In this document: one piece after another, positions 1 through 64,000 of the stretch
Numbering within the stretch: position 1 is the stretch's first letter
How the letters are laid out: each line of letters starts with the position of its first letter
Source of the DNA: Paraburkholderia ginsengiterrae
GTDB lineage: Bacteria; Pseudomonadota; Gammaproteobacteria; Burkholderiales; Burkholderiaceae
Length of the DNA stretch: 64,000 bases
Reading direction: 5' to 3'
Assembly: GCF_001645125.1 (NCBI RefSeq)
Contig: NZ_LXKA01000327.1
Location: 1-64,000, forward strand
Notes under the pieces: generated by a model
Told to the model about the DNA's origin: nothing
The model's input: the letters and a program-made list of their open reading frames with translations, nothing else
The model's database searches: none
Translations under genes and position numbers: made by a program

Positions 1-72
1 ACGCAGATCTACACGCACGTGGCCCGCGAACGCTTGAAGTCGCTGCATGCGCAGCATCATCCGCGCGGCTGA
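1..72 (+). CDS. xerD: Tyrosine recombinase XerD, C-terminal end only
   Basis: The first 24 codons of the window are the 3' end of a gene that starts upstream. They read TQIYTHVARERLKSLHAQHH followed by PRG and a TGA. The block TQIYTHV is the hallmark of the C-terminus of XerC/XerD recombinases, and its Tyr is the nucleophile that cuts DNA at dif to resolve chromosome dimers. The LKSLHAQHHPRG ending favours XerD over XerC, as does the neighbouring ybaK-plsY block. Nothing more of the protein can be judged here. Confidence 0.85.
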   Translation, partial: TQIYTHVARERLKSLHAQHHPRG

Positions 73-114
73 AATGCGCTCGTGGCGGCGCCTGCCCGGG
101 CACGGGCCAAGCGT

Positions 115-1650
115 CTAGACGAACTCGCGCAGCCGCGCCTTGAGGATCTTGCCGGTGGAAGCGGCGGGCAGCGCCGCGAGGATTTTCACTTCGGCCGGCC
201 GCTTGTACGGCGCGAGACGCTCGCCGCACCAGCCGATCAATTCAGCGGGCGTGACCGTCGCGCCCGCCGTCAATTCGACGAACGCGACCACTTCCTCATT
301 GCCCTCGACCGTGCGCCCGATCACGGCGGACTGCACGACCTGCGGATGCGCGTTCAACACGTGTTCGACTTCGGCCGGATACACGTTGAAACCCGAGCGG
401 ATGATCAACTCCTTGCTGCGTCCGACGATATGCAAGGCGCCGTCCGCGTCCTGCCGCGCCAGATCGCCCGTCTTGAGCCAGCCGTCTTCGGTGACGGCGG
501 CGCGCGTCTGTTCGGGACTGCGGTAATAGCCGAGCATCACGTTCGGACCACGCACCCAGAGCTCGCCGATTTCGCCCGGCGCGGCATCGACACCGTCGAG
601 CCCGACGAAACGCACCTCGACACCCGGAATGATCTCGCCGACCGAGCAGTCGCTACGTGGCGTGTCGAGCATGGTCTGCGACACGGTCGGGCTGCTCTCG
701 GTCATGCCGTAGCCGTTGTGCAGCGTCAGGCCGTAAGCGCTTTCCACGTGGGCTTTCAGGGCGGCGTCGAGCGGCGAGCCGCCCGAATAGACAAACCGGA
801 GATGCGGCGCGGACCACGCGTGGCCGTGCGTCTGCAGGTGTTCGAGCAATTTTGCGTGCATGGCCGGGACGCCCTGGAAGATCGACACGCCTTCTTCGGC
901 AAGGGCGCGCCGCACGGCTTCCGGCGCGAAGCGCGGCGCGAGCCGTAAGGTCGCGCCGGCGTACAGGCTGCCCAGACAGACCGACGCAAACCCGTACACG
1001 TGCGAGATAGGCAGCACCGCGTAGACCACGTCGTCGGCGTTGACCTTGCGCAGGCGGCTCGAGACCGCGGCGATGAACATCAGGTTGCGATGCGACAGCA
1101 TCACACCCTTCGGTGCGCCGGTGGTGCCGGTGGTGTAAATCAGGGCGGCACATTGGCGGTCGTTCGCCACTTCGACGGACTCCGCGGTCACGGTGCTGTC
1201 CACCGTGTAGGACCACGCGCCGATGTCCGGCGCGATGGCCGGCGCCGCTGCAGCTTGATGCCGCTGCGCATGCTGGCGGGCGTCGGCCGAGCTTTCGACT
1301 GCGTACGCCACCACGCGGGGCTGCGCGTGTGCGCGGATCGAGTCGAGCTCCGCCTCGGAAAGGCGCGCGTTCGACACCAGTGCCCACGCGTCGAGCCGGG
1401 CGGTGGCGAACAGCAGCACGATCTGCGCGATGCTGTTCTCCGCGACGATCATCACGCGATCGCCGCCGCCCACGCCCCATTCGCGCAGCAGGGCGGCCGT
1501 GGCGTCGACGGCTTGCAGCAGTTGCGCGCTGGTCAGACGGCGCGCATCCTCGATCAGCGCGATGTGCTGCGGATCGCGTGCCGCGGCCAGCGCCGGGATC
1601 TCGCTAATACGCGTGGGCAGCGATGCCAGCAGCGCGGGAACGTCGATCAT
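115..1650 (-). CDS. AMP-dependent acyl-CoA synthetase/ligase, 511 aa
   Basis: This is a member of the ANL superfamily, which activates a carboxylic acid with ATP to an acyl-adenylate and passes it to CoA or another thiol. The phosphate-binding loop IYTTGTTGAPKGVMLSH lies at about residues 171-187. The GYGMTESSP motif lies mid-protein, and the C-terminal YKRP plus TGKILK segment carries the conserved catalytic lysine. The substrate cannot be read from sequence. I start it at the ATG at 1650 (MIDVPALL) because the frame extended to 1740 would run almost into the divergent ybaK start and adds residues that do not look conserved. No strong Shine-Dalgarno is visible before either start. Confidence 0.85.
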   Translation of the reverse strand: MIDVPALLASLPTRISEIPALAAARDPQHIALIEDARRLTSAQLLQAVDATAALLREWGVGGGDRVMIVAENSIAQIVLLFATARLDAWALVSNARLSEAELDSIRAHAQPRVVAYAVESSADARQHAQRHQAAAAPAIAPDIGAWSYTVDSTVTAESVEVANDRQCAALIYTTGTTGAPKGVMLSHRNLMFIAAVSSRLRKVNADDVVYAVLPISHVYGFASVCLGSLYAGATLRLAPRFAPEAVRRALAEEGVSIFQGVPAMHAKLLEHLQTHGHAWSAPHLRFVYSGGSPLDAALKAHVESAYGLTLHNGYGMTESSPTVSQTMLDTPRSDCSVGEIIPGVEVRFVGLDGVDAAPGEIGELWVRGPNVMLGYYRSPEQTRAAVTEDGWLKTGDLARQDADGALHIVGRSKELIIRSGFNVYPAEVEHVLNAHPQVVQSAVIGRTVEGNEEVVAFVELTAGATVTPAELIGWCGERLAPYKRPAEVKILAALPAASTGKILKARLREFV

Positions 1651-1781
1651 GGACGAGGTGAAAGATTCAGAGCCCAATGCTGTCTCCAATGTCGACCGGA
1701 AGATTTTCGAACGATCGTGCCACAATCGTATGACCCGCACAATTGGCCGTTCGGCAAATAGCCGTTGTGCAAAGTCGCCAT

Positions 1782-1787
1782 TACAAT
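1782..1787 (+). promoter_or_regulatory. Candidate -10 box for ybaK (TACAAT)
   Basis: TACAAT ends 6 bases before the ATG at 1794, so transcription would begin at or next to the start codon. No convincing -35 hexamer is seen at 16-18 bp upstream, so this is a weak call. Confidence 0.3.
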
Positions 1788-1793
1788 GCGCCG

Positions 1794-2285
1794 ATGAGCA
1801 AATCCCGACACGTTTCCGAAACGCCCGCCACGCAGTTCCTGCGCCGTCATGGCGTCATTTTCGGCGAACATCCTTACGACTACGTCGAGCATGGCGGCAC
1901 CGGCGAATCGGCGCGCCAACTCGGCGTGGACGAGCATCACGTGGTAAAGACGCTGGTCATGGAAGACGAGCACGCCAAGCCGCTGATCGTGCTGATGCAC
2001 GGCGACCGTACCGTCAGCACCAAGAACCTCGCGCGGCAGATCGGCGCGAAGCGCGTCGAGCCGTGCAAGCCCGAGGTGGCGAACCGGCATTCCGGCTACC
2101 TGATCGGCGGCACGTCGCCATTTGGCACGCGCAAGCCGATGCCGGTGTACGTCGAATCGAGCATTCTCGAGATGGACACGATCTGGCTGAACGGCGGCCG
2201 GCGCGGATTTCTGGTGAGTATCGCGCCCACGGTATTGACCGATTTGCTGGAAGCCAAAGCCGTGCAGTGCGCGAGCGTGGATTGA
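1794..2285 (+). CDS. ybaK: YbaK/EbsC-type aminoacyl-tRNA deacylase, 163 aa
   Basis: The protein belongs to the YbaK/ProX superfamily, which hydrolyses mischarged Cys-tRNA(Pro) as a trans-editing factor. Family features are the VVKTLVMEDE segment, the KNLARQIGAKRVEPCKPE block with the substrate-pocket lysine, and the GYLIGGTSPFGTRKPMPVY loop. Length fits the family (about 160 aa). I chose the ATG at 1794 (MSKSRHVSETPATQFL) over an in-frame start at 1743, because the extra 17 residues are not family-like and overlap the divergent ligase upstream region. It lies between the divergent ligase and plsY. Confidence 0.9.
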   Translation: MSKSRHVSETPATQFLRRHGVIFGEHPYDYVEHGGTGESARQLGVDEHHVVKTLVMEDEHAKPLIVLMHGDRTVSTKNLARQIGAKRVEPCKPEVANRHSGYLIGGTSPFGTRKPMPVYVESSILEMDTIWLNGGRRGFLVSIAPTVLTDLLEAKAVQCASVD

Positions 2286-2410
2286 CGTTTGCCTGAATGT
2301 TTTCCGGGCGGGCGGGTTCGGTAGAATGTGCGCCGCGTTGTTCCGCATTGCACGCCCTGTTGCGGTTGGGGTATCGAGTTTCAGACCGCCGATCCTTATA
2401 AGAGTCCCAG

Positions 2411-3055
2411 ATGCAAAACCTGATCGTCGCCGTGGTTGCCTACCTGATCGGTTCGGTGTCGTTCGCCGTGATCGTGAGCGCCGCGATGGGCCTCGACGAC
2501 CCGCGCACCTACGGCTCGGGCAACCCGGGCGCCACCAACGTGCTGCGCAGCGGCAGCAAGAAGGCCGCGATTTTCACGCTGATCGGCGACGCCTTCAAAG
2601 GCTGGCTGCCGGTGTGGTTCGTCGTGCACTTCGGCGCGCGTTTCGGTCTCGACGACACGTCGGTCGCGATCGCCTCGATCGCCGTATTTCTCGGCCACCT
2701 GTATCCGGTGTTTTTTCGCTTCAAGGGCGGCAAGGGCGTGGCGACCGCCGCGGGCGTGCTGCTCGCGATCAATCCGATTCTCGGCGTTGCGACCTTGCTG
2801 ACGTGGCTGATCGTGGCGTTCTTCACGCGTTATTCGTCGCTGGCGGCGCTGTCGGCGGCGGTGTTCGCGCCGCTCTTCGACGGTTTCCTGTTCGGGCCGC
2901 ATATCATCGCGCTGGCAATCGTCGTGATGAGTACGCTGCTGGTGTGGCGCCATCGCGGCAACATCGCCAAGCTGATGCGCGGCCAGGAAAGCCGCATCGG
3001 CGACAAGAAGAAGGCCGACGCGGCGGCCAGCCCGGCGGGCGGCAACGACCGGTGA
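2411..3055 (+). CDS. plsY: Glycerol-3-phosphate acyltransferase PlsY, 214 aa
   Basis: PlsY is an inner-membrane enzyme that moves an acyl group from acyl-phosphate (made by PlsX) to glycerol-3-phosphate, the first step of phospholipid synthesis. The three conserved cytoplasmic loops are present: [20 protein letters not shown] near residue 35, the [20 protein letters not shown] loop near residue 100, and an INP/RYSS region further on. Several hydrophobic helices cover most of the chain, and a soluble Lys/Asp-rich tail ends it. A TTATAA element at about 2396-2401 sits 10-15 bases before the ATG and may be its -10 box. Confidence 0.95.
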
Positions 3056-3253
3056 GGCTTGGTGCGCGGCGGGTTTGTCACGAACTCTGCCGCGTCCGCG
3101 TGAGTAATCCGTGGGTGGTTCTCGCGTAGCTTGCCGACGCCCTACGCGGGTTTCGCAACCGCTGTGCGGCGCGCTGCACAGCGGGGTGTGCAAACGCCGC
3201 GTGGCGCGTCGCAGCCAGACGTGCGTACGCGCGCCCCGCGGATTAATCCCGCA

Positions 3254-3739
3254 TCAGTCGCGGAAGTTGTTGAAGTCGAGCGGCGTGTCGGTCACGTCCT
3301 TGCGCAGCATGGCGATCACGCTTTGCAGATCGTCGCGCTTGCCGCCGGTGATGCGCACCGCGTCGCCCTGAATGCTCGCCTGCACCTTGATCTTGCTGTC
3401 CTTCACGAGGCGGACGATTTTCTTCGACAGGTCGCCGGACACGCCCTTCTTGATCTTGATGACCTGCTTGACCTTGTCGCCGCCGATCTTCTCGATCTTG
3501 CCGTAGTCGAGAAAGCGCACGTCCACGTTGCGCTTGGCCATTTTGGACAGTAGAACGTCGGTCACCTGGCCGAGCTTGAAATCATCGTCCGCGTAGGCGG
3601 TGATTTCGTTTTCCTTGTGTTCGACACGCGCGTCGGACCCCTTGAAGTCGAAGCGCGTGGAAATTTCCTTGTTGGACTGCTCGATCGCGTTCTTGACTTC
3701 GATCATGTTCGCTTCGCAGACGACGTCAAACGATGGCAT
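3254..3739 (-). CDS. yajQ: YajQ family nucleotide-binding protein, 161 aa
   Basis: The protein matches the YajQ/UPF0234 family along its whole length: it starts [20 protein letters not shown], continues with [15 protein letters not shown], and ends [10 protein letters not shown]. Family members are small two-domain ferredoxin-like proteins. Some bind cyclic-di-GMP and act as effectors with a LysR-type partner, others bind nucleotides or RNA, so the role here is not settled. The gene is divergent from murB with about 180 bp between the starts. Confidence 0.92.
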
Positions 3740-3802
3740 TGCTTTCTCCCAATAGTGCTGCGGTGCGTGACGCGGCCGGTCGGCTGCTCACGGGGCACTC
3801 GC

Positions 3803-3808
3803 TATAAT
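3803..3808 (+). promoter_or_regulatory. -10 box TATAAT upstream of murB
   Basis: A perfect TATAAT lies about 115 bases before the murB start at 3923, in the gap between divergent yajQ and murB. No clear -35 sequence is seen. It would give murB a leader of about 105 nt. Confidence 0.45.
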
Positions 3809-3922
3809 CACGGACCGGAGTCATTTTACCGATGCCACTCCCTTTTGCCCAAGGCCGCCGCGCATTGCCGCGCAGCCAGGGCCCGAAGCCGTTTCATTTG
3901 CCGTTCCACTGTTCCGATCCCG

Positions 3923-4963
3923 ATGTCCCAATCCGACTCCGCCGCGTTGATTACCGGCTATCCGCTGAAAGCGCACAACACATTTGGCTTCGATGTCCGT
4001 GCGCAGTTCGCGTGCCGCATCGAGCACGAAGCGCAATTGATGGCGGCGGTGCGTGATCCGCGTGTGGCCGGCCTGCCGCGCCTCGTGCTGGGCGGTGGCA
4101 GCAATGTGGTGCTGACGGGCGACTTCGCCGGACTGGTGCTGCTGGTGGCGTTGCAAGGCCGCCGCGTGGTGCGCGAGGACGCCGACGCATGGTACGTCGA
4201 AGCGGCCGGCGGCGAACCTTGGCATGAGTTTGTCGAATGGACGTTGTCGCAAGGCCTGCCCGGTCTGGAGAATCTTGCGCTGATTCCGGGCACGGTGGGC
4301 GCGGCGCCGATTCAGAACATCGGCGCGTATGGGCTGGAGGTGAGCGAACGTTTCGCATCGCTGCGCGCGGTGGAGCTGGCCACGGGCGCCGTGGTCGAGC
4401 TCGGCGCGCAGGCCTGCCGATTTGGTTATCGCGATAGTTTCTTCAAGCGGGAAGGGCGCGAGCGTTTCGTGATTGCGTCGGTGACATTCCGTTTGCCGAA
4501 GGTTTGGCAGCCGCGTGCCGGGTACGCGGATCTGGCTCGTGAGCTGGCTGCGCATGGCGATGCTGGTACGCCGCCCACAGCGCAGGCTATTTTCGATGCG
4601 GTGGTGGCGGTGCGGCGCGCCAAACTGCCCGATCCGCTGGAACTGGGCAACGCCGGGAGCTTCTTCAAGAATCCAGTGGTGGAGGCGGGGCAGTTCGCGG
4701 CGCTCAAGGTCAAGGAGCCGGAGATCGTGTCCTACCCGCAGCCGGATGGCAGGGTAAAGCTTGCCGCGGGCTGGCTGATCGATCGGTGTGGCTGGAAAGG
4801 CCGCTCGATGGGCGCGGCGGCCGTGCATGACCGCCAGGCGTTGGTGCTGGTGAATCGCGGTGGGGCGACCGGTGCGGAAGTGCTGGCGCTGGCAAAAGCG
4901 ATTCAGCGCGATGTGCTCGAGCGGTTCGGGGTGGAGCTGGAGGCGGAGCCGGTTTGTTTGTGA
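3923..4963 (+). CDS. murB: UDP-N-acetylenolpyruvoylglucosamine reductase MurB, 346 aa
   Basis: MurB is the FAD- and NADPH-dependent reductase that makes UDP-MurNAc, the second committed step of peptidoglycan synthesis. Visible motifs are [17 protein letters not shown] (FAD binding, about residue 50), [17 protein letters not shown] (about 120), the YRDSFFK segment, NAGSFFKNP with the catalytic serine, and the C-terminal [13 protein letters not shown] block followed by a final Glu. This is the long type I form, as in E. coli. I set the start at [15 protein letters not shown] (3923); the same frame is open further upstream to 3617 but that part overlaps yajQ and is not MurB-like. Confidence 0.95.
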
Positions 4964-5002
4964 CTGGGTGGCTTGGCTCGCGGGTTTTCTGCTGGTGAAA
5001 TG

Positions 5003-5042
5003 AAAAAAGGCGCCCGGAGGAGTCTCCGGGCGCCTTTTTTTT
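5003..5042. terminator. Bidirectional terminator between murB and argG
   Basis: Stem GGCGCCCGGAG (5009-5019), loop GAGT, and its complement to 5034 are flanked by an A-run on the left and a T-run on the right. It can therefore stop murB from the left and argG from the right, which fits their convergent arrangement. Confidence 0.9.
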
Positions 5043-5124
5043 ATGCCTGCGTTTTGGCTTCGGCCGCGCCTTGCGGCGCTTAACTTCGCTTGCGCGACGT
5101 TAGCCTACGCCGAAACGCTCACCA

Positions 5125-6351
5125 TCAGCCCCGCTGACGGCGAGCGTTTTCCGCGATCCGCATGCGCAGGGCGTTCAGCTTGATGAAGCCGCCGGCGTCG
5201 GCCTGGTTGTAGGCGCCGCCGTCGTCGTCGAACGTGGCGATGGTCTTGTCGAACAGCGTTTCCTTCGAATCGCGCGCGACCACCGAGACGCTGCCCTTGT
5301 ACAGCTTCACACGCACCCAGCCATTGACCTTCTCTTGCGTATGGTCGATCAGCACCTGGATCGCGCGGCGCTCCGGGCTCCACCAGTAGCCGTTATAAAT
5401 CAGCGAAGCGTAACGGGCCATCAGGTCGTCTTTCAGGTGCGCCACTTCGCGGTCGAGCGTGATCGACTCGATGCCGCGGTGCGCCTTCAGCATGATCGTG
5501 CCGCCCGGCGTTTCATAGCAGCCGCGCGACTTCATGCCGACGTAGCGGTTTTCCACCAGATCGAGACGGCCAATGCCGTGCTTGCCGCCCAGACGATTCA
5601 GTTCCGTCAGCATTTCCGCTGCCGACAGACGCTGGCCGTTGATTGCGACCGGATCGCCGTGCTCGTACTCGATGTCGAGATATTCAGCCTGGTCGGGTGC
5701 CTGTTCCGGCGACACCGTCCAGCGCCACATGTCGGCTTCGGCTTCCGCCTTCGGGTCTTCCAGGTGACGGCCTTCGAACGAAATGTGCAGCAGGTTCGCG
5801 TCCATCGAATACGGCGCACCACCTTGCTTGTGCTTCATTTCGATCGGAATGCCGGCCTTTTCCGCGTACGCCAGCAGCTTTTCGCGCGACAGCAGGTCCC
5901 ATTCGCGCCACGGGGCGATCACCTTGATGCCCGGTTCCAGCGCGTAATAACCGAGTTCGAAACGAACCTGGTCGTTGCCCTTGCCGGTTGCGCCGTGCGA
6001 GACCGCCTGCGCGCCTGCGGCGCGGGCGATTTCGATCTGGCGCTTGGCGATCAGCGGACGCGCGATCGACGTGCCCAGCAGGTACTCGCCTTCGTAGATC
6101 GTGTTGGCGCGGAACATCGGGAACACGAAGTCACGCACGAATTCTTCGCGCAGGTCTTCGATAAAGATGTTTTCCTGCTTGATGCCGAGTTGCAGGGCCT
6201 TCTTGCGCGCCGGTTCCAGCTCTTCGCCCTGGCCGATGTCGGCCGTGAACGTGACGACTTCGGCGTCGTAATTGTCCTGCAACCACTTCAGGATGACGGA
6301 GGTGTCGAGGCCGCCCGAATAGGCGAGCACGACTTTCTTGATATCGCTCAT
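5125..6351 (-). CDS. argG: Argininosuccinate synthase, 408 aa
   Basis: ArgG joins citrulline and aspartate with ATP to give argininosuccinate, the seventh step of arginine synthesis. The N-terminal [12 protein letters not shown] is the PP-loop ATP-binding motif. [20 protein letters not shown] (about residue 115-135) and the [18 protein letters not shown] block are characteristic. The chain is about 400 residues, matching the short bacterial form. It lies downstream of argF on the same strand with a 250-bp gap, so the two may be cotranscribed or have separate promoters. Confidence 0.97.
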
Positions 6352-6601
6352 GGTGAACTCGTAGCTGGAGAAAGCGGGAAAACAAGGCGCGCCGGCGGGT
6401 CCGGAGCGCGGAAAAACACTATTTTGACACTAAACCATCAAGCGCCCGCGTTTTTGGGGGCGTCGCGACGGTGAAGCCGGGTCCGCGTGCAAGCGGTGGA
6501 CACCGGCTCGATGCGTCGCGCGGGCGGGAATGCCTTGTCTCGTTTCAAGGCCCCACCGCGCTTCACGCAGGTGCTGCTTAACGCGCAGGGCAGCGGCTTG
6601 C

Positions 6602-7531
6602 TCAGTGATTCAGCTTGCCGAGCAGCAGGTATTCCATCAGGGCCTTTTGCACGTGCAGACGATTTTCCGCCTCGTCCCACACGACGCTTTGCGGGCCGTC
6701 GATCACTTCCGCGCTGACTTCCTCGCCGCGGTGGGCGGGCAGGCAGTGCATGAAGAGCGCGTCTGCGCTGGCGCGCGCCATCATGTCCGCGTCGACGCAC
6801 CAGTCGGCGAAGGCTTTCTTGCGTGCCTCGTTTTCGGCTTCGAAGCCCATGCTGGTCCAGACATCTGTGGTGACCAGATCGGCGCCGGCGCAGGCCTCAT
6901 TGGGGTCGTCGAATTCTTCGTAGAACGGCGCGCTTTCCGCGGCCACCATGGCGTGGTCGAGCTTGTAGCCCGGCGGTGTGGAAATGCGCAGCTTGAAGCC
7001 GAGGATCTGCGCGCCTTCGATCCACGTGTACAGCATGTTGTTGGCGTCGCCGACCCACGCGACCGTCTTGCCGCGAATCGGGCCGCGATGCTCGAAGTAC
7101 GTGAAGATGTCCGCCAGCACCTGGCACGGATGATATTCGTTGGTCAGGCCGTTGATCACCGGCACGCGCGAATTCTCAGCGAAGCGCTGGATGATGTCCT
7201 GGCCGAACGTGCGGATCATGATGATGTCGACCATGCGCGAGATCACCTGCGCGGCGTCTTCGATCGGTTCGCCACGGCCGAGCTGCGTGTCACGCGTGCT
7301 CATGAAAACGGCGTGCCCGCCCAGCTGGAAAATGCCGGCTTCGAACGACAGGCGCGTGCGTGTCGAATTCTTTTCGAAGATCATGGCCAGCGTGCGGTCG
7401 TGCAGCGGGTGGTAGGTCTCGTAGTTCTTGAATTTGCGTTTCAGAATGCGCGCGCGTTCCAGCACGTACTCGTAGTCGTCCAGCGAGAAATCCTTGAACT
7501 GCAGGTAGTGGCGAATTTTCTTGGCGGTCAT
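6602..7531 (-). CDS. argF: Ornithine carbamoyltransferase, 309 aa
   Basis: The enzyme makes citrulline from ornithine and carbamoyl phosphate. Carbamoyl-phosphate binding is marked by FEKNSTRTRLSFE (about residues 52-64), followed by HAVFMSTRDTQLGRGEPIEDAA. The ornithine side has VINGLTNEYHPCQVLADI and the DVWTSMGFE motif, and HCLPAHRGEEVSAEVIDG near the C-terminus carries the catalytic Cys. Length is normal. It is the anabolic type, upstream of argG. Confidence 0.97.
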   Translation of the reverse strand: MTAKKIRHYLQFKDFSLDDYEYVLERARILKRKFKNYETYHPLHDRTLAMIFEKNSTRTRLSFEAGIFQLGGHAVFMSTRDTQLGRGEPIEDAAQVISRMVDIIMIRTFGQDIIQRFAENSRVPVINGLTNEYHPCQVLADIFTYFEHRGPIRGKTVAWVGDANNMLYTWIEGAQILGFKLRISTPPGYKLDHAMVAAESAPFYEEFDDPNEACAGADLVTTDVWTSMGFEAENEARKKAFADWCVDADMMARASADALFMHCLPAHRGEEVSAEVIDGPQSVVWDEAENRLHVQKALMEYLLLGKLNH

Positions 7532-7980
7532 GAAACAAATACGGCGGTCTCACCCGGCAGGATTGCCGGACGGCGCCGCCGTCGTTTGTGGTAACTCAAT
7601 GCAGCATAAAGGATTTCGCCCCGTTTGACGAGTCAGCCAAAAGGCCGGGCAAGCGCTTTGAAAGCGAGGCGCAACCGTCAGACAAGTCTTGTGTGCGCTG
7701 CGGAAAGAGCCCCGCTGCGCTATAATCTGCCGGTTATTTCAAAGCCCAGCCAGCCGGTATTTCGCATGGGCGTTGCGGCTCGCGCGGTTCGGGAAAGTCT
7801 CCTCGCCAGGTGTCGTCATAGCCAGCGCCGAGGCGGCTTGGCAGGCTTTTCGCGGTTTCCGGTGGCGGGCCTCGCCATCGCGGTGTGTCGGTGAGTTCGG
7901 ACATTTTCCAGCCGTTTCGCTGTCAATTTCGCCGTCAGTTTTGCCGTTATCCCGCTGGGCAGTCACACAGGTATTTCTAC
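7532..7980. other. 449-bp gap between divergent argF and DUF3579 gene
   Basis: No gene is supported here. The gap must hold the argF promoter on the minus strand and the DUF3579 promoter on the plus strand. A perfect TATAAT on the plus strand at 7721-7726 would give the DUF3579 mRNA a leader of roughly 250 nt. I see no clear ARG-box palindrome. Confidence 0.6.
7721..7726 (+). promoter_or_regulatory. -10 box TATAAT upstream of DUF3579 gene
   Basis: Perfect -10 hexamer on the plus strand, 255 bases before the start codon at 7981; a matching -35 is not obvious. Confidence 0.4.
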
Positions 7981-8322
7981 ATGGCCGAAGCAGCTCCAAC
8001 CGAATTTTTCATTCAGGGCATCACGTCGACGGGAAAGAAGTTTCGGCCGAGCGACTGGTCGGAGCGGCTCGCGGGCGTCATGTCATGCTTTGGCCCTGGT
8101 GCAAGGAAGGGGCCGAACGCTTATATGCAGTATTCGGTGTACGTCCGGCCAACCATGCTTGGCGATCTCAAGTGCGTGATCCTCGATTCGCGCCTGCGCG
8201 ACATCGAGCCGATGGCATTCGACTTTGTTCTCAACTTTGCGAAAGACAACGACCTGGTCGTGACCGAAGCGTGCGAGTTGCCTCCTGAACACGGTACGCA
8301 GCAGGCCAAGAACACGCGCTAA
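7981..8322 (+). CDS. DUF3579 family protein, 113 aa
   Basis: A small soluble protein of a family found in beta- and gammaproteobacteria, with no established function. The sequence FFIQGITSTGKKFRPSDWSE at residues 9-28, then YMQYSVYVRPTMLGDLKCVI, is typical. I start it at MAEAAPTEFF (7981), the last ATG before the conserved part; the frame is also open upstream to 7885. It is followed by its own terminator, so it is a single-gene unit next to argF and rpsT, a position it often has in this group. Confidence 0.85.
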   Translation: MAEAAPTEFFIQGITSTGKKFRPSDWSERLAGVMSCFGPGARKGPNAYMQYSVYVRPTMLGDLKCVILDSRLRDIEPMAFDFVLNFAKDNDLVVTEACELPPEHGTQQAKNTR

Positions 8323-8356
8323 GACGGTGCGGTCCTCGGACCAGACGAGCCGAAAA

Positions 8357-8388
8357 AGCAAAAACCCGCCGCGGCGGGTTTTTTTGTG
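8357..8388 (+). terminator. Terminator after DUF3579 gene
   Basis: Stem AAACCCGCC (8362-8370), GC loop, GGCGGGTTT (8373-8381), then a T-run. It begins about 35 bases after the stop codon. Confidence 0.9.
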
Positions 8389-8499
8389 GCTTTAAGCCGG
8401 GGAAGAGGGCTTTGGCGAGGTATGCGGTGGGTTCATGGCGCTGCGTGTCAACGCCAACCAATCGCGCCAACCAATCAATCCTAGGCGGATCCCAAGCAA

Positions 8500-8563
8500 A
8501 AAAGCCCGCCGAGGCGAGCTTTTCTGTGCAGCGGAAACAGGAGGTAGCCCACCGAAGCGGGCT
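8500..8563 (-). terminator. Two hairpins downstream of rpsT
   Basis: Reading the minus strand, a first hairpin AGCCCGC-TTCG-GTGGGCT (8546-8563) follows the rpsT stop at once. A second, AAGCTCGCC-TC-GGCGGGCTT (8502-8521), is followed by a T-run and looks like the actual intrinsic terminator. Confidence 0.75.
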
Positions 8564-8571
8564 GACCGGAA

Positions 8572-8850
8572 TTACTGCGCTGCGGACGCTTGCAGACCCT
8601 TGACGGCTGCAGCCAGGCGGCTCTTGAGGCGAGCTGCCTTGTTCTTGTGAACGATTTTCTTGTCGGCGATGATGTCGATGGTCTTCGACGATGCCTGGAA
8701 GATTTCAGCGGCCTTAGCCTTGTCGCCTGCTTCGATTGCCTTGCGGACAGCCTTGGTAGCCGTGCGGAACTTCGAGCGCAGTGCCGAGTTGTGCGAGTTT
8801 GCCTTCGCGGCCTGACGGGCGCGCTTGCGTGCTTGTGCGGAATTAGCCAT
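8572..8850 (-). CDS. rpsT: 30S ribosomal protein S20, 92 aa
   Basis: S20 binds 16S rRNA early in 30S assembly. The start [20 protein letters not shown] and the segment [23 protein letters not shown] match the family, and the whole protein is Lys/Arg/Ala-rich and helical. It is a single-gene unit with its own terminator. The best promoter on the minus strand lies about 250 bp upstream, leaving a long leader, which matters because rpsT is translationally autoregulated in E. coli. Confidence 0.97.
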
Positions 8851-9102
8851 GACGGTTCCTTATCCTGTTCCTGTTTCCAGTGCCTGACCTTCAAGTGGTG
8901 AGGCGCTGCTTTTAGATCGAACTCCTGGAAGCGATTGCCCAAGAGCGCAAAAGTGTCGAAAAATCGATCGGACTACGCGAAAGCAGGCTCGTGTTTTCAG
9001 GGTATTCAAGGGCGTTGGCAAGCGCTGCGGTATAAATCCGGCGCCGATCCGTCACCCCGTCTGAAAACCCGACCGAAAGTTGAGCGAGCTTCGAAACCGG
9101 CG

Positions 9103-9132
9103 ATTATAGCAACAAAATCAGGCACGTGGCAA
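9103..9132 (-). promoter_or_regulatory. Sigma-70 promoter for rpsT
   Basis: On the minus strand TTGCCA (9127-9132) is followed after 18 bases by a perfect TATAAT (9103-9108). Transcription would start near 9096 and give a leader of about 245 nt before the rpsT ATG at 8850. Confidence 0.65.
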
Positions 9133-9350
9133 CGGAAAAGCGCTATTGCGCGATGCCGGCCGGTGACGCGAACTCCGGCGCCCGTGTGGAGGCCATCCGG
9201 CCCGAGCCAGCGGGCGGCTTGAGCGTCAGGCACGGGCCGCAAGTGGGCCACGCGGGCAGAACGGCGCGGCAGGTCACGATAAAGTGCCTCGGCCGGTCCG
9301 TGGAATCGAACGTCTGCACGGCAAATCGGTCCGAATCGCGTCTCGGCTCC

Positions 9351-9378
9351 TCGACCGCACTTGCGGCACCCGTATAAT
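9351..9378 (+). promoter_or_regulatory. Promoter for murJ with almost no leader
   Basis: TCGACC (9351-9356), a 16-base spacer and a perfect TATAAT (9373-9378) end 9 bases before the ATG at 9388. The start site would be near 9385, leaving a leader of 0-4 nt, and no Shine-Dalgarno is present before the ATG. Confidence 0.5.
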
Positions 9379-9387
9379 AAGCGCCCC

Positions 9388-10938
9388 ATGAATCTATTCC
9401 GAGCCCTGCTGACTGTCAGCGGTTTCACGCTGCTCTCGCGCGTGACCGGCCTGGCCCGCGAAACGCTGATCGCCCGCGCGTTCGGCGCCAGTCAATTCAC
9501 TGACGCGTTCTACGTCGCCTTCCGTATTCCGAACCTGCTGCGCCGAATTTCCGCCGAAGGCGCGTTCTCGCAGGCCTTCGTGCCGATTCTCGCCGAGTTC
9601 AAGAACAGCCAAGGACATGACGCCACCAAGGCGCTGGTTGACGCCACGTCGACGGTGCTGGCCTGGGCGCTCGCCATCCTCTCGCTGATTGGCGTGGTGG
9701 GTGCGTCAGGCGTGGTGTTCATCGTCGCATCGGGTCTCGCGCACGAAGGCCAGGCCTACGCGCTCGCGGTCACCATGACGCGCATCATGTTCCCGTACAT
9801 CATTTTCATATCGCTGACGTCGCTGGCGTCGGGCGTGCTGAATACGTACAAGAACTTTTCGCTGCCTGCGTTCGCCCCGGTTTTGCTGAACGTCGCGTTC
9901 ATTGTCGCCGCGGTGTTCGTGGCGCCGCGTCTGCAAACGCCGGTCTACGCGCTCGCCTGGGCGGTGATCGCCGGCGGCGTGTTGCAATTCGTCGTGCAGT
10001 TGCCGGGGCTCAAGAAGATCGACATGATCCCGCGCATCGGCCTGAATCCGCTGAAGGCGCTCGCGCATCGCGGCGTGAAGCGGGTGCTGTCCAAGATGGT
10101 GCCGGCCATGTTCGCCGTTTCCGTCGCGCAGATCAGCCTGATCATCAACACGAATATCGCGTCGCGCATCGGTCCGGGCGCCGTGTCGTGGATCAATTAC
10201 GCTGACAGGCTGATGGAGTTCCCGACCGCGCTGCTGGGCGTCGCGCTCGGTACGATCCTGCTGCCGAGCCTCTCCAAGGCGCACGTCGACGCCGATTCGC
10301 ATGAGTATTCGTCGCTGCTCGACTGGGGGCTGCGCGTCACCTTCCTGCTGGCGGCGCCGAGCGCCATCGCGCTGTTTTTCTTCGCGCAGCCGCTGACCGC
10401 CACGCTGTTTCACTACGGCAAGTTCGACGGCAACTCGGTCGTGATGGTCGCGCGTGCGCTGGCGGCATATGGCGTCGGCCTGATCGGCCTGATTCTCATC
10501 AAGATCCTCGCGCCGGGCTTCTACGCGAAGCAGGACATCAAGACGCCGGTGAAGATCGGTGTCGGCGTGCTGATCCTGACCCAGTTGAGCAACTATGTGT
10601 TCGTGCCGATTTTCGCGCATGCGGGTTTGACGCTGAGCGTCGGACTCGGCGCGTGCGGCAACGCGCTGCTGCTGTTTCTCGGCTTGCGTAAGCGCGGCAT
10701 CTATACGCCGTCGAGTGGCTGGCTCAAGTTCTTCGTGCAATTGTTTGGGGCCTGTCTGGTGCTGGCCGGCGTCATGCATTGGCTGGCCATCAGCTTCGAC
10801 TGGATCGGCATGCACAGCCGGCCGGTCGACCGCATGGTGTTGCTGGCAGCGTGCCTCGTGCTGTTTGCCGCGCTATATTTCGGTATGCTTTGGCTGATGG
10901 GCTTCAAGTACGCGTACTTCAAAAGGCGAGTGAAGTGA
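9388..10938 (+). CDS. murJ: Lipid II flippase MurJ (MviN), 516 aa
   Basis: MurJ moves lipid II across the inner membrane for peptidoglycan assembly. The start MNLFRALLTVSGFTLLSRVT and the next residues GLARE are the classic MviN/MurJ N-terminus. The segment RIPNLLRRISAEGAFSQAFV carries conserved pore arginines, and about 14 hydrophobic helices fill the chain. The ATG at 9388 is used because the protein family begins here. It overlaps or abuts the SirB1-type gene that follows (stop at 10938, next ATG at 10944). Confidence 0.95.
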   Translation: MNLFRALLTVSGFTLLSRVTGLARETLIARAFGASQFTDAFYVAFRIPNLLRRISAEGAFSQAFVPILAEFKNSQGHDATKALVDATSTVLAWALAILSLIGVVGASGVVFIVASGLAHEGQAYALAVTMTRIMFPYIIFISLTSLASGVLNTYKNFSLPAFAPVLLNVAFIVAAVFVAPRLQTPVYALAWAVIAGGVLQFVVQLPGLKKIDMIPRIGLNPLKALAHRGVKRVLSKMVPAMFAVSVAQISLIINTNIASRIGPGAVSWINYADRLMEFPTALLGVALGTILLPSLSKAHVDADSHEYSSLLDWGLRVTFLLAAPSAIALFFFAQPLTATLFHYGKFDGNSVVMVARALAAYGVGLIGLILIKILAPGFYAKQDIKTPVKIGVGVLILTQLSNYVFVPIFAHAGLTLSVGLGACGNALLLFLGLRKRGIYTPSSGWLKFFVQLFGACLVLAGVMHWLAISFDWIGMHSRPVDRMVLLAACLVLFAALYFGMLWLMGFKYAYFKRRVK

Positions 10939-10943
10939 TTACC

Positions 10944-11786
10944 ATGACGCGGGTTCTCGACTATTTCAGCACGCTCGTCGCCGAAGACGATAGTCTTCCG
11001 TTGACCGAGGCGGCGCTGTCGCTCGCCCAGGACGCTTATCCCGATCTCGACCTGCAAGGCACGCTGGCCGAGATCGACGAGCTGGTGGTGCGCCTGCGGC
11101 GGCGCATGCCGGAGGACGCCGATATCAAGCAGAAGGTCGGCATCCTGAACCGGTTCTTCTTTCGTGAGCTGGGTTTCGCCAGCAATCTCAACGATTATTA
11201 CGATCCCGACAACAGCCATCTGAACGCGGTGCTCAAGCGCCGCCGCGGCATTCCGATTTCGCTCGCGGTCCTGTATCTCGAGATGGCCGAGCAGATTGGC
11301 GTTCCGGCGCGTGGCGTGTCGTTTCCGGGCCATTTCCTGCTGCGCGTGACAACGCCCGACGGCGACGTCATGCTCGATCCCACCACCGGGCACTCGCTGT
11401 CTGAATCAGAGATGGTGGAAATGCTCGAGCCGTACGTGGTGTCGGCGGGCGAATCGGTGGGCAGGGCGCTGCGCATGCTGCTGCAGCCGGCCACGCGTCG
11501 CGAGATCATCGCGCGGATGCTGCGCAATCTGAAGTCCACGTATCTTCAGACGGAACGCTGGCAGCGTCTGTTGGCCGTGCAGCAGCGGTTGGTGATCCTG
11601 CTGCCGCACAGTATCGAGGAGGTGCGCGATCGGGGCTTTGCTTACGCGCGGCTCGACTATCTGCGTCCCGCGCTCGAGGACCTCGAGCGCTATCTCGGCG
11701 ACCGCCCGGATGCCGAGGACGCCACGGTCGTGGAGTCGCAGTTGCATGAACTGCGTCAACGCACCCAGCACGACGATCACGAGTAA
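10944..11786 (+). CDS. SirB1-type transglutaminase-like/TPR protein, 280 aa
   Basis: The protein belongs to the SirB1 family: an N-terminal transglutaminase-like core (residues about 30-180, with RRGIPISLAVLYLEMAEQIG and the FPGHFLLRV strand) followed by a TPR-like helical part (about 185-270, ending AYARLDYLRPALEDLERYL). Biochemical function is unknown, and the classic Cys of transglutaminases is not evident here. The ATG at 10944 lies 5 bases after the murJ stop; an in-frame GTG at 10935 overlaps murJ. Tight spacing suggests translational coupling with murJ. Confidence 0.85.
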   Translation: MTRVLDYFSTLVAEDDSLPLTEAALSLAQDAYPDLDLQGTLAEIDELVVRLRRRMPEDADIKQKVGILNRFFFRELGFASNLNDYYDPDNSHLNAVLKRRRGIPISLAVLYLEMAEQIGVPARGVSFPGHFLLRVTTPDGDVMLDPTTGHSLSESEMVEMLEPYVVSAGESVGRALRMLLQPATRREIIARMLRNLKSTYLQTERWQRLLAVQQRLVILLPHSIEEVRDRGFAYARLDYLRPALEDLERYLGDRPDAEDATVVESQLHELRQRTQHDDHE

Positions 11787-11817
11787 CGCCGACGAAAAGC
11801 GCTTAAAGGACGGACAA

Positions 11818-11858
11818 AACAAAACGCCTGCCCATGAATCATGGGCAGGCGTTTTTCA
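11818..11858. terminator. Bidirectional terminator between SirB1-type and SDR genes
   Basis: AAAACGCCTGCCCATG, a short loop, and CATGGGCAGGCGTTTTT (to 11856) form a strong hairpin with A-run and T-run on either side, suiting the two converging genes. Confidence 0.9.
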
Positions 11859-11897
11859 TGGCCGCGCGCACCTCGCGCGGCACGGGGCATGCGGGAA

Positions 11898-12656
11898 TTA
11901 CTTCGGCTGCATGCGGATTGCGCCGTCCAGGCGAATCACTTCGCCGTTAAGCATCGGATTGTCGAAAATCTGCTTGGCGAGCATCGCGTATTCCACTGGT
12001 TTGCCCAGCCGCGACGGGAACGGCACCATCGCGCCGAGGGCGTCCTGCACTTCTTGAGGCATGCCGAGCAGCATGGGCGTTTCGAAGATGCCCGGCGCGA
12101 TCGTCATGACGCGGATCGCGTTGCGCGACAGGTCGCGTGCGATCGGCAAGGTCATGCCGACCACACCGCCCTTGGACGCCGCGTAAGCCGCCTGGCCGAT
12201 CTGGCCGTCATAGGCGGCCACGGATGCCGTGTTGATGATCACGCCGCGCTCGCCATTCGCATTCGGTTCGTTCTTCGACATGGCCGTGGCGGCAAGCCGG
12301 ATCATGTTGAAGGTGCCGATCAGGTTAATGGAGATGGTGCGCGCGAATGAGTCGAGCGGATGCGGGCCGTCCTTGCCGACCGTCTTGACGGCGGGTGCGA
12401 CGCCCGCGCAATTGACGAGGCCGCGCAGCGTGCCGAGCTTCGTGGCGGCTTCGACGGCTTGCGTGGCGTCGTCTTCGCGGCTCACGTCGCATTTGACGAA
12501 AATGCCGCCGAGTTCCTTCGCGAGCGCTTCGCCGGCGTCCTGATTCAGGTCGGCGAGCACCACCTTGCCGCCGTTCTCGACGAGCAGGCGCGCCGTGGCG
12601 GCGCCAAGACCCGATGCACCGCCGGTGATCAGGAATACGTTGTCGCGAATCTCCAT
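11898..12656 (-). CDS. Short-chain dehydrogenase, 3-hydroxyacyl-CoA dehydrogenase type II-like, 252 aa
   Basis: A classical SDR with the NAD-binding [10 protein letters not shown] (residues 11-20), the NCAGVAP motif near 82, and catalytic Ser145, Tyr158 and Lys162. The long [20 protein letters not shown] segment and [15 protein letters not shown] are typical of the HSD17B10-like branch, which oxidises short/branched 3-hydroxyacyl-CoA with NAD. The start at 12656 is supported by AAGGAG seven bases upstream; an open frame extends further but is not family-like. It is a single-gene unit. Confidence 0.88.
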
Positions 12657-12870
12657 GTCTTCTCCTTTGATACGGTTCAGTAATGTCAGGATCGAATATC
12701 TTTTCGATGATCGATTGTAGCGGCTGTGCTGCAATGCGGAAAGCGAACTGGCAGGAGGCTACCCCGTTCGAGGGCAGTGACCCGCGGCAGCGTCAAATCG
12801 TTCTGGATGGCTAAGTAATACATGGCTCGAAGCGCCAGCGAAAAGCGCGGAACATTGCGCTTCACGCCAT

Positions 12871-12900
12871 AAAAAAACCCGCCGGCATGGGCGGGTTTTC
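12871..12900 (-). terminator. Terminator downstream of adk
   Basis: On the minus strand AAAACCCGCC, a loop containing CATGCC, and GGCGGGTTTT run into a T-run. It lies 30 bases after the adk stop. Confidence 0.88.
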
Positions 12901-12928
12901 TCGCAGCAAACACAGCAAGGCAGCGAAT

Positions 12929-13609
<681 letters not shown>

Positions 13610-13809
13610 CTATGTGAATTCTTGTGTGGCGCTGCAGCCTTCCTGCGAGCTTGCCGAGGGACCCGCATCGACTGCCGTTTGCGGGTCTCGCGCTGCACGT
13701 CGAAGACGACGGCGCTGCAAGACGGCAACGGTGCAACCGGGCAAACCCTGGCTCTCGCTTGGTGTAGAAGGCGCGCACAACCGTCCGATTATGCCACGGG
13801 TTTTTCCGC

Positions 13810-14607
13810 TCAAGACCCGAATAAGGCCTGCACGCGCGCGAGATCGGCGGGCGTGTCGACGCCGGGCAGCGGCACGTCTTGCGTCACGAGCACAGCGATA
13901 CGCTCGCCGTGCCACATCGCGCGCAGTTGTTCGAGCGCTTCGACCTGTTCGAGTGGAGAGATCGCGAGGCTCGGGTAAGTGCGCAGGAATTGGGCGCGAT
14001 ACGCGTACAGACCAATATGCCGATGAACCACGGCGGGCGCCGGCGGCGTGGGCATCGAGGCGACGTTGGGCCAGTGCGGCTGCCAGGCGTCGCGCGCCCA
14101 CGGAATCGGCGCGCGCGAAAAATACAGCGCTACGCCCTGCGCGTCGAGCACGACCTTGACGACGTTCGGGTTGAAAATTTCGGTGGGGTCGGTGATCGGG
14201 TGCGCCGCGGTGGCGATCGCGCAGCCATTGTTCGCCGCGAGGTGCGACGCGACGCCGCACACCAGAGCCGGATCGATGAGCGGTTCGTCACCTTGCACGT
14301 TGACCACGATCGTGTCGTCGCTCCAGCCGAAATGCGCCGCGACTTCCGCGAGACGGTCCGTTCCCGACGGATGATCGGCACGCGTCAACATAGCTTCGAA
14401 GCCGTGATCGCGGGCCGCGTCGAGTACGGATTGCGCGTCCGACGCGACCAGCACCTGCTGCGCGCCCGATTCGCGCGCGCGCTCGGCGACCCGCACCACC
14501 ATCGGCTTGCCGCCGATGTCGGCGAGCGGTTTGTTGGGCAGGCGCGTCGAGGCGAGCCGGGCCGGCACGACGGCGATAAAGGGAGGAGTGGCGGCGGTGT
14601 GGGTCAT
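13810..14607 (-). CDS. kdsB: 3-deoxy-manno-octulosonate cytidylyltransferase, 265 aa
   Basis: KdsB activates KDO with CTP for attachment to lipid A. The N-terminus [20 protein letters not shown] is the nucleotide-binding signature, followed by [13 protein letters not shown] in the middle and [12 protein letters not shown] and [15 protein letters not shown] toward the C-terminus. Length is close to the family norm of about 250. The start is 15 bases downstream of the Trm112-like stop, so it sits in the same operon as lpxK. Confidence 0.96.
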
Positions 14608-14622
14608 CGGCTAGACAATGAC

Positions 14623-14826
14623 TCAGGCCACGGAACCCGGATTCAGATCGACCGGCGTGCCTTCCACGGTCTGCCGCGCTTCGTCGACCAGCATGACGGG
14701 AATGCCGTCGCGGATCGGGTAGGCGAGCTTGTCCGCGTTGCAGATCAATTCCTGCGCGGCGCGGTCGTAGCTAAGCGGGCCCTTGCAGATCGGGCAGACA
14801 AGAATTTCAAGCAGGCGAGCGTCCAC
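14623..14826 (-). CDS. Trm112-like small zinc-ribbon protein (YcaR family), 67 aa
   Basis: The protein reads [20 protein letters not shown] and ends with [13 protein letters not shown], a Trm112/UPF0434 pattern. Only the CPIC pair is a cysteine pair of the ribbon; a third Cys occurs in [12 protein letters not shown]. Its function in this operon is not settled, though it regularly sits between lpxK and kdsB. I start at the GTG at 14826, which has GGAG eight bases upstream; a TTG at 14841 would add five residues. The start lies inside the end of lpxK, a 20-base overlap. Confidence 0.88.
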
Positions 14827-15823
14827 GGACTTTCTCCACAACTAATGCAATGAGGCGATGATCGAGCGCGGCTTCCACCGGGACAACCCAGAGTCGCGCA
14901 TCATGCCAGGACCCTAATTTTACCGCATCCTTTTCCGTTATCAGGATGGCTTCGGCATCCACGTCGGTAAAAGGATTGCGCTCGAACGCGTAGTGATCCG
15001 GCAGCGCGCGGGTGGCCGGCGCGAGGCCGGCCGCGCGCAGCGTGGCGAAAAAGCGCTCCGGCGCGCCGATGCCGGCCGCAGCCAGCACGCGCTGGCCGGT
15101 GAATTGCGCGAGCGGCCGGCGCAGCGAAGGATTGTCGAGATGCCACGCGTCGGCGGGCGCAAGTTGCAGCGCGAAGGTGTTCGGCCACGCGGGCAAGGTG
15201 CGCGCATAGGGATCGTTGATGAGCGTCGCATCGCGCCGGCGCGACAGGGGCTCGCGCAGCGGGCCGGCCGGCAGCAGAAAGCCGTTGCCGCCGAGTCGGT
15301 GATCGAACACGATCAGTTCCGCGTCGCGTTCGAGGCGGTAATGCTGCAAGCCGTCGTCGCTGACGATCACGTCGACGTCACTATGCTTCGCGCACAGCGC
15401 CTGCGCCGCCGCCACGCGATCCGGGCAGACCCAGACTGGCGCGCCGGTGCGGCGCGCGATCAGCAGCGGTTCGTCGCCACCGACACTCGCGGCGGAGGTT
15501 GGCGTGACCGGCGTGGGCGCTTTCACGCGCGCGCCGTAGCCGCGCGACACCACGCCAGGCTTGAAACCCGCGACGCGCAGGGCCTCGACCAGCGCGATCA
15601 CCGTCGGCGTCTTGCCGGTACCGCCCACGGTCACATTGCCGACCACCACCACGGGCACGCCGATGCGCACCGATTTCAACCAGCCCATCGAAAAGGCGGT
15701 ACGGCGTGCGACGGCGATCGTGCCAAACACGCACGCGAACGGCGTCAGTGCCCAGGCGAGCGGACCGCGCCGTTGCCACTCGTGGGCAAGGCGTGCTTCC
15801 AGACGGTTCTTGAGTTCGCTCAT
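14807..15823 (-). CDS. lpxK: Tetraacyldisaccharide 4'-kinase LpxK, 338 aa
   Basis: LpxK phosphorylates the lipid A disaccharide at the 4' position at the inner membrane. A short hydrophobic N-terminal stretch anchors it, and the Walker A motif [18 protein letters not shown] lies near residue 60. [20 protein letters not shown] carries the conserved Asp and His of the active site. The ATG at 15823 ([20 protein letters not shown]) fits the family; the open frame runs 33 bases further. It is the first gene of this operon. Confidence 0.95.
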
Positions 15824-16441
15824 GGGCAAGCCGCGAAAGCGAGCGGTGCGCCGCACGCGGGAACGAATCCCGGCAGCGGTGTGGAGGAGGCGCCAGGCGC
15901 ACTACGCGGGGCAAGCATCAACGCGGTTCTCCGGACAATCGAAAATGAAGCGAAAGCGAGGCGGCGGTCATGCCGGCGCACTCGCGCCCGCAGTTGCATC
16001 CGCAGTTGCGCCCGCAGTTGCACCCGCAGTTGCACCATGTGCCGCCGCAGCGCGCCTCGCGGGGATGTCAGGCATGCTGTCGAACCCGCCACTCTAGCGC
16101 GCGTGCGTCCCGCACGGCAAGTCGGGCGCGCCGCGCCGTGCGCCGACCCGGCGCTTCAAGCGTGATTCACGGCCTGTGGATAACTTTGTGGAGAACCTGC
16201 CGTCCGATGCCCGGAGAAGCCCATTCCGTGCGCTCGGTATCGGTAATCATTCTCCTTAATGAGATATAAATGCCATATAAATCAATGGCATGCTTGTAAT
16301 TCATGCGGCTGCGCGGGCGATCTGGCGGGAATCGTCTGGCGTTTCCCGTCATGTGGACACTTTTAACAATTCTCGCGCCGTGCTGGACGCCGTTGGCCAC
16401 TCGGTCTATCGTCTGTCCGGCCAGTCACAGATATTCCTCGC
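15824..16441. other. 618-bp gap between lpxK and xseA with a short tandem repeat
   Basis: No gene is supported. The gap between the divergent lpxK and xseA contains four 12-bp repeats (15985-16032) and, from about 16235 to 16300, an unusually AT-rich stretch for this genome. Open frames here (for example 15820-16092 minus) are repeat-derived. Confidence 0.6.
15985..16032. repeat. 12-bp tandem repeat, four copies
   Basis: Units follow the pattern CRYCCGCAGTTG and occur four times without gaps at 15985-16032. A further partial CAC follows. It could be a low-copy minisatellite in the lpxK upstream region. Confidence 0.8.
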
Positions 16442-17821
16442 ATGAATCCCGAAAGCCCTTTTGCTTCGCCGGCGACGCCCGGCGGTGAGGTCGTCGTCCC
16501 CGTTTCCGCGCTCAATCGTGCGATCGGCACGATGCTCGAACGTTCGTTTCCGCTCGTCTGGGTATCCGGCGAAGTGTCGAACTTCACGCGCGCCGCGAGC
16601 GGCCATTGGTACTTCTCGATCAAGGACGCGCAGGCGCAGATGCGCTGCGTGATGTTCCGCGGGCGGGCGCAATACGCGGAATTCACGCCGCGCGAAGGCG
16701 ACCGGATCGAAGTGCGCGCGCTGGTGACGATGTACGAGCCGCGCGGCGAATTGCAACTAAACGTGGAAGCGGTGCGCCGTACCGGACAGGGGCGTCTCTA
16801 CGAAGCGTTTCTCAGGCTCAAGGCGCAGCTCGAAGCCGAAGGGCTCTTTGCCGCCGAGCGAAAACGCGCGTTGCCGCCTCATCCGCGCGCGATCGGCATC
16901 GTGACGTCGCTGCAGGCCGCGGCCTTGCGTGATGTCCTCACCACGCTGTCGCGCCGCGCTCCGCACATTCCGGTGATCGTCTATCCCGCACCCGTGCAGG
17001 GCGTGGGCGTAAGCGGCAAGCTCGCGGCGATGGTCGACGCCGCGAACGCGCGGCGCGAAGTCGACGTGCTGATCGTCTGCCGTGGCGGCGGCTCGATCGA
17101 AGACCTGTGGGCCTTCAACGAAGAAGTGCTGGCGCGCGCGATCGCGGAAAGCGCCATTCCCGTGGTGAGCGGCGTCGGTCACGAAACCGATTTCACGATT
17201 GCCGACTTCGCGGCGGACGTGCGCGCGCCAACGCCGACCGGCGCCGCGGAACTCGTCAGTCCGCAGCGCGTGCTGCTGTTGCGCGATCTCGATCACCGGC
17301 ATGGCATGCTCGCGCGCGGCTTCGGCCGCATGATGGAGCGGCGCGCCCAGCAGCTCGACTGGCTGGCGCGCCGGCTCGTGTCGCCGGCCGAGCGGCTCGA
17401 GCGGCAACGCACCCATCTGCAGCAGTTGAGCGTGCGGCTCGCGTCGGCAGGCGCGCGCCCGGTGCGCGACGCGCGAGCACGTTTTTCGCTGTTGCAGATG
17501 CGCTGGCAGCGCTGGCGTCCGGATCTCGCCGCGCATCAGGCGAAGCTCGCCCATCTCACGCAACGTCTGGACGCGGCATTGTTACGCCAGCATGAACGTC
17601 AGACCGCGCGTATCGCGACGCTCGCCGCGCGCCTCGAAGTGCTGAGTCCGCAGCGCACGCTGGAGCGTGGCTATGCCGCCGTGCTCGATGCGCAGAGCGG
17701 GCGCGCGGTGCGTTCGCCGTCGTCGCTGAAGCCGGGGCGGCGCCTGACGGTGCATCTCGCGGAAGGTGCCGCGGACATTGCGCTGGCCGACGTGCAACCG
17801 CGTTTGACGGACGGTTTCTGA
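16442..17821 (+). CDS. xseA: Exodeoxyribonuclease VII large subunit, 459 aa
   Basis: XseA is the nuclease subunit of exonuclease VII, which degrades single-stranded DNA with XseB. An OB-fold occupies about residues 20-115 ([20 protein letters not shown]). The catalytic domain has [18 protein letters not shown], the [19 protein letters not shown] motif near residue 205-230, and [20 protein letters not shown] after it. A long coiled coil (about 270-400) precedes the C-terminus. The xseB partner is not in this window. Confidence 0.95.
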
Positions 17822-17971
17822 CACTTCGCCGACGGCGCCGGGGAGTGATTTTTTGCCAGTCGCAACGTCCGGGCATGCGTTGTGCGGAAGCACTAAATAC
17901 GCTATGTGTGCGGCATGTTTGCCAATGCCGGACATAAAGTCCGTTGGTTTGCGGGGTTATTCCAACTCGCC

Positions 17972-17977
17972 TACAAT
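17972..17977 (+). promoter_or_regulatory. Candidate -10 box for sodB (TACAAT)
   Basis: TACAAT lies 62 bases before the sodB ATG in the 218-bp gap after xseA; the sodB ribosome site AGAAGGAAAGC is well placed at about 18027-18037. Confidence 0.4.
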
Positions 17978-18039
17978 CGAGTGCTCAATAGCGTTATCCG
18001 CAGACTCCCCACAACAGATACAGACAGAAGGAAAGCACC

Positions 18040-18618
18040 ATGGAACATACGCTCCCGCCGCTGCCGTTCGCGAAAAACGCACTCGTCCCGCACATGTCGG
18101 AAGAGACGCTCGAGTTTCACTACGGTAAGCACCACCAGACCTATGTGACCAACCTGAACAATCTGATCAAGGGTACGGAATTCGAGAACCTGTCGCTCGA
18201 AGAAATCGTCAAGAAGGCGTCGGGCGGTTTGTTCAACAACGCAGCTCAGGTGTGGAACCACACGTTCTTCTGGAACAGCCTGTCGCCGCAAGGTGGTGGT
18301 GCGCCGAGCGGTGCGCTGGCGGACGCAATCAACGCCAAGTGGGGTTCGTTCGAGAAGTTCAAGGAAGAATTCGCCAAGACCGCAGTCGGCACGTTCGGCT
18401 CGGGCTGGGCATGGCTGGTGAAAAAGGCCGACGGTTCGCTCGACCTGGTGTCGACGAGCAACGCAGCCACTCCGCTGACCACGGACGCCAAGGCACTGCT
18501 GACGATCGACGTGTGGGAACACGCGTACTACATCGACTATCGCAATGCACGTCCGAAGTTTGTCGAAGCGTATTGGAACATCGTCAACTGGGAATTCGCG
18601 TCGAAGAACTTCGCGTAA
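18040..18618 (+). CDS. sodB: Iron superoxide dismutase, 192 aa
   Basis: A cytoplasmic Fe-type SOD that disproportionates superoxide. All four metal ligands are in place: His27 ([10 protein letters not shown]), His74 (VWNHTFFW), Asp157 and His161 ([11 protein letters not shown]). The residues FNNAAQ with Gln70 before His74 and the overall sequence [20 protein letters not shown] favour Fe over Mn. The gene has its own terminator. Confidence 0.96.
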
Positions 18619-18665
18619 ATTTGCCGGTTGTAGCGTGACCAGATAGTCTGAAAGCCTAGTAGTCA

Positions 18666-18695
18666 AGAAAGCCCTCCGCGAGAGGGCTTTTTTGT
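18666..18695 (+). terminator. Terminator after sodB
   Basis: AAAGCCCTC-CGC-GAGAGGGCTTTTTT (18668-18693), about 50 bases after the sodB stop. Confidence 0.9.
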
Positions 18696-18736
18696 GGCCG
18701 TTTCTTTTACAGCGTTCGCCGCGGCTCATGATATAT

Positions 18737-18748
18737 TTCGCACGCGAA
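18737..18748. promoter_or_regulatory. MarR-type operator upstream of the marR gene
   Basis: TTCGCACGCGAA is a palindrome with one mismatch. With its flank ATATAT it is the mirror of the site at 20126, which reads TTCGCATGCGAAATATAT. It lies 50 bases before the marR start, where a repressor would block its own promoter. Confidence 0.75.
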
Positions 18749-18798
18749 CTAATGGTTGATCAATGCTGCGGTGACTGGAACGTAAAGCGAGGCTCGGA

Positions 18799-19233
18799 AT
18801 GGATCATCGGCTTGTCTATCTACTGAATGTGGGGCAGCGGCGCCTGCACCGGTGGTCGCAGGCGCGAACAGCCTTGGGTGGCGTGACAGCAGCGCAAGCG
18901 GGCCTGCTTTTTTTCTTGGCAAAGAACGACGGCGCCCTCACGAATGAAGCGGCCGCAGCGCTTGACCTCAAGGCGCCGGGAATGAGTGGATTGGTCGACC
19001 GAGCCGAACGTGCCGGTCTCATCGAGCGCTACACGGATGAGTTCGATCGACGCGCGTCACGACTGTGGTTGACAGGCGAAGGGCGCGCGGCAATCAAGCG
19101 TTCGAAAGCAGGTCTCGCCGATCTGAATGCCCGGCTGACGGAAGGGTTTACCGCGTCCGAGATCGACGTCGTAGCGCGATGGCTGACAAGTTTGCAGGAG
19201 AAGTTTCCGGCCGTCGACGAGAGCCCGGATTAG
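18799..19233 (+). CDS. MarR family transcriptional regulator, 144 aa
   Basis: A winged-helix regulator of the MarR type. The recognition region is TNEAAAALDLKAPGMSGLVDR at about residues 48-68, followed by the wing GLIERYTDEFDRRASRLWLT. Helices at the two ends form the dimer. The best target is the TTCGCAYGCGAA palindrome, which occurs just upstream of this gene and twice before the converging enoyl-CoA hydratase gene. From that I infer autoregulation and control of the acyl-CoA enzyme, with an acyl-CoA or acid as the likely signal. Confidence 0.88.
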   Translation: MDHRLVYLLNVGQRRLHRWSQARTALGGVTAAQAGLLFFLAKNDGALTNEAAAALDLKAPGMSGLVDRAERAGLIERYTDEFDRRASRLWLTGEGRAAIKRSKAGLADLNARLTEGFTASEIDVVARWLTSLQEKFPAVDESPD

Positions 19234-19276
19234 CCAGATTCGGGACACCGGCGGTGTCCCGTTGCGCTTGCCGTTC

Positions 19277-20056
19277 CTATTTCCGAACGATTTTCGTGAA
19301 GTCCGGCTGGCGCTTTTGAGCGAACGCTGCGAAGGCTTCCTTTGCCTCGTCGCTTGCCAGTCGCTCAGCGAAGATAGCGCTCTCGCGATCGATCCGAGCG
19401 GTCAGCTTCTCGGCGTCGCGCATCAGCTGCTTCATGGCGGTCAGTGACCCGGCGGGTTTAAGGGCGAGTTTCCCGGCAATGCGCAGTGCCTCGGCACGCA
19501 GTTCCTCGGCGGCGACCACCTTGTTCGCAATCCCCCACGCAACGGCGGATTCTGCCGAAACCGGCTCACCGAGCGCGAACATTTCGAATGCCTTCACATG
19601 TCCAATGCACGACGGAAGCAGAAGGCTGGAGGCAGCCTCGGGAACCAGGGCCAGGTTCACGAAGGGCGTGATCAGTTGCGCATCAGTGGACAGAAGCACG
19701 TAATCGCAGTGGAGCAACATCGTCGTCCCAACTCCGACGGCCTTGCCCTGCACGGCGGCAACGATGGGCACCGTGGCATTCGCGAGGCCTCGCAGAAAGC
19801 GGAAGACGTTGCGTTCTTCAGGCCCGTTGCCCATCGCCTGCGCTGCGAATTCCGAAATGTCGTTGCCGGCTGAGAACATGTCGCCATCGGCCTGAAACAG
19901 CAACACGCGAATTTCGTCGTCCTCATTTGCCTTTGCGATGGCATCGGCAAGTGCGGCGTACATATCGTTGGTGAGGGCGTTTTTCTTGTCCGGCCGAGAG
20001 ATCGTAACGGCCAGTACACCATTGTCTGAAAGCTCTGCTTTAATTTCCGGGGTCAT
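19277..20056 (-). CDS. Enoyl-CoA hydratase/isomerase family protein, 259 aa
   Basis: A crotonase-fold enzyme. The oxyanion-hole segments are ADGDMFSAGNDISEFA (about residues 59-74) and GKAVGVGTTMLLHCDYVLLS (about 104-123). The catalytic Glu expected in a true hydratase at the second segment is missing (GVGTT), while VPEAASSLLLP keeps the later Glu. That pattern is more like a delta3-delta2 enoyl-CoA isomerase or PaaG-type enzyme, so the reaction is uncertain. Start at 20056 is the ATG where similarity begins; two palindromic operators lie 70-105 bases upstream. Confidence 0.87.
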   Translation of the reverse strand: MTPEIKAELSDNGVLAVTISRPDKKNALTNDMYAALADAIAKANEDDEIRVLLFQADGDMFSAGNDISEFAAQAMGNGPEERNVFRFLRGLANATVPIVAAVQGKAVGVGTTMLLHCDYVLLSTDAQLITPFVNLALVPEAASSLLLPSCIGHVKAFEMFALGEPVSAESAVAWGIANKVVAAEELRAEALRIAGKLALKPAGSLTAMKQLMRDAEKLTARIDRESAIFAERLASDEAKEAFAAFAQKRQPDFTKIVRK

Positions 20057-20125
20057 CGTCTCGTTCCCTAAAATTTGCGGCAGCCCCAAGGGCACGCACC
20101 TTGGGAACGCCGTCGGGTTTAAAAG

Positions 20126-20160
20126 TTCGCATGCGAAATATATCTTTATTCGCATGCGAA
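20126..20160. promoter_or_regulatory. Paired MarR-type operators upstream of the enoyl-CoA hydratase gene
   Basis: Two perfect 12-bp palindromes TTCGCATGCGAA lie at 20126-20137 and 20149-20160, 23 bases centre to centre (about two helical turns). The first carries the same ATATAT flank as the site before marR. They lie 70-104 bases before the ATG at 20056. Confidence 0.8.
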
Positions 20161-20285
20161 GTAAACCTGTGGGAGTTGACGCCGCCGAGCCGACCCGTTG
20201 TGCCGTAGGCGCCCGGAAATTTATGGTCCTGAGTATTAGCGTGGCGAATGATGCGTGGCTGGTTCAGCGGCCGCGCTGGCGGCCG

Positions 20286-20978
20286 TTACAGCCAGCGCCA
20301 GATGCCCGCGGCCCAGCCGGTGAGTGGCTGATGAGCCCACGTCGCCACGAGCCACACAACGAGGCCGCCGAGCAGCGCATGCAGGCCGAATCCGCCTAGC
20401 CGCGCACGGCCCGCGGCGATCGCCGCGAAGGGCAGGTAGCTCGTCTTCGACTCCCATTCGGGCCAGCGAGCGGGTTCGAGCTGCTCCTTCTTATGGTCCT
20501 GCAAGGCGGCGCCGACGAGCGCGAGAATGACGATAGCCGCGGCAAGAATGATGTTCTTCGCCACCGGGTACACGGCGATGTGGCACAGCCCCCAAAGTGC
20601 GAGCGACCACATCATCGGATGGCGCGTCACCGCGTACACGCCAAGCGCCACTTCCGGGAATGAACTGCGCCGCCCGCCAGTGGGAAGCGCCGGATTGCGG
20701 ATCAGGGAACCCAATAGCAGGATCGACGCGATCAGCATGACGACCGTCACCACCGCCCAGAGGACGTCCCCAGCCGCCCAGAGTGGCGCGGTCAGCGGAG
20801 CTTTGCGGTAAGCCACGACCAGCCAGCCGAGCGTCAGGAACGCGACCAGCGAATAGACACCCTGGAACCCCGCTTCGCCAATCGCGCCAACCACAGGCCT
20901 GCGCAGCGGATGAGAGAGGAGAAAGTGGCTGCCCACAAAAGCGATTGCCGCTGCCGCAACTGCGCTAGTGCTTCCCAT
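20286..20978 (-). CDS. NnrU family membrane protein, 230 aa
   Basis: An integral inner-membrane protein with about six hydrophobic helices. The motif TRHPMMWSLALWGLCHIAVY near residue 120 places it in the NnrU/NnrUfam group, which is related to isoprenylcysteine methyltransferase-like proteins and first noted in denitrifiers. Its activity is not established. The ATG at 20978 has AGGAG upstream (CCAGGAGCCGGGCAA). No denitrification genes are near. Confidence 0.85.
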   Translation of the reverse strand: MGSTSAVAAAAIAFVGSHFLLSHPLRRPVVGAIGEAGFQGVYSLVAFLTLGWLVVAYRKAPLTAPLWAAGDVLWAVVTVVMLIASILLLGSLIRNPALPTGGRRSSFPEVALGVYAVTRHPMMWSLALWGLCHIAVYPVAKNIILAAAIVILALVGAALQDHKKEQLEPARWPEWESKTSYLPFAAIAAGRARLGGFGLHALLGGLVVWLVATWAHQPLTGWAAGIWRWL

Positions 20979-21281
20979 TTGCCCGGCTCCTGGAGTGAAT
21001 TCGTCGTTTGCGTTACACCCTGATTCCTGCCCCCAATTACAGTATCGGAGATTACTACCGTCCTGCCGCCTCGCGTGAGGGAAATCGTGCCTGAACGGCG
21101 CAGTGTCGTCTGTCACGCCTCGCCGCCAATGAATCTTTGTCACCGTTCGTAACAGCGCTGGGGCGACCGTTACCTCGGTGTATCCAAATGTAAGCGTAAA
21201 AAGATCGGTAACTATCTCGTAAACAAGACTCACACAAATCGGTCTAACGTGGGTGTTCTTTCCGATAAAACGTGCGCCATC

Positions 21282-21857
21282 ATGATTTTAAATCTCACCC
21301 CAATACGCGTCGCATTGCCCGTGGCGGCGGTCGCACTGGCGCTTCTCGGCGGCTGCGCGGTGGTGCCGCCCAGCGGTCCTTCCATCGTCGCGCTGCCGCG
21401 CACCGGCGAGTCGCTCAATCAGTTCCAGCAGGACGATTACTCCTGCCGCGACTATGCGTACCGCTCGTCCGACGCGGCCGGCGCCGCTCAGGGGGCGACC
21501 ACGAACAGCGTCAATAGCGCGGCGGTCGGCACATTGGGCGGAGCGGCCGTCGGCGCGCTGATCGGCGCGGCGGCTGGCAACGCCGGCGCGGGGGCGGCCA
21601 TTTGCGCGGGCAGCGGCTTGCTGCTAGGCGGCGCGGCCGGTGCGAACGGCGCGCAGTACTCGGCCAACAGCCTGCAGGCGCGGTACGACGCCGCGTACGC
21701 CCAGTGCATGACCTCAAAGGGCAATACGATTTCGCAACCGCGAATGCCGGTCTATGTACCGCAGCCCGTGTATGCGCCGCAACCGGTCTATGTTGCTCCG
21801 CCGCCACGTTACTACGGGCCGCCTCCGGTCATGTACGCACCCTATCCGTACTACTGA
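21282..21857 (+). CDS. Glycine-zipper lipoprotein with Tyr/Pro-rich tail, 191 aa
   Basis: The signal peptide ends with a lipobox LLGGC, so Cys25 is likely lipidated and the protein sits in the outer membrane or periplasm. The middle part (about residues 80-140) is a glycine zipper: GTLGGAAVGALIGAAAGNAG then GLLLGGAAGANG. The tail is repetitive: PVYVPQPVYAPQPVYVAPPP and further Tyr/Pro. The family is widespread in Burkholderia and has no assigned function; membrane-spanning or peptidoglycan-adjacent roles are guesses. Upstream gene NnrU is divergent. Confidence 0.85.
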   Translation: MILNLTPIRVALPVAAVALALLGGCAVVPPSGPSIVALPRTGESLNQFQQDDYSCRDYAYRSSDAAGAAQGATTNSVNSAAVGTLGGAAVGALIGAAAGNAGAGAAICAGSGLLLGGAAGANGAQYSANSLQARYDAAYAQCMTSKGNTISQPRMPVYVPQPVYAPQPVYVAPPPRYYGPPPVMYAPYPYY

Positions 21858-22118
21858 TCGATTTTCGTCGCGCATCTCGTTCCACCAGGTTCCGCCGTTG
21901 TCCTGTCTCGTCAGCGTATGGCGGAACGAGACAGCACGATGGCGGCAAACGCCTTCGCGAACGGCGTACGGTTAGTCAGCCGCAGGGGCAACAAAACCAT
22001 TCCATTACCGGGAGACGCGCGAGGCGGACTCCTCTCTTGCGGCACGCGACGTGATTCACGACACGCACGAATTCTCGTGCGGCGCTCTCCGTCGCATCGT
22101 TCAAGAGATGAGGCGAAC

Positions 22119-23957
22119 ATGCGAATCTCGCAAGCGGACGATCAGGCGTCCGGGCTGGGCGTTCTGTCCCGCCTGGGCTTGTTGGCGATTCTGCTCGCCA
22201 TCGTCTTCGGATTCGGTTTTGTTTCGTGCGGTGGTGGCTCGGGTGGTTCGTCCGGCGCGACGGCGAGTGGAAGCGGGGCGGCGAGTGGCGCGGGGGCTGG
22301 GTCGGGTGGCTCGGGCACGGGCGGAACTGGAACCGGCAGCACGGGCACAGGCGGCAGTGGAACAGGTGGTAGCGGCACGGGCGGCAGCGGCACGGGAATG
22401 GGCAGTACCGGCACCGGTTCAGGCACAGGAACGGGCACCACATCGGCGACGGCCTACGCCACCGACGTGCTCATGCATCACAACGACCTCGCTCGCACCG
22501 GTCAGATGCTCGCCGAGACTACGCTCACGCCGGCGAACGTCAATTCGGCGAGCTTCGGCAAAGTCGCATTTCTTGCCGCGGACGGCAAAGTCGACGGGCA
22601 GCCACTTTTTGTGACCAGCCTGACTATCGGCGGCGCGTCGCACGATGTCGTCTATGTGGTCACCGAACACGATAGCGTCTACGCCTATGACGCCAACACG
22701 TTCGCGCAACTCTGGAAAGTCTCGCTGATAGGCAACGGCGAAACGCCCAGCGACGACCGCGGGTGCCAGGACATCACCCCGGAGATCGGCATCACGTCGA
22801 CGCCGGCTATCGACCGCAATCGCGGCACGACTGGCGTGCTATATGCGGTAGCGATGACCAAAGACGCCAACGGTGGCTATCATCACCGGCTGCATGCGCT
22901 CGATCTGGCGAGCGGAGCAGAAATGCTGGGCGGCCCGATGGAGATCGCGGCGACTTACCCGGGCAACGGCGCGGGCAGCGTCAACGGCGTGATCACGTTC
23001 AACCCCGCGCTGCACGCGGTGCGCGCGGCACTCACGCTGGTCGGCGGCAACATTTACATGGGCTGGACCGCGCACTGCATGTCGGGCGCCTACACCGGCT
23101 GGGCGATGGCCTACAGCGCCGACACGCTGAAACAGGCCGGTGTGCTCGACATCGCGCCGAACGGTAGTCAGGGATCGATCTGGATGGCAGGCTCGGGCAT
23201 GGCATCCGACGGCACGTCGCTCTACGTCGTGGACGGCAACGGCACGTTCGGCACGACGCTGAACGCGCAAGGCTTTCCGGTCGACGGCGACTTTGGCAAC
23301 TCGCTGATGAAACTCTCGTTGAGCACCCTGCAGGTCACCGACTACTTCGCGATGTCCAACGTCGTGGCGGAGGCCAACGCGGACAACGATTTCGGCTCGG
23401 GCGGCGTGATGTTGTTGCCGGATCAGACGACGGCGGGCGGCGTCGTCAAGCATCTGGCGGTGGCGGCCGGCAAGGACAACATCATCTACGTGGTCGACCG
23501 CGATTCGATGGGCAAATTCAGCCCGACCGCGAACAACATCTGGCAGGAATTGATCGGTTCGCTGGCGGGCGGCATCTGGGGATCGCCGGCCTACTACAAC
23601 GGCGTGGTTTACTACGGAGGACTGAACGATAATCTGAAGGCGCTGCCGGTCACGGGGGCGTACCTTGCCACCACGGCGGCATCGAAGAGCGCGACCGTCT
23701 TTGCGTATCCCGGCGCGACGCCGGCCGTATCGGCGAACGGCACAAGCAATGGCATCGTCTGGGCGGCCGAAAACGGCACGGTCGGCGCGCTGCATGCGTA
23801 CAACGCAGGCAATCTCGCCGTCGAGTTGTACAACAGCAATCAGGCCGGCACGCGCGATCAATGGGGCGCGGGCAACAAGTTCATTACGCCGATGATCGCG
23901 CGCGGCAAGGTGTACGTGGGCGCCACGAATGGTGTGGCGGTGTTCGGTTTGCTGTGA
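22119..23957 (+). CDS. PQQ-like beta-propeller protein with Gly/Ser/Thr linker, 612 aa
   Basis: Residues 19-35 are a membrane segment ending FGFVSC, a weak lipobox with Cys37. Residues about 38-107 are almost only Gly, Ser, Thr and Ala, with repeated GSGTGG. The rest is a PQQ/quinoprotein-like propeller: DVVYVVTEHDSVYAYDANTF is the first blade, and later blades contain IIYVVDRDSMGKFSP and GIWGSPAYYNGVVYYGGLND. PQQ-coordinating residues of alcohol dehydrogenases are not evident, so enzymatic activity is doubtful. Start at 22119 follows GATGAGGCGAAC; the open frame upstream is not protein-like. Confidence 0.75.
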   Translation: MRISQADDQASGLGVLSRLGLLAILLAIVFGFGFVSCGGGSGGSSGATASGSGAASGAGAGSGGSGTGGTGTGSTGTGGSGTGGSGTGGSGTGMGSTGTGSGTGTGTTSATAYATDVLMHHNDLARTGQMLAETTLTPANVNSASFGKVAFLAADGKVDGQPLFVTSLTIGGASHDVVYVVTEHDSVYAYDANTFAQLWKVSLIGNGETPSDDRGCQDITPEIGITSTPAIDRNRGTTGVLYAVAMTKDANGGYHHRLHALDLASGAEMLGGPMEIAATYPGNGAGSVNGVITFNPALHAVRAALTLVGGNIYMGWTAHCMSGAYTGWAMAYSADTLKQAGVLDIAPNGSQGSIWMAGSGMASDGTSLYVVDGNGTFGTTLNAQGFPVDGDFGNSLMKLSLSTLQVTDYFAMSNVVAEANADNDFGSGGVMLLPDQTTAGGVVKHLAVAAGKDNIIYVVDRDSMGKFSPTANNIWQELIGSLAGGIWGSPAYYNGVVYYGGLNDNLKALPVTGAYLATTAASKSATVFAYPGATPAVSANGTSNGIVWAAENGTVGALHAYNAGNLAVELYNSNQAGTRDQWGAGNKFITPMIARGKVYVGATNGVAVFGLL

Positions 23958-23958
23958 C

Positions 23959-25422
23959 CTATTCCGCGTTGCTTGCCGCAGCCGTTTTACGCGGAGTGCG
24001 GCTGCGCGGCGCGGCTTTGCGCGCTGCCTTCTTTGCCGGCGCAGGCGTTTGTTCGGCGGTGGCGGCCGCGGTGGGCACGGAATGCGGGGCTTCGGCGGGC
24101 GCCGCAATCTCCGGCACGTCGTTACTCTTGCGCGGCGCGGCCTTCTTTGCCTTCTTCGCGGCCGTCTTGCGCGGTGTGCGTTCTTTGCGGTGTTTCGCTT
24201 TCTTGCCGCTCGCATCCAGTTCGCCCGCGGTGTTGTCCGGGTCGCCCCAGCTGACCGCTTCGGCGGCCGTCACGCCTACGGACTCCGCTGAAGGTGCCTG
24301 CGACTGCTCGGCGATGAATTCGCTGCTTGCCGGCGCTGGTGCATGCGTGCGGTCCGTTTTAGCGTGGACGTCGCTGCCCTGGTCAACGGCAGGACGTTCT
24401 TCGCGAGCGACCTTATGCGTACCCCGGCCTGCCCTTCGACTGTCACGGCCACGTCCACGACCACGAGCCTCGTGCTTGCCGCCCGTTTCGGCGATCATCA
24501 TGTCGGTGGCCTGCACCTCATCCGGCTGTTCAGCGGACCCCTCGGCTTCGCCCGGTTCGTTTGCGCTCTCGCTCATCACCGTCACAGCGGTGCTCCGATA
24601 CACATACGCGCCTGATTTTTCATCGCGGCCAAACTCGAGCAACCCACGTGCTTGAGCCTCTTCCAGCAAATTGCCGAACGCGCGAAAGCCGTAGTACGTC
24701 TCGTTGAAATCCGGCTTGCGGCGCTTGATTGCGTTCTTGAGCACCGACGCCCAGATCTTGCCGCTGTCGCCCCGCTCCGAGGCGAGCGCGTCGAACGTCT
24801 GCACCGCGATCTCGACTGCCTTGGTGCGGCGTTTTTCGAGGTCTTCCTTGTTGCGGGTCTTCTCTTCGTCGGGCGCGCGCTTCGCCGCCTGTTGGGCCGG
24901 CTGTTGCGGACGCGACGACTCGCGCTTGGCGACCGTGCGCTGACTTTCGCGCACGAGGTCGTCGTAGAAGAAGAACTCGTCGCAGTTCGCGATCAGCAGG
25001 TCGGAAGTGGATTGCTGTACGCCGACGCCGATCACCTGCTTGGCGTTCTCGCGCAGTTTCGATACCAGCGGCGAAAAGTCCGAGTCGCCGCTGATGATAA
25101 CGAAGGTGTTGACGTGCGATTTCGTGTAGCAGAGGTCGAGCGCGTCGACCACGAGCCGGATGTCGGCGGAATTCTTGCCCGATTGGCGCACGTGCGGAAT
25201 TTCGATCAGTTCGAAATTGGCCTCGTGCATGGCGCCTTTGAAGCTCTTATAGCGGTCCCAGTCACAATACGCCTTCTTCACGACGATGCTGCCCTTGAGC
25301 AGCAGGCGTTCGAGCACCAGTTTAATGTCGAACTTGTCGTACTTCGCGTCGCGCACGCCGAGCGCGACGTTTTCGAAGTCGCAAAATAGCGCCATGCTGA
25401 CGGTTTCGTTGGATGACGCCAT
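23959..25422 (-). CDS. NYN domain / LOTUS (OST-HTH) protein with basic tail, 487 aa
   Basis: The N-terminal part (residues about 9-150) is a NYN PIN-like nuclease domain of the LabA/DUF88 type: ALFCDFENVALG with Asp15, NSADIRLVVDALDL, and VIISGDSDFSPLVSKLRENA. Residues about 200-285 form an OST-HTH/LOTUS RNA-binding domain (SGKIWASVLKNAIKRRKPDF and GFRAFGNLLEEAQARGLLEF). The remaining 200 residues are low complexity, ending in Lys/Ala-rich blocks of the AAKKAKKAAPRK type. GGAG at the right distance supports the ATG at 25422. It follows clpP on the same strand with a 110-base gap. An RNase or RNA-binding role is likely but the target is unknown. Confidence 0.85.
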   Translation of the reverse strand: MASSNETVSMALFCDFENVALGVRDAKYDKFDIKLVLERLLLKGSIVVKKAYCDWDRYKSFKGAMHEANFELIEIPHVRQSGKNSADIRLVVDALDLCYTKSHVNTFVIISGDSDFSPLVSKLRENAKQVIGVGVQQSTSDLLIANCDEFFFYDDLVRESQRTVAKRESSRPQQPAQQAAKRAPDEEKTRNKEDLEKRRTKAVEIAVQTFDALASERGDSGKIWASVLKNAIKRRKPDFNETYYGFRAFGNLLEEAQARGLLEFGRDEKSGAYVYRSTAVTVMSESANEPGEAEGSAEQPDEVQATDMMIAETGGKHEARGRGRGRDSRRAGRGTHKVAREERPAVDQGSDVHAKTDRTHAPAPASSEFIAEQSQAPSAESVGVTAAEAVSWGDPDNTAGELDASGKKAKHRKERTPRKTAAKKAKKAAPRKSNDVPEIAAPAEAPHSVPTAAATAEQTPAPAKKAARKAAPRSRTPRKTAAASNAE

Positions 25423-25531
25423 GTATTTCTCCATTGAAGCGGCCGTCGAACGCGACGACCGCGACCATGATAGCGATTCCAGCGAAGGTGAACAGCATTT
25501 GTGTTCCGGGCGCACCCGTGCGGCCGCCGCG

Positions 25532-26185
25532 CTACATGTCGACGCGATGCGGCGAGGCGTTGAGCGCCGCGCGCGTTTCCAGCACCTCGTCGACGAGACC
25601 GTACGCTTTCGCGGCGTGCGCCGACATGAAGTTGTCACGATCGGTGTCCCGCGCGATTTCCTCGACGCTGCGCCCGGTGCGCTCGGCCATCATGGCGTTC
25701 AGGCGCTCGCGCTGATAGATCACTTCTTTGGCCTGTATCTCGATGTCCGCCGCCGTTCCCTGGCTGCCCCCGGACGGCTGGTGAATCATGATGCGCGCGT
25801 TCGGCAGCGCGTAGCGCTTGCCGCGTTGACCGGCGGTCAGCAGGAAGGTGCCCATGCTCGCGGCAAAACCGGTGCACAACGTGGACACTTCCGGTTTGAT
25901 GAACTGCATGGTGTCGTAGATTGCGAGGCCGTCGTACACCGAGCCGCCCGGCGAATTGATGTAAAAGGAAATATCCTTATCGGGATTCTCGGATTCCAGA
26001 AACAGCAGCTGCGCGACGATCAGACTGGCCGACTGCTCGTTCACGGGACCGACCAGAAAGATGATGCGCTCGCGCAGCAAACGCGAATAAATGTCATAGG
26101 CGCGCTCGCCGCGGCCGGACTGTTCGATCACGGTGGGCACGAGGCCGAGCCCGGTGATGGTGGAAGAGCTGGGGTGCATGTTCAC
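25532..26185 (-). CDS. clpP: ATP-dependent Clp protease proteolytic subunit, stand-alone copy, 217 aa
   Basis: The catalytic triad is complete: Ser110 (FAASMG), His135 (MIHQPSGG) and Asp184 (DTDRDNF). The IYNSPGGSV-like segment [12 protein letters not shown] and the sequence [20 protein letters not shown] are standard. There is no tig or clpX next to it, so it is not the usual tig-clpP-clpX locus and is likely an additional ClpP. Downstream lies the NYN-LOTUS gene on the same strand. Confidence 0.93.
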
Positions 26186-26320
26186 CTCGTGTAGGCGGTC
26201 TGGGTGAGCGGCGCAGGTTGCGCGGCAGCCGGATTGAAACCCGTGCGCTGATTGCGCCGGGTACTGCCGTTATGACGGCCTGGCACGCGGCGGTGTGACG
26301 AAAATATTTTTGTGTGCGGC

Positions 26321-26347
26321 TGTCACATGGTCCGGTGCTCAGCCGTC
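26321..26347 (+). promoter_or_regulatory. ECF41-type promoter, probably autoregulatory
   Basis: TGTCACA (26321-26327), exactly 16 bases, then CGTC (26344-26347). This is the promoter pattern described for ECF41 sigma factors, and it lies 94 bases before the ATG of the ECF41 gene. Confidence 0.75.
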
Positions 26348-26440
26348 AAGATGGAAAGGATGTTGTTGGCAGCGCGCCCGGACAACTTCGCAGGCAGGGC
26401 GGCGCGCGTTTATCACCACGCACGAACTGGAGGTCCAGGT

Positions 26441-27445
26441 ATGACGGAACAGGGAATCGACAAGGCATCCAGCTTTGAGGCCGTGCGCGCCCGCCTGCTC
26501 GCGCTGGCGTACCGAATGCTCGGCAGCCGGGCCGAAGCGGAAGACGTGGTGCAGGACGTCGGGCTGAAATGGCACCTCGCGAACACGCAAGAGGTTCAGA
26601 CGCCGGTCGCCTGGCTCACCACGATTACCGCGCGCGCGGCGATCGACCGGCTCCGGCATGTGCAGCGCGAACGCGCGTCGCAGGCCGCCGGGTGGCTGCC
26701 GGAGCCGTGGCTGGACGAGGTGGCGCCATCGGCGGAAGAGTTGGCCTTGCGGTCGGCCGAGATGTCATACGGCGTGATGATGCTGCTCGAGCGTCTGAAA
26801 CCCGACGAACGGGCGGCCTTCGTGCTGCACGAAGCCTTCGATTGCGATTACGCGGAGATCGCGGCCATTCTCGAGCGCACACCGGCCGCCTGCAGACAGA
26901 TCGTCCATCGGGCCAAGACGCGCCTCAGGCGCGCGGGTGCGCCGCTCGCGCGGCCCGACGCCGTTGCCCATGCCCGGATCGTAGAGCGCTTGCGTTCGGT
27001 GCTGGAGGCGCAGGATCGAACCGGCCTGTTGCGGCTCTTTAGCGACGCGCCGGAAGTCGTCGGCGAGGCGCCCGGGTGTGTGCCAGCAGCCGCGCCCGCA
27101 CGGGAGACAGCGCCGGAACCGGCAGCAGCAGGGTGGGTGGACACGGTAACGTCGCTCGCCGGGCACGCGAGCCACGCCGAGACCGTGTCGGTTGCGGGCA
27201 TGTTGTGTATCGCGCTGTTCTTCGAGGGCGACGTGGTCGGGATACTCGACGTGTCCATCAACGGCCTGCCGGATGGCTCAACGAAGATTGTCGCCCTGCG
27301 CATCGTGACCGGCGCGGCGCGTTTGCAGGCCATCAACCGCGTGCTGGGCCGCACGGCCGTCACGCAACTGCTCGCGCGAATCCAGCGCAGCGCAACGACC
27401 TCAATTGCGGTGCGCAGCGACTTCCCAGTTGATGTCCACGCATAG
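26441..27445 (+). CDS. ECF41-group RNA polymerase sigma factor (SigJ type), 334 aa
   Basis: Region 2 lies at about residues 11-75 (RARLLALAYRMLGSRAEAED, DVGLKW, PVAWLTTITARAAIDRLRH). WLPEP at 85-89 is the linker motif of this group, and region 4 follows at about 110-165 (PDERAAFVLHEAFDCDYAEI). The C-terminal 165 residues align with the SnoaL-like regulatory domain of ECF41 proteins, but I cannot find the DGGGK or NPDKL motifs. The ATG has GGAGG upstream. An ECF41 consensus promoter precedes the gene. No carboxymuconolactone-decarboxylase-type partner gene, common for this group, is nearby. Confidence 0.88.
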   Translation: MTEQGIDKASSFEAVRARLLALAYRMLGSRAEAEDVVQDVGLKWHLANTQEVQTPVAWLTTITARAAIDRLRHVQRERASQAAGWLPEPWLDEVAPSAEELALRSAEMSYGVMMLLERLKPDERAAFVLHEAFDCDYAEIAAILERTPAACRQIVHRAKTRLRRAGAPLARPDAVAHARIVERLRSVLEAQDRTGLLRLFSDAPEVVGEAPGCVPAAAPARETAPEPAAAGWVDTVTSLAGHASHAETVSVAGMLCIALFFEGDVVGILDVSINGLPDGSTKIVALRIVTGAARLQAINRVLGRTAVTQLLARIQRSATTSIAVRSDFPVDVHA

Positions 27446-28678
27446 CACCTGGGTGCCGGCCGGCGTGTGCGCGGCGATCGAGGCCGTCACGCACAGGTGC
27501 GCTTCGTTGATCGACAGGTAGGGCGGGGTGAGATGCACCTGGCCGGGCACGCGCATCGCCTGGATGAAGTACGGCCGGCGCTCCCAGCTCGCGCCTTCCG
27601 AATGTAGGAGCGGGCGGAACCGCTTGGCGCGTTGCGAAGCGCGTCCGGGCGGCAGCACGTTGTCACCGATCTGCCGGCCCGAGCCGTCGAGCACGAAGCA
27701 GCGCGCCGTCTCTCCAAGCTTGAGCAGCGGCGCGGTGGCGTGTGCCACCGATTCGCCGGCCACCAGTTGCGCGGTGGCGGTTTCGAGCGCCGCGACGTAC
27801 GGCGCGAGCCGCTCGGCCTGTGCGCGTTCACGCGTGGCGACCCGCTCGCGCAGTGCGGCCGAGAGCGAGTCCATCAGATTGGCCGCCTTTTGCGGCTTGA
27901 CCGGCTCGACGCTCGGGCCCGCGAAGAACGTGCCCTGCACGAAATCCACGTTGCATTCGAGCGCGATCAGCGCGTCGCGCTCAGTGCTCAGGCCTCCCAT
28001 CAGCACCAGTTGGCCGGATTCGTGCAGTAGCGAGACGAGGCCCGGCAGCACGCGTTCAATGTGCGAGTGTTCGCTGGCTTGCGCGAGGATGCAGCGGTCG
28101 AGCGTGACAATGTCGGGCCGCAGGTTCCACACACGGTCAATGTTCGAATGCTTCGCGCCGAAGCCGTCGAGCGCGATCAGGAAGCCGGATTTGCGCAGCG
28201 CGTCGATAATTTCCGCAAAACGCGTGGTCTCGCCGCCCGCCTGTTCGGACACTTCCAGCACCACGCGTTGCGGCGGCAGGCCGAGCGCCTTGAGGCCGGC
28301 CAGCAGCGCGTCGCCATAGCTGGTGTCCATCAGGGCAGCGGGGTGCAGGCTCAGGAAGAGCCATTCGTCGTGACTGTCGAAAGCGTTGAAGTTGCCCAGA
28401 TGCAGCGATTCGGCGAGCCGCCCAAGCTCCAGCAGGTCGCCGCGCCGTGCGGCCTGGGTAAAAACCTCGTGCGACGGGACCTGCAGCGCATGTTCGTCGT
28501 GTGCGCGCAGCGATGCGTGATAACCGATCGCGCGCCGGTGCGATACCGAGAAAACCGGCTGGAACACGCTGAAAACGGTGTACCCGCCGTACAGAACAGT
28601 GCGCCGGGCGCCTTCATCGCCGGCCATCGGGCGCGGCGGCTGGAAGCCGGGAGGATCGAGTTCGATCATGCTCATCAT
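27401..28678 (-). CDS. Degenerate EAL domain protein, 425 aa
   Basis: Residues about 35-280 have the fold pattern of an EAL c-di-GMP phosphodiesterase, but the active site is lost: the EAL motif itself is GYHASLR (residues 52-58) instead of GYEALLR, DDFG is DGFG, the KID lysine is Leu, and the AEGVE glutamate is Gly (MGGLSTE). FVQGTFFAGP keeps the end of the domain. The C-terminal 150 residues (from about 290) resemble a sensor-like alpha/beta domain seen in similar proteins. It likely binds a ligand or partner rather than cleaves. The 3' end overlaps the converging sigma factor gene by 45 bases. Confidence 0.82.
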   Translation of the reverse strand: MMSMIELDPPGFQPPRPMAGDEGARRTVLYGGYTVFSVFQPVFSVSHRRAIGYHASLRAHDEHALQVPSHEVFTQAARRGDLLELGRLAESLHLGNFNAFDSHDEWLFLSLHPAALMDTSYGDALLAGLKALGLPPQRVVLEVSEQAGGETTRFAEIIDALRKSGFLIALDGFGAKHSNIDRVWNLRPDIVTLDRCILAQASEHSHIERVLPGLVSLLHESGQLVLMGGLSTERDALIALECNVDFVQGTFFAGPSVEPVKPQKAANLMDSLSAALRERVATRERAQAERLAPYVAALETATAQLVAGESVAHATAPLLKLGETARCFVLDGSGRQIGDNVLPPGRASQRAKRFRPLLHSEGASWERRPYFIQAMRVPGQVHLTPPYLSINEAHLCVTASIAAHTPAGTQVLCVDINWEVAAHRN

Positions 28679-28949
28679 GTCAGTCGAGTGAGGTAGCGGC
28701 GCGCCTGCATGCTCGACACGAGTCCGCACGCGCAAAATGTGAGTTTACAGGATAGGTGAGCAAGAACTATGCGCGTACGGAAACACGGCGCGCATGCCTG
28801 GTTGTCACACTCTGATCACGCGATTGTGCGCCTGTGCGGGCTCGAACGTGATGTTTCGCACTCCGTTGGTGCGGCGCGCCCCGTTGCGGGTCGGCCGCGG
28901 GGCGATGCGCGCGCCGGGGTATTCGCTCCTCAGGTTGGCTCAGGTTGGT

Positions 28950-30419
28950 TCAGGTTCGCTCTGAAGGATCGGTTTTTTTGGCGGGTGTGCGAATGTCCGG
29001 CGACAGTTGCGCGAAGATCCACGACGAGCCCGCGGTGATGATGCCCACGCAAAGGAACGTGGCGTGAAACGCGGGCAGCGAGTTGGCGGCAGTCACACGC
29101 GGCAGCAGGCCGGTGAAGGTGGCGAGCAGTGCGCCGGCAACCGTCACGCCGAGACTCATCGAGAGCATCTGGACCAGCGAAAACAGGCTGTTGCCGCTAC
29201 TCGCGCCGCCGGTGCCGAGGTCCTTGAGCGTCAACGTGTTCATCGCGGTGAACTGCATCGAGTTGACGGCGCCGAAGAATGCCAGTTGCACGAGCCGCAG
29301 CCAGAGTGGCTGGCTTGCGCTGGTGAGCGAGAAACTCGCCATGGTCAGGCCGACCAGCACCGTGTTGACGATCAGTACGCGCCGGTAGCTGTGCTTGACG
29401 ATCAGCTTCGTCACGAGACGTTTGGACGCCATGCCGGCGGCCGCCACCGGCAACATCATCATGCCGGCCTCGAACGCGCTATAGCCGAGACTCACCTGCA
29501 ATAGCAGAGGGATCAGATAGGGCATCGCGCCGCTGCCGATCCGCGCAAACAGATTGCCGAGCAGGCCGACGCTGAAGGTGTGGATCTTGAAGAGGTCGAG
29601 CGAGAAAATCGGCGCCGGTTCGCGCACCGCGTGCAAGCCGTAGGCGACGAAGGCGGCGAGGCTCAGGATCAGCAGCACCAGCACGGTGGCGTGCTGAATG
29701 CCAAACTCGGTATGGCCATCGAGCGCGACCGAAATCGCCACCATACCGATGACCAGCAGCAGGTAGCCTTTCAGATCGAATTTGCCGACCTGTTCGTTGC
29801 GGCTGTCCGGCATGAAAATGAAAGTAGCAATGCAGCCGATCACGCCCACCGGCACGTTGATCAGAAAGATCCAGTGCCACGACGCGATTTTCACGAGCCA
29901 GCCGCCGAGCGTGGGGCCGATCAACGGTCCGATCAGGCCGGGAATTGCCACGAACGAGAGCGCCGGCAGGTAGCGTTCCGCGGGAAAGGTGCGCAGCACG
30001 GCGAGCCGTCCGACCGGCAGCAGCATGGCCCCACCCACACCCTGCACGATGCGGAAGATCACCAGTTGATTCAGCGTATGGGCGTTCGCGCACAGCAGCG
30101 AGCCGACCGCGAATACGAGGATCGCACTGAAGAACACGCGGCGCGTGCCGAGCTTGTCGGCGAGCCAGCCGGACACCGGGATCATCACGGCCATCGTCAG
30201 CGAGTAGGCGATCACCACGGACTGCATGCGCAGCGGCAGCTCGCCGAGGCTCGTCGCCATCGCGGGAAGCGCGGTGTTGACGATGGTCGAGTCGAGCGTC
30301 TGCATGAAGAAGCCGGTGGCGACGAGCCACAGCATCACGGTGAGCGAGCGGGGCGACGGGGTGGCCGATGGGTTGGCCGATTTGGTGCTGGCGGCAGAAG
30401 CGGACGGCGGTGTGGTCAT
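28950..30419 (-). CDS. MFS drug/solute exporter, DHA2 (EmrB/MdtD-like) family, 489 aa
   Basis: A proton-driven exporter with roughly 13-14 hydrophobic helices. The DHA2 motif FMQTLDSTIVNTALPAMATS follows a short Ser/Pro/Thr-rich N-terminus, motif A is GWLADKLGTRRVF, and motif C-like GLIGPLIGPTLGGWLV lies in helix 5. It is closest in pattern to MdtD among well-known members. Substrate is unknown and no membrane-fusion partner is present. Start is the ATG at 30419; a TTG 12 bases further upstream would be weaker. Confidence 0.87.
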   Translation of the reverse strand: MTTPPSASAASTKSANPSATPSPRSLTVMLWLVATGFFMQTLDSTIVNTALPAMATSLGELPLRMQSVVIAYSLTMAVMIPVSGWLADKLGTRRVFFSAILVFAVGSLLCANAHTLNQLVIFRIVQGVGGAMLLPVGRLAVLRTFPAERYLPALSFVAIPGLIGPLIGPTLGGWLVKIASWHWIFLINVPVGVIGCIATFIFMPDSRNEQVGKFDLKGYLLLVIGMVAISVALDGHTEFGIQHATVLVLLILSLAAFVAYGLHAVREPAPIFSLDLFKIHTFSVGLLGNLFARIGSGAMPYLIPLLLQVSLGYSAFEAGMMMLPVAAAGMASKRLVTKLIVKHSYRRVLIVNTVLVGLTMASFSLTSASQPLWLRLVQLAFFGAVNSMQFTAMNTLTLKDLGTGGASSGNSLFSLVQMLSMSLGVTVAGALLATFTGLLPRVTAANSLPAFHATFLCVGIITAGSSWIFAQLSPDIRTPAKKTDPSERT

Positions 30420-30529
30420 GGAGGGCGGCAAGGCGCGGGGACGGGCAGGGGACTCGCTATTCTAGGGAAAAGCGCGGTCCGGCGCAGTGGGTGCGCCAGC
30501 CTGTTTCAATGCGCCACGCCATCCGTGGC

Positions 30530-31948
30530 TCATTCCGACGCTGGCAACGCCGCCGCCGCGTGGAAGAACGCCTGCGCACGAGGTTCGTTAGTGAACGCGA
30601 TGTGGATCCTGATCCACGGGCTCACTTCCATGTTGGGCCGGAAGTAGTTGCCGGGCACGACTGTTACGCCCAGCGGCGCGCCGCACTCCACCAGCCGTTC
30701 CGCATCGTCGACATGCGGCACGCGAGCCCAGACGAATTTCCCGCCTACTGGCTTCTCGAATATTTCCCAGCACGCGTCTTCGAGTGTCTGGATGGTTGAG
30801 CCGAGTGCATCGCGCATGCGCCGGCGCAGACGCTCCAGATACTTGTGGTACGCGCCGCGCTCGAGCATCGATACGGCGACCGCTTCGGCAAAACGCGAAC
30901 CGCCGATGCTCGTCAGCATCTTGATGTCGACCAGATCCTTGATGACCGCGTGGCTCGCCACCACGCAGCCGATGCGCAGCGACGACGACAGCGTTTTCGA
31001 CAGGCCGCCCACGTAGATCACATGTTCGAGCTGATCGAGCGTGGCCAGGCGGTCGGTGACGTCGGTTTGAAAATCGGTGTAGATGTCGTCTTCGATGATC
31101 GAGAAGCCGTGCTCGCGCGCCAGCTGCAACAGGCGAAACGCGACGGGCGGCGCAACCGTGGTCCCGGTCGGATTGTGGAAGACGGTGTTGATGAAAAAGA
31201 GCTTGGGACGGTGCGACTTCAGCTGCTCCTGCATCACGTCGAGGTCCGGACCGTTGCGGGTGCGTGGAATGCCGATCAGCTTCACGCCGTGCAGTTTCAA
31301 GAGGCCGTTCAGGTTGTAGTAGCCGGGGTCTTCGACAAAGATCGTGTCCCCGGCCTTGAGCATGTAGCGCATCAGCAGATCGAACGCCTGGCTGGCGCCG
31401 TTGGTGATCAGGATCTGCGACGGCTCCGCCTGGATTCCCAACTGGCCGATACGGCTCTGCAGATGTTCGCGCAGCCTCAGATTGCCGAGCGGGGTGGCGT
31501 AGTCGACCATGCTCGCGGGGTCGGTGCGCGACACGTGACGGATCGCCTGCGCGATGCCGTCCATATCGCGCCACGATTCCGGAATCGAGCCGCTGCCGAG
31601 CTTGAGCGTTTCGCCCGGGTGATTGAACTGCTGCAGCAGGTGGTCGGATTCGTCCTCGGCGCGACGCGGGTCCGAACTGCCCTGGCACCGCGAGCTGGCC
31701 GGCTGGCGGTCGGTGACATAGAAGCCCGAGCCGTGGCGCGAGTCGACATAGCCAAGCGACACCAGCCGGTCGTAAGCCTCGATCACGGGGAAGCGGCTCA
31801 CGCCGTAATCGGTGGCGAACTGCCGGATCGACGGCAGCTTGGAACCGGGGTGCGCGGCCCGCGAGCGGATCCAGGCCGTGACGCCCGTGACGATCTGCTC
31901 GGTCAGCGGCACGCCGTTGTCCCGGTCGAGCTCGATTTCAAGTTTCAT
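30530..31948 (-). CDS. MocR family GntR/aminotransferase regulator, 472 aa
   Basis: An N-terminal GntR winged helix (about residues 10-80: GSKLPSIRQFATDYGVSRFP and YVDSRHGSGFYV) is joined to a fold-type I aminotransferase domain (about 110-465). The PLP lysine is Lys318 in GGLSKTLSSS, with NPTGT (260) and EDDIYTDF (286) in place. MocR proteins usually control a neighbour and bind PLP or an amino-acid adduct. The divergent DUF2917 gene is the obvious candidate target, with an inverted repeat between the two starts. Confidence 0.9.
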   Translation of the reverse strand: MKLEIELDRDNGVPLTEQIVTGVTAWIRSRAAHPGSKLPSIRQFATDYGVSRFPVIEAYDRLVSLGYVDSRHGSGFYVTDRQPASSRCQGSSDPRRAEDESDHLLQQFNHPGETLKLGSGSIPESWRDMDGIAQAIRHVSRTDPASMVDYATPLGNLRLREHLQSRIGQLGIQAEPSQILITNGASQAFDLLMRYMLKAGDTIFVEDPGYYNLNGLLKLHGVKLIGIPRTRNGPDLDVMQEQLKSHRPKLFFINTVFHNPTGTTVAPPVAFRLLQLAREHGFSIIEDDIYTDFQTDVTDRLATLDQLEHVIYVGGLSKTLSSSLRIGCVVASHAVIKDLVDIKMLTSIGGSRFAEAVAVSMLERGAYHKYLERLRRRMRDALGSTIQTLEDACWEIFEKPVGGKFVWARVPHVDDAERLVECGAPLGVTVVPGNYFRPNMEVSPWIRIHIAFTNEPRAQAFFHAAAALPASE

Positions 31949-32006
31949 GCGGATCTTCCTTCATCGGACGGCGAGGTCGCCGCCAACTGTCCGGTTTTTC
32001 AACTGA

Positions 32007-32035
32007 ACAGTTCCGATGAAAGTGTTCGGAACTGT
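32007..32035. promoter_or_regulatory. Inverted repeat operator between MocR and DUF2917 genes
   Basis: ACAGTTCCGA (32007-32016) and its perfect complement TCGGAACTGT (32026-32035) are 9 bases apart. Another AACTGT lies at 31985-31990 and AACTG at 32001-32005, so half-sites are repeated in both orientations, as in MocR targets. Confidence 0.7.
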
Positions 32036-32103
32036 GCATGGGTTTCCGATCTTCGCACGTCAATAATCCGTACAACAGAAAAGTTTTTTGAAGGAGAAAG
32101 GCG

Positions 32104-32403
32104 ATGCGTGAAGTCCGGATATTCGAATTGGAACATGGCGAGCCCGCGACGGCCTGGCGTGTCGCTCGTCCGTCGATCTTCAAGGTCATCTCGGGCGAGA
32201 TCTGGCTGACTGTCGAAGGCGAGGGCGACGATCATTGGCTCGCCACCGGCGAATCGATCGAACTGCCGCGCGGAGCGGTGGCGTGGATCAGCGCGGGGCA
32301 GGCCGGTGCGCGCTTTGCGATGGCGAGCGGGTCTGAGCGGACCTCCTCGGCGCGGCCGGTGCCTATGCTGAACTGGTTGCCGCGCTGGCTGGGTGTGGCC
32401 TGA
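32104..32403 (+). CDS. DUF2917 domain protein, 99 aa
   Basis: A small protein with one cupin-like half domain: IFKVISGEIWLTVEGEGDDH, then LATGESIELPRGAVAWISAG. This matches DUF2917, a family of unknown function common in Burkholderiales and usually next to a MocR regulator. GAAGGAGAAAGGCG precedes the ATG. Regulation by the divergent MocR protein is inferred from position and the inverted repeat. Confidence 0.85.
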   Translation: MREVRIFELEHGEPATAWRVARPSIFKVISGEIWLTVEGEGDDHWLATGESIELPRGAVAWISAGQAGARFAMASGSERTSSARPVPMLNWLPRWLGVA

Positions 32404-32455
32404 CGCGTAAGCGGACGGGGCATTGGCCAGGTGTCCGGGGCGCCGCAGTGGAGCC

Positions 32456-33697
32456 TTAGTTTGGCCCTGGCGTCTCGTAGTCCCCGATGTAACGCGCGCG
32501 CGGCCGGATCAGCCGGCCGTCGCGCGTCTGTTCCATCGCATGCGCGATCCAGCCAACCACCCGGCCCACAGCGAACAGCGTGAAAGCCGCGCCGGCCGGC
32601 AGACCCAGGGTCCGCTCGATGGCGGCCAGCGCAAAATCCACCGTGGGTTCCGCGCCGGTCGTATCGCGCACCGCTCGCGCCAATGCCAGCACCTCGCCGA
32701 GCGGCGAACGCGCCGGCGCGCAGTCGGCGAGCAGGGCGAGCAGCAACCGCGCGCGCGGGTCGCCCTGCGGATAGAGCGGATGACCGAAGCCCGACAGCAC
32801 CGGCCCTTGTGTGCCGTGTTCGTGCCGCGCGAGGCGGTTCGCCAGATAGCGGTCGAGATCGGGCGCGCGCGACGCCTCATCGAGCAGCGCGGCGATGCGC
32901 ACCGTCTCACCCCCATGGCGCGGCCCGGACAATGCCGCCAGACCGCCCGCCACCGCGCCGAACAGGTGCGTTCCCGTCGAAGTGATACAGCGCACCGTGA
33001 AGGTCGACGCGTTCAACTCGTGGTCCGCGCAGGCCACCAGCGCCGCGCGCAGCAAGCCGGCTTGCTGCCGGTTGCGCACTTGCCACGCTTGAGCCAATTG
33101 CCGGTGCATCGGCTCGTTCGACGGCGCCGCTGAAATCATCGCGGCGGCCAGCAAGCGCATGACGGCGCACGCTGTGTCGAGTTGGGCATCGCGGCCGAGC
33201 GCCCACACCCGGGGCATTTGCGCCGCGGCGGCGGGCAACAGCACGAGCGCGCGATCGAGCGGCGTGCTGTCGCCCCAGAGTTTGAGCCACGCCGCCCACT
33301 GCGCGCCGGCAAACGGCACAGCCGGCGCTTCCGCAAGCCGCCGCGCGCTGCATTCCCACAACAACGCCGCGATGTCTTCGAGCGTCGCACTTTGCGCCAG
33401 TGTCATGGCGTCGTGCCCGCGGTACAGCAGGCGGCCGTCCGCCACCAGCGTGATCGACGATTCGAGCACCGGCACGCCCCAGTCCAGCACCTTCTGCGCG
33501 ACTTTGCCCGCGCGCTTGCCGTCTTCCTTGCGGCGCGCGAGCCGCCGCGCTTCGCCGGCGTCATACAGCCGATGCTTGCCCTGCGCGTCCGGCGACGAAC
33601 TCAGCATGCCGCGGCTCACGTACGCGTAAAGCGTGGGCAAGCTGATGCCGAGCGTGGCGGCGGCTTCGGCGGCGGTTAGTACATTCGAGGCAGGCAT
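32456..33697 (-). CDS. Citrate synthase-like enzyme with N-terminal helix-turn-helix, 413 aa
   Basis: Residues about 5-55 form a MerR-like HTH head: LTAAEAAATLGISLPTLYAY then GKHRLYDAGEARRLARR. From about 70 the chain is a citrate synthase fold. The catalytic set is intact: His261 (SGPRHGG), His306 (GFGHPLYPQGDPRA) and Asp354 (TVDFAL), with ADHELNAST at 224-232. So it may condense an acyl-CoA with an oxo-acid, yet it may also bind DNA. The large domain is shorter than in housekeeping citrate synthase. It is divergent from a CoA-transferase gene with an 18-bp palindrome between. Confidence 0.85.
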   Translation of the reverse strand: MPASNVLTAAEAAATLGISLPTLYAYVSRGMLSSSPDAQGKHRLYDAGEARRLARRKEDGKRAGKVAQKVLDWGVPVLESSITLVADGRLLYRGHDAMTLAQSATLEDIAALLWECSARRLAEAPAVPFAGAQWAAWLKLWGDSTPLDRALVLLPAAAAQMPRVWALGRDAQLDTACAVMRLLAAAMISAAPSNEPMHRQLAQAWQVRNRQQAGLLRAALVACADHELNASTFTVRCITSTGTHLFGAVAGGLAALSGPRHGGETVRIAALLDEASRAPDLDRYLANRLARHEHGTQGPVLSGFGHPLYPQGDPRARLLLALLADCAPARSPLGEVLALARAVRDTTGAEPTVDFALAAIERTLGLPAGAAFTLFAVGRVVGWIAHAMEQTRDGRLIRPRARYIGDYETPGPN

Positions 33698-33719
33698 GGA
33701 AAGGTGTGGAAACCGAAGA

Positions 33720-33756
33720 AATCAATATATATTGATTATCATAATCAAGATTGATT
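33720..33756. promoter_or_regulatory. AT-rich overlapping palindromes between citrate synthase-like and CoA-transferase genes
   Basis: AATCAATATATATTGATT (33720-33737) is a perfect 18-bp palindrome. A second, TTGATTA-TCA-TAATCAA, overlaps it at 33732-33748, and another TTGATT half-site is at 33751-33756. The block is far more AT-rich than its surroundings and lies 23-60 bases upstream of the ATG at 33697. Confidence 0.8.
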
Positions 33757-33804
33757 GCAGCGTGGCGGAATTCTAGACTCGGTTCACCTTCTTCCTGTTC
33801 CGCT

Positions 33805-35205
33805 ATGAACGCCATGACGCCCGAACTTGCTCTCAAACATATCTGGACCCTCGCGGAATGCGACCCGACCGCGTTGAGAAACGTCTCGCTGACAGGCGCC
33901 GAGCCAGCTTTGCCGTCGGTTTATCAGGTGGGGAGCCTTGCCTCGGCGACCATCGCAGCGACGGGCCTCGCGGCCGCCGAATACCATCGCTTGCGAACGG
34001 GGCACAGGCAGCACGTCGCGGTGGACATGCGGCGCGCGCTGGCGTCGTTTCGCAGCGAACGCTATTTGCGCATCGACGACGGTCCGCCGCCTGCGCTGCG
34101 CGATCCGGTGACGGGTTTCTACGAGACGCGCGACGGCCGCTGGATTCAACTGCACACGAATTTCCCCCATCATCTTCACGGCGTATTGCAGGTGCTGGAC
34201 TGCGCGAACGATCCCGCGGCAGTGGCCGCGGCGATTCGCGGCTGGGATGGCGCGCGGCTCGATCAGACGCTCGCCGATGCGGGCCTGTGCGCCGCGTTGA
34301 TCCGCGCGCCGCACGAGTGGGCCTCGCTCGAACAGGCGCAGGCGGTGGCGGGCTTGCCGCTGTTGGAGATCGAGCGCATCGGCGACGCGCCGGTCGAACC
34401 GGTGCGCGGGAGCGGCGCGGACCGGCCGCTGGCGGGTGTGCGGGTGCTGGATCTGTCGCGCATCATCGCGGGGCCGGTAGCCGGGCGGGCACTCGCGCAG
34501 CATGGCGCGGAGGTGTTGCTGATCAACGGACCGCATCTGCCGAACATTGCGCCGCTCGTGATCGACAATGGGCGCGGCAAGCGCTCGGCCGTGGTCGATC
34601 TGCGCGACGCGGCCGGGCGCGAAACGTTACAGGGCTTGGCGGGCGGCGCGGATGTGTTTTTGCAAGCGTATCGTCCCGGCGCACTCGCGGCGCGCGGATT
34701 CGGTCCCGAGGAACTGGCGCGGACGCGTCCAGGAATCGTTTATGTGTCGGTCTCCGCCTATGGGCACAAAGGGCCTTGGGCCCAGCGGCGCGGCTTCGAT
34801 AGTCTGGTGCAGTCGGCGAGCGGCATCGCCTTGACCGAGCAGCAGGCCGCGGGATGGGACGGGCCCAAGCATTTGCCGTGTCAGGCGCTGGATCACGCAA
34901 CCGGCTATCTGGCCGCCTTCGGGGCGATGGCCGCCTTGGCGCGGCGGGCGACCGAGGGCGGAAGCTGGCATGTGCGGGTCTCGCTCGCGCAAACGGGCCG
35001 CTGGTTGCAGTCGTTCGGGCAGATTCCCGACGGCTGGACCGCGCCCGACGTCACGCTCGACGAGGTGCGCGATTGCCTTGCCACCGTCGATTCGGAATTT
35101 GGCCGCGTTCTGGGCGTGCAACCGGCTGAAATTCTGGACGTGACGCCCGCTTATTTCGCGCTGCCGCCCAGCCGGGTGGGCGCGCATGAGGCACGCTGGG
35201 TCTGA
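33805..35205 (+). CDS. Family III (CaiB/BaiF) CoA-transferase with rearranged domain order, 466 aa
   Basis: Family III CoA-transferases move CoA between acids through an aspartyl-CoA intermediate; the likely Asp is Asp363 in ALDHATGYLAAFGA. The usual N-terminal start, PLAGVRVLDLSRIIAGPVAG, appears only at residue 208. The first 200 residues look instead like the second half of the family: GHRQHVAVDMRRAL, then GFYETRDGRWIQLHTNFPHH, and APHEWASLEQAQ. The protein thus resembles a permuted or fused form. The ATG at 33805 has only a weak ribosome site. It faces the citrate synthase-like gene across a palindrome, so the two likely act together on CoA esters. Confidence 0.85.
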   Translation: MNAMTPELALKHIWTLAECDPTALRNVSLTGAEPALPSVYQVGSLASATIAATGLAAAEYHRLRTGHRQHVAVDMRRALASFRSERYLRIDDGPPPALRDPVTGFYETRDGRWIQLHTNFPHHLHGVLQVLDCANDPAAVAAAIRGWDGARLDQTLADAGLCAALIRAPHEWASLEQAQAVAGLPLLEIERIGDAPVEPVRGSGADRPLAGVRVLDLSRIIAGPVAGRALAQHGAEVLLINGPHLPNIAPLVIDNGRGKRSAVVDLRDAAGRETLQGLAGGADVFLQAYRPGALAARGFGPEELARTRPGIVYVSVSAYGHKGPWAQRRGFDSLVQSASGIALTEQQAAGWDGPKHLPCQALDHATGYLAAFGAMAALARRATEGGSWHVRVSLAQTGRWLQSFGQIPDGWTAPDVTLDEVRDCLATVDSEFGRVLGVQPAEILDVTPAYFALPPSRVGAHEARWV

Positions 35206-35316
35206 GCGTATTCACCCTCGGTTGCGGGATGCGCCGGTGCACGGCCGGCGCACAAACGTCAGACGATCGCGAGGCAACCGGCAAGCGGACAGCGCGCGAT
35301 GAGAACGCGGCCAAAC

Positions 35317-36063
35317 CTACTTTCGCAATTCCGCCACGAAGTCGTAGTAGTCGTTGCGGCAGTATGTGTCGGTCAACTCGATCGCGCGCTGATCGGCCGT
35401 GTAGCCCACGCGGGTAATCAGCAGCAGCGCTTCGTTTGGGGCGATGCTCATCTGCTGCGCGATTTCATCGCTCGCGTTCACCGCCCGAAAATGCTGCAGC
35501 GCGCGGACAATCGTCAGGCCGCGGTTCTCCAGGTACGAGTACAACGAATCGCCGATGGCTTGAGGATCGGGAATCACCGCGGCGGGGAAAGTGGAGTTCT
35601 CCACCGCCATCACGATGCCGTCGGCCAGACGCAAGCGCCGCAAGCGCGTTACCGCCGCCGCCGGCGACAAGCCAAGCTGGATCACCTCATCGCGGTTGGC
35701 CGGCACGATCTCGCGCGAAAGCCATTTCGAACTCGGCGTAAAACCGCGCCGCCGCAGCATTTCGCTGAAGCTCGACAGACGCGACAGCGGATCTTCGTAG
35801 CGCGGCGTGATGAAACTGCCCGCGCCCTGAGTGCGCCGGATCAATCGCTGCTCGACGAGCAAGGCAATGGCCTTGCGCGACGTAATGCGCGACACGCCGA
35901 GCGCCTCGGAGAGCACGCGCTCGGAGGGCAGCGCCTCGCCCGCGTTCCAGCGGTTTTCGTGGATGGCGGAGCCGAGCTTGCGTGCAAGTTGCAGATAAAG
36001 CGGCGTGTCGTTTTCCGGGTCCGGGCGCAGATCGCGCCAACGGTCTTCCGAGGCAGAGGTCAT
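35317..36063 (-). CDS. GntR family regulator with UTRA ligand domain, 248 aa
   Basis: The GntR winged helix lies at about residues 20-90: NAGEALPSERVLSEALGVSR, then AIALLVEQRLIRRTQGAGSF. The UTRA domain follows (about 105-240: TPSSKWLSREIVPANRDEVI, ending ELTDTYCRNDYYDFVAEL). This is the HutC/NagR branch, whose ligands are often phosphorylated sugars or amino sugars. The target is unknown; the nearest divergent gene is the aldo/keto reductase, 191 bases away. Start at 36063 is ATG; a GTG nine bases upstream is in frame. Confidence 0.9.
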   Translation of the reverse strand: MTSASEDRWRDLRPDPENDTPLYLQLARKLGSAIHENRWNAGEALPSERVLSEALGVSRITSRKAIALLVEQRLIRRTQGAGSFITPRYEDPLSRLSSFSEMLRRRGFTPSSKWLSREIVPANRDEVIQLGLSPAAAVTRLRRLRLADGIVMAVENSTFPAAVIPDPQAIGDSLYSYLENRGLTIVRALQHFRAVNASDEIAQQMSIAPNEALLLITRVGYTADQRAIELTDTYCRNDYYDFVAELRK

Positions 36064-36254
36064 GGGGCTCACGCGAGAAGGGCAAGCGGCAATTCTATGA
36101 CATCGGCGCGTTACGTTATAGCGGGCTTTTGCCTGGGGGGCGAACGGCCGCCCGTCGAACCGCTAAACTCGCCGCTATGTCTTTCGTGCCATGCGCCGCG
36201 CGTTCGCCCGCGCGGAGTGCATCGCCGACCATTGAGCCACTTCGAGGAGTCAGC

Positions 36255-37100
36255 ATGACGAGCGATATCGCAAGCGTGAGCCTGCCCGACGGCGAGCGCA
36301 TACCGAAACTGGGGCAAGGCACCTGGGAGACGGGCGAAGCGCCTGCGCGCCGCGCCGCCGAAATCGACGCGCTGCGTTGCGGCATCGAACTGGGCATGAC
36401 GCTGATCGACACGGCCGAAATGTACGGCGACGGCGCCACCGAGACGCTCCTCGGCGAAGCGCTGGCCGGCTTGCGCGACCAGGTGTTTCTGGTCAGCAAA
36501 GTGTATCCGCATAACGCCAGCCGGCGTGGCGTGATCGCCGCGTGCGAGCAGAGCCTCAAGCGTCTGAAAACGGACCGGCTCGATCTGTATCTGCTGCACT
36601 GGCGCGGCTCGGTGCCGCTCGCGGAGACTGTCGCGGGCTTCGAGGCATTGCGTGAGGCGGGCAAGATCCGCCATTGGGGCGTCAGCAACTTCGACACCGA
36701 AGACATGGAAGAACTCGTCGACACGCCGGGCGGTGACGCGTGCGCGACCAACCAGATTCTCTACAACGTGGCGCGCCGCGGGCCGGAATACGATCTGCTG
36801 CCATGGCTTGCAGCGCGCAACATGCCGGGCATGGCCTACAGCCCGGTCGATCATGCACGCCTGCCGAAACGCTCGCCGCTCGACGATATCGCCGACGCGC
36901 GCGGTGTTTCCGTGTTCCAGGTCGCGCTCGCGTGGGTGTTGCGCGAGCCCGGCGTGTTCGCGATTCCGAAGGCGGGGCGGATCCAGCACGTGCGCGACAA
37001 CCACCGCGCGTTGCATCTGCAACTTGAAGCCGATGAACTTGCCGCCATCGACGCCTATTTCAAACCGCCGCGCGGCAAGCGTCCGCTCGAAATGCTCTAG
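36255..37100 (+). CDS. Aldo/keto reductase, 281 aa
   Basis: An NADPH-dependent carbonyl reductase of the (beta/alpha)8 aldo/keto reductase family. The catalytic tetrad is present: Asp and Tyr in DTAEMYGDG, Lys in LVSKVYPHNAS and His in YLLHWRGS. The NADPH-binding end shows IPKAGRIQHVRDN. The sequence resembles the YeaE/DkgA-like bacterial group. GAGGAG is six bases before the ATG at 36255. The substrate cannot be read. Confidence 0.9.
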   Translation: MTSDIASVSLPDGERIPKLGQGTWETGEAPARRAAEIDALRCGIELGMTLIDTAEMYGDGATETLLGEALAGLRDQVFLVSKVYPHNASRRGVIAACEQSLKRLKTDRLDLYLLHWRGSVPLAETVAGFEALREAGKIRHWGVSNFDTEDMEELVDTPGGDACATNQILYNVARRGPEYDLLPWLAARNMPGMAYSPVDHARLPKRSPLDDIADARGVSVFQVALAWVLREPGVFAIPKAGRIQHVRDNHRALHLQLEADELAAIDAYFKPPRGKRPLEML

Positions 37101-37142
37101 GCGCCGCGCGCAGTGACCCCCCGAGGGGCTGCGCGGGCGGGC

Positions 37143-37634
37143 TTAGTTGCAGGCGTGGTGCATGTGCACGGAACCCAGCACCGCGACTTCTGCGGGGGTG
37201 TGCCTGAGTGAATCTTCGTTGACCTGGGCGGTGTCCGCGACAAAGTCATCGACGAGCGACGACACCGGCGTATCGTGCAGGCACAGCGACACGCGCTGGG
37301 TTTCATTGACCGGCAGGGCGGAGCGCTGACTGAGGAACAGCACGCCGTACTGATAGCCATGGATGATGCCGCGTATCGCGCCGACGCACTGGCCTTGCGC
37401 GACGTTGTCGGTTTTCCGTTGGCAGGTCTGCGCGAGCGAGTAAGCGGAGAACGTGGGATCGACGGGCGGTGCGGCTTGCGAGAGCGTGGGCGGGAGCGAT
37501 TGCGTGGCTTGCGCGGACTGCGCCGCCGGTTGCGCGGCCGTTTGGGCATGGGCGAGCGATGCGAGGCCGAGCGCGGCGGCCATCAGCAAGCTGGCGGCCG
37601 CGCGTGCCGCGGAGGGGGGGACGTTTCGTTGCAT
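37143..37634 (-). CDS. Exported Rap1a/Tai-type domain protein, 163 aa
   Basis: A signal peptide (residues 1-30, ending LASLAHAQ) is followed by an Ala/Gln/Pro-rich spacer. The globular part (about 60-160) has CQRKTDNVAQGQCVGAIRG, a Tyr/Gly segment and SLCLHDT, with two conserved Cys pairs. This matches the Rap1a/Tai immunity domain, found in immunity proteins against type VI amidase effectors and in many proteins with no effector partner. No T6SS or effector gene is near, so an immunity role is not supported by context. Confidence 0.7.
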   Translation of the reverse strand: MQRNVPPSAARAAASLLMAAALGLASLAHAQTAAQPAAQSAQATQSLPPTLSQAAPPVDPTFSAYSLAQTCQRKTDNVAQGQCVGAIRGIIHGYQYGVLFLSQRSALPVNETQRVSLCLHDTPVSSLVDDFVADTAQVNEDSLRHTPAEVAVLGSVHMHHACN

Positions 37635-37941
37635 GTAGTGGTGCCCTCATATCGAACGTTGAATCTGATATGAGGCAATCGCCGCGGTTTGGTTCCGGTC
37701 ACGCGCTTGCTAGTGCTGCATGTTGGCGTGTTTGCTGTAGCCGGGTGCGGTCCGAATGTGTTGCATCGCGGTTTGCGGACCCGCTTCCATGGCATGCACT
37801 GACGGACCGGCCTCGGGCGGTGACGCTCGACCGGGGGATCGAGACATCACCGCCGATGCCGGCGGACACCGGACGATATGCCGGAAGATGTCGACAGCGG
37901 GATAGGGCGCGGGGGCCCCCTATCCGGCAAACGGGCGACTG
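37635..37941. other. 307-bp gap between Rap1a-type and glycine-repeat genes
   Basis: No gene is supported. A hairpin GGATAGGG (37900-37907) / CCCTATCC (37918-37925) lies just after the glycine-repeat gene on its strand, without a T-run; it may be a weak transcript end. The upstream region of the Rap1a-type gene (37635-37900) shows no clear promoter. Confidence 0.5.
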
Positions 37942-38772
37942 CTAATGCCCGTTTCCTCCGCCGTTGCCACCACCGTTACCGCCGCTACCCTTGCCTCCGT
38001 AGCCGCCGCCGAAGCCTCCGCCAAAGCCTCCGCCGAAACCGCCACCGAAGCCGCCGCCAAACCCACCGCCAAAGCCGCCGCCTTTACCGCCACCAGGGCC
38101 GCTTGGGCCGCCGCTGGAACCGCCGCAGCCGCAGCCGCCGCTGCTGCCGCCACCGCTTGAACCGCCACCGCTAGAACCACCACCGCTAGAACCACCGCCG
38201 CTCGAACCACCGCCGCTAGAACCGCCACCGCTTGAACCACCGCCGCTTGAGCCACCACCGCTAGAACCACCGCCGCTGGAACCACCACCGCTCGATCCGC
38301 CGCCACTGCTTCCACCACTATTGCCCTTGCCGCCCGAGCTACCCGATCCGGCTCCGCCAGCGCCACCAGCAGCGCCACCGGCACTTCCGCCGCTGTTCGA
38401 CCCGCCGCTGTTGCCAGAACTCGCCGCGGCGTTGTTGCCGCTGCCACCGCCAAGACGCGTGCATCCGTTGAAGCTGGAGCCGTTACAGTCGTGCGGGTGA
38501 AAGATTGTGGCCGCGTCGTCGGCAGCAGTCGGCTCGCCGGCCGCCGCGCCCGCGGTCAATCCGTCTTGCGCCGCGCCCTCTTCCTGCGCGATGGGGGCCG
38601 CTGCCTGCGCGGCGCTGGCGGGCAGCGGTGCATCGGCGAGCACAACCCACTTGGGGATGACATCCGTCGATGCCGGATACGCGACCTGAGTGGCGAGCGC
38701 AATCACGCCTGCAGCGATTGCCGTGCTCCGGCTGATCCCAAAGTAGTACTGATTGAATATTCTGGTCCTCAT
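37942..38772 (-). CDS. Exported glycine-repeat protein, 276 aa
   Basis: The first about 35 residues look like a signal peptide (FGISRSTAIAAGVIALATQV). A short unique region follows with two Cys (DCNGSSFNGCTRLGG at about 85-99). The rest is almost only Gly, Ser and Asn: about eleven GGGSS units, then CGCGG, and later six GGGF units before a GKGSGGNGGGNGGGNGH end. No enzyme motif is present; a surface or matrix role is a guess. Start at 38772 has GGGAG before it. DNA coding the repeats is itself a minisatellite. Confidence 0.75.
   Translation of the reverse strand: MRTRIFNQYYFGISRSTAIAAGVIALATQVAYPASTDVIPKWVVLADAPLPASAAQAAAPIAQEEGAAQDGLTAGAAAGEPTAADDAATIFHPHDCNGSSFNGCTRLGGGSGNNAAASSGNSGGSNSGGSAGGAAGGAGGAGSGSSGGKGNSGGSSGGGSSGGGSSGGGSSGGGSSGGGSSGGGSSGGGSSGGGSSGGGSSGGGSSGGGSSGGCGCGGSSGGPSGPGGGKGGGFGGGFGGGFGGGFGGGFGGGFGGGYGGKGSGGNGGGNGGGNGH
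38008..38085. repeat. 12-bp repeats encoding GGGF
   Basis: The unit on the minus strand is GGYGGYGGNTTY, about six copies within the glycine-repeat gene. Codons vary at third positions, so selection acts on the protein as well as the DNA. Confidence 0.8.
38146..38310. repeat. 15-bp tandem repeats encoding GGGSS
   Basis: About eleven units of pattern CCRCCRCCGCTNGAA on the plus strand (GGGSS on the minus strand). They differ by single bases only, which favours slippage and length change between strains. Confidence 0.85.
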
Positions 38773-39203
38773 CGCGTCTCTCCCGAGGGAAAACCGGCAC
38801 CGCGCTGCCGCCATCTCTCACACTGAATCTGCGACAGTTGGCCTATTCGTCCGTGGGTCACGCCGCCCCCGGTTCGTCGCGCCGATGCCGGTCAATCACT
38901 CATTGTTGTCTTCCCGGTTGGGCAGCCGGTGTCTGGCTAAGCGTCTCCTCGCGCTTGCCCGCTTCCTTTCCTTTTGGTGGCGCCATTCATTGCGCCGCGT
39001 ATGTTTGGCTTCGAAAGTCTGACCAGTTCATAGCGATATCCATGCCACTGGTCGCAAAACCTTGCGGCAACGGGCTTCGAACAGGGAGGGGCGATGCGGA
39101 TGCTGAAAAAACACCGCAAAACGTTTCGGCGATGAAACGCACGGTCGTTTTGCCGCGTTAAACAGCGCTATTCGTTACACGAGACGCGGTCCCGCGCGGA
39201 TCC
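38773..39203. other. 431-bp gap upstream of glycine-repeat gene and downstream of ABC operon
   Basis: No gene is supported. The glycine-repeat gene promoter must lie here. I see no clear hairpin terminator for the ABC transporter operon that ends at 39204. Confidence 0.5.
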
Positions 39204-41345
39204 CTACGTGTTCTCCGACCCATCGCCGGAGACATTGGCCGACTCGTCGGGCGAAGCGCTTTGCAGCGCCCGTAATTCGGCGGCCGGGATATGGCAGCGG
39301 ATTCGATGCGCGGCCGGACGGGCGGTGTCGCCGGCGTCGAGGAAAGGCGGGTCCTGCTGTTCGCAGATGGCGCCGAGCTTGCGCGGGCAGCGCGTGTGGA
39401 ATACGCAGCCGGACGGCGGCGAGGCAGCGCTCGGCAGATCGCCGGACAGGCGAATGCGGGCCGTGCTCGCGTGTGCGTCGAGCGTCGGTACCGACGACAG
39501 CAATGCTTCCGTATAAGGATGATGTGGGCCGCTGAACACCGCGGCGGCCGGTCCGATTTCCAGCAGCCTGCCGAGATATAGCACGGCGATGCGGTCCGAC
39601 AGATAGCGCACCACATGCAGATCGTGCGAGATGAAAACGTAGCTCACGCCGCGCTCGCGCTGCAGATCGGCGAGCAGGTTGAGAATGGCAGCCTGCACGG
39701 AGACGTCGAGCGCGGAGGTCGGCTCGTCGCACACCACGACGCGCGGCTCGCCGGCGAACGCGCGCGCAATCGCCACGCGCTGCTTGAGTCCGCCGGAGAG
39801 CTGGCGCGTGCGCGAGCCGAGATAGCGTTCCGGCAAACGCACGGCGGCCGTCAGCGTGGCGAGCCGTTCGTCGATCGCCGGGCCGCGCAGCGCGGTGAGG
39901 CGCGACAGCGCGCGGCCAATGAGCCGCTTGACCGAGTGCGAGCGATTGAGCGCGGAGTCCGGATTCTGGAACACGATCTGCAGCGACTTGACCTGCTCGT
40001 CGTTGCGTCGCGTGACGCGCGCGGCGAGCGGCGTGCCGTCGAGTTCGAGCACGCTGCCGGCATCCGGCGTGAGCAGGCCGAGCATCAGCTTGGCGAGCGT
40101 CGTCTTGCCGCTGCCGGATTCGCCGACGAGGCCGAGCGTCTCGCCGCTGGCGAGGTCGATCGAGACGTTGTCGACGGCACGCAGCGGTCCGCCGGACACA
40201 TGAAAGGTCTTCGAGAGTTTCTCCGCGCGCAGCACGCGCGTTGCGGGCTTGCCGTCGACTGGCGTATCGCCACGTTTGGGCAAGGCTTCCGCACTCGCGC
40301 GCGGCAACTCGATCGCGCGTTCGTGGTAGTGGCAGCGCGACATCTGATCGCCATGCGCGGCACTCACGCGGTAAGGCGGCGGCGCGTCGCGGCGGCACCT
40401 GTCGTCGGCGAGGCGGCAGCGCTCCGCGTAGAGGCAGCCCTGCGTGACCGAACCCGGCGAGGGCAGGCTGCCGGCAATCGTATCGAGCCGTTCGGTGTCC
40501 TTGCTGCGCCCGGTCGTGGGCAAGCAGCGCAACAGCCCGACGGTGTACGGATGACGCGGCCGCGCGAACACGTCCTGCGTTGCGCCTTCTTCGACCAGCT
40601 TGCCCGCGTAAAGCACGCCGACGCGCTCGCACATCCGCCCGATGACCGCGAGATTGTGGCTGATGAAGAGCACGGCTGTACCGAGTTCCTCACGCAGCTG
40701 CGCAATGAGGTCGAGCACTTCCGCTTCGACGGTCGCGTCGAGCCCGGTAGTCGGTTCATCGAGAATCAGCAGCGCGGGGTTCGAGGCGAGCGCCATGGCG
40801 ATCACCACGCGCTGCTGCATGCCGCCCGACAATTGATGCGGATAACTATCCATCACGCGCGCCGGTTCGGCGATGCGTACGCGCCGCAGCATCTCGAGCG
40901 TGCGCCGCAGGGCCTCGTCGCGTGCGAGGCCGGTAGCTTCGAATGCTTCGGAGACTTGCCGCGCGATCGTCAGCGACGGATTCAGCGCGCGCCCCGGATC
41001 CTGATAGACCATCGAGATTGCATTGGCGCGCATGGCGCGCAGCGCGTCGGCGTTGAGCTTCTGCACGTCCTCGCCGGCGATGATGACCTTGCCCGCCTTC
41101 ACCTTGCCGTTGCGCGGCAGATAACGCAGCGCGGCCATCGCGACTGTGGACTTGCCGCAACCCGATTCGCCGACGAGGCCGTAGGCTTCGCCGCGCCGCA
41201 CGCGGAACGAGACGTCCTGCAGCACTTCGCGATCGCGTCCGCGTATCCGGTACGTGACCGTCAGGCCGACGACGGTCAGCGCATCCGTGCGATCGCTCTT
41301 CGACATGTCGAAGGCGGGGAACGAGGAGGGCGGCGGGCCGTTCAT
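39204..41345 (-). CDS. Fused peptide-type ABC transporter ATP-binding protein (GsiA-like), 713 aa
   Basis: Two ABC ATPases in one chain, equal to DppD plus DppF. The first half has GLVGESGCGKSTVAM, LSGGMQQRVVIAMALA and ILDEPTTGLD. The second has GLVGESGSGKTTLAK, LSGGLKQRVAIARAF and CDEPTSALD. Each half ends with a Cys-rich oligopeptide tail (TQGCLYAERCRLADDRC; SGCVFHTRCPRKLGAIC), which in this family may carry an iron-sulfur cluster. The ATG overlaps the previous permease stop as ATGA. It powers the importer of the three upstream genes. Confidence 0.93.
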   Translation of the reverse strand: MNGPPPSSFPAFDMSKSDRTDALTVVGLTVTYRIRGRDREVLQDVSFRVRRGEAYGLVGESGCGKSTVAMAALRYLPRNGKVKAGKVIIAGEDVQKLNADALRAMRANAISMVYQDPGRALNPSLTIARQVSEAFEATGLARDEALRRTLEMLRRVRIAEPARVMDSYPHQLSGGMQQRVVIAMALASNPALLILDEPTTGLDATVEAEVLDLIAQLREELGTAVLFISHNLAVIGRMCERVGVLYAGKLVEEGATQDVFARPRHPYTVGLLRCLPTTGRSKDTERLDTIAGSLPSPGSVTQGCLYAERCRLADDRCRRDAPPPYRVSAAHGDQMSRCHYHERAIELPRASAEALPKRGDTPVDGKPATRVLRAEKLSKTFHVSGGPLRAVDNVSIDLASGETLGLVGESGSGKTTLAKLMLGLLTPDAGSVLELDGTPLAARVTRRNDEQVKSLQIVFQNPDSALNRSHSVKRLIGRALSRLTALRGPAIDERLATLTAAVRLPERYLGSRTRQLSGGLKQRVAIARAFAGEPRVVVCDEPTSALDVSVQAAILNLLADLQRERGVSYVFISHDLHVVRYLSDRIAVLYLGRLLEIGPAAAVFSGPHHPYTEALLSSVPTLDAHASTARIRLSGDLPSAASPPSGCVFHTRCPRKLGAICEQQDPPFLDAGDTARPAAHRIRCHIPAAELRALQSASPDESANVSGDGSENT

Positions 41346-42220
41346 CGGTCGAGCACGCCTTGTACGCTGTCGGCGATCAGATTCACGCCGACCACGAGCG
41401 TGGCGCTCGCGCCCGCCGCGAACACCACGGTCCACCATGCGCCGCCTGCCATCAGCGTGTACGACTCGGACAGCGCGAGCCCCCAGTCGGCCGAAGGCGG
41501 CTGAATGCCGAAGCCGAGAAACGATAGCGTGGCGACCGCGAAGATCGCATAGCCGAGCCGCACGGTGGCTTCGACGATGATCGGCGGCAGCACGTTCGGC
41601 AGAATCTCGGCGAACATGATGTACGGCGCGCGCTCACCGCGCAGTTGCGCCGCGGCGACGTAGTCGAGATGCCGCTCGGCGAGCACGGCGGCGCGCACGG
41701 TGCGGGCGGTGATCGGCGTGAACGTGATGCCGATCACGAGGATCACCGTAAAGTTCGACGCGCCGACGGCGGCCAGCGCGAGCAGCGCAACGATGACGAG
41801 CGGCAGCGCGAGCACCGCGTCGATCGCGCGGCCGACCACGTTGTCGACCCAGCCTTCGAAGTAGCCGACGATCAATCCCAGGGCAGTGCCCGCCACCGTG
41901 CCGAGCAGGGTGGCGAGGGGCGCGATGGTGAGAATGTCGCGCGCGCCCACGATTACGCGCGAGAACACGTCGCGGCCGAGTTGATCGGTGCCGAACCAGT
42001 GCGTGCCGTCGGGCGGCGTCAGCGAGTTGAGCGGATCGGACGCGTAGGGATCGATGCGCACAATCCATTGCCCGGCGATGGCGCACACGATCCACCATGT
42101 GACGATCACCACGCCCACCACGAAAGTGGGCGAACGCAGCAGCACGCGCAACTGGTCGAAGCGCGGCTCGCTGGCCGAACGTGAGGTGGGCGGCACGGCT
42201 GGCGGCACGATCGTGCTCAT
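41342..42220 (-). CDS. Peptide-type ABC transporter permease, DppC-like, 292 aa
   Basis: About five to six membrane helices with an N-terminal cytoplasmic start. The family segment IDPYASDPLNSLTPPDGTHW then FGTDQLGRDVFSRVIVGARD is typical of OppC/DppC. The EAA loop near residue 190 reads RGERAPYIMFAEILPNVLPP. The start overlaps the upstream permease stop as ATGA (42217-42220), and its own stop overlaps the ATPase start. Confidence 0.92.
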   Translation of the reverse strand: MSTIVPPAVPPTSRSASEPRFDQLRVLLRSPTFVVGVVIVTWWIVCAIAGQWIVRIDPYASDPLNSLTPPDGTHWFGTDQLGRDVFSRVIVGARDILTIAPLATLLGTVAGTALGLIVGYFEGWVDNVVGRAIDAVLALPLVIVALLALAAVGASNFTVILVIGITFTPITARTVRAAVLAERHLDYVAAAQLRGERAPYIMFAEILPNVLPPIIVEATVRLGYAIFAVATLSFLGFGIQPPSADWGLALSESYTLMAGGAWWTVVFAAGASATLVVGVNLIADSVQGVLDR

Positions 42221-43227
42221 TCGGCGCTCCTTACCCGCAGCCGGGGATTGAGCAGCACGTGCAGCGCATCGGCGGCGAGATTGGCGATGGTGTAGACCAC
42301 GCCGATTGTCAGCACGCCCGCTTCGAGCATCGGAAAGTCCTTGGCCTTGGCGGCGTTGTAGATCAGCGAGCCGATGCCCTGGTAGTGGAACAGTGTCTCG
42401 ACCACCACCAGCCCGCCGATCATGTAGCCGAGCTGGGTGGCGGCGACCGTGATGGTAGGCAGCAGCGCGTTGCGCAACACGTGCCGCCAGATCACGATGC
42501 GGCGTGGCAGGCCTTTGAGAATCGCGGTGCGCGTGTAGTCCGCATCGAGCGCCTCGACGGTGCCGGCGCGCGCCATTCGCGCGATATAGCCGAAGAACAC
42601 CAGCACCAGCGGCAGTACCGGCAGAATCAGATAACGCAGTTGTTCGAGTGCGCTCGCTTCAGGCGGATACGACGCTTCGATCGGCAGCCAGCGCAGCCAC
42701 ACGCCGAACACCAGAATCAGCACGATCGACGACACGAACTCCGGCACCACGGTGGCCGACAAGCCGGCGATGCTGATGGTTCGATCGAGCCAGCGTCCCG
42801 CGTGCATGGCGGACCATACGCCGCCCGCAATGCCGAGCGGCACGACCACAATGAAGGCGAGCATGCCGAGCTTGGCCGAATGCGCGAGCGCGTCGGCGAT
42901 AAACGGCGCGACCGGTTCGCGATACGCATAGGACAGCCCCATGTCGCCGCGCAGGAAATGCGTAATCCACTCGACGTATTGCGTCATGAGCGGACGGTCC
43001 GCGCCGAGCTGATGGTTGAGCGCGGCGACCGCGCGCGCGTCGGCGAGCGGCCCGAGCACCGCGCGGCCGATGTCGCCGGGAAGCAGCTGGCCGCCCGCGA
43101 ACACGATCACCGACAGCAGCCACAGCGTGATCAGCGACAGGCCGACGCGCGTGGCCAGGAAACGTGCGACGCGGCCCGCGTTGCCCTTCGGAACGAATGT
43201 GGCGGAAGGGGGCGCCGTGGTCGACAT
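42217..43227 (-). CDS. Peptide-type ABC transporter permease, DppB-like, 336 aa
   Basis: The first permease of the importer with about six helices. It has the OppB/DppB pattern LLPGDIGRAVLGPLADARAV, the MTQYVEWITHFLRGDMGLSY periplasmic segment and a later ILKGLPRRIVIWRHVLRNAL EAA loop. Start MSTTAPPSATFVPK lies 31 bases after the substrate-binding protein stop, so all four genes form one operon. Confidence 0.92.
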   Translation of the reverse strand: MSTTAPPSATFVPKGNAGRVARFLATRVGLSLITLWLLSVIVFAGGQLLPGDIGRAVLGPLADARAVAALNHQLGADRPLMTQYVEWITHFLRGDMGLSYAYREPVAPFIADALAHSAKLGMLAFIVVVPLGIAGGVWSAMHAGRWLDRTISIAGLSATVVPEFVSSIVLILVFGVWLRWLPIEASYPPEASALEQLRYLILPVLPLVLVFFGYIARMARAGTVEALDADYTRTAILKGLPRRIVIWRHVLRNALLPTITVAATQLGYMIGGLVVVETLFHYQGIGSLIYNAAKAKDFPMLEAGVLTIGVVYTIANLAADALHVLLNPRLRVRSAE

Positions 43228-43257
43228 CGAGCTCTCCTGACGAAGACGCGTGAGTGC

Positions 43258-44922
43258 TTACGCGCTCAGCACCGCGTGGTCGAAATAGAGTTGCGCGAGC
43301 GCGGTGAAGCGCACGCCGTTGACACCCTTGCGCATGGCGATCAGTTGATCGTAGAAGAACGGAATGATGATGGGCGTCTCATCCAGCAGCAGTGTCTGGA
43401 TTTGTCCGGAGATTTTCTTCTGCGAGGCAAGGTCGACCGCCGCCACGAATTGCGCGACCAGTTGATCGTATTGCGGGTTCTTGAAGTGCGCGGCGTTCCA
43501 GGTGCCGGTGCTGGTGAGCGGCGCGTTCAGGAACACGTTCGGCACGCCGCGATGGCCGTAGTCGGTAATGCCGAGCGGCGAGTCCAGCCAATCCGATTTG
43601 CCCGGCGTGCCCGCGCCATAGTAAAGCGACTGACTCTCGACCTTCAGATTGATGCGCACGCCGATGGCCTTTGCCGCGTTCTGCACGACCACCGCGAGAT
43701 CGGGAATCTCCATGTATTTTTCGGTGGTCAGCGTCACGTCGAAGCCGTTCGGCACGCCCGCCTGCGCGAGCAGCTGCTTCGCTTTCGCGATGTCGATCCG
43801 GCGTTGCGGCACGCCCGCATCCGAAGACGGAAACAACGGCGCGAACGGGCTGTCGTTGCCGACCTGCGCGCGGCCCTTGAACAGCCCGCGCACCAGCACG
43901 TCGCGATCGAGCGACAGCGCCAATGCCTGGCGCACTCGCTTGTCCTTGAACAACGGATCGTCGTTGCGCATGTGAATCTGCCGGTGCGCGCTCGACTTCA
44001 CGCCCACCGCCTTGTATTCCGGATTGTTCAGAATGCCGGCGCCGCCCTGCACGGTGAAGGTGCCCATCACATCTGCCTGATGGCCTTGCAGTGCCAACAT
44101 CTGAGCCTGTTCGTCGGCGTAGAACGAGAACTGCACGCGTTGCGGCAGCGCCTTCTCACCCCAGTAATCGGGATTGCGCACGAACGACGCGCCCACCTTC
44201 GCCTGATACTTCTCGAGCTTGAACGGCCCCGTGCCGATGAAGCTCTTTTCATAGCCGCCCGCGTAGTTCGCAGGGAGGATCACGGCGTTGTAATTGTCGG
44301 AGGAAACGTAGTACGGGAAGTTACCGTTGGGCGCATCCAGATGGAACGCGACCGTGTGATCGTCGACCACCTTCGCGCCGCCTTTGGACAGCACGCCCTT
44401 GAGCACCGAGAGCGCCGCGGAACCGCTCGCCGGATCGGCGAGGCGGTCGAATGTGGCGACCACGTCTTTGGCCGTGAACGTCTGGCCGTCGTGGAACTTG
44501 ACGTTCGGGCGCAGGTTGAAGGTCCACACGTCGCCCTTGTCATTCGGTTTCCACGACAAGGCGAGCGCCGGTTTCAGCATGAGCTTTTCGCCGTCGTCAT
44601 CGATCAGGAATTCGCCGGTCTGGTTCAGCAGCGCGAGGCTGGCCGCGTCCGTCACGGTGAGCGGATCGACCGCGCCGGCGGGCGTCAGGTGAGCCACGCG
44701 GATCGTCTGACCAGACGTGGCGGCAGTGCCTTGCGCTCGCGCCCGCGGCGCATTGAGCACGCCGCCGCCCGCGAGCGACAACCCGATCACGCTGGCATAG
44801 CGCAGCAGTTCGCGGCGCGTGATGCGGCCGGCAAGGAATTCGTCGATGGCGTGGTTGCCGTAGGCGTCGGCCGTGCGGCGGGCTGCGTCGAGTGCGAGAA
44901 ATCGGTCCGCGGGAGTCTTCAT
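43258..44922 (-). CDS. Solute-binding protein of peptide-type ABC importer with Tat signal, 554 aa
   Basis: Family 5 extracellular binding protein (dipeptide/nickel/oligopeptide type). The N-terminus is long: RITRRELLRYASVIGLSLAG with Arg36-Arg37 is a twin-arginine signal, cut probably at ARA-Q near residue 63. The mature part begins QTIRVAHLTPAGAVDPLTVT and contains FNLRPNVKFHDGQTF and LALSLDRDVLVRGLFKGRA, the classic SBP_5 segments. Substrate is unknown (peptide, nickel chelate or other). It is the first gene of the operon; start at 44922 is the ATG of the Tat signal. Confidence 0.9.
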   Translation of the reverse strand: MKTPADRFLALDAARRTADAYGNHAIDEFLAGRITRRELLRYASVIGLSLAGGGVLNAPRARAQGTAATSGQTIRVAHLTPAGAVDPLTVTDAASLALLNQTGEFLIDDDGEKLMLKPALALSWKPNDKGDVWTFNLRPNVKFHDGQTFTAKDVVATFDRLADPASGSAALSVLKGVLSKGGAKVVDDHTVAFHLDAPNGNFPYYVSSDNYNAVILPANYAGGYEKSFIGTGPFKLEKYQAKVGASFVRNPDYWGEKALPQRVQFSFYADEQAQMLALQGHQADVMGTFTVQGGAGILNNPEYKAVGVKSSAHRQIHMRNDDPLFKDKRVRQALALSLDRDVLVRGLFKGRAQVGNDSPFAPLFPSSDAGVPQRRIDIAKAKQLLAQAGVPNGFDVTLTTEKYMEIPDLAVVVQNAAKAIGVRINLKVESQSLYYGAGTPGKSDWLDSPLGITDYGHRGVPNVFLNAPLTSTGTWNAAHFKNPQYDQLVAQFVAAVDLASQKKISGQIQTLLLDETPIIIPFFYDQLIAMRKGVNGVRFTALAQLYFDHAVLSA

Positions 44923-45236
44923 CGATGGAGTGTCCAGTCCGTTCTGTTGCCGGTTCTGAAGGGCCGCGCCGGATGCGCGCGACGCGGCGACGGTAGTGCA
45001 GTGTCGAATACGACGATGGGATGCGGGTTCAGTGTAAGCGATTGCTCGTGAATCCGGCACGCTTGCGACGGCGCCGGGTGCCTGGTTGGAGGATAAAAGG
45101 GCCGGTGTGTCTCGTCACCACAACGTTCTGCGAACTCGCCGCGGGTGCGGTGAGCGCAAGCGCTCCGCCACAACGGACGATTCCGCGCCACAACCGCGCC
45201 ATGCTGACCGGGCGCGCCGCGCGGAGGCTGTTGAAT
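44923..45236. other. 314-bp gap between ABC importer operon and nickel permease
   Basis: No gene is supported. It holds the promoter of the importer operon on the minus strand and the end of the nickel permease gene. No clear hairpin terminator is visible. Confidence 0.5.
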
Positions 45237-46256
45237 TTACCGCGCGGCCTCCCCCGGACGCCGCCAGCGATGGAACAGCACCGAGCCGATCCAGCATGCC
45301 ATGAAGACCGCGACGATGCTGTACCCCAGCATGCCGAAATGTTCGTTCACGCCGGCCACCGCATTCCATACGCCGCCACTCAGCCCGAGCTTGTCCGACA
45401 GCAGGCCCAGCGCTTCGATGCCGCCGATGACGATCGCCACCACCGCCGACACGAACGTGATGCTCGCGTTGTAGTAGAGCTTGCGCTTCGGGTCGTCCAT
45501 GGCCCAGCTATAGGCGTGCACCATCAGCACGTTGTCGGTCGAATCGACTAGCGTCATGCCCGCGGTGAAGAGCGCGGGGAACACGAGGATCGAATAGAGC
45601 GGCAGACCTTTGCCGGCTTCGGAGGCGGCGATCGCCAGCAGGCCGATCTCGGTCGCGGTGTCGAAGCCGAGACCAAACAGTACGCCGACGGGATACATGT
45701 GCCAGCTTGCCGTGACGAGCCTGAACAGTGGGCGCAATGCGCGCGACAGCAGGCCAGCGGGCGCAATGGCGTCCGGCGCTTCGCGCGGCGACTCGCCGCT
45801 GCGCTGCACATGGCGATAGTGGCGCCAGACATCGCGCAGGATCACGAGGTTCACGGCGGCCAGCGCCAGCAGGAAAGTCGCCGAAACGAGCGTGCCGATC
45901 GTGCCGCCCATCGCCTTGAAGGTCTCGAAGCGGCCATGCAGCGAGTGCGCGGTCCATGCAATGCCGACCGTCGCCAGAATCACGATGGTCGAGTGCCCCA
46001 GCGAAAATGCCAGCCCGATGCCGAGCGGCCGCCTGCCGGTTTGCATCAGCTTGCGCGTGGCGGCGTCGATCGCGGCGATGTGGTCGGCGTCGACCGCATG
46101 GCGCAGGCCGAAGCCGTAGGCGAGCAATGCGGTGCCCAGCAGCAGCGGGTAGTGGCGAAACGCGATCAGCGCCCACGCCCATGCACCGACATTGGCGGCG
46201 ATCAGAACGGCGTAGAGCGTGAGCAGGCGAGGGCGCAGCGAGGCGGTCGGCGTCAT
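45237..46256 (-). CDS. Nickel/cobalt transporter, NiCoT (HoxN/NixA) family, 339 aa
   Basis: A membrane permease with eight predicted helices. The signature RHAVDADHIAAIDAATRKLM is in helix 2 and IGLAFSLGHSTIVILATVGI in helix 3. FGLGFDTATEIGLLAIAASE and LFTAGMTLVDSTDNVLM complete the four NiCoT motifs. It takes up Ni2+ or Co2+ at high affinity. It follows the His-rich cupin gene with 36 bases between, so they likely share a transcript. Confidence 0.93.
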   Translation of the reverse strand: MTPTASLRPRLLTLYAVLIAANVGAWAWALIAFRHYPLLLGTALLAYGFGLRHAVDADHIAAIDAATRKLMQTGRRPLGIGLAFSLGHSTIVILATVGIAWTAHSLHGRFETFKAMGGTIGTLVSATFLLALAAVNLVILRDVWRHYRHVQRSGESPREAPDAIAPAGLLSRALRPLFRLVTASWHMYPVGVLFGLGFDTATEIGLLAIAASEAGKGLPLYSILVFPALFTAGMTLVDSTDNVLMVHAYSWAMDDPKRKLYYNASITFVSAVVAIVIGGIEALGLLSDKLGLSGGVWNAVAGVNEHFGMLGYSIVAVFMACWIGSVLFHRWRRPGEAAR

Positions 46257-46292
46257 GAATCGCGTGGACGGGTGGTCATGGAGCGAATGGCG

Positions 46293-46808
46293 TTAATGGT
46301 CGTGCGGATGCTTATGGATCGGATCGACCCAGAAAACCGTCTCGGGCTGCTCCACCGCGTCGATGTTCAGATTGACCACGACCGCTTCGTTGTCGCTGCG
46401 CACCAGCACGCATTCGAGCGGGTCGTCGGTGCTCGCGTTGATCTCCTGATGCGGCACATAAGGCGGCACGAAGATGAAGTCGCCCGGTCCGGCCTCGGCG
46501 GTGAATTCCAGATGCTCGCCCCAGCGCATGCGCGCGTGGCCGCGCACCACGTAGATCACGCTTTCCAGTGCGCCGTGATGATGCGCGCCGGTCTTCGCGT
46601 TCGGATGGATCGTGACGGTGCCGGCCCAGATTTTCTGAGCGCCGACCCGCGCCGCGTTGATCGCGGCGGCGCGATTCATGCCCGGCGTTTGCGCGGTGTT
46701 GCTGTCGAGTTGATCGCCCCGGATGACCTTCACGCCGTGCTCGCGCCAATCGACCGGCGCCGCGGGCTGCTCGTTCTTGTAGTGCGGATGTTCGTGTTCC
46801 TGGCTCAT
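46293..46808 (-). CDS. His-rich cupin protein, 171 aa
   Basis: A single cupin barrel at about residues 60-150: TGAHHHGALESVIYVVRGHA gives the first metal motif, and PGDFIFVPPYVPHQEINAST the second. Both ends are His-rich (MSQEHEHPHYKN and PIHKHPHDH), consistent with metal binding. GAGGAG before the ATG is strong. It is directly upstream of the nickel/cobalt permease, so a role in metal handling is inferred; a general cupin oxygenase or isomerase is an alternative. Confidence 0.82.
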   Translation of the reverse strand: MSQEHEHPHYKNEQPAAPVDWREHGVKVIRGDQLDSNTAQTPGMNRAAAINAARVGAQKIWAGTVTIHPNAKTGAHHHGALESVIYVVRGHARMRWGEHLEFTAEAGPGDFIFVPPYVPHQEINASTDDPLECVLVRSDNEAVVVNLNIDAVEQPETVFWVDPIHKHPHDH

Positions 46809-46867
46809 GATGCGTCTCCTCGTGGGCGGGAGTCCCGATGCTCGGCGCGGTGCTGTCGGGCATTTTT

Positions 46868-46885
46868 GCACGTTCAAAAACGTGC
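46868..46885. promoter_or_regulatory. Inverted repeat upstream of cupin/nickel permease genes
   Basis: GCACGTT-CAAA-AACGTGC, perfect 7-bp arms, 60 bases before the cupin ATG on the minus strand. It could be a metal-regulator operator or simply a hairpin. Confidence 0.45.
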
Positions 46886-46920
46886 GTGTGAAGCAGCTCT
46901 GTGTGCAGTGCAGCGGACCA

Positions 46921-46955
46921 AAAAAAAGCCCGTCCACAGGGGACGGGCTTCGAGT
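46921..46955 (-). terminator. Terminator after fusA
   Basis: On the minus strand AAGCCCGTCC, a loop, GGACGGGCTT (46926-46950), then a T-run; it lies 36 bases after the EF-G stop. Confidence 0.9.
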
Positions 46956-46985
46956 TGCTTGTGTGATCCGCCTGCTGCGCGGTGC

Positions 46986-49091
46986 TTACTTGTGCTTGGC
47001 GTTGATTACCGCTTCGGCAACGTTGTTCGGCGTTTCGGCGTAGTGCTTGAACTCCATCGTGTAGGTCGCGCGGCCCTGGGTGGCCGAGCGCAGCGATGTC
47101 GAGTAGCCGAACATTTCCGCGAGCGGCACTTCCGCGCGCACCAGCTTGCCGCCGCCGCCCGCGATGTCTTCCATGCCTTGCACGAGTCCGCGACGGCTCG
47201 ACAGGTCGCCCATCACGTTGCCCATGAAGTCTTCCGGCGTTTCCACTTCAACCGCCATCATGGGTTCGAGCAGCACCGGCTTGGCCTTGCGCATGGCTTC
47301 CTTGAATGCCATGGAGCCGGCCATGCGGAACGCGTTTTCGTTCGAGTCGACGTCGTGGTACGAGCCGAAGGTCAGCGTCACCTTCACGTCGACCACCGGA
47401 TAGCCTGCCAGTACGCCGGCCTTCAGCGTTTCGACGATGCCCTTGTCGACCGCCGGAATGTATTCGCGCGGAATCACGCCGCCCTTGATCGCGTCGACGA
47501 ACTCGTAGCCCTTGCCCTGCGCCGCCGGCTCCAGCGTGATCACCGCGTGGCCGTACTGGCCGCGGCCGCCCGACTGCTTGACGAACTTGCCTTCGACCTC
47601 TTCGACCTTGTTGCGCACCGTTTCGCGATACGCCACCTGCGGTTTGCCGACCGTGGCCTCGACACCGAACTCGCGCTTCATGCGGTCGACCAGAATTTCC
47701 AGGTGCAGCTCGCCCATGCCGGAGATGATCGTCTGGCCGGATTCTTCGTCCGTCTGCACACGGAACGACGGGTCTTCCTGGGCAAGACGGTTCAGCGCGA
47801 TGCCCATTTTTTCCTGGTCGACCTTGGTCTTCGGCTCGACGGCCTGCGAGATCACCGGCTCCGGGAAGATCATTTTTTCAAGGATGATCACGTTGTTCGG
47901 GTCGCACAACGTATCGCCCGTGGTCGCTTCTTTCAGGCCGACGGCCGCGGCGATGTCGCCCGCGTAGACTTCCTTGATTTCCTTGCGCTCGTTGGCGTGC
48001 ATCTGCAGGATCCGGCCGAGACGCTCCTTCTTTTCCTTGACCGCGTTGTAGACCGTGTCGCCGGAATTCACCACGCCCGAATACACGCGGAAGAAAATCA
48101 GCTGGCCGACGAACGGGTCGGTCATGATCTTGAAGGCGAGCGCCGAGAACGGATCGTTGTCGTTCGGATGACGCTCGATCTCGTTGTCGTGCTCGTCGTG
48201 ACCGGTGATGGCGGGCACGTCGACCGGCGAAGGCAGATAGTCGATCACCGCGTCGAGCATGGCCTGCACGCCTTTGTTCTTGAACGCGCTGCCGCACAGC
48301 ATCGGCACGATTTCATTGGCGATGGTGCGCGTGCGCAGGCCGTGCTTGATCTCTTCTTCGGTGAGCGCGCCACCGTGCAGGTATTTGTCGAGCAGTTCCT
48401 CGTTTGCCTCGGCGGCGGACTCGACCATCTTGTCGTGCCATTCCTTCGCCGTGGCGGCGAGTTCATCCGGAATGTCGCGGTATTCGAACTTGATGCCCTG
48501 GTTCTCTTCGTCCCAGAAGATCGCCTTCATCTTGACGAGGTCGACCACGCCCTGGAAGTGCTCCTCGGCGCCGATCGGAATCTGGATCGGTACCGCGACG
48601 CCTTTCAGGCGATCGCCGATCTGCCGCTGCACGCGGAAAAAGTCCGCGCCCACGCGGTCCATCTTGTTGACGAACGCAATGCGCGGCACCTTGTACTTGT
48701 TCGCCTGACGCCACACGGTTTCCGACTGCGGCTGCACGCCGCCGACCGAGTCGTACACCATGCACGCGCCGTCGAGCACGCGCATGGAGCGCTCCACCTC
48801 GATCGTGAAGTCGACGTGGCCCGGAGTGTCGATGATGTTGATCCGGTGTTCGGGATAGTTGCCGGCCATGCCTTTCCAGAAGGCGGTGGTGGCAGCCGAC
48901 GTGATCGTGATGCCGCGCTCCTGCTCCTGTTCCATCCAGTCCATCGTCGCCGCACCGTCGTGAACCTCGCCGATCTTGTGGGTCACGCCGGTGTAGAACA
49001 GGATGCGTTCAGTGGTGGTGGTTTTGCCGGCATCGATGTGAGCGCTGATGCCGATATTCCGGTAGCGCTCGATGGGAGTCTTGCGGGGCAC
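46986..49091 (-). CDS. fusA: Elongation factor G, stand-alone copy, 701 aa
   Basis: The translocase GTPase of translation. G1 is [20 protein letters not shown] at about 10-29, the switch II motif DTPGHVDF at about 88, and [10 protein letters not shown] at about 142. Domains II to V follow with normal length. In betaproteobacteria the main fusA lies in the str operon (rpsL-rpsG-fusA-tuf); here it stands alone between DUF192 and cupin genes, so it is probably a second EF-G. Both copies are usually functional in Burkholderia. Confidence 0.95.
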
Positions 49092-49400
49092 GTGAACCTC
49101 CTTGGAATAGCGCGCCTGAAACGCTTGCCGGGCGGCAATCCATGCCGCCCGGGGAGCCTGGTCGCTGTTCGACCAGGATTACTAGGATAGCTCGTCGGCC
49201 CGACTTTTGCTGGAATCTTGCCAATCGGCCGCGAGCGGCTGCTGGCAAGGTTTCGAGGGGCGCGACGGCAGGCTTCGATACGGCGCAATACCGCGCTTTG
49301 CGGCGCGTCGACGAAAAAAAGCCGGTGCCTCATGACAAGGCACCGGCTTTCCGGAAGCGGTGGGACGAAGCGGCAGCGCTCGCCGCCGTGGCGGCGCGAT
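49092..49400. other. 309-bp gap between EF-G and DUF192 genes
   Basis: No gene is supported. It includes the fusA promoter region on the minus strand and the terminator of the DUF192 gene at 49314-49352. Confidence 0.6.
49314..49352 (-). terminator. Terminator after DUF192 gene
   Basis: Stem AAGCCGGTGCCT (49319-49330) / AGGCACCGGCTT (49338-49349) with a T-run on the minus strand, about 50 bases after the DUF192 stop. Confidence 0.9.
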
Positions 49401-49910
49401 TTATTGCGCGGCCGGCAAGCCCTGAATCTTCATGCCCGGTTTGATGCCTTTCGACGTGAACCAGCCTTTGCTCATCTCCAACGCGTACACGCCGTTGTTC
49501 TTCGGGCAGTGATTGTTGGTGGTCTCGGCCTGCATCTCGTCGATGTCGGTGACCGTGCCGTCGGCGCGCATGAACGCAATCGACAGCGGGATCAGCGTGT
49601 TCTTCATCCAGAAGCAATGCACCGCGTTTTCATTGAAAACGAACAGCATGCCTTCGTTCGGTGCGAGGTTCGTGCGATACATGAGACCTTGCTCGCGGTC
49701 CGCGTCGTTCGCGGCAACCGCGGCGTCGATCACGAACATGCCGGCGGTTAGCTTGGCGCGCGGGAATTCGCCAGGCTGTTTGGCGCCGGCCGGCATCTGC
49801 TGCGCGTGAGCAGCGGTGGCGGCGGTAATCGACACCGCGGACAACGCAGCGAGCGGCAGCACAACGGCAACAGCGAAACGCGCAATCAACGAGCGCAGGG
49901 GAAATCGCAC
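49401..49910 (-). CDS. Exported DUF192 family protein, 169 aa
   Basis: A signal peptide (residues about 1-36, ending TAAHAQQ) precedes one DUF192 domain: DREQGLMYRTNLAPNEGMLF, then HCFWMKNTLIPLSIAFMRAD and NGVYALEMSKGWFTSKGIKP. The pattern of MKNT and the following IDxM is typical. Function is unknown; the domain is a small beta barrel. It is a single-gene unit with its own terminator. Confidence 0.88.
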   Translation of the reverse strand: MRFPLRSLIARFAVAVVLPLAALSAVSITAATAAHAQQMPAGAKQPGEFPRAKLTAGMFVIDAAVAANDADREQGLMYRTNLAPNEGMLFVFNENAVHCFWMKNTLIPLSIAFMRADGTVTDIDEMQAETTNNHCPKNNGVYALEMSKGWFTSKGIKPGMKIQGLPAAQ

Positions 49911-49966
49911 GACATGACTCCTTGCTGGAATTTAACCCGCGAATGTTACGCGAGCGCGTCAAAAAC

Positions 49967-50000
49967 AAAAAGGCAGATCGCCTTGCGGTGATCTGCCTTT
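49967..50000 (-). terminator. Terminator after small secreted protein gene
   Basis: AAAGGCAGAT (49969-49978) pairs with ATCTGCCTTT (49991-50000), with further pairing inside, and is followed on the minus strand by a T-rich run. It lies about 55 bases after the stop at 50056. Confidence 0.8.
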
Positions 50001-50055
50001 CAACGCCGTAAGAACGGCAATGAAGCGTGTTCTTGACTGCGTTTTTACAACAAAC

Positions 50056-50259
50056 TTACTCCGAAGCGCCCGAAGCTGCAGCAGCTGCTGCTGCCTTCTT
50101 GTGCGACTTCTTGTGAGCGTGCTTCGTGGTCTTCTTTGCCGACGAAGCTGCTGCTGCCGGAGCTGCCGAAGCTGCTGCCGGAGCTGCCGGTGCCGAAGCT
50201 TGTGCGAATGCTGCCGTTGCGAAGAGGCCAGCGACCAGAGCGGCGATCAGTTTGTTCAT
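50056..50259 (-). CDS. Small secreted Lys/Ala-rich protein, 67 aa
   Basis: A signal peptide MNKLIAALVAGLFATAAFAQ is followed by about 45 residues with only Ala, Ser, Pro, Lys and His, including KKTTKHAHKKSHKKAAAAAA. It resembles acid-shock or histone-like small exported proteins in composition only. Burkholderia has many such short proteins with no assigned role. A terminator follows, so the gene is probably real. Confidence 0.7.
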   Translation of the reverse strand: MNKLIAALVAGLFATAAFAQASAPAAPAAASAAPAAAASSAKKTTKHAHKKSHKKAAAAAAASGASE

Positions 50260-50716
50260 TTTGTAAATCCTCAGCTTTAGTTAATTAACCAAATGACCCG
50301 GTTATATGTGGAGTCATGTCGGTAAACGTGCCATCCACCTTTCGGTTGACAGCCGCATCGAACAATTTTTCGACACGTCTGCGTTAGCGCTCAGACTCCC
50401 CGCGTTTGCCGCGCGAGCGGCTTGTGCAAAGGCCCTTAAGGCTGAATGCCGGATAGCTTCGGGCGGCATCTGCGTGGAATAACGCCTGAACTCGCGCACC
50501 GGTTGACGCAAATTTTCTGGAAAATTTATTTGCCGGCGCACAGATGCCGATGAGGGGCGGCGCAATGGCTGTGCCCGTAATTGTTTCACGCGGTTTTTAT
50601 AATGGTTTCACGCGCGACTTTGTTTGTTGATACAACGAGTTAGCGCATTAATTCGCAGTATGAAATAGAGGTTCGGCGCAGATTCTAGGCGAGCTGTGCG
50701 TGCCCCGCGGGCGTGT
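50260..50716. other. 457-bp gap upstream of small secreted protein gene
   Basis: No gene is supported. It includes the promoter of the small secreted protein on the minus strand and the end of the broken rluE gene. The stretch 50570-50700 is AT-rich for this genome. An open frame at 50314-50589 has no family features. Confidence 0.5.
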
Positions 50717-51286
50717 TTAGGCCATGCCTTGCCAAGGGGCCTTCGGCGGCAATTCGACGCTTTCGCCCGGCTGCAGCCCGAGCGAAAAAATGTCGAGCGC
50801 GCCGATGCCGACGCGCACAAGGCGCAGCGTCGGAAATCCGACTGCCGCGGTCATGCGGCGCACCTGGCGGTTCTTGCCTTCCGTGATCGACAACTCGATC
50901 CACGTGGTCGGTATCGCCGCGCGATAGCGAATCGGCGGCGTGCGTGTCCAGAGTGTGTCGGCCGGTTACACATAGTCGGCGCGGCAGGGCTGCGTCACAT
51001 AGTCGCCGAGGTCGACTCCACGCGCGAGTTTGCCGAGCGCAGCCGCATCGACCGCGCCTTCCACTTGCGCCCAGTAGCGTTTGACAAGCTTGTGACGCGG
51101 CTCGGCGATGCGCGCCTGCAGCGCGCCGTCGTCGGTGAGAAGCAGCAGGCCTTCGCTATCGGAATCGAGCCGGCCCGCGGGATAGACGCCAGGCGCCTTG
51201 ACCCAGTCGGCCAGCGACGCGCGCGTCTCGTGCGGCGAAAACTGGCAGATGGTGCCGAACGGTTTGTTCAGGGCGAGAAGGGTCAT
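50717..51286 (-). pseudogene. rluE: 23S rRNA pseudouridine synthase RluE, split by one in-frame TAA
   Basis: The first part (51286 to 50966) reads MTLLALNKPFGTICQFSPHE and contains GRLDSDSEGLLLL with the catalytic Asp, ending at CRADYV. A TAA follows at 50966-50968. The same frame then continues without a break: [20 protein letters not shown], then [20 protein letters not shown], to a TAA at 50717. So 190 codons are broken by one stop. A single base change, for instance GAA to TAA, would explain it. The conserved [11 protein letters not shown] part lies after the stop, so the short product is probably inactive. In E. coli rluE is also next to icd. A sequencing error is the main alternative. 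Confidence 0.88.
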
Positions 51287-51625
51287 GGAGCAATGGATAA
51301 AGTCGCGGTGCAGGCCGGGGCGGGCGATGCCGCCGAGGTCCCGGCAAGAGGCCTGGCCGGCAGTCAGATAGTCAAGGGCGGGATAATAAAGCATAATACG
51401 CCGCTACGATTCTTATGTCTTATATAAGATATAAGAATCATGCCTTGCTGCTTTGCCTTTTCATGTTGGAAAACCCCGAGCCGCCGCAGCCTCGTTGCGG
51501 CGCCCGTGTGGGCTAGAATAGCGGCCAGGCCGCTTGCAGGCGTCCGGCATGGCGCGCGTAGCGAGGAGCGCCCATTTTCGCAGTCTCCCATCAGCTTTCA
51601 GCACAGCCTTCACTGGAGTCCGATC
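51287..51625. other. 339-bp gap between divergent rluE and icd with large palindrome
   Basis: No gene is supported. It contains a 32-bp near-perfect palindrome (51408-51439) and a TAGAAT at 51514-51519 that could be an icd -10 box. GGAG lies nine bases before the icd ATG. Confidence 0.6.
51408..51439. promoter_or_regulatory. 32-bp near-perfect palindrome between rluE and icd
   Basis: The left half is GATTCTTATGTCTTAT and the right half is its complement with one mismatched pair. It is strongly AT-rich in a GC-rich region, 187 bases before the icd start and 122 before rluE. It looks like a regulator binding site. Confidence 0.75.
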
Positions 51626-52882
51626 ATGCCGTATCAGCACATCAAGGTTCCGACGGGCGGTGACAAGATCACTGTCAACGCCGATTTCTCGCTCAACGTT
51701 TCCGACCAGCCGATCATTCCGTTCATCGAAGGCGACGGCACGGGCCTCGACATCACCCCGGTCATGATCAAGGTGGTGGATGCCGCAGTAGAAAAAGCGT
51801 ACGCGGGCAAGAAGAAAATCCACTGGATGGAAATCTACGCCGGCGAGAAGTCGACCAAGGTGTACGGTCCGGACGTGTGGCTGCCGGAAGAGACGCTGCA
51901 GGTGCTCAAGGAATACGTCGTGTCGATCAAGGGGCCGCTGACCACGCCGGTGGGTGGCGGTATCCGTTCGCTGAACGTGGCGCTGCGCCAGGAACTCGAC
52001 CTCTACGTGTGTTTGCGTCCGGTGCAGTACTTCAAGGGCGTGCCCTCACCGGTGCGTGAACCCGAGAAGACCAATATGGTGATCTTCCGCGAGAACTCGG
52101 AAGACATCTACGCGGGTATCGAATGGCCGGCCGAATCGGAACAGGCGAAGAAGGTCATCAAATTCCTGCGCGAAGAGATGGGCGTGAAGAAGATCCGCTT
52201 CCCGGAATCGTCGGGCATCGGCATCAAGCCGGTGTCGCGGGAGGGAACGGAGCGTCTGGTGCGCAAGGCGATTCAGTACGCGATCGACAACGATCGCCGC
52301 TCGGTCACGCTGGTGCACAAGGGCAACATCATGAAGTTCACGGAAGGCGCCTTCCGTGACTACGGCTATGCGCTGGCGCAAAAGGAATTCGCCGCGGAGC
52401 TGATCGACGGTGGTCCGTGGATGAAGGTCAAGAACCCGAAAACGGGCAGCGATGTCGTGATCAAGGACGTGATTGCCGACGCGTTCCTGCAGCAGATCCT
52501 GTTGCGTCCGGCCGAATACGACGTGATCGCCACGCTGAACCTGAATGGCGACTATGTGTCGGACGCGCTGGCCGCGCAAGTCGGCGGTATCGGTATCGCA
52601 CCGGGTGCGAACCTGTCGGATTCGGTCGCGATGTTCGAGGCCACGCACGGCACGGCGCCGAAGTATGCGGGCAAGGACTACGTGAATCCGGGGTCTGAGA
52701 TTCTCTCGGCGGAAATGATGCTGCGCCACATGGGCTGGTTCGAGGCGGCCGACCTGATCATCAAGTCAATGGAAAAGTCGATTCTGCAAAAGCGCGTCAC
52801 GTACGACTTCGCGCGCCTGATGGAAGGGGCCACGCAGGTCTCGTGCTCCGGTTTCGGCCAGGTGCTGATCGAAAACATGTAA
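51626..52882 (+). CDS. icd: NADP-dependent isocitrate dehydrogenase, 418 aa
   Basis: Converts isocitrate to 2-oxoglutarate in the TCA cycle. It is the E. coli-like dimeric type: [20 protein letters not shown] near 33, [17 protein letters not shown] at about 107-123 with Ser115 (the residue phosphorylated by AceK in E. coli), [14 protein letters not shown], and [20 protein letters not shown] near the coenzyme site. Length is 418, like E. coli Icd (416). A terminator follows. Confidence 0.97.
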
Positions 52883-52913
52883 GCGGCGCGCGCCGGGCTG
52901 GCCCGGTTAGCAT

Positions 52914-52950
52914 CAACAACCCCGGCGCCGCGAGGCGGCCGGGGTTGTCT
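52914..52950 (+). terminator. Terminator after icd
   Basis: ACAACCCCGGC (52916-52926) pairs with GCCGGGGTTGT (52938-52948), about 35 bases after the stop. The T-run is short (TCTGTTT). Confidence 0.75.
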
Positions 52951-52992
52951 GTTTCTGGCTGGCCGCTTGCGTCGTGCGCTGGGCCCGCGCCA

Positions 52993-53026
52993 GAAAAAAG
53001 AAACCCGGCGCGAAGCCGGGTTTCAA
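52993..53026 (-). terminator. Terminator after cold shock gene
   Basis: On the minus strand GAAACCCGGC, loop, GCCGGGTTTC (53000-53024), then a T-run. Confidence 0.9.
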
Positions 53027-53046
53027 AGGACGGGTATCGACCAGTA

Positions 53047-53253
53047 TCAGGCGGGTGCCTGGATGTTCGATGCCTGTTTGCCTTTCGGGCCTTGCACGAC
53101 CTCGAAGGTCACCTTTTGGCCTTCCTTGAGGGTCTTGAACCCATTCATCTGGATGGCCGAGAAGTGTGCAAACAGATCCTCGCCGCCTTCGTCAGGCGTG
53201 ATGAATCCGAAACCTTTTGCGTCATTGAACCATTTGACCGTACCAGTTGCCAT
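53047..53253 (-). CDS. cspA: Cold shock protein, CspA family, 68 aa
   Basis: A small RNA-binding OB-fold protein. RNP1 is [11 protein letters not shown] and RNP2 is DLFAHFSAI; the start [18 protein letters not shown] is standard. I start at 53253, which has AGGGGAAG upstream; an ATG six bases before gives two extra residues. It ends QASNIQAPA. No cold-box or stable leader hairpin is evident by eye in the upstream gap, so cold regulation cannot be read here. Confidence 0.96.
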
Positions 53254-53803
53254 TTCCAACTTCCCCTGTAACTCATATCACTACCACGAGCCCTCGAAAA
53301 GCTCGGCGACCGCGCGGTGCAGCCGCTCCCTCCTCACAAGCTCACCATCGGCATTTTTTCGAAATTATGGCTTGGTGAAAAAAGTGCCAGCTTGATTGTT
53401 GGGGCTCTTTATTCGGGTGTCAAGAAAATTTTGAGATGCCGTTGTCGAGTTGCAAACCAGCACTTTCCAGGGTTTTTCCCGCTTTCGTTATGTGCGGTTG
53501 CGCAAGCGAGGCGTCTTGAAAAGTCGCATAATCGACTCACATGGTGTTCTGCGGGTTGCCCGCCGCCAGGCGGCGCGGGCAGCCCCTCAGCTAGCCGCGG
53601 CAGGTTGTGCGATACTCGATCCGGCTGCGGTGCAACACGACCGCAATGCATCACAGGATAGGGGCCGGCTCCGCAAGCGGCTCGTCGTATTGGCGCGCGC
53701 ATGGAGGGTAATCACCCATCAGGCGGCGGCGAACAGGATCACCGGCCGGTCGGCCGGGTTTTGACAGGATTGCGGGCCTGTCCTAGTTGTTTAGAATGGG
53801 TGT
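53254..53803. other. 550-bp gap between divergent cspA and clpS
   Basis: No gene is supported. It contains the cspA leader and promoter on the minus strand and the clpS promoter on the plus strand. Some Csp mRNAs have a long leader, which may lie within 53260-53450. Confidence 0.55.
53770..53797 (+). promoter_or_regulatory. Promoter for clpS with almost no leader
   Basis: TTGCGG (53770-53775), 16 bases, TAGAAT (53792-53797), six bases before the ATG at 53804. A perfect TTGACA also lies at 53761 but is too far from TAGAAT. No Shine-Dalgarno is visible before the ATG. Confidence 0.45.
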
Positions 53804-54118
53804 ATGGCGATTATCCCGGACAAGCAGGACGGCACCGTACTGGAGCGGCAGGAGAAAAAGCTCAAGCCGCCATCCATGTACAAGGTGGTGCTGCTGAATG
53901 ACGACTTCACGCCAATGGAATTTGTCGTGATGGTCGTGCAGGAATATTTCAATAAAGATCGTGAAACCGCAACGCAGGTCATGTTGAAGGTGCATCGCGA
54001 AGGCAGGGGAGTTTGTGGGGTCTATACGCGGGACATCGCGTCGACCAAAGTCGAGCAAGTCGTTACCCACGCACGGCAGGCCGGGCATCCGCTGCAGTGT
54101 GTGATGGAGGAAGCATGA
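53804..54118 (+). CDS. clpS: ClpS adaptor protein, 104 aa
   Basis: ClpS delivers N-degron substrates to Clp[22 protein letters not shown] and [20 protein letters not shown] carry the substrate pocket (Asn-Asp-Asp and Met), and [20 protein letters not shown] the docking surface. The full chain is conserved, and the flexible N-terminus is about 22 residues. The start codon of clpA overlaps its stop as ATGA. Confidence 0.96.
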
Positions 54119-56412
54119 TTGCCCAGGAACTGGAAGTCAGCCTGCACATGGCGTTCATGGAAGCACGCCAGGCGCGGCACGAGTTCATAACGGTCGAACA
54201 TCTTTTGCTGGCACTGTTGGACAATCCGACAGCGGCGGAGGTGTTGCGTGCATGCGCGGCCAATATCGAGGATCTGCGCCAGAACCTGCGCAACTTCATT
54301 CATGACAACACGCCGACCGTGCCGGGCACGGACGACGTCGACACGCAGCCCACGCTGGGTTTCCAGCGTGTGATCCAGCGCGCGATCATGCATGTGCAGT
54401 CCACCTCGAATGGCAAGAAGGAAGTGACTGGCGCGAATGTGCTGGTGGCAATCTTCGGTGAGAAAGACTCACACGCGGTGTACTACCTGCAGCAGCAGGG
54501 CGTGACGCGCCTCGATGTGGTGAATTTCATCTCGCACGGCATCGCCAAGACGAGCAGCACGGACGCCGCGAAAGCGAGCGACGCGAATGCCGAGTCCGAC
54601 GAGGCCGCCGCGCAGAAGGAAACGCCGCTCGCCCAGTTCACCCAGAACCTGAACCAGATGGCGAAAGATGGCCGCATCGATCCGCTGATCGGGCGCGAGT
54701 CGGAAGTCGAGCGCGTGGTGCAGGTGCTGTGCCGCCGCCGCAAGAACAATCCGCTGCTAGTCGGTGAAGCGGGCGTCGGCAAGACGGCGATCGCCGAAGG
54801 GCTCGCATGGCGCATCACGCGCGGCGAAGTGCCGGACATTCTGGCGGATGCGCAGGTGTATTCGCTCGACATGGGCGCGCTGCTCGCCGGCACCAAGTAC
54901 CGCGGCGACTTCGAGCAGCGGCTGAAAACGGTCCTCAAGGAATTGAAGGAGCGTCCGCACGCCATCCTGTTCATCGACGAAATTCATACGCTGATCGGCG
55001 CAGGCGCCGCATCGGGCGGCACGCTGGACGCGTCGAACCTGCTGAAGCCGGCGTTGTCGTCGGGCACGCTCAAGTGCATCGGCGCGACCACGTTCACGGA
55101 ATATCGCGGCATCTTCGAAAAAGACGCGGCATTGTCGCGTCGTTTCCAGAAGGTCGACGTGACCGAGCCGACCGTCGAGCAGACCGTGGCGATCCTGCGC
55201 GGCCTGAAGTCGCGGTTCGAAGAGCACCACGGCGTGAAGTACTCGTCGGGTGCGCTGTCGGCGGCGGCTGAGCTGTCGGCGCGCTTCATTACGGATCGTC
55301 ATCTGCCGGACAAGGCGATCGACGTGATCGACGAGGCGGGCGCGGCGCAACGCATTCTGCCGAAGTCGAAGCAGAAGAAGACGATCGGCAAGAACGAGAT
55401 CGAGGAAATCATTTCGAAGATCGCGCGCGTGCCGCCGCAAAGCGTGTCGCAAGACGACCGCAGCAAGCTGCAAACGCTGGATCGCGACCTGAAGAGCGTG
55501 GTGTTCGGGCAAGACCCGGCCATCGACGCGCTGTCGGCCGCGATCAAGATGGCGCGCGCGGGCCTCGGCAAGCTGGACAAGCCGATCGGCGCGTTCCTGT
55601 TCTCCGGCCCCACCGGTGTCGGCAAGACCGAAGTGGCGAAGCAGCTGGCGTTCACGCTGGGCATCGAGCTGATCCGCTTCGACATGTCGGAATACATGGA
55701 GCGTCACGCGGTCAGCCGTCTGATCGGCGCGCCGCCGGGCTATGTCGGTTTCGACCAGGGCGGTTTGCTGACCGAAGCTGTCACCAAGAAGCCGCATTGC
55801 GTGCTGCTGCTCGACGAAACCGAGAAGGCGCATCCGGACATCTACAACGTGCTGCTGCAGGTCATGGACCATGGCACGCTGACGGATAACAACGGCCGCA
55901 AGGCGGACTTCCGCAACGTCATCATCATCATGACGACGAATGCGGGCGCCGAGGCGATGGGCAAATCGGTGATCGGCTTCACGAACCGCCGCGAAACCGG
56001 CGACGAAATGGTCGACATCAAGCGCATGTTCACGCCGGAATTCCGTAACCGTCTGGACGCGACGATCAGCTTCCGCTCGCTCGATGAAGAAATCATCATG
56101 CGTGTGGTCGACAAGTTCCTGATGCAGCTGGAAGATCAGTTGCACGAGAAGAAGGTCGACGCGCTCTTCACCGACGCGCTGCGCAAGCATCTCGCCAAGC
56201 ACGGTTTCGACCCGCTGATGGGCGCGCGGCCAATGCAGCGCCTGATTCAGGACACGATCCGTCGCGCACTCGCCGACGAGCTGTTGTTCGGCAAGCTGAT
56301 GAACGGCGGCCGTGTGACGGTCGACGTCGATGCGGAAGACAAGGTGCAGTTGACCTTCGACGAGCATCCGGCGCCGCGCAATCCGAATCCGGAAGCGGTG
56401 GAAATCGAGTAA
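54115..56412 (+). CDS. clpA: ClpA unfoldase subunit of ClpAP, 765 aa
   Basis: An N domain (about 1-145) is followed by two AAA+ modules. D1 has [15 protein letters not shown] (Walker A) and [15 protein letters not shown] (Walker B). D2 has [15 protein letters not shown] and [16 protein letters not shown]. The ClpP-docking loop is IGF at residues 620-622 (IGL in E. coli). It is translationally coupled to clpS, and a strong terminator follows. A clpP gene also lies 28 kb upstream in this window. Confidence 0.97.
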
Positions 56413-56423
56413 CTTTCGGTCGC

Positions 56424-56466
56424 TATAAAAAACGGCGCGGGTTTCAAACCCCGCGCCGTTTTTCTT
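56424..56466 (+). terminator. Terminator after clpA
   Basis: AACGGCGCGG (56431-56440) pairs with CCGCGCCGTT (56451-56460), then a T-run. It may also serve the converging dut gene, which ends at 56489. Confidence 0.88.
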
Positions 56467-56488
56467 TGTGCACACCGATCGGCTTCGA

Positions 56489-56935
56489 TCAGTGCTTGCC
56501 TGTGCTGCCGAAACCGCCAGCTCCACGTTCGCTGGTTTCGAAATCGTCGACGATATTGAACTCGGCCTGCACCACCGGCACGATGACCAGTTGCGCGAGA
56601 CGTTCCATCGGATTAAGCACGAATGTGGTCTGGCCGCGGTTCCACGTCGAGATCATCAGTTGACCTTGATAATCGGAGTCGATCAGGCCAACCAGATTGC
56701 CCAGCACGATACCGTGCTTATGCCCCAAGCCCGAACGCGGCAGAATCAGCGCCGCGTAGCCCGGATCGCCAACGTGAACCGCGAGACCCGTCGGCACCAG
56801 CGCGGTTTCGCCTGGCTTCAGCGTGAGCGGTTCGTCGAGGCAGGCGCGCAGGTCGAGGCCCGCGCTGCCGGTGGTGGCGTAAGCCGGGAGTTGGTCGCGC
56901 ATGCGCGCATCGAGAATCTTCAGGTCGAGTTTCAT
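56489..56935 (-). CDS. dut: dUTP diphosphatase, 148 aa
   Basis: Hydrolyses dUTP to dUMP and pyrophosphate. Motifs in order: [12 protein letters not shown] (I), [13 protein letters not shown] (II), [15 protein letters not shown] (III), [13 protein letters not shown] (IV) and the C-terminal [13 protein letters not shown] (V). It is the trimeric type with normal length. It is followed by an LLM oxidoreductase gene upstream on the same strand, 15 bases apart. Confidence 0.97.
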
Positions 56936-56949
56936 GCAGGGTCGAAGGG

Positions 56950-57969
56950 TTAAGGGCTAGGGGCCGGGCGTCCGGTCTGGAACGCTTCGGCAAGAAGTTC
57001 ATAGGAGCGCAGCCGGGCGCGGTAGCTGCCCGCCACGGTGAGCACGATCAATTCGTCGGCCTGGAACTGCTCCTGCAGCGCATGGAGCCGCTCGGTGACG
57101 GTTTCCGGCGTACCGATGATACTGCGAGGCTTTTCACGGTCGACCACGAGTTGCTCGCGTGTTCCGTACTCCTGAGCGAGACCTTGTTCGATCGATGGAA
57201 TCGGCTCATTCAATCCGTGGGCCATCTGCACGCGGCGCAGATCGACGGCCTTCTCCAGGTCGGCGGCTTCCTGTTCGGTGTCCGCGCAGATCACGAAGAC
57301 GGCTGCGGCGAGGTAGGGCTTCTGCGCTTCCAGGCTGGCTTTGAAGCGCTCGCGGTAGGCCTGCACCACCTGTTGCCCGAAATGCGCGTTGATGAAATGC
57401 GCGAACGAAAACCGGATGCCGAGCTGGGCGGCGAGCTGTCCGCCGAATTCACTCGAGCCGAGGATCCACAATTGCGGACGTGTCGCGATTTTCGGCTGCA
57501 GCAGCACACCGTGCGCCAGATGACCTTCGGGCAACGTGCCATGCATCAGGCCGAGCAGATCCGACACCTGCTGCGGGAAAAAATCGCCGCAATTGTAAGC
57601 GCCGGCGGCCACCGCTTGCGCCGTGGCCATGTCACCGCCCGGCGCGCGCCCCACGCCCAGATCGATACGATTCGGGAACAGTGCCTCGAGCATCATGAAT
57701 TGCTCGGCGACCTTGAACGGGCTGTAGTACGGCAGCATCACGCCACCAGAGCCGAGCCGGATGCGTTTCGTCACGCTGCCGAGGCGGGCCAGCATCACCT
57801 CGGGGCAGGGATTCGACAGGCCGCGCAAGCCGTGATGCTCGGCACACCAGTAACGCGTGTAGCCGAGGTCGTCGGCGAGTTGCGCGAGTTCAACGGTGGC
57901 GGCAATCGCGTCCGCCACCGAATGCCCGGCGATCACGGGCGTTTGATCGAGCACGGATAGTAGCGTCAT
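56950..57969 (-). CDS. LLM class flavin-dependent oxidoreductase, MsnO8-like, 339 aa
   Basis: A luciferase-like (beta/alpha)8 oxidoreductase that uses reduced flavin. The beginning [20 protein letters not shown] and [20 protein letters not shown] match the MsnO8/YhbW-type group, and [20 protein letters not shown] carries the flavin/substrate segment. [20 protein letters not shown] is also conserved. The substrate is unknown. It lies directly upstream of dut on the same strand and downstream of coaBC, so it may share their transcript. Confidence 0.9.
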
Positions 57970-58042
57970 GTCAGACCTGCTTCAGATGCCTCAATTCGCT
58001 CGCGCGGAGGCGGCGACCGCGTCGATGTGCCGCCGCGGCCGC

Positions 58043-59257
58043 TCAGCGAATTGGACTTGTGTCGGGCAGACGCTTCGCGATTTCCGCGATCAATGCGCGC
58101 GCGAGCGTCTGCTTGTCGGCGCGCGGCAGCCTGGTCGTGCGAGCTGCTTCGAACAGGATCACTTCGTTGTCGTCCAGGCCGAAGGTGAGGGGGCCGAGAT
58201 TGCCGATCAAAAGCGGCACCTTCTTGCGCACGCGCTTTTCTTCACCGTGGGTTTCGAGGTCGCCGCTCTCCGCTGCAAAGCCGACGGTGAACGGCGGACG
58301 CGGCAGTTGCGCGACCGCAGCCAGAATGTCCGGATTTTCGACGAAGGCAAAGCTCGGCAGCGCGTGCCCGGCAGTCTTCTTGATTTTATGCTCGCTGGCG
58401 TGATCGACACGCCAATCCGCCACGGCGGCCACGCCAATGAAGATGTCGGCGTTCGCGACCGAACCCATCACGGCATCGTGCATCTGCTGGGCCGTTTGCA
58501 CGTCTTCGCGCAGCACGCCCCACGGCGTCTCAAGGGCGACCGGACCGGCGACCAGATGCACGTCGGCGCCGGCCTGCTGCGCGGCGCGCGCGAGCGCGAA
58601 GCCCATCTTGCCGCTGGAGCGGTTGGTGATGCCGCGGACCGGATCGAGCGGCTCGAAGGTCGGTCCGGCAGTCAGCAGCACGCGCCGGCCGGCCAGGATC
58701 TTCGGTGCGAAGAACGAGGCAATGGCTTCGTAGGTGGCCGCGGCTTCGAGCATGCGGCCGTCGCCGATTTCGCCGCACGCCTGCGGGCCGGAATCGGGGC
58801 CGAGCACGCTCACGCCGTCGGCGCGCAGTTGCGCGACGTTGCGCTGCGTGGCCGGGTTCTGCCACATCTGCCGGTTCATGGCCGGCACTACGAGCAGCGG
58901 ACAATCGCGCGCGACGCACAGCGTCGAGAGCAGGTCGTCGGCCATGCCGTGGACGAGTTTGGCGAGGAAGTCGGTGGAGGCGGGGGCAATCACGATCGCG
59001 TCCGCTTCACGCGACAGATCGATGTGCGCCATGTTGTTCGGCACCCGCGCGTCCCACTGGCTCGTGTAGACCGGACGGCCAGACAGCGCCTGCATAGTGA
59101 CGGGGGTGATGAACTGCGTGGCCGCTTCGGTCATGACGACCTGCACGGTCGCGCCGGCTTTGGTCAGCAGACGCGTGAGTTCGGCGATCTTGTAGCAGGC
59201 AATGCCGCCCGTCATGCCGAGGACGAGATGTTTTCCTGCGAGTTCTGCGGTTGCCAA
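58043..59257 (-). CDS. coaBC: Bifunctional phosphopantothenoylcysteine decarboxylase/synthetase, 404 aa
   Basis: The enzyme makes 4'-phosphopantetheine for coenzyme A. The N-terminal CoaC part (about 1-190) is a flavoprotein with LGMTGGIACYKIAEL, the active-site His in NNMAHIDLSREAD, and VPAMNRQMWQNPATQRNV. The CoaB part (about 190-404) has RVLLTAGPTFEPLDPVRGIT and NRSSGKMGFALARAAQQAGA, plus a late NPDILAAVAQLPRPPFTVGF. Length is normal. Confidence 0.96.
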   Translation of the reverse strand: MATAELAGKHLVLGMTGGIACYKIAELTRLLTKAGATVQVVMTEAATQFITPVTMQALSGRPVYTSQWDARVPNNMAHIDLSREADAIVIAPASTDFLAKLVHGMADDLLSTLCVARDCPLLVVPAMNRQMWQNPATQRNVAQLRADGVSVLGPDSGPQACGEIGDGRMLEAAATYEAIASFFAPKILAGRRVLLTAGPTFEPLDPVRGITNRSSGKMGFALARAAQQAGADVHLVAGPVALETPWGVLREDVQTAQQMHDAVMGSVANADIFIGVAAVADWRVDHASEHKIKKTAGHALPSFAFVENPDILAAVAQLPRPPFTVGFAAESGDLETHGEEKRVRKKVPLLIGNLGPLTFGLDDNEVILFEAARTTRLPRADKQTLARALIAEIAKRLPDTSPIR

Positions 59258-59377
59258 CGAAAGCCTCCGACAAAGCGTGATGGCGGGCGGCGGGTGGCGG
59301 CGCGAGATTTTGTCTCGCGCCGCCGCGCCTTTGCAACTCGGGCCTCAGCGCCGATCTGAGCGCGGGCCCCTACGGCG

Positions 59378-59896
59378 TTAGTGCGTGCGGCGCACGCGCC
59401 GCAATTCGTCGAGCACGAGCAGAATCGCGCCGACCGTGATCGCGCTATCGGCGAGATTGAACGCCGGCCAGTGCCAGGCGCGCACGTGGAAATCGAGGAA
59501 GTCGATCACGTGGCCGTACGCCAGCCGGTCGATCACATTGCCGAGCGCGCCGCCGAGAATCAGCGAGAGCGCCGTGCAAAACATCTTCTGCCCGCCGTGG
59601 CGTTTGAGCAGGTAGCTGATCACCAGCGCGGCCACCACGCCGAGCGCGGTGAACGCCCAGCGCTGCCAGCCGCCCGCCATGGCGAGGAAGCTGAAGGCCG
59701 CGCCGCGGTTGTACACGAGGATCAGGTTGAAAAACGACGTGACCTCATGCGCGACACCGTAGGCGAACACCTTCTGGACCGCGATTTTCGTCAGCTGATC
59801 GAACAGGATGACGATGAGCGCGACCCCAAGCCAGGGCGCCAGCGAGCTGTTTCCGGCAGACGATTTCGAAGCGGTTTTCGACATGGTTCCCGCCAT
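59378..59896 (-). CDS. lspA: Lipoprotein signal peptidase, 172 aa
   Basis: LspA is an inner-membrane aspartyl protease that removes lipoprotein signal peptides. Four membrane helices are seen. The two catalytic Asp lie in [18 protein letters not shown] and [20 protein letters not shown]. Its ATG at 59896 overlaps the ileS stop (TAATG), which indicates coupling; an in-frame ATG at 59884 with GGGAA upstream is the alternative start and would cost four residues. Confidence 0.96.
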
Positions 59897-62733
59897 TATG
59901 CCGCGCTCCTGGCTTCACCGTTGCCGAACAGATTGCTGAAGCAGCGGCCGCACAGCGTGGGGTGTTCGGCGTTCGCGCCGACGTCCGCGCGGTAGTGCCA
60001 GCAGCGCTCGCACTTCAGATACTTCGAGGCAATGACCTCGACGCCTTCTTCCGCTTCGCTGCCGACCTTCACGACGCTCGCCGCCGAGGTGATCAGCACG
60101 AACTTCAAGTCGTCGCCGAGGCTCGTGAGCGCGTCATAACGGGCGCCGCTCGCGCGGATTTCGACTTCCGCCTGCAACGACGAGCCGATCTGGTTCGCCA
60201 CGCGCGCTTCTTCCAGCGCCTTCGTCACGTCGCTGCGCGCGGCGCGCAGGAGCGTCCATTTGTCGAGCAGCGCGCCGGCTTCCGGCACCGCCGGGAACGC
60301 GTGATACGTCTCGGTGAAGATCGTTTCGTTGTTCGGCGCGAATACCTTCCACGCTTCTTCCGCGGTGAACGACAGGAACGGCGCCATCAGACGCAGCAGG
60401 CCGTGCGCGATGTGGTACAGCGCGGTCTGTGCCGAGCGGCGCGCGACGGAGTCCGCCGCCGTGGTGTACAGACGGTCTTTCAGCACGTCCAGATAGAAGC
60501 CGCCGAGGTCTTCCGAGCAGAACGTCTGCAGCTTGGCGACCACCGGGTGGAACTCGTACTTCTCGTAGTGCGACAGGACGTCGTTTTGCAGGTTCGCCGA
60601 CAGCGCCACCGCATAGCGGTCGATCTCGAGCCAGTCTTCCACCGGACGGGCGTGTTGCGCGAAATCGAAATCCGACAGATTCGCGAGCAGGAAGCGCAGC
60701 GTGTTGCGGATACGGCGATAGCCTTCTGTCACGCGCTTCAGGATTTCTTCGGAAATGGCCAGTTCGCCCGAGTAGTCGGTCGAGGCAATCCACAGACGGA
60801 TGATTTCCGCGCCGAGGCGGTTCGCCACTTCATGGGGGTCGATGCCGTTGCCGAGCGACTTGCTCATCTTGCGGCCTTCGCCGTCGACGGTGAAGCCGTG
60901 CGTGAGCAGCGCGTTGTACGGCGGGCGGCCGTCGAGCATCGAGGCGGTCAGGAGCGACGAGTGGAACCAGCCGCGGTGCTGGTCCGAGCCTTCCAGATAC
61001 AGATCGGCCGGGAATTGCAGCTGGTCCTTGTGCGAGCCGCGCAGCACGTGCCAGTGCGTGGTGCCCGAGTCGAACCAGACGTCCAGCGTGTCGCGGTTCT
61101 TTTCGTACATGTTGGCGTCGTCGCCGATCAGCTCGCGCGGGTCGAGCGATTGCCAGGCTTCGATGCCGGCCTTCTCGACGCGTTGTGCGACTTCTTCGAG
61201 CAATTCCAGCGTACGCGGATGCAGCTCGCCGGTTTCCTTGTGCACGAAGAATGCCATCGGCACACCCCATTGGCGCTGGCGCGACAGCGTCCAGTCCGGC
61301 CGGTTGGCGATCATGCTGAAGAGGCGCTGCTTGCCCCACGACGGATAGAACGCGGTGTTTTCGATACCTTCGAGCGCGGTTTCGCGCAGGGTCTTGTTGG
61401 TGTCGTTCGGCTTGACGTCCATGCCGGCGAACCACTGCGACGTCGCGCGGTAGATGATCGGCGTCTTGTGGCGCCAGCAGTGCATGTAGCTGTGCGCGAA
61501 TTTCTCGGTGCGCAGCAGGGAGCCGGCGCCTTGCAGCGCTTCGACGATCTGCGGATTGGCCGCCCAGATCGACAGGCCGCCGAACAGCGCGAGCGACTCG
61601 ATATAGCGGCCGTCGCCCATCACCGGATTGATGATGTCCGAATCGGCCATGCCGTGTGCCTTGCACGACACGAAGTCTTCCACGCCGTACGCCGGCGACG
61701 AGTGCACGATGCCCGTGCCCGTTTCGGTCGTCACGTAGTCGCCGAGATAAACCGGCGCGGTGCGCTTGTAGCCAGGATGCGCGGGCGCGAGCGGGTGGTT
61801 GAAGCGCAGATTGACGAGCTTCGCGCCTGGCGTGGTGGCAACCACGGTGCCTTCCAGGCCATACAGCTTCAGGCAGGCTTCAACGCGCTCTTCGGCGAGG
61901 ATCAGCAGGCCGCGCGGCGTGTCGACCAGCGCGTAGACGATTTCCGGGTGCAGGTTCAGCGCCTGGTTGGCGGGAATGGTCCACGGCGTGGTGGTCCAGA
62001 TCACGATGCCGCCTTCGTTGCGCGGCAGCGCGGCGAGGCCGAAGGCCTGCGCGGTCTTTTCCGGCTCGGCGAAGCTGAACATCACGTCGATGGTCGGATC
62101 GGTCTTGTCCTTGTATTCGACTTCCGCTTCGGCCAGCGCCGAGCCGCAGTCGAAACACCAGTTCACCGGCTTCAGGCCGCGGAACACGTAGCCTTTTTCC
62201 ATGATCTTCGCGAGCGCGCGGATTTCGCCGGCTTCGTTCGTGAAGTTCATGGTCTTGTACGGATTGTCCCAGTCGCCGAGCACGCCCAGGCGCCGGAAGC
62301 CGACCTTCTGCTTCTCGATCTGCTCGGTCGCGTAGGCGCGCGCTTTCTGCATGACTTCGGCGGCCGGCAGTGACTTGCCGAACTGCTTCTCGATCTGGAT
62401 TTCGATCGGCATGCCGTGGCAGTCCCAGCCCGGCACGTAGACCGCGTCGAAGCCCGCCAGATTGCGCGCCTTGACGATCATGTCCTTGAGGATCTTGTTC
62501 ACCGCGTGGCCGAGGTGGATGTCGCCGTTCGCATACGGCGGGCCGTCGTGCAGGATGAACTTCTTGCGGCCCTGGCTGGCGGCGCGGATCTTTTCGTAGA
62601 TCTTGCGTTCCTGCCATTCCTTGACCCATTGCGGCTCGCGCTTGGGCAGGTCGCCGCGCATCGGGAACGGCGTGTCGAGCAGGTTGACCGGGTAGCGTGA
62701 CTGCGGTTTCGAATCGGCTTTCTTGTTGCTCAT
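59896..62733 (-). CDS. ileS: Isoleucyl-tRNA synthetase, 945 aa
   Basis: Class I synthetase charging tRNA-Ile. HIGH is in [20 protein letters not shown] near residue 60, KMSKS in [20 protein letters not shown] near 600, and the editing domain lies between. The C-terminal zinc ribbon has [20 protein letters not shown] then [10 protein letters not shown]. It is the eubacterial type. I start at [20 protein letters not shown] (62733), preceded by GACCTCATC and a weak ribosome site; the open frame extends 87 bases further. It lies 168 bases downstream of ribF. Confidence 0.97.
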
Positions 62734-62901
62734 GATGAGGTCGCGGTGAATTCTTTCTATGCGCAGCGAGGCGCGGAATGCGCACGATGCGCGAGGGCGT
62801 TGGGCGCGCCCGGCAGGCATGTCGCGTGAGTCACGGACGCCCTTCGATGCGCGCAGCGAGGGACCCTGCGACGCTCGGCGCGCACGCGGGGTCCACGGCG
62901 G

Positions 62902-63897
62902 CTATCTAATTCGGTCGGTGGCCGAGGTGGCGAAGCCGGTGGAACGGCTGCCCGGCGTGCCGGCGCCGACAGCTGCGAACCACGCGCGCGCATTGGCGAC
63001 GTCGCGCGCAATGGCGGCGGTCAGCGTTTCGAGGTCGACGTACTTTTCCTCGTCGCGCAGCTTCTTCAGGAATTCGACGCGCACAAGTTTGCCATAGGCG
63101 TCGCCATGCCAGTCGAGCAGGTGAACTTCGAGCAGCACGCGCCCGGAATCGTCGACGGTGGGGCGCAGGCCCAGGCTCGCGACGCCCGGCAACGGTTCGT
63201 CCGCCACGCCGTGCACGCGCACGATGAAAATGCCCGCCAGCGCCGGACGCTTGTGGGCGATCGGCAGGTTCAGCGTGGGGAAGCCGAGATCGCGGCCGAG
63301 CTTCATGCCGTGCACGACGTGGCCGCTGATCAGATAGTCTCGGCCCAGCGCGGCGCGCGCCGAGTCGAGGTCTCCCGCCACCAGCGCCGCGCGCACGCCC
63401 GAGCTGGAAATGCGCGCGCCCGACGGATCGGCCACCGTGGCCATCTGCTCGACTTCGAAACCGTGTTGCTGCCCGGCGGCCTGCAGCGACGTGAAGTCGC
63501 CCGCGCGCTTGGCGCCGTAGCGGAAATCGTCGCCGATCATGACCCAGCGCGCGTGCAGCCCGTTGACGATGATCCGCTCGACGAACGTGTCCGGCGACTG
63601 GCTCGCGAACGTGTGATTGAAGTGCTCGACTACCACCCGGTCGACGCCGTTGGTGCGCAGCGCTTCGAGCTTGTCGCGCAGCATCGCGATGCGCGGCGGC
63701 GCGCCCGCTGGGTTGAAGAATTCGCGCGGGTGCGGCTCGAAGGTCATCACGCAGACGGGCAGGCCGCGCGCATCGGCCGCCGCGCGCACATGGGCGAGCA
63801 AAGCCTGATGGCCGCGGTGGACACCGTCGAAGTTGCCGATGGTCAGTGCGCAGGGCGCACGGCTTTCAGCATTGGGAAGACCGCGGAAGACTCTCAC
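62902..63897 (-). CDS. ribF: Bifunctional riboflavin kinase/FAD synthetase, 331 aa
   Basis: RibF turns riboflavin to FMN and FAD. The N-terminal adenylyltransferase has LTIGNFDGVHRGHQALLAHV at 18-37 and TFEPHPREFFN near 72. The C-terminal flavokinase starts near 190 with GRDLGFPTLNLPIAHKRPAL, and has LLEVHLLDWHGDAYGKLVRV. It heads the ribF-ileS-lspA-coaBC-dut line. Start MRVFRGLPNAESRAP is normal. Confidence 0.96.
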   Translation of the reverse strand: MRVFRGLPNAESRAPCALTIGNFDGVHRGHQALLAHVRAAADARGLPVCVMTFEPHPREFFNPAGAPPRIAMLRDKLEALRTNGVDRVVVEHFNHTFASQSPDTFVERIIVNGLHARWVMIGDDFRYGAKRAGDFTSLQAAGQQHGFEVEQMATVADPSGARISSSGVRAALVAGDLDSARAALGRDYLISGHVVHGMKLGRDLGFPTLNLPIAHKRPALAGIFIVRVHGVADEPLPGVASLGLRPTVDDSGRVLLEVHLLDWHGDAYGKLVRVEFLKKLRDEEKYVDLETLTAAIARDVANARAWFAAVGAGTPGSRSTGFATSATDRIR

Positions 63898-64000
63898 GAT
63901 AGCGGGTTCGGGGTAGGGCGGCCAAGGTGCCGCAAAACAAACGATTATAAACGCTCAGCGCAGTAGACGGCGGCGCGTCGCGGTTTTGGGTGTCCCCGAA

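Follow-up and report, generated by a model that had tools for sequence, protein, structure and literature searches.

P0001 is a 413-residue protein encoded on the minus strand at 32456..33697 of the window, the 64-kb stretch of Paraburkholderia ginsengiterrae DNA analysed here. It joins a MerR/BldC-like winged helix-turn-helix (HTH) head (residues 6-55; 33533..33682, minus strand), assigned with Pfam, AlphaFold2 and Foldseek/VIA, to a citrate synthase domain (residues 73-400; 32498..33481, minus strand), assigned by Pfam and fold, and proteins of this build are referred to as HTH-citrate synthase (HTH-CS) proteins. PF00285 gave a full-length domain match and the predicted fold was that of a citrate synthase, nearest to the 2-methylcitrate and citrate synthases, as judged from AlphaFold2 models of the monomer only. 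The head most resembled BldC on DNA (6ama), SoxR (2zhh), and NmlR on DNA (5d90) in Foldseek comparisons. Alignment placed His261 (codon 32915..32917, catalytic type), His306 (32780..32782, oxo-acid-binding type) and Asp354 (32636..32638, catalytic type), all on the minus strand, opposite their counterparts in four ordinary (methyl)citrate synthases that this genome also encodes. Domain match, fold, and alignment thus bear out the initial annotation, which had described a MerR-like HTH on a citrate synthase with these three residues.

Across HTH-CS heads, Pfam matches at E ≤ 0.001 were obtained with HTH_17 in 54 of 54, with MerR_1 in 45, and with MerR in 40, while the head of P0001 itself scores under the Pfam cut-offs. 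The helix residues T22, L23, Y24, Y26, V27, S28, and R29 are invariant across the 54 HTH-CS rows aligned, and head residues rank among the most conserved in these proteins. P0001 reached none of the listed NCBIfam citrate synthase cut-offs, the best model being PRK12350 at 164.4 bits against 332, and a sigma54 activation domain was absent in a Pfam search at E ≤ 1.

Divergent from the HTH-CS gene lies caiB (33805..35205, plus strand), which encodes a family III CoA-transferase of the CaiB type (CoA_transf_3, 4.6e-59), is the probable target of P0001, and has its presumed catalytic residue, Asp363, conserved in all 46 sequences aligned. Close orthologues of P0001 (73-92% identity) were present in 27 of 35 congeners; among the 28 loci that include P0001's own, divergent caiB was found in 27 and was missing in one (L028), and the intergenic region is strikingly conserved. 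On its other side the HTH-CS gene adjoins a DUF2917 protein gene (32104-32403, plus strand; present in 28/28 orthologue loci) and the gene of a MocR/PdxR-like GntR-aminotransferase regulator (30530-31948, minus strand; 27/28, not L032), placing two HTH-enzyme chimeras side by side. Just past caiB and convergent with it is a GntR-UTRA regulator gene (35317-36072, minus strand), and at 37942-38814 (minus strand) the window encodes a protein in which a hydrophobic N-terminal part precedes a sequence largely of GGGSS and GGGFG repeats. Elsewhere in the genome, another citrate-synthase-family gene, found as a split match at C372:195739-196458 (L006), lies beside another CaiB homologue.

Operator and predicted promoters between the HTH-CS gene and caiB

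Motif scoring located an exact operator core, TCAANNTTGAT-N7-ATCAA, at 33732..33754 on the minus strand, ending 34 nt before the start codon of P0001. The core belongs with a 37-bp conserved footprint, AATCAATATATATTGATTATCATAATCAAGATTGATT (33720..33756), of which close variants are present in the Paraburkholderia orthologues. The 18-bp palindrome at 33720-33737 singled out earlier proved to be part of this footprint and overlaps the wider operator core. Only 0.13 operator matches at two or fewer mismatches would be expected in the 64-kb window, and a single exact copy was found in P0001's own genome, together with one further operator-like site carrying one mismatch (C134:92383). A wide regulon in this genome is unsupported, since there is one exact site.

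On the plus strand, a putative caiB promoter consists of a -35 element (TTGATT, 33751..33756), which overlaps the operator core, and a -10 element (TAGACT, 33774..33779) separated from it by 17 bp. The pair TTGAT[TC]-17-TAGACT points toward caiB in 22 of the 28 orthologue gaps (L001 and L007-L027, all of at least 77% identity), and the predicted spacer is thus 17 bp wherever the promoter is recognisable; the more distant orthologues L028-L033 are without the pair, five of the six despite the presence of caiB. Given that the site overlaps the predicted caiB -35 element and lies near the start of P0001, blocking of both promoters is the simplest reading, and P0001 probably acts by repression rather than by activation. 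Activation, in which bound P0001 would bring RNA polymerase to the caiB promoter, is less probable: the site overlaps the predicted -35 element and extends upstream of it, as with some activators, and MerR-like heads often belong to activators. In the MerR family, however, the operator lies within an over-long spacer of 19-20 bp, as unwinding of the MerR type needs, whereas the predicted caiB spacers measure 17 bp, and the site is also placed close before P0001's own start codon.

Recurrence of the operator among relatives

A draw of 398 Pseudomonadota genomes yielded 49 HTH-CS genes in 48 genomes, or about one in eight species sampled, counting only matches at E ≤ 1e-70 and scoring four candidates per genome; members were also found in Chloroflexi and Acidobacteriota. 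A second draw of 200 Burkholderiales genomes used E ≤ 1e-40 with nine candidates scored per genome, and a match was counted there as an HTH-CS protein if its start fell at profile position 1-3, which gave 18 matches in 14 genomes. A third set consists of 80 named-record loci, the best kept of at least 586 confirmed relatives, found with peptide search patterns that include the recognition helix. The sets overlap, some loci being the same gene (L028 and L074, for example). In the Burkholderiales pocket alignment, 50 rows represent 47 distinct genes (L053 = L034, L054 = L035, L055 = L028), and L002-L006, which are not HTH-bearing, were excluded. In a tree of 70 chosen rows, all 47 HTH-CS rows fell on one side of a branch with 100/100 support, which suggests that the HTH and the citrate synthase fold were probably joined once; the tree carried long-branch warnings, and trimming at a fixed length may have left part of the head in long-headed rows. 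The idea that each HTH-CS gene was born from the synthase beside it was dropped, as the tree shows no local duplication.

The divergent neighbour differs among relatives. Among the named loci (the best 80 of at least 586), it was CaiB in 45, a synthase in 31 (in two cases PrpC, behind prpB), and neither of these in four; in the Pseudomonadota draw, the 49 genes were divided among CaiB (5), CitA-type synthase (31, labelled by the best tblastn query), PrpC (3), and none of these partners (10). In Pseudoxanthomonas (L118), the one prpBC-type locus checked by family models, the HTH-CS gene faces prpB (525 bits, cut-off 353) and prpC (723 bits, cut-off 550). Glu replaces the catalytic Asp in all 27 readable partner synthases other than PrpC (e.g. 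L083, L103, L111, L121); in the same alignment two further rows show a gap; L084 and L109 are truncated where their contigs stop, and L092 aligns only in part.

The operator was scored as TCAANNTTGAT-N6/7-ATCAA within 300 nt upstream of the HTH-CS gene. Among the named loci, again the best 80 of at least 586, it was exact in 65 and present with at most two mismatches in 76, and N7 spacing fitted better than N6 in 77. At the same tolerance, none of 1838 control windows from other parts of these loci and none of 240 sequences produced by first-order resampling contained it. In the Pseudomonadota draw, it was exact before 42 of the 49 genes, had one mismatch before three, and was not near the gene in four; the 45 sites are all oriented toward the HTH-CS gene and start 13-81 nt before its ATG. 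At L179 the operator instead stands at the start of the operon, and no operator was found in 7.3 kb at L184, L185, and L191, the first two of which have an altered recognition helix besides a lost triad. Gaps of unrelated bacteria contain the same core, directed toward the HTH-CS gene, as about RTCAAYNTTGATT-N5-ATCAAYATAT, and the operator is exact, with N6, in the Chloroflexi and Blastocatellia loci L121 and L130.

When an operon ends with the HTH-CS gene, two operator copies (one exact, one carrying a single mismatch) occupy the far promoter. This is the case at L179 and in the Burkholderiales paralogues L040, L042, and L044-L048, whose operon reads SDR-transporter(-glyoxalase-like)-HTH-CS, the kinds of genes being judged by eye. 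L028 (= L055), the sole orthologue without caiB, has retained the operator. Its presence with caiB, with CitA-type synthases, with prpBC, at L028, and at far promoters indicates, on comparison of these loci, that the operator goes with the regulator gene and not with one target. The 200 Burkholderiales genomes contain 17 exact N7 sites in 16 genomes: six in six of the 14 HTH-CS-bearing genomes, each directly before an HTH-CS gene, and 11 in 10 of the 186 genomes not counted as HTH-CS-bearing. Three Paraburkholderia paralogues (L039, L041, and L043) have the HTH-CS gene beside a transporter gene and a 2-hydroxyacid-dehydrogenase-like gene, named by eye, with an exact operator before the HTH-CS gene.

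These comparisons establish the operator as a recurrent feature of the family, and P0001 itself presumably binds it. Comparison thereby lends strong support to the earlier proposal that the protein binds DNA through its head, by way of the recurrent upstream site, the site-free control windows, and the likeness of the head to structures determined on DNA. An ordinary citrate or methylcitrate synthase isozyme whose head is vestigial, with the palindrome as a mere promoter feature, would agree with the intact triad and with the database name of such relatives, which 17 of 19 plasmid records give as "citrate synthase family protein"; that reading is highly improbable in view of the conservation of the head and of an operator that recurs in distant bacteria, beside different genes and at the far promoter of operons.

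The citrate-synthase-type pocket and a proposed model of regulation

In citrate synthase chemistry, a conserved set of Arg and His residues holds the oxo acid, and residues of the His261/Asp354 type handle the acyl-CoA. Among the best 80 of at least 586 relatives, His261, Asp354, Arg315, Arg379, and Arg398 are invariant, and His306, hence the full triad, is kept in 79. The Pseudomonadota draw has the full triad in 44 of 49 proteins, with His306 different or unaligned in three and Arg379 kept in 48. Every HTH-CS row of every set, including members that have lost the triad, retains two arginines of the oxo-acid-pocket type, Arg315 and Arg398. Residue 307 was considered as a mark of methylcitrate specificity (Pro in the PrpC proteins of this genome) and rejected, as it varies freely, being Pro in 48 of the 80 best relatives (of at least 586) and Ala or Val in prpBC-linked members.

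Six HTH-CS members were found with the catalytic His and Asp lost. In the Burkholderiales proteins L050, L051, and L052, position 261 is T, T, and I and position 354 is A, A, and E, respectively, with His306, Arg315, Arg379, and Arg398 retained; positions 261 and 354 are also lost in L183, L184, and L185 (3/49 in the Pseudomonadota draw). Three of the six have kept the operator, exact at L051 and L183 and with one mismatch at L052, and neither the triad nor an operator was found at L050, L184, and L185. Loss of the catalytic residues with persistence of the oxo-acid set and the operator, as in L051, L052, and L183, is what would be expected of a sensor. The triad is intact in most members, so catalysis could still take place.

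P0001 was initially proposed as a trigger enzyme, and the part of that idea that stands is a citrate-synthase-like ligand pocket, which is supported by the invariant residues. The fuller form, a bifunctional protein that regulates and in addition catalyses condensation of an acyl-CoA with an oxo acid, so that the promoter responds directly to flux or substrate load, appears rather unlikely. It would account for the triad kept by most members of both sets of relatives, for a fold nearest to the 2-methylcitrate and citrate synthases, and for prpB and prpC standing divergent from the HTH-CS gene in Pseudoxanthomonas, and it is at odds with the triad-lost members that retain the operator. In the citB/citC pair of Caulobacter crescentus, citC may be the HTH-bearing one. 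These genes are adjacent and synthase-like, and in the available part of the report citB complements an E. coli gltA deletion and citC fails to do so (PMC7083601), which would also speak against the bifunctional reading and is the behaviour that, by analogy, a CitA-type/HTH-CS pair would display. That the citrate synthase domain of P0001 is still an enzyme is likewise rather unlikely. Doubtful to a slightly greater degree is the extension to the whole family in Pseudomonadota, Chloroflexi, and Acidobacteriota, in which its members would be true trigger enzymes: working (methyl)citrate-type synthases, bound to DNA by their own heads, that read their substrates through the open-closed movement and, by means of one cross-phylum operator, control a Glu-for-Asp sister synthase, the methylcitrate cycle, or a CoA-transferase.

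The features found, an HTH head on an enzyme fold, a recurrent operator, and a divergent target gene, are those of an enzyme-derived one-component regulator. P0001 is very likely a regulator, and we consider it likely to belong to a distinct family of one-component transcription factors, to use the citrate synthase fold as its sensor, and probably to repress caiB. P0001 would bind TCAANNTTGAT-N7-ATCAA in the promoter region common to its own gene and the divergent caiB, with repression of both genes as the default effect. Residue conservation and the targets favour, with some reservation, an oxo acid or tricarboxylate or an acyl-CoA as the ligand. Binding of a 2-oxo acid or tricarboxylate and/or an acyl-CoA may close the citrate synthase fold, as in the enzymes, and closure in a presumed dimer would move the two heads and change DNA binding; production of the CoA-transferase would then follow the presence of its acyl-CoA or acid metabolite.

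Proteins that databases mostly call citrate synthases seem to act as transcription factors whose binding site can be predicted and whose target lies nearby, and the annotation would change for a gene in about one-eighth of the Pseudomonadota species sampled (48/398). Many CitA-type synthases, prpBC of Pseudoxanthomonas, and a CaiB-type CoA-transferase gain a candidate regulator from this family, which is also a test case of a central-metabolism enzyme turned sensor: some members still have the triad and others have lost it. The binding site, the target, and the residues for mutation are specified, and the idea is directly testable.

Comparison with known systems

No recognised description of an HTH-citrate synthase regulator family was found in the mostly open-access literature searched, propionate regulators included. 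The Collimonas "citrate synthase family protein" was set aside as a mere expression-table entry in the accessible part of its source (PMC12542777), and the available portions of two papers on the "citrate synthase-like" SCO5831 of S. coelicolor (PMC9739823, PMC8981147) make no statement on a head. PrpR exerts local control of prpBC, and in Pseudoxanthomonas L118 the HTH-CS gene occupies the place facing prpB; the sigma54-dependent PrpR proteins differ in having the sigma54 domain that P0001 lacks. According to the part of the report at hand, the Xanthomonas citri PrpR is a repressor that is unresponsive to 2-methylcitrate, binds GTTGCAA-N2-TTGCAAC, and is 45% similar to the Salmonella PrpR (PMC12153269); its other motif and its likening to the Salmonella protein led us to reject it as an already described HTH-CS member.

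The CitA-type "citrate synthase 2" (PRK12350; PDB 6wgy, 8gmk, and others) has the same fold as P0001, is the divergent partner of many HTH-CS genes, and is represented by P0001's best NCBIfam model, though below its cut-off. It differs in having no HTH and in the Glu that stands for the catalytic Asp.

BldC and the MerR family share the winged HTH head fold with P0001. BldC is not known to have a sensor domain and MerR proteins dimerise through a C-terminal coiled coil, whereas the second part of P0001 is a citrate synthase. The MocR/PdxR/GabR regulators are alike in combining an HTH with a whole enzyme fold as sensor, but they have a GntR head and an aminotransferase body and belong to other Pfam families throughout.

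BzdR, in which an HTH-XRE head is joined to a shikimate-kinase-like domain with benzoyl-CoA as its ligand (PMC3602430, in the part available), is the closest working analogue found in print. It shares with P0001 an N-terminal HTH on an enzyme-derived domain and a catabolic target, and a CoA-thioester ligand, known for BzdR, is possible for P0001; its HTH class and enzyme fold are different. Loss of enzyme activity is held to be essential in BzdR, in the same portion of that text (PMC3602430), whereas the catalytic triad is intact in most HTH-CS members.
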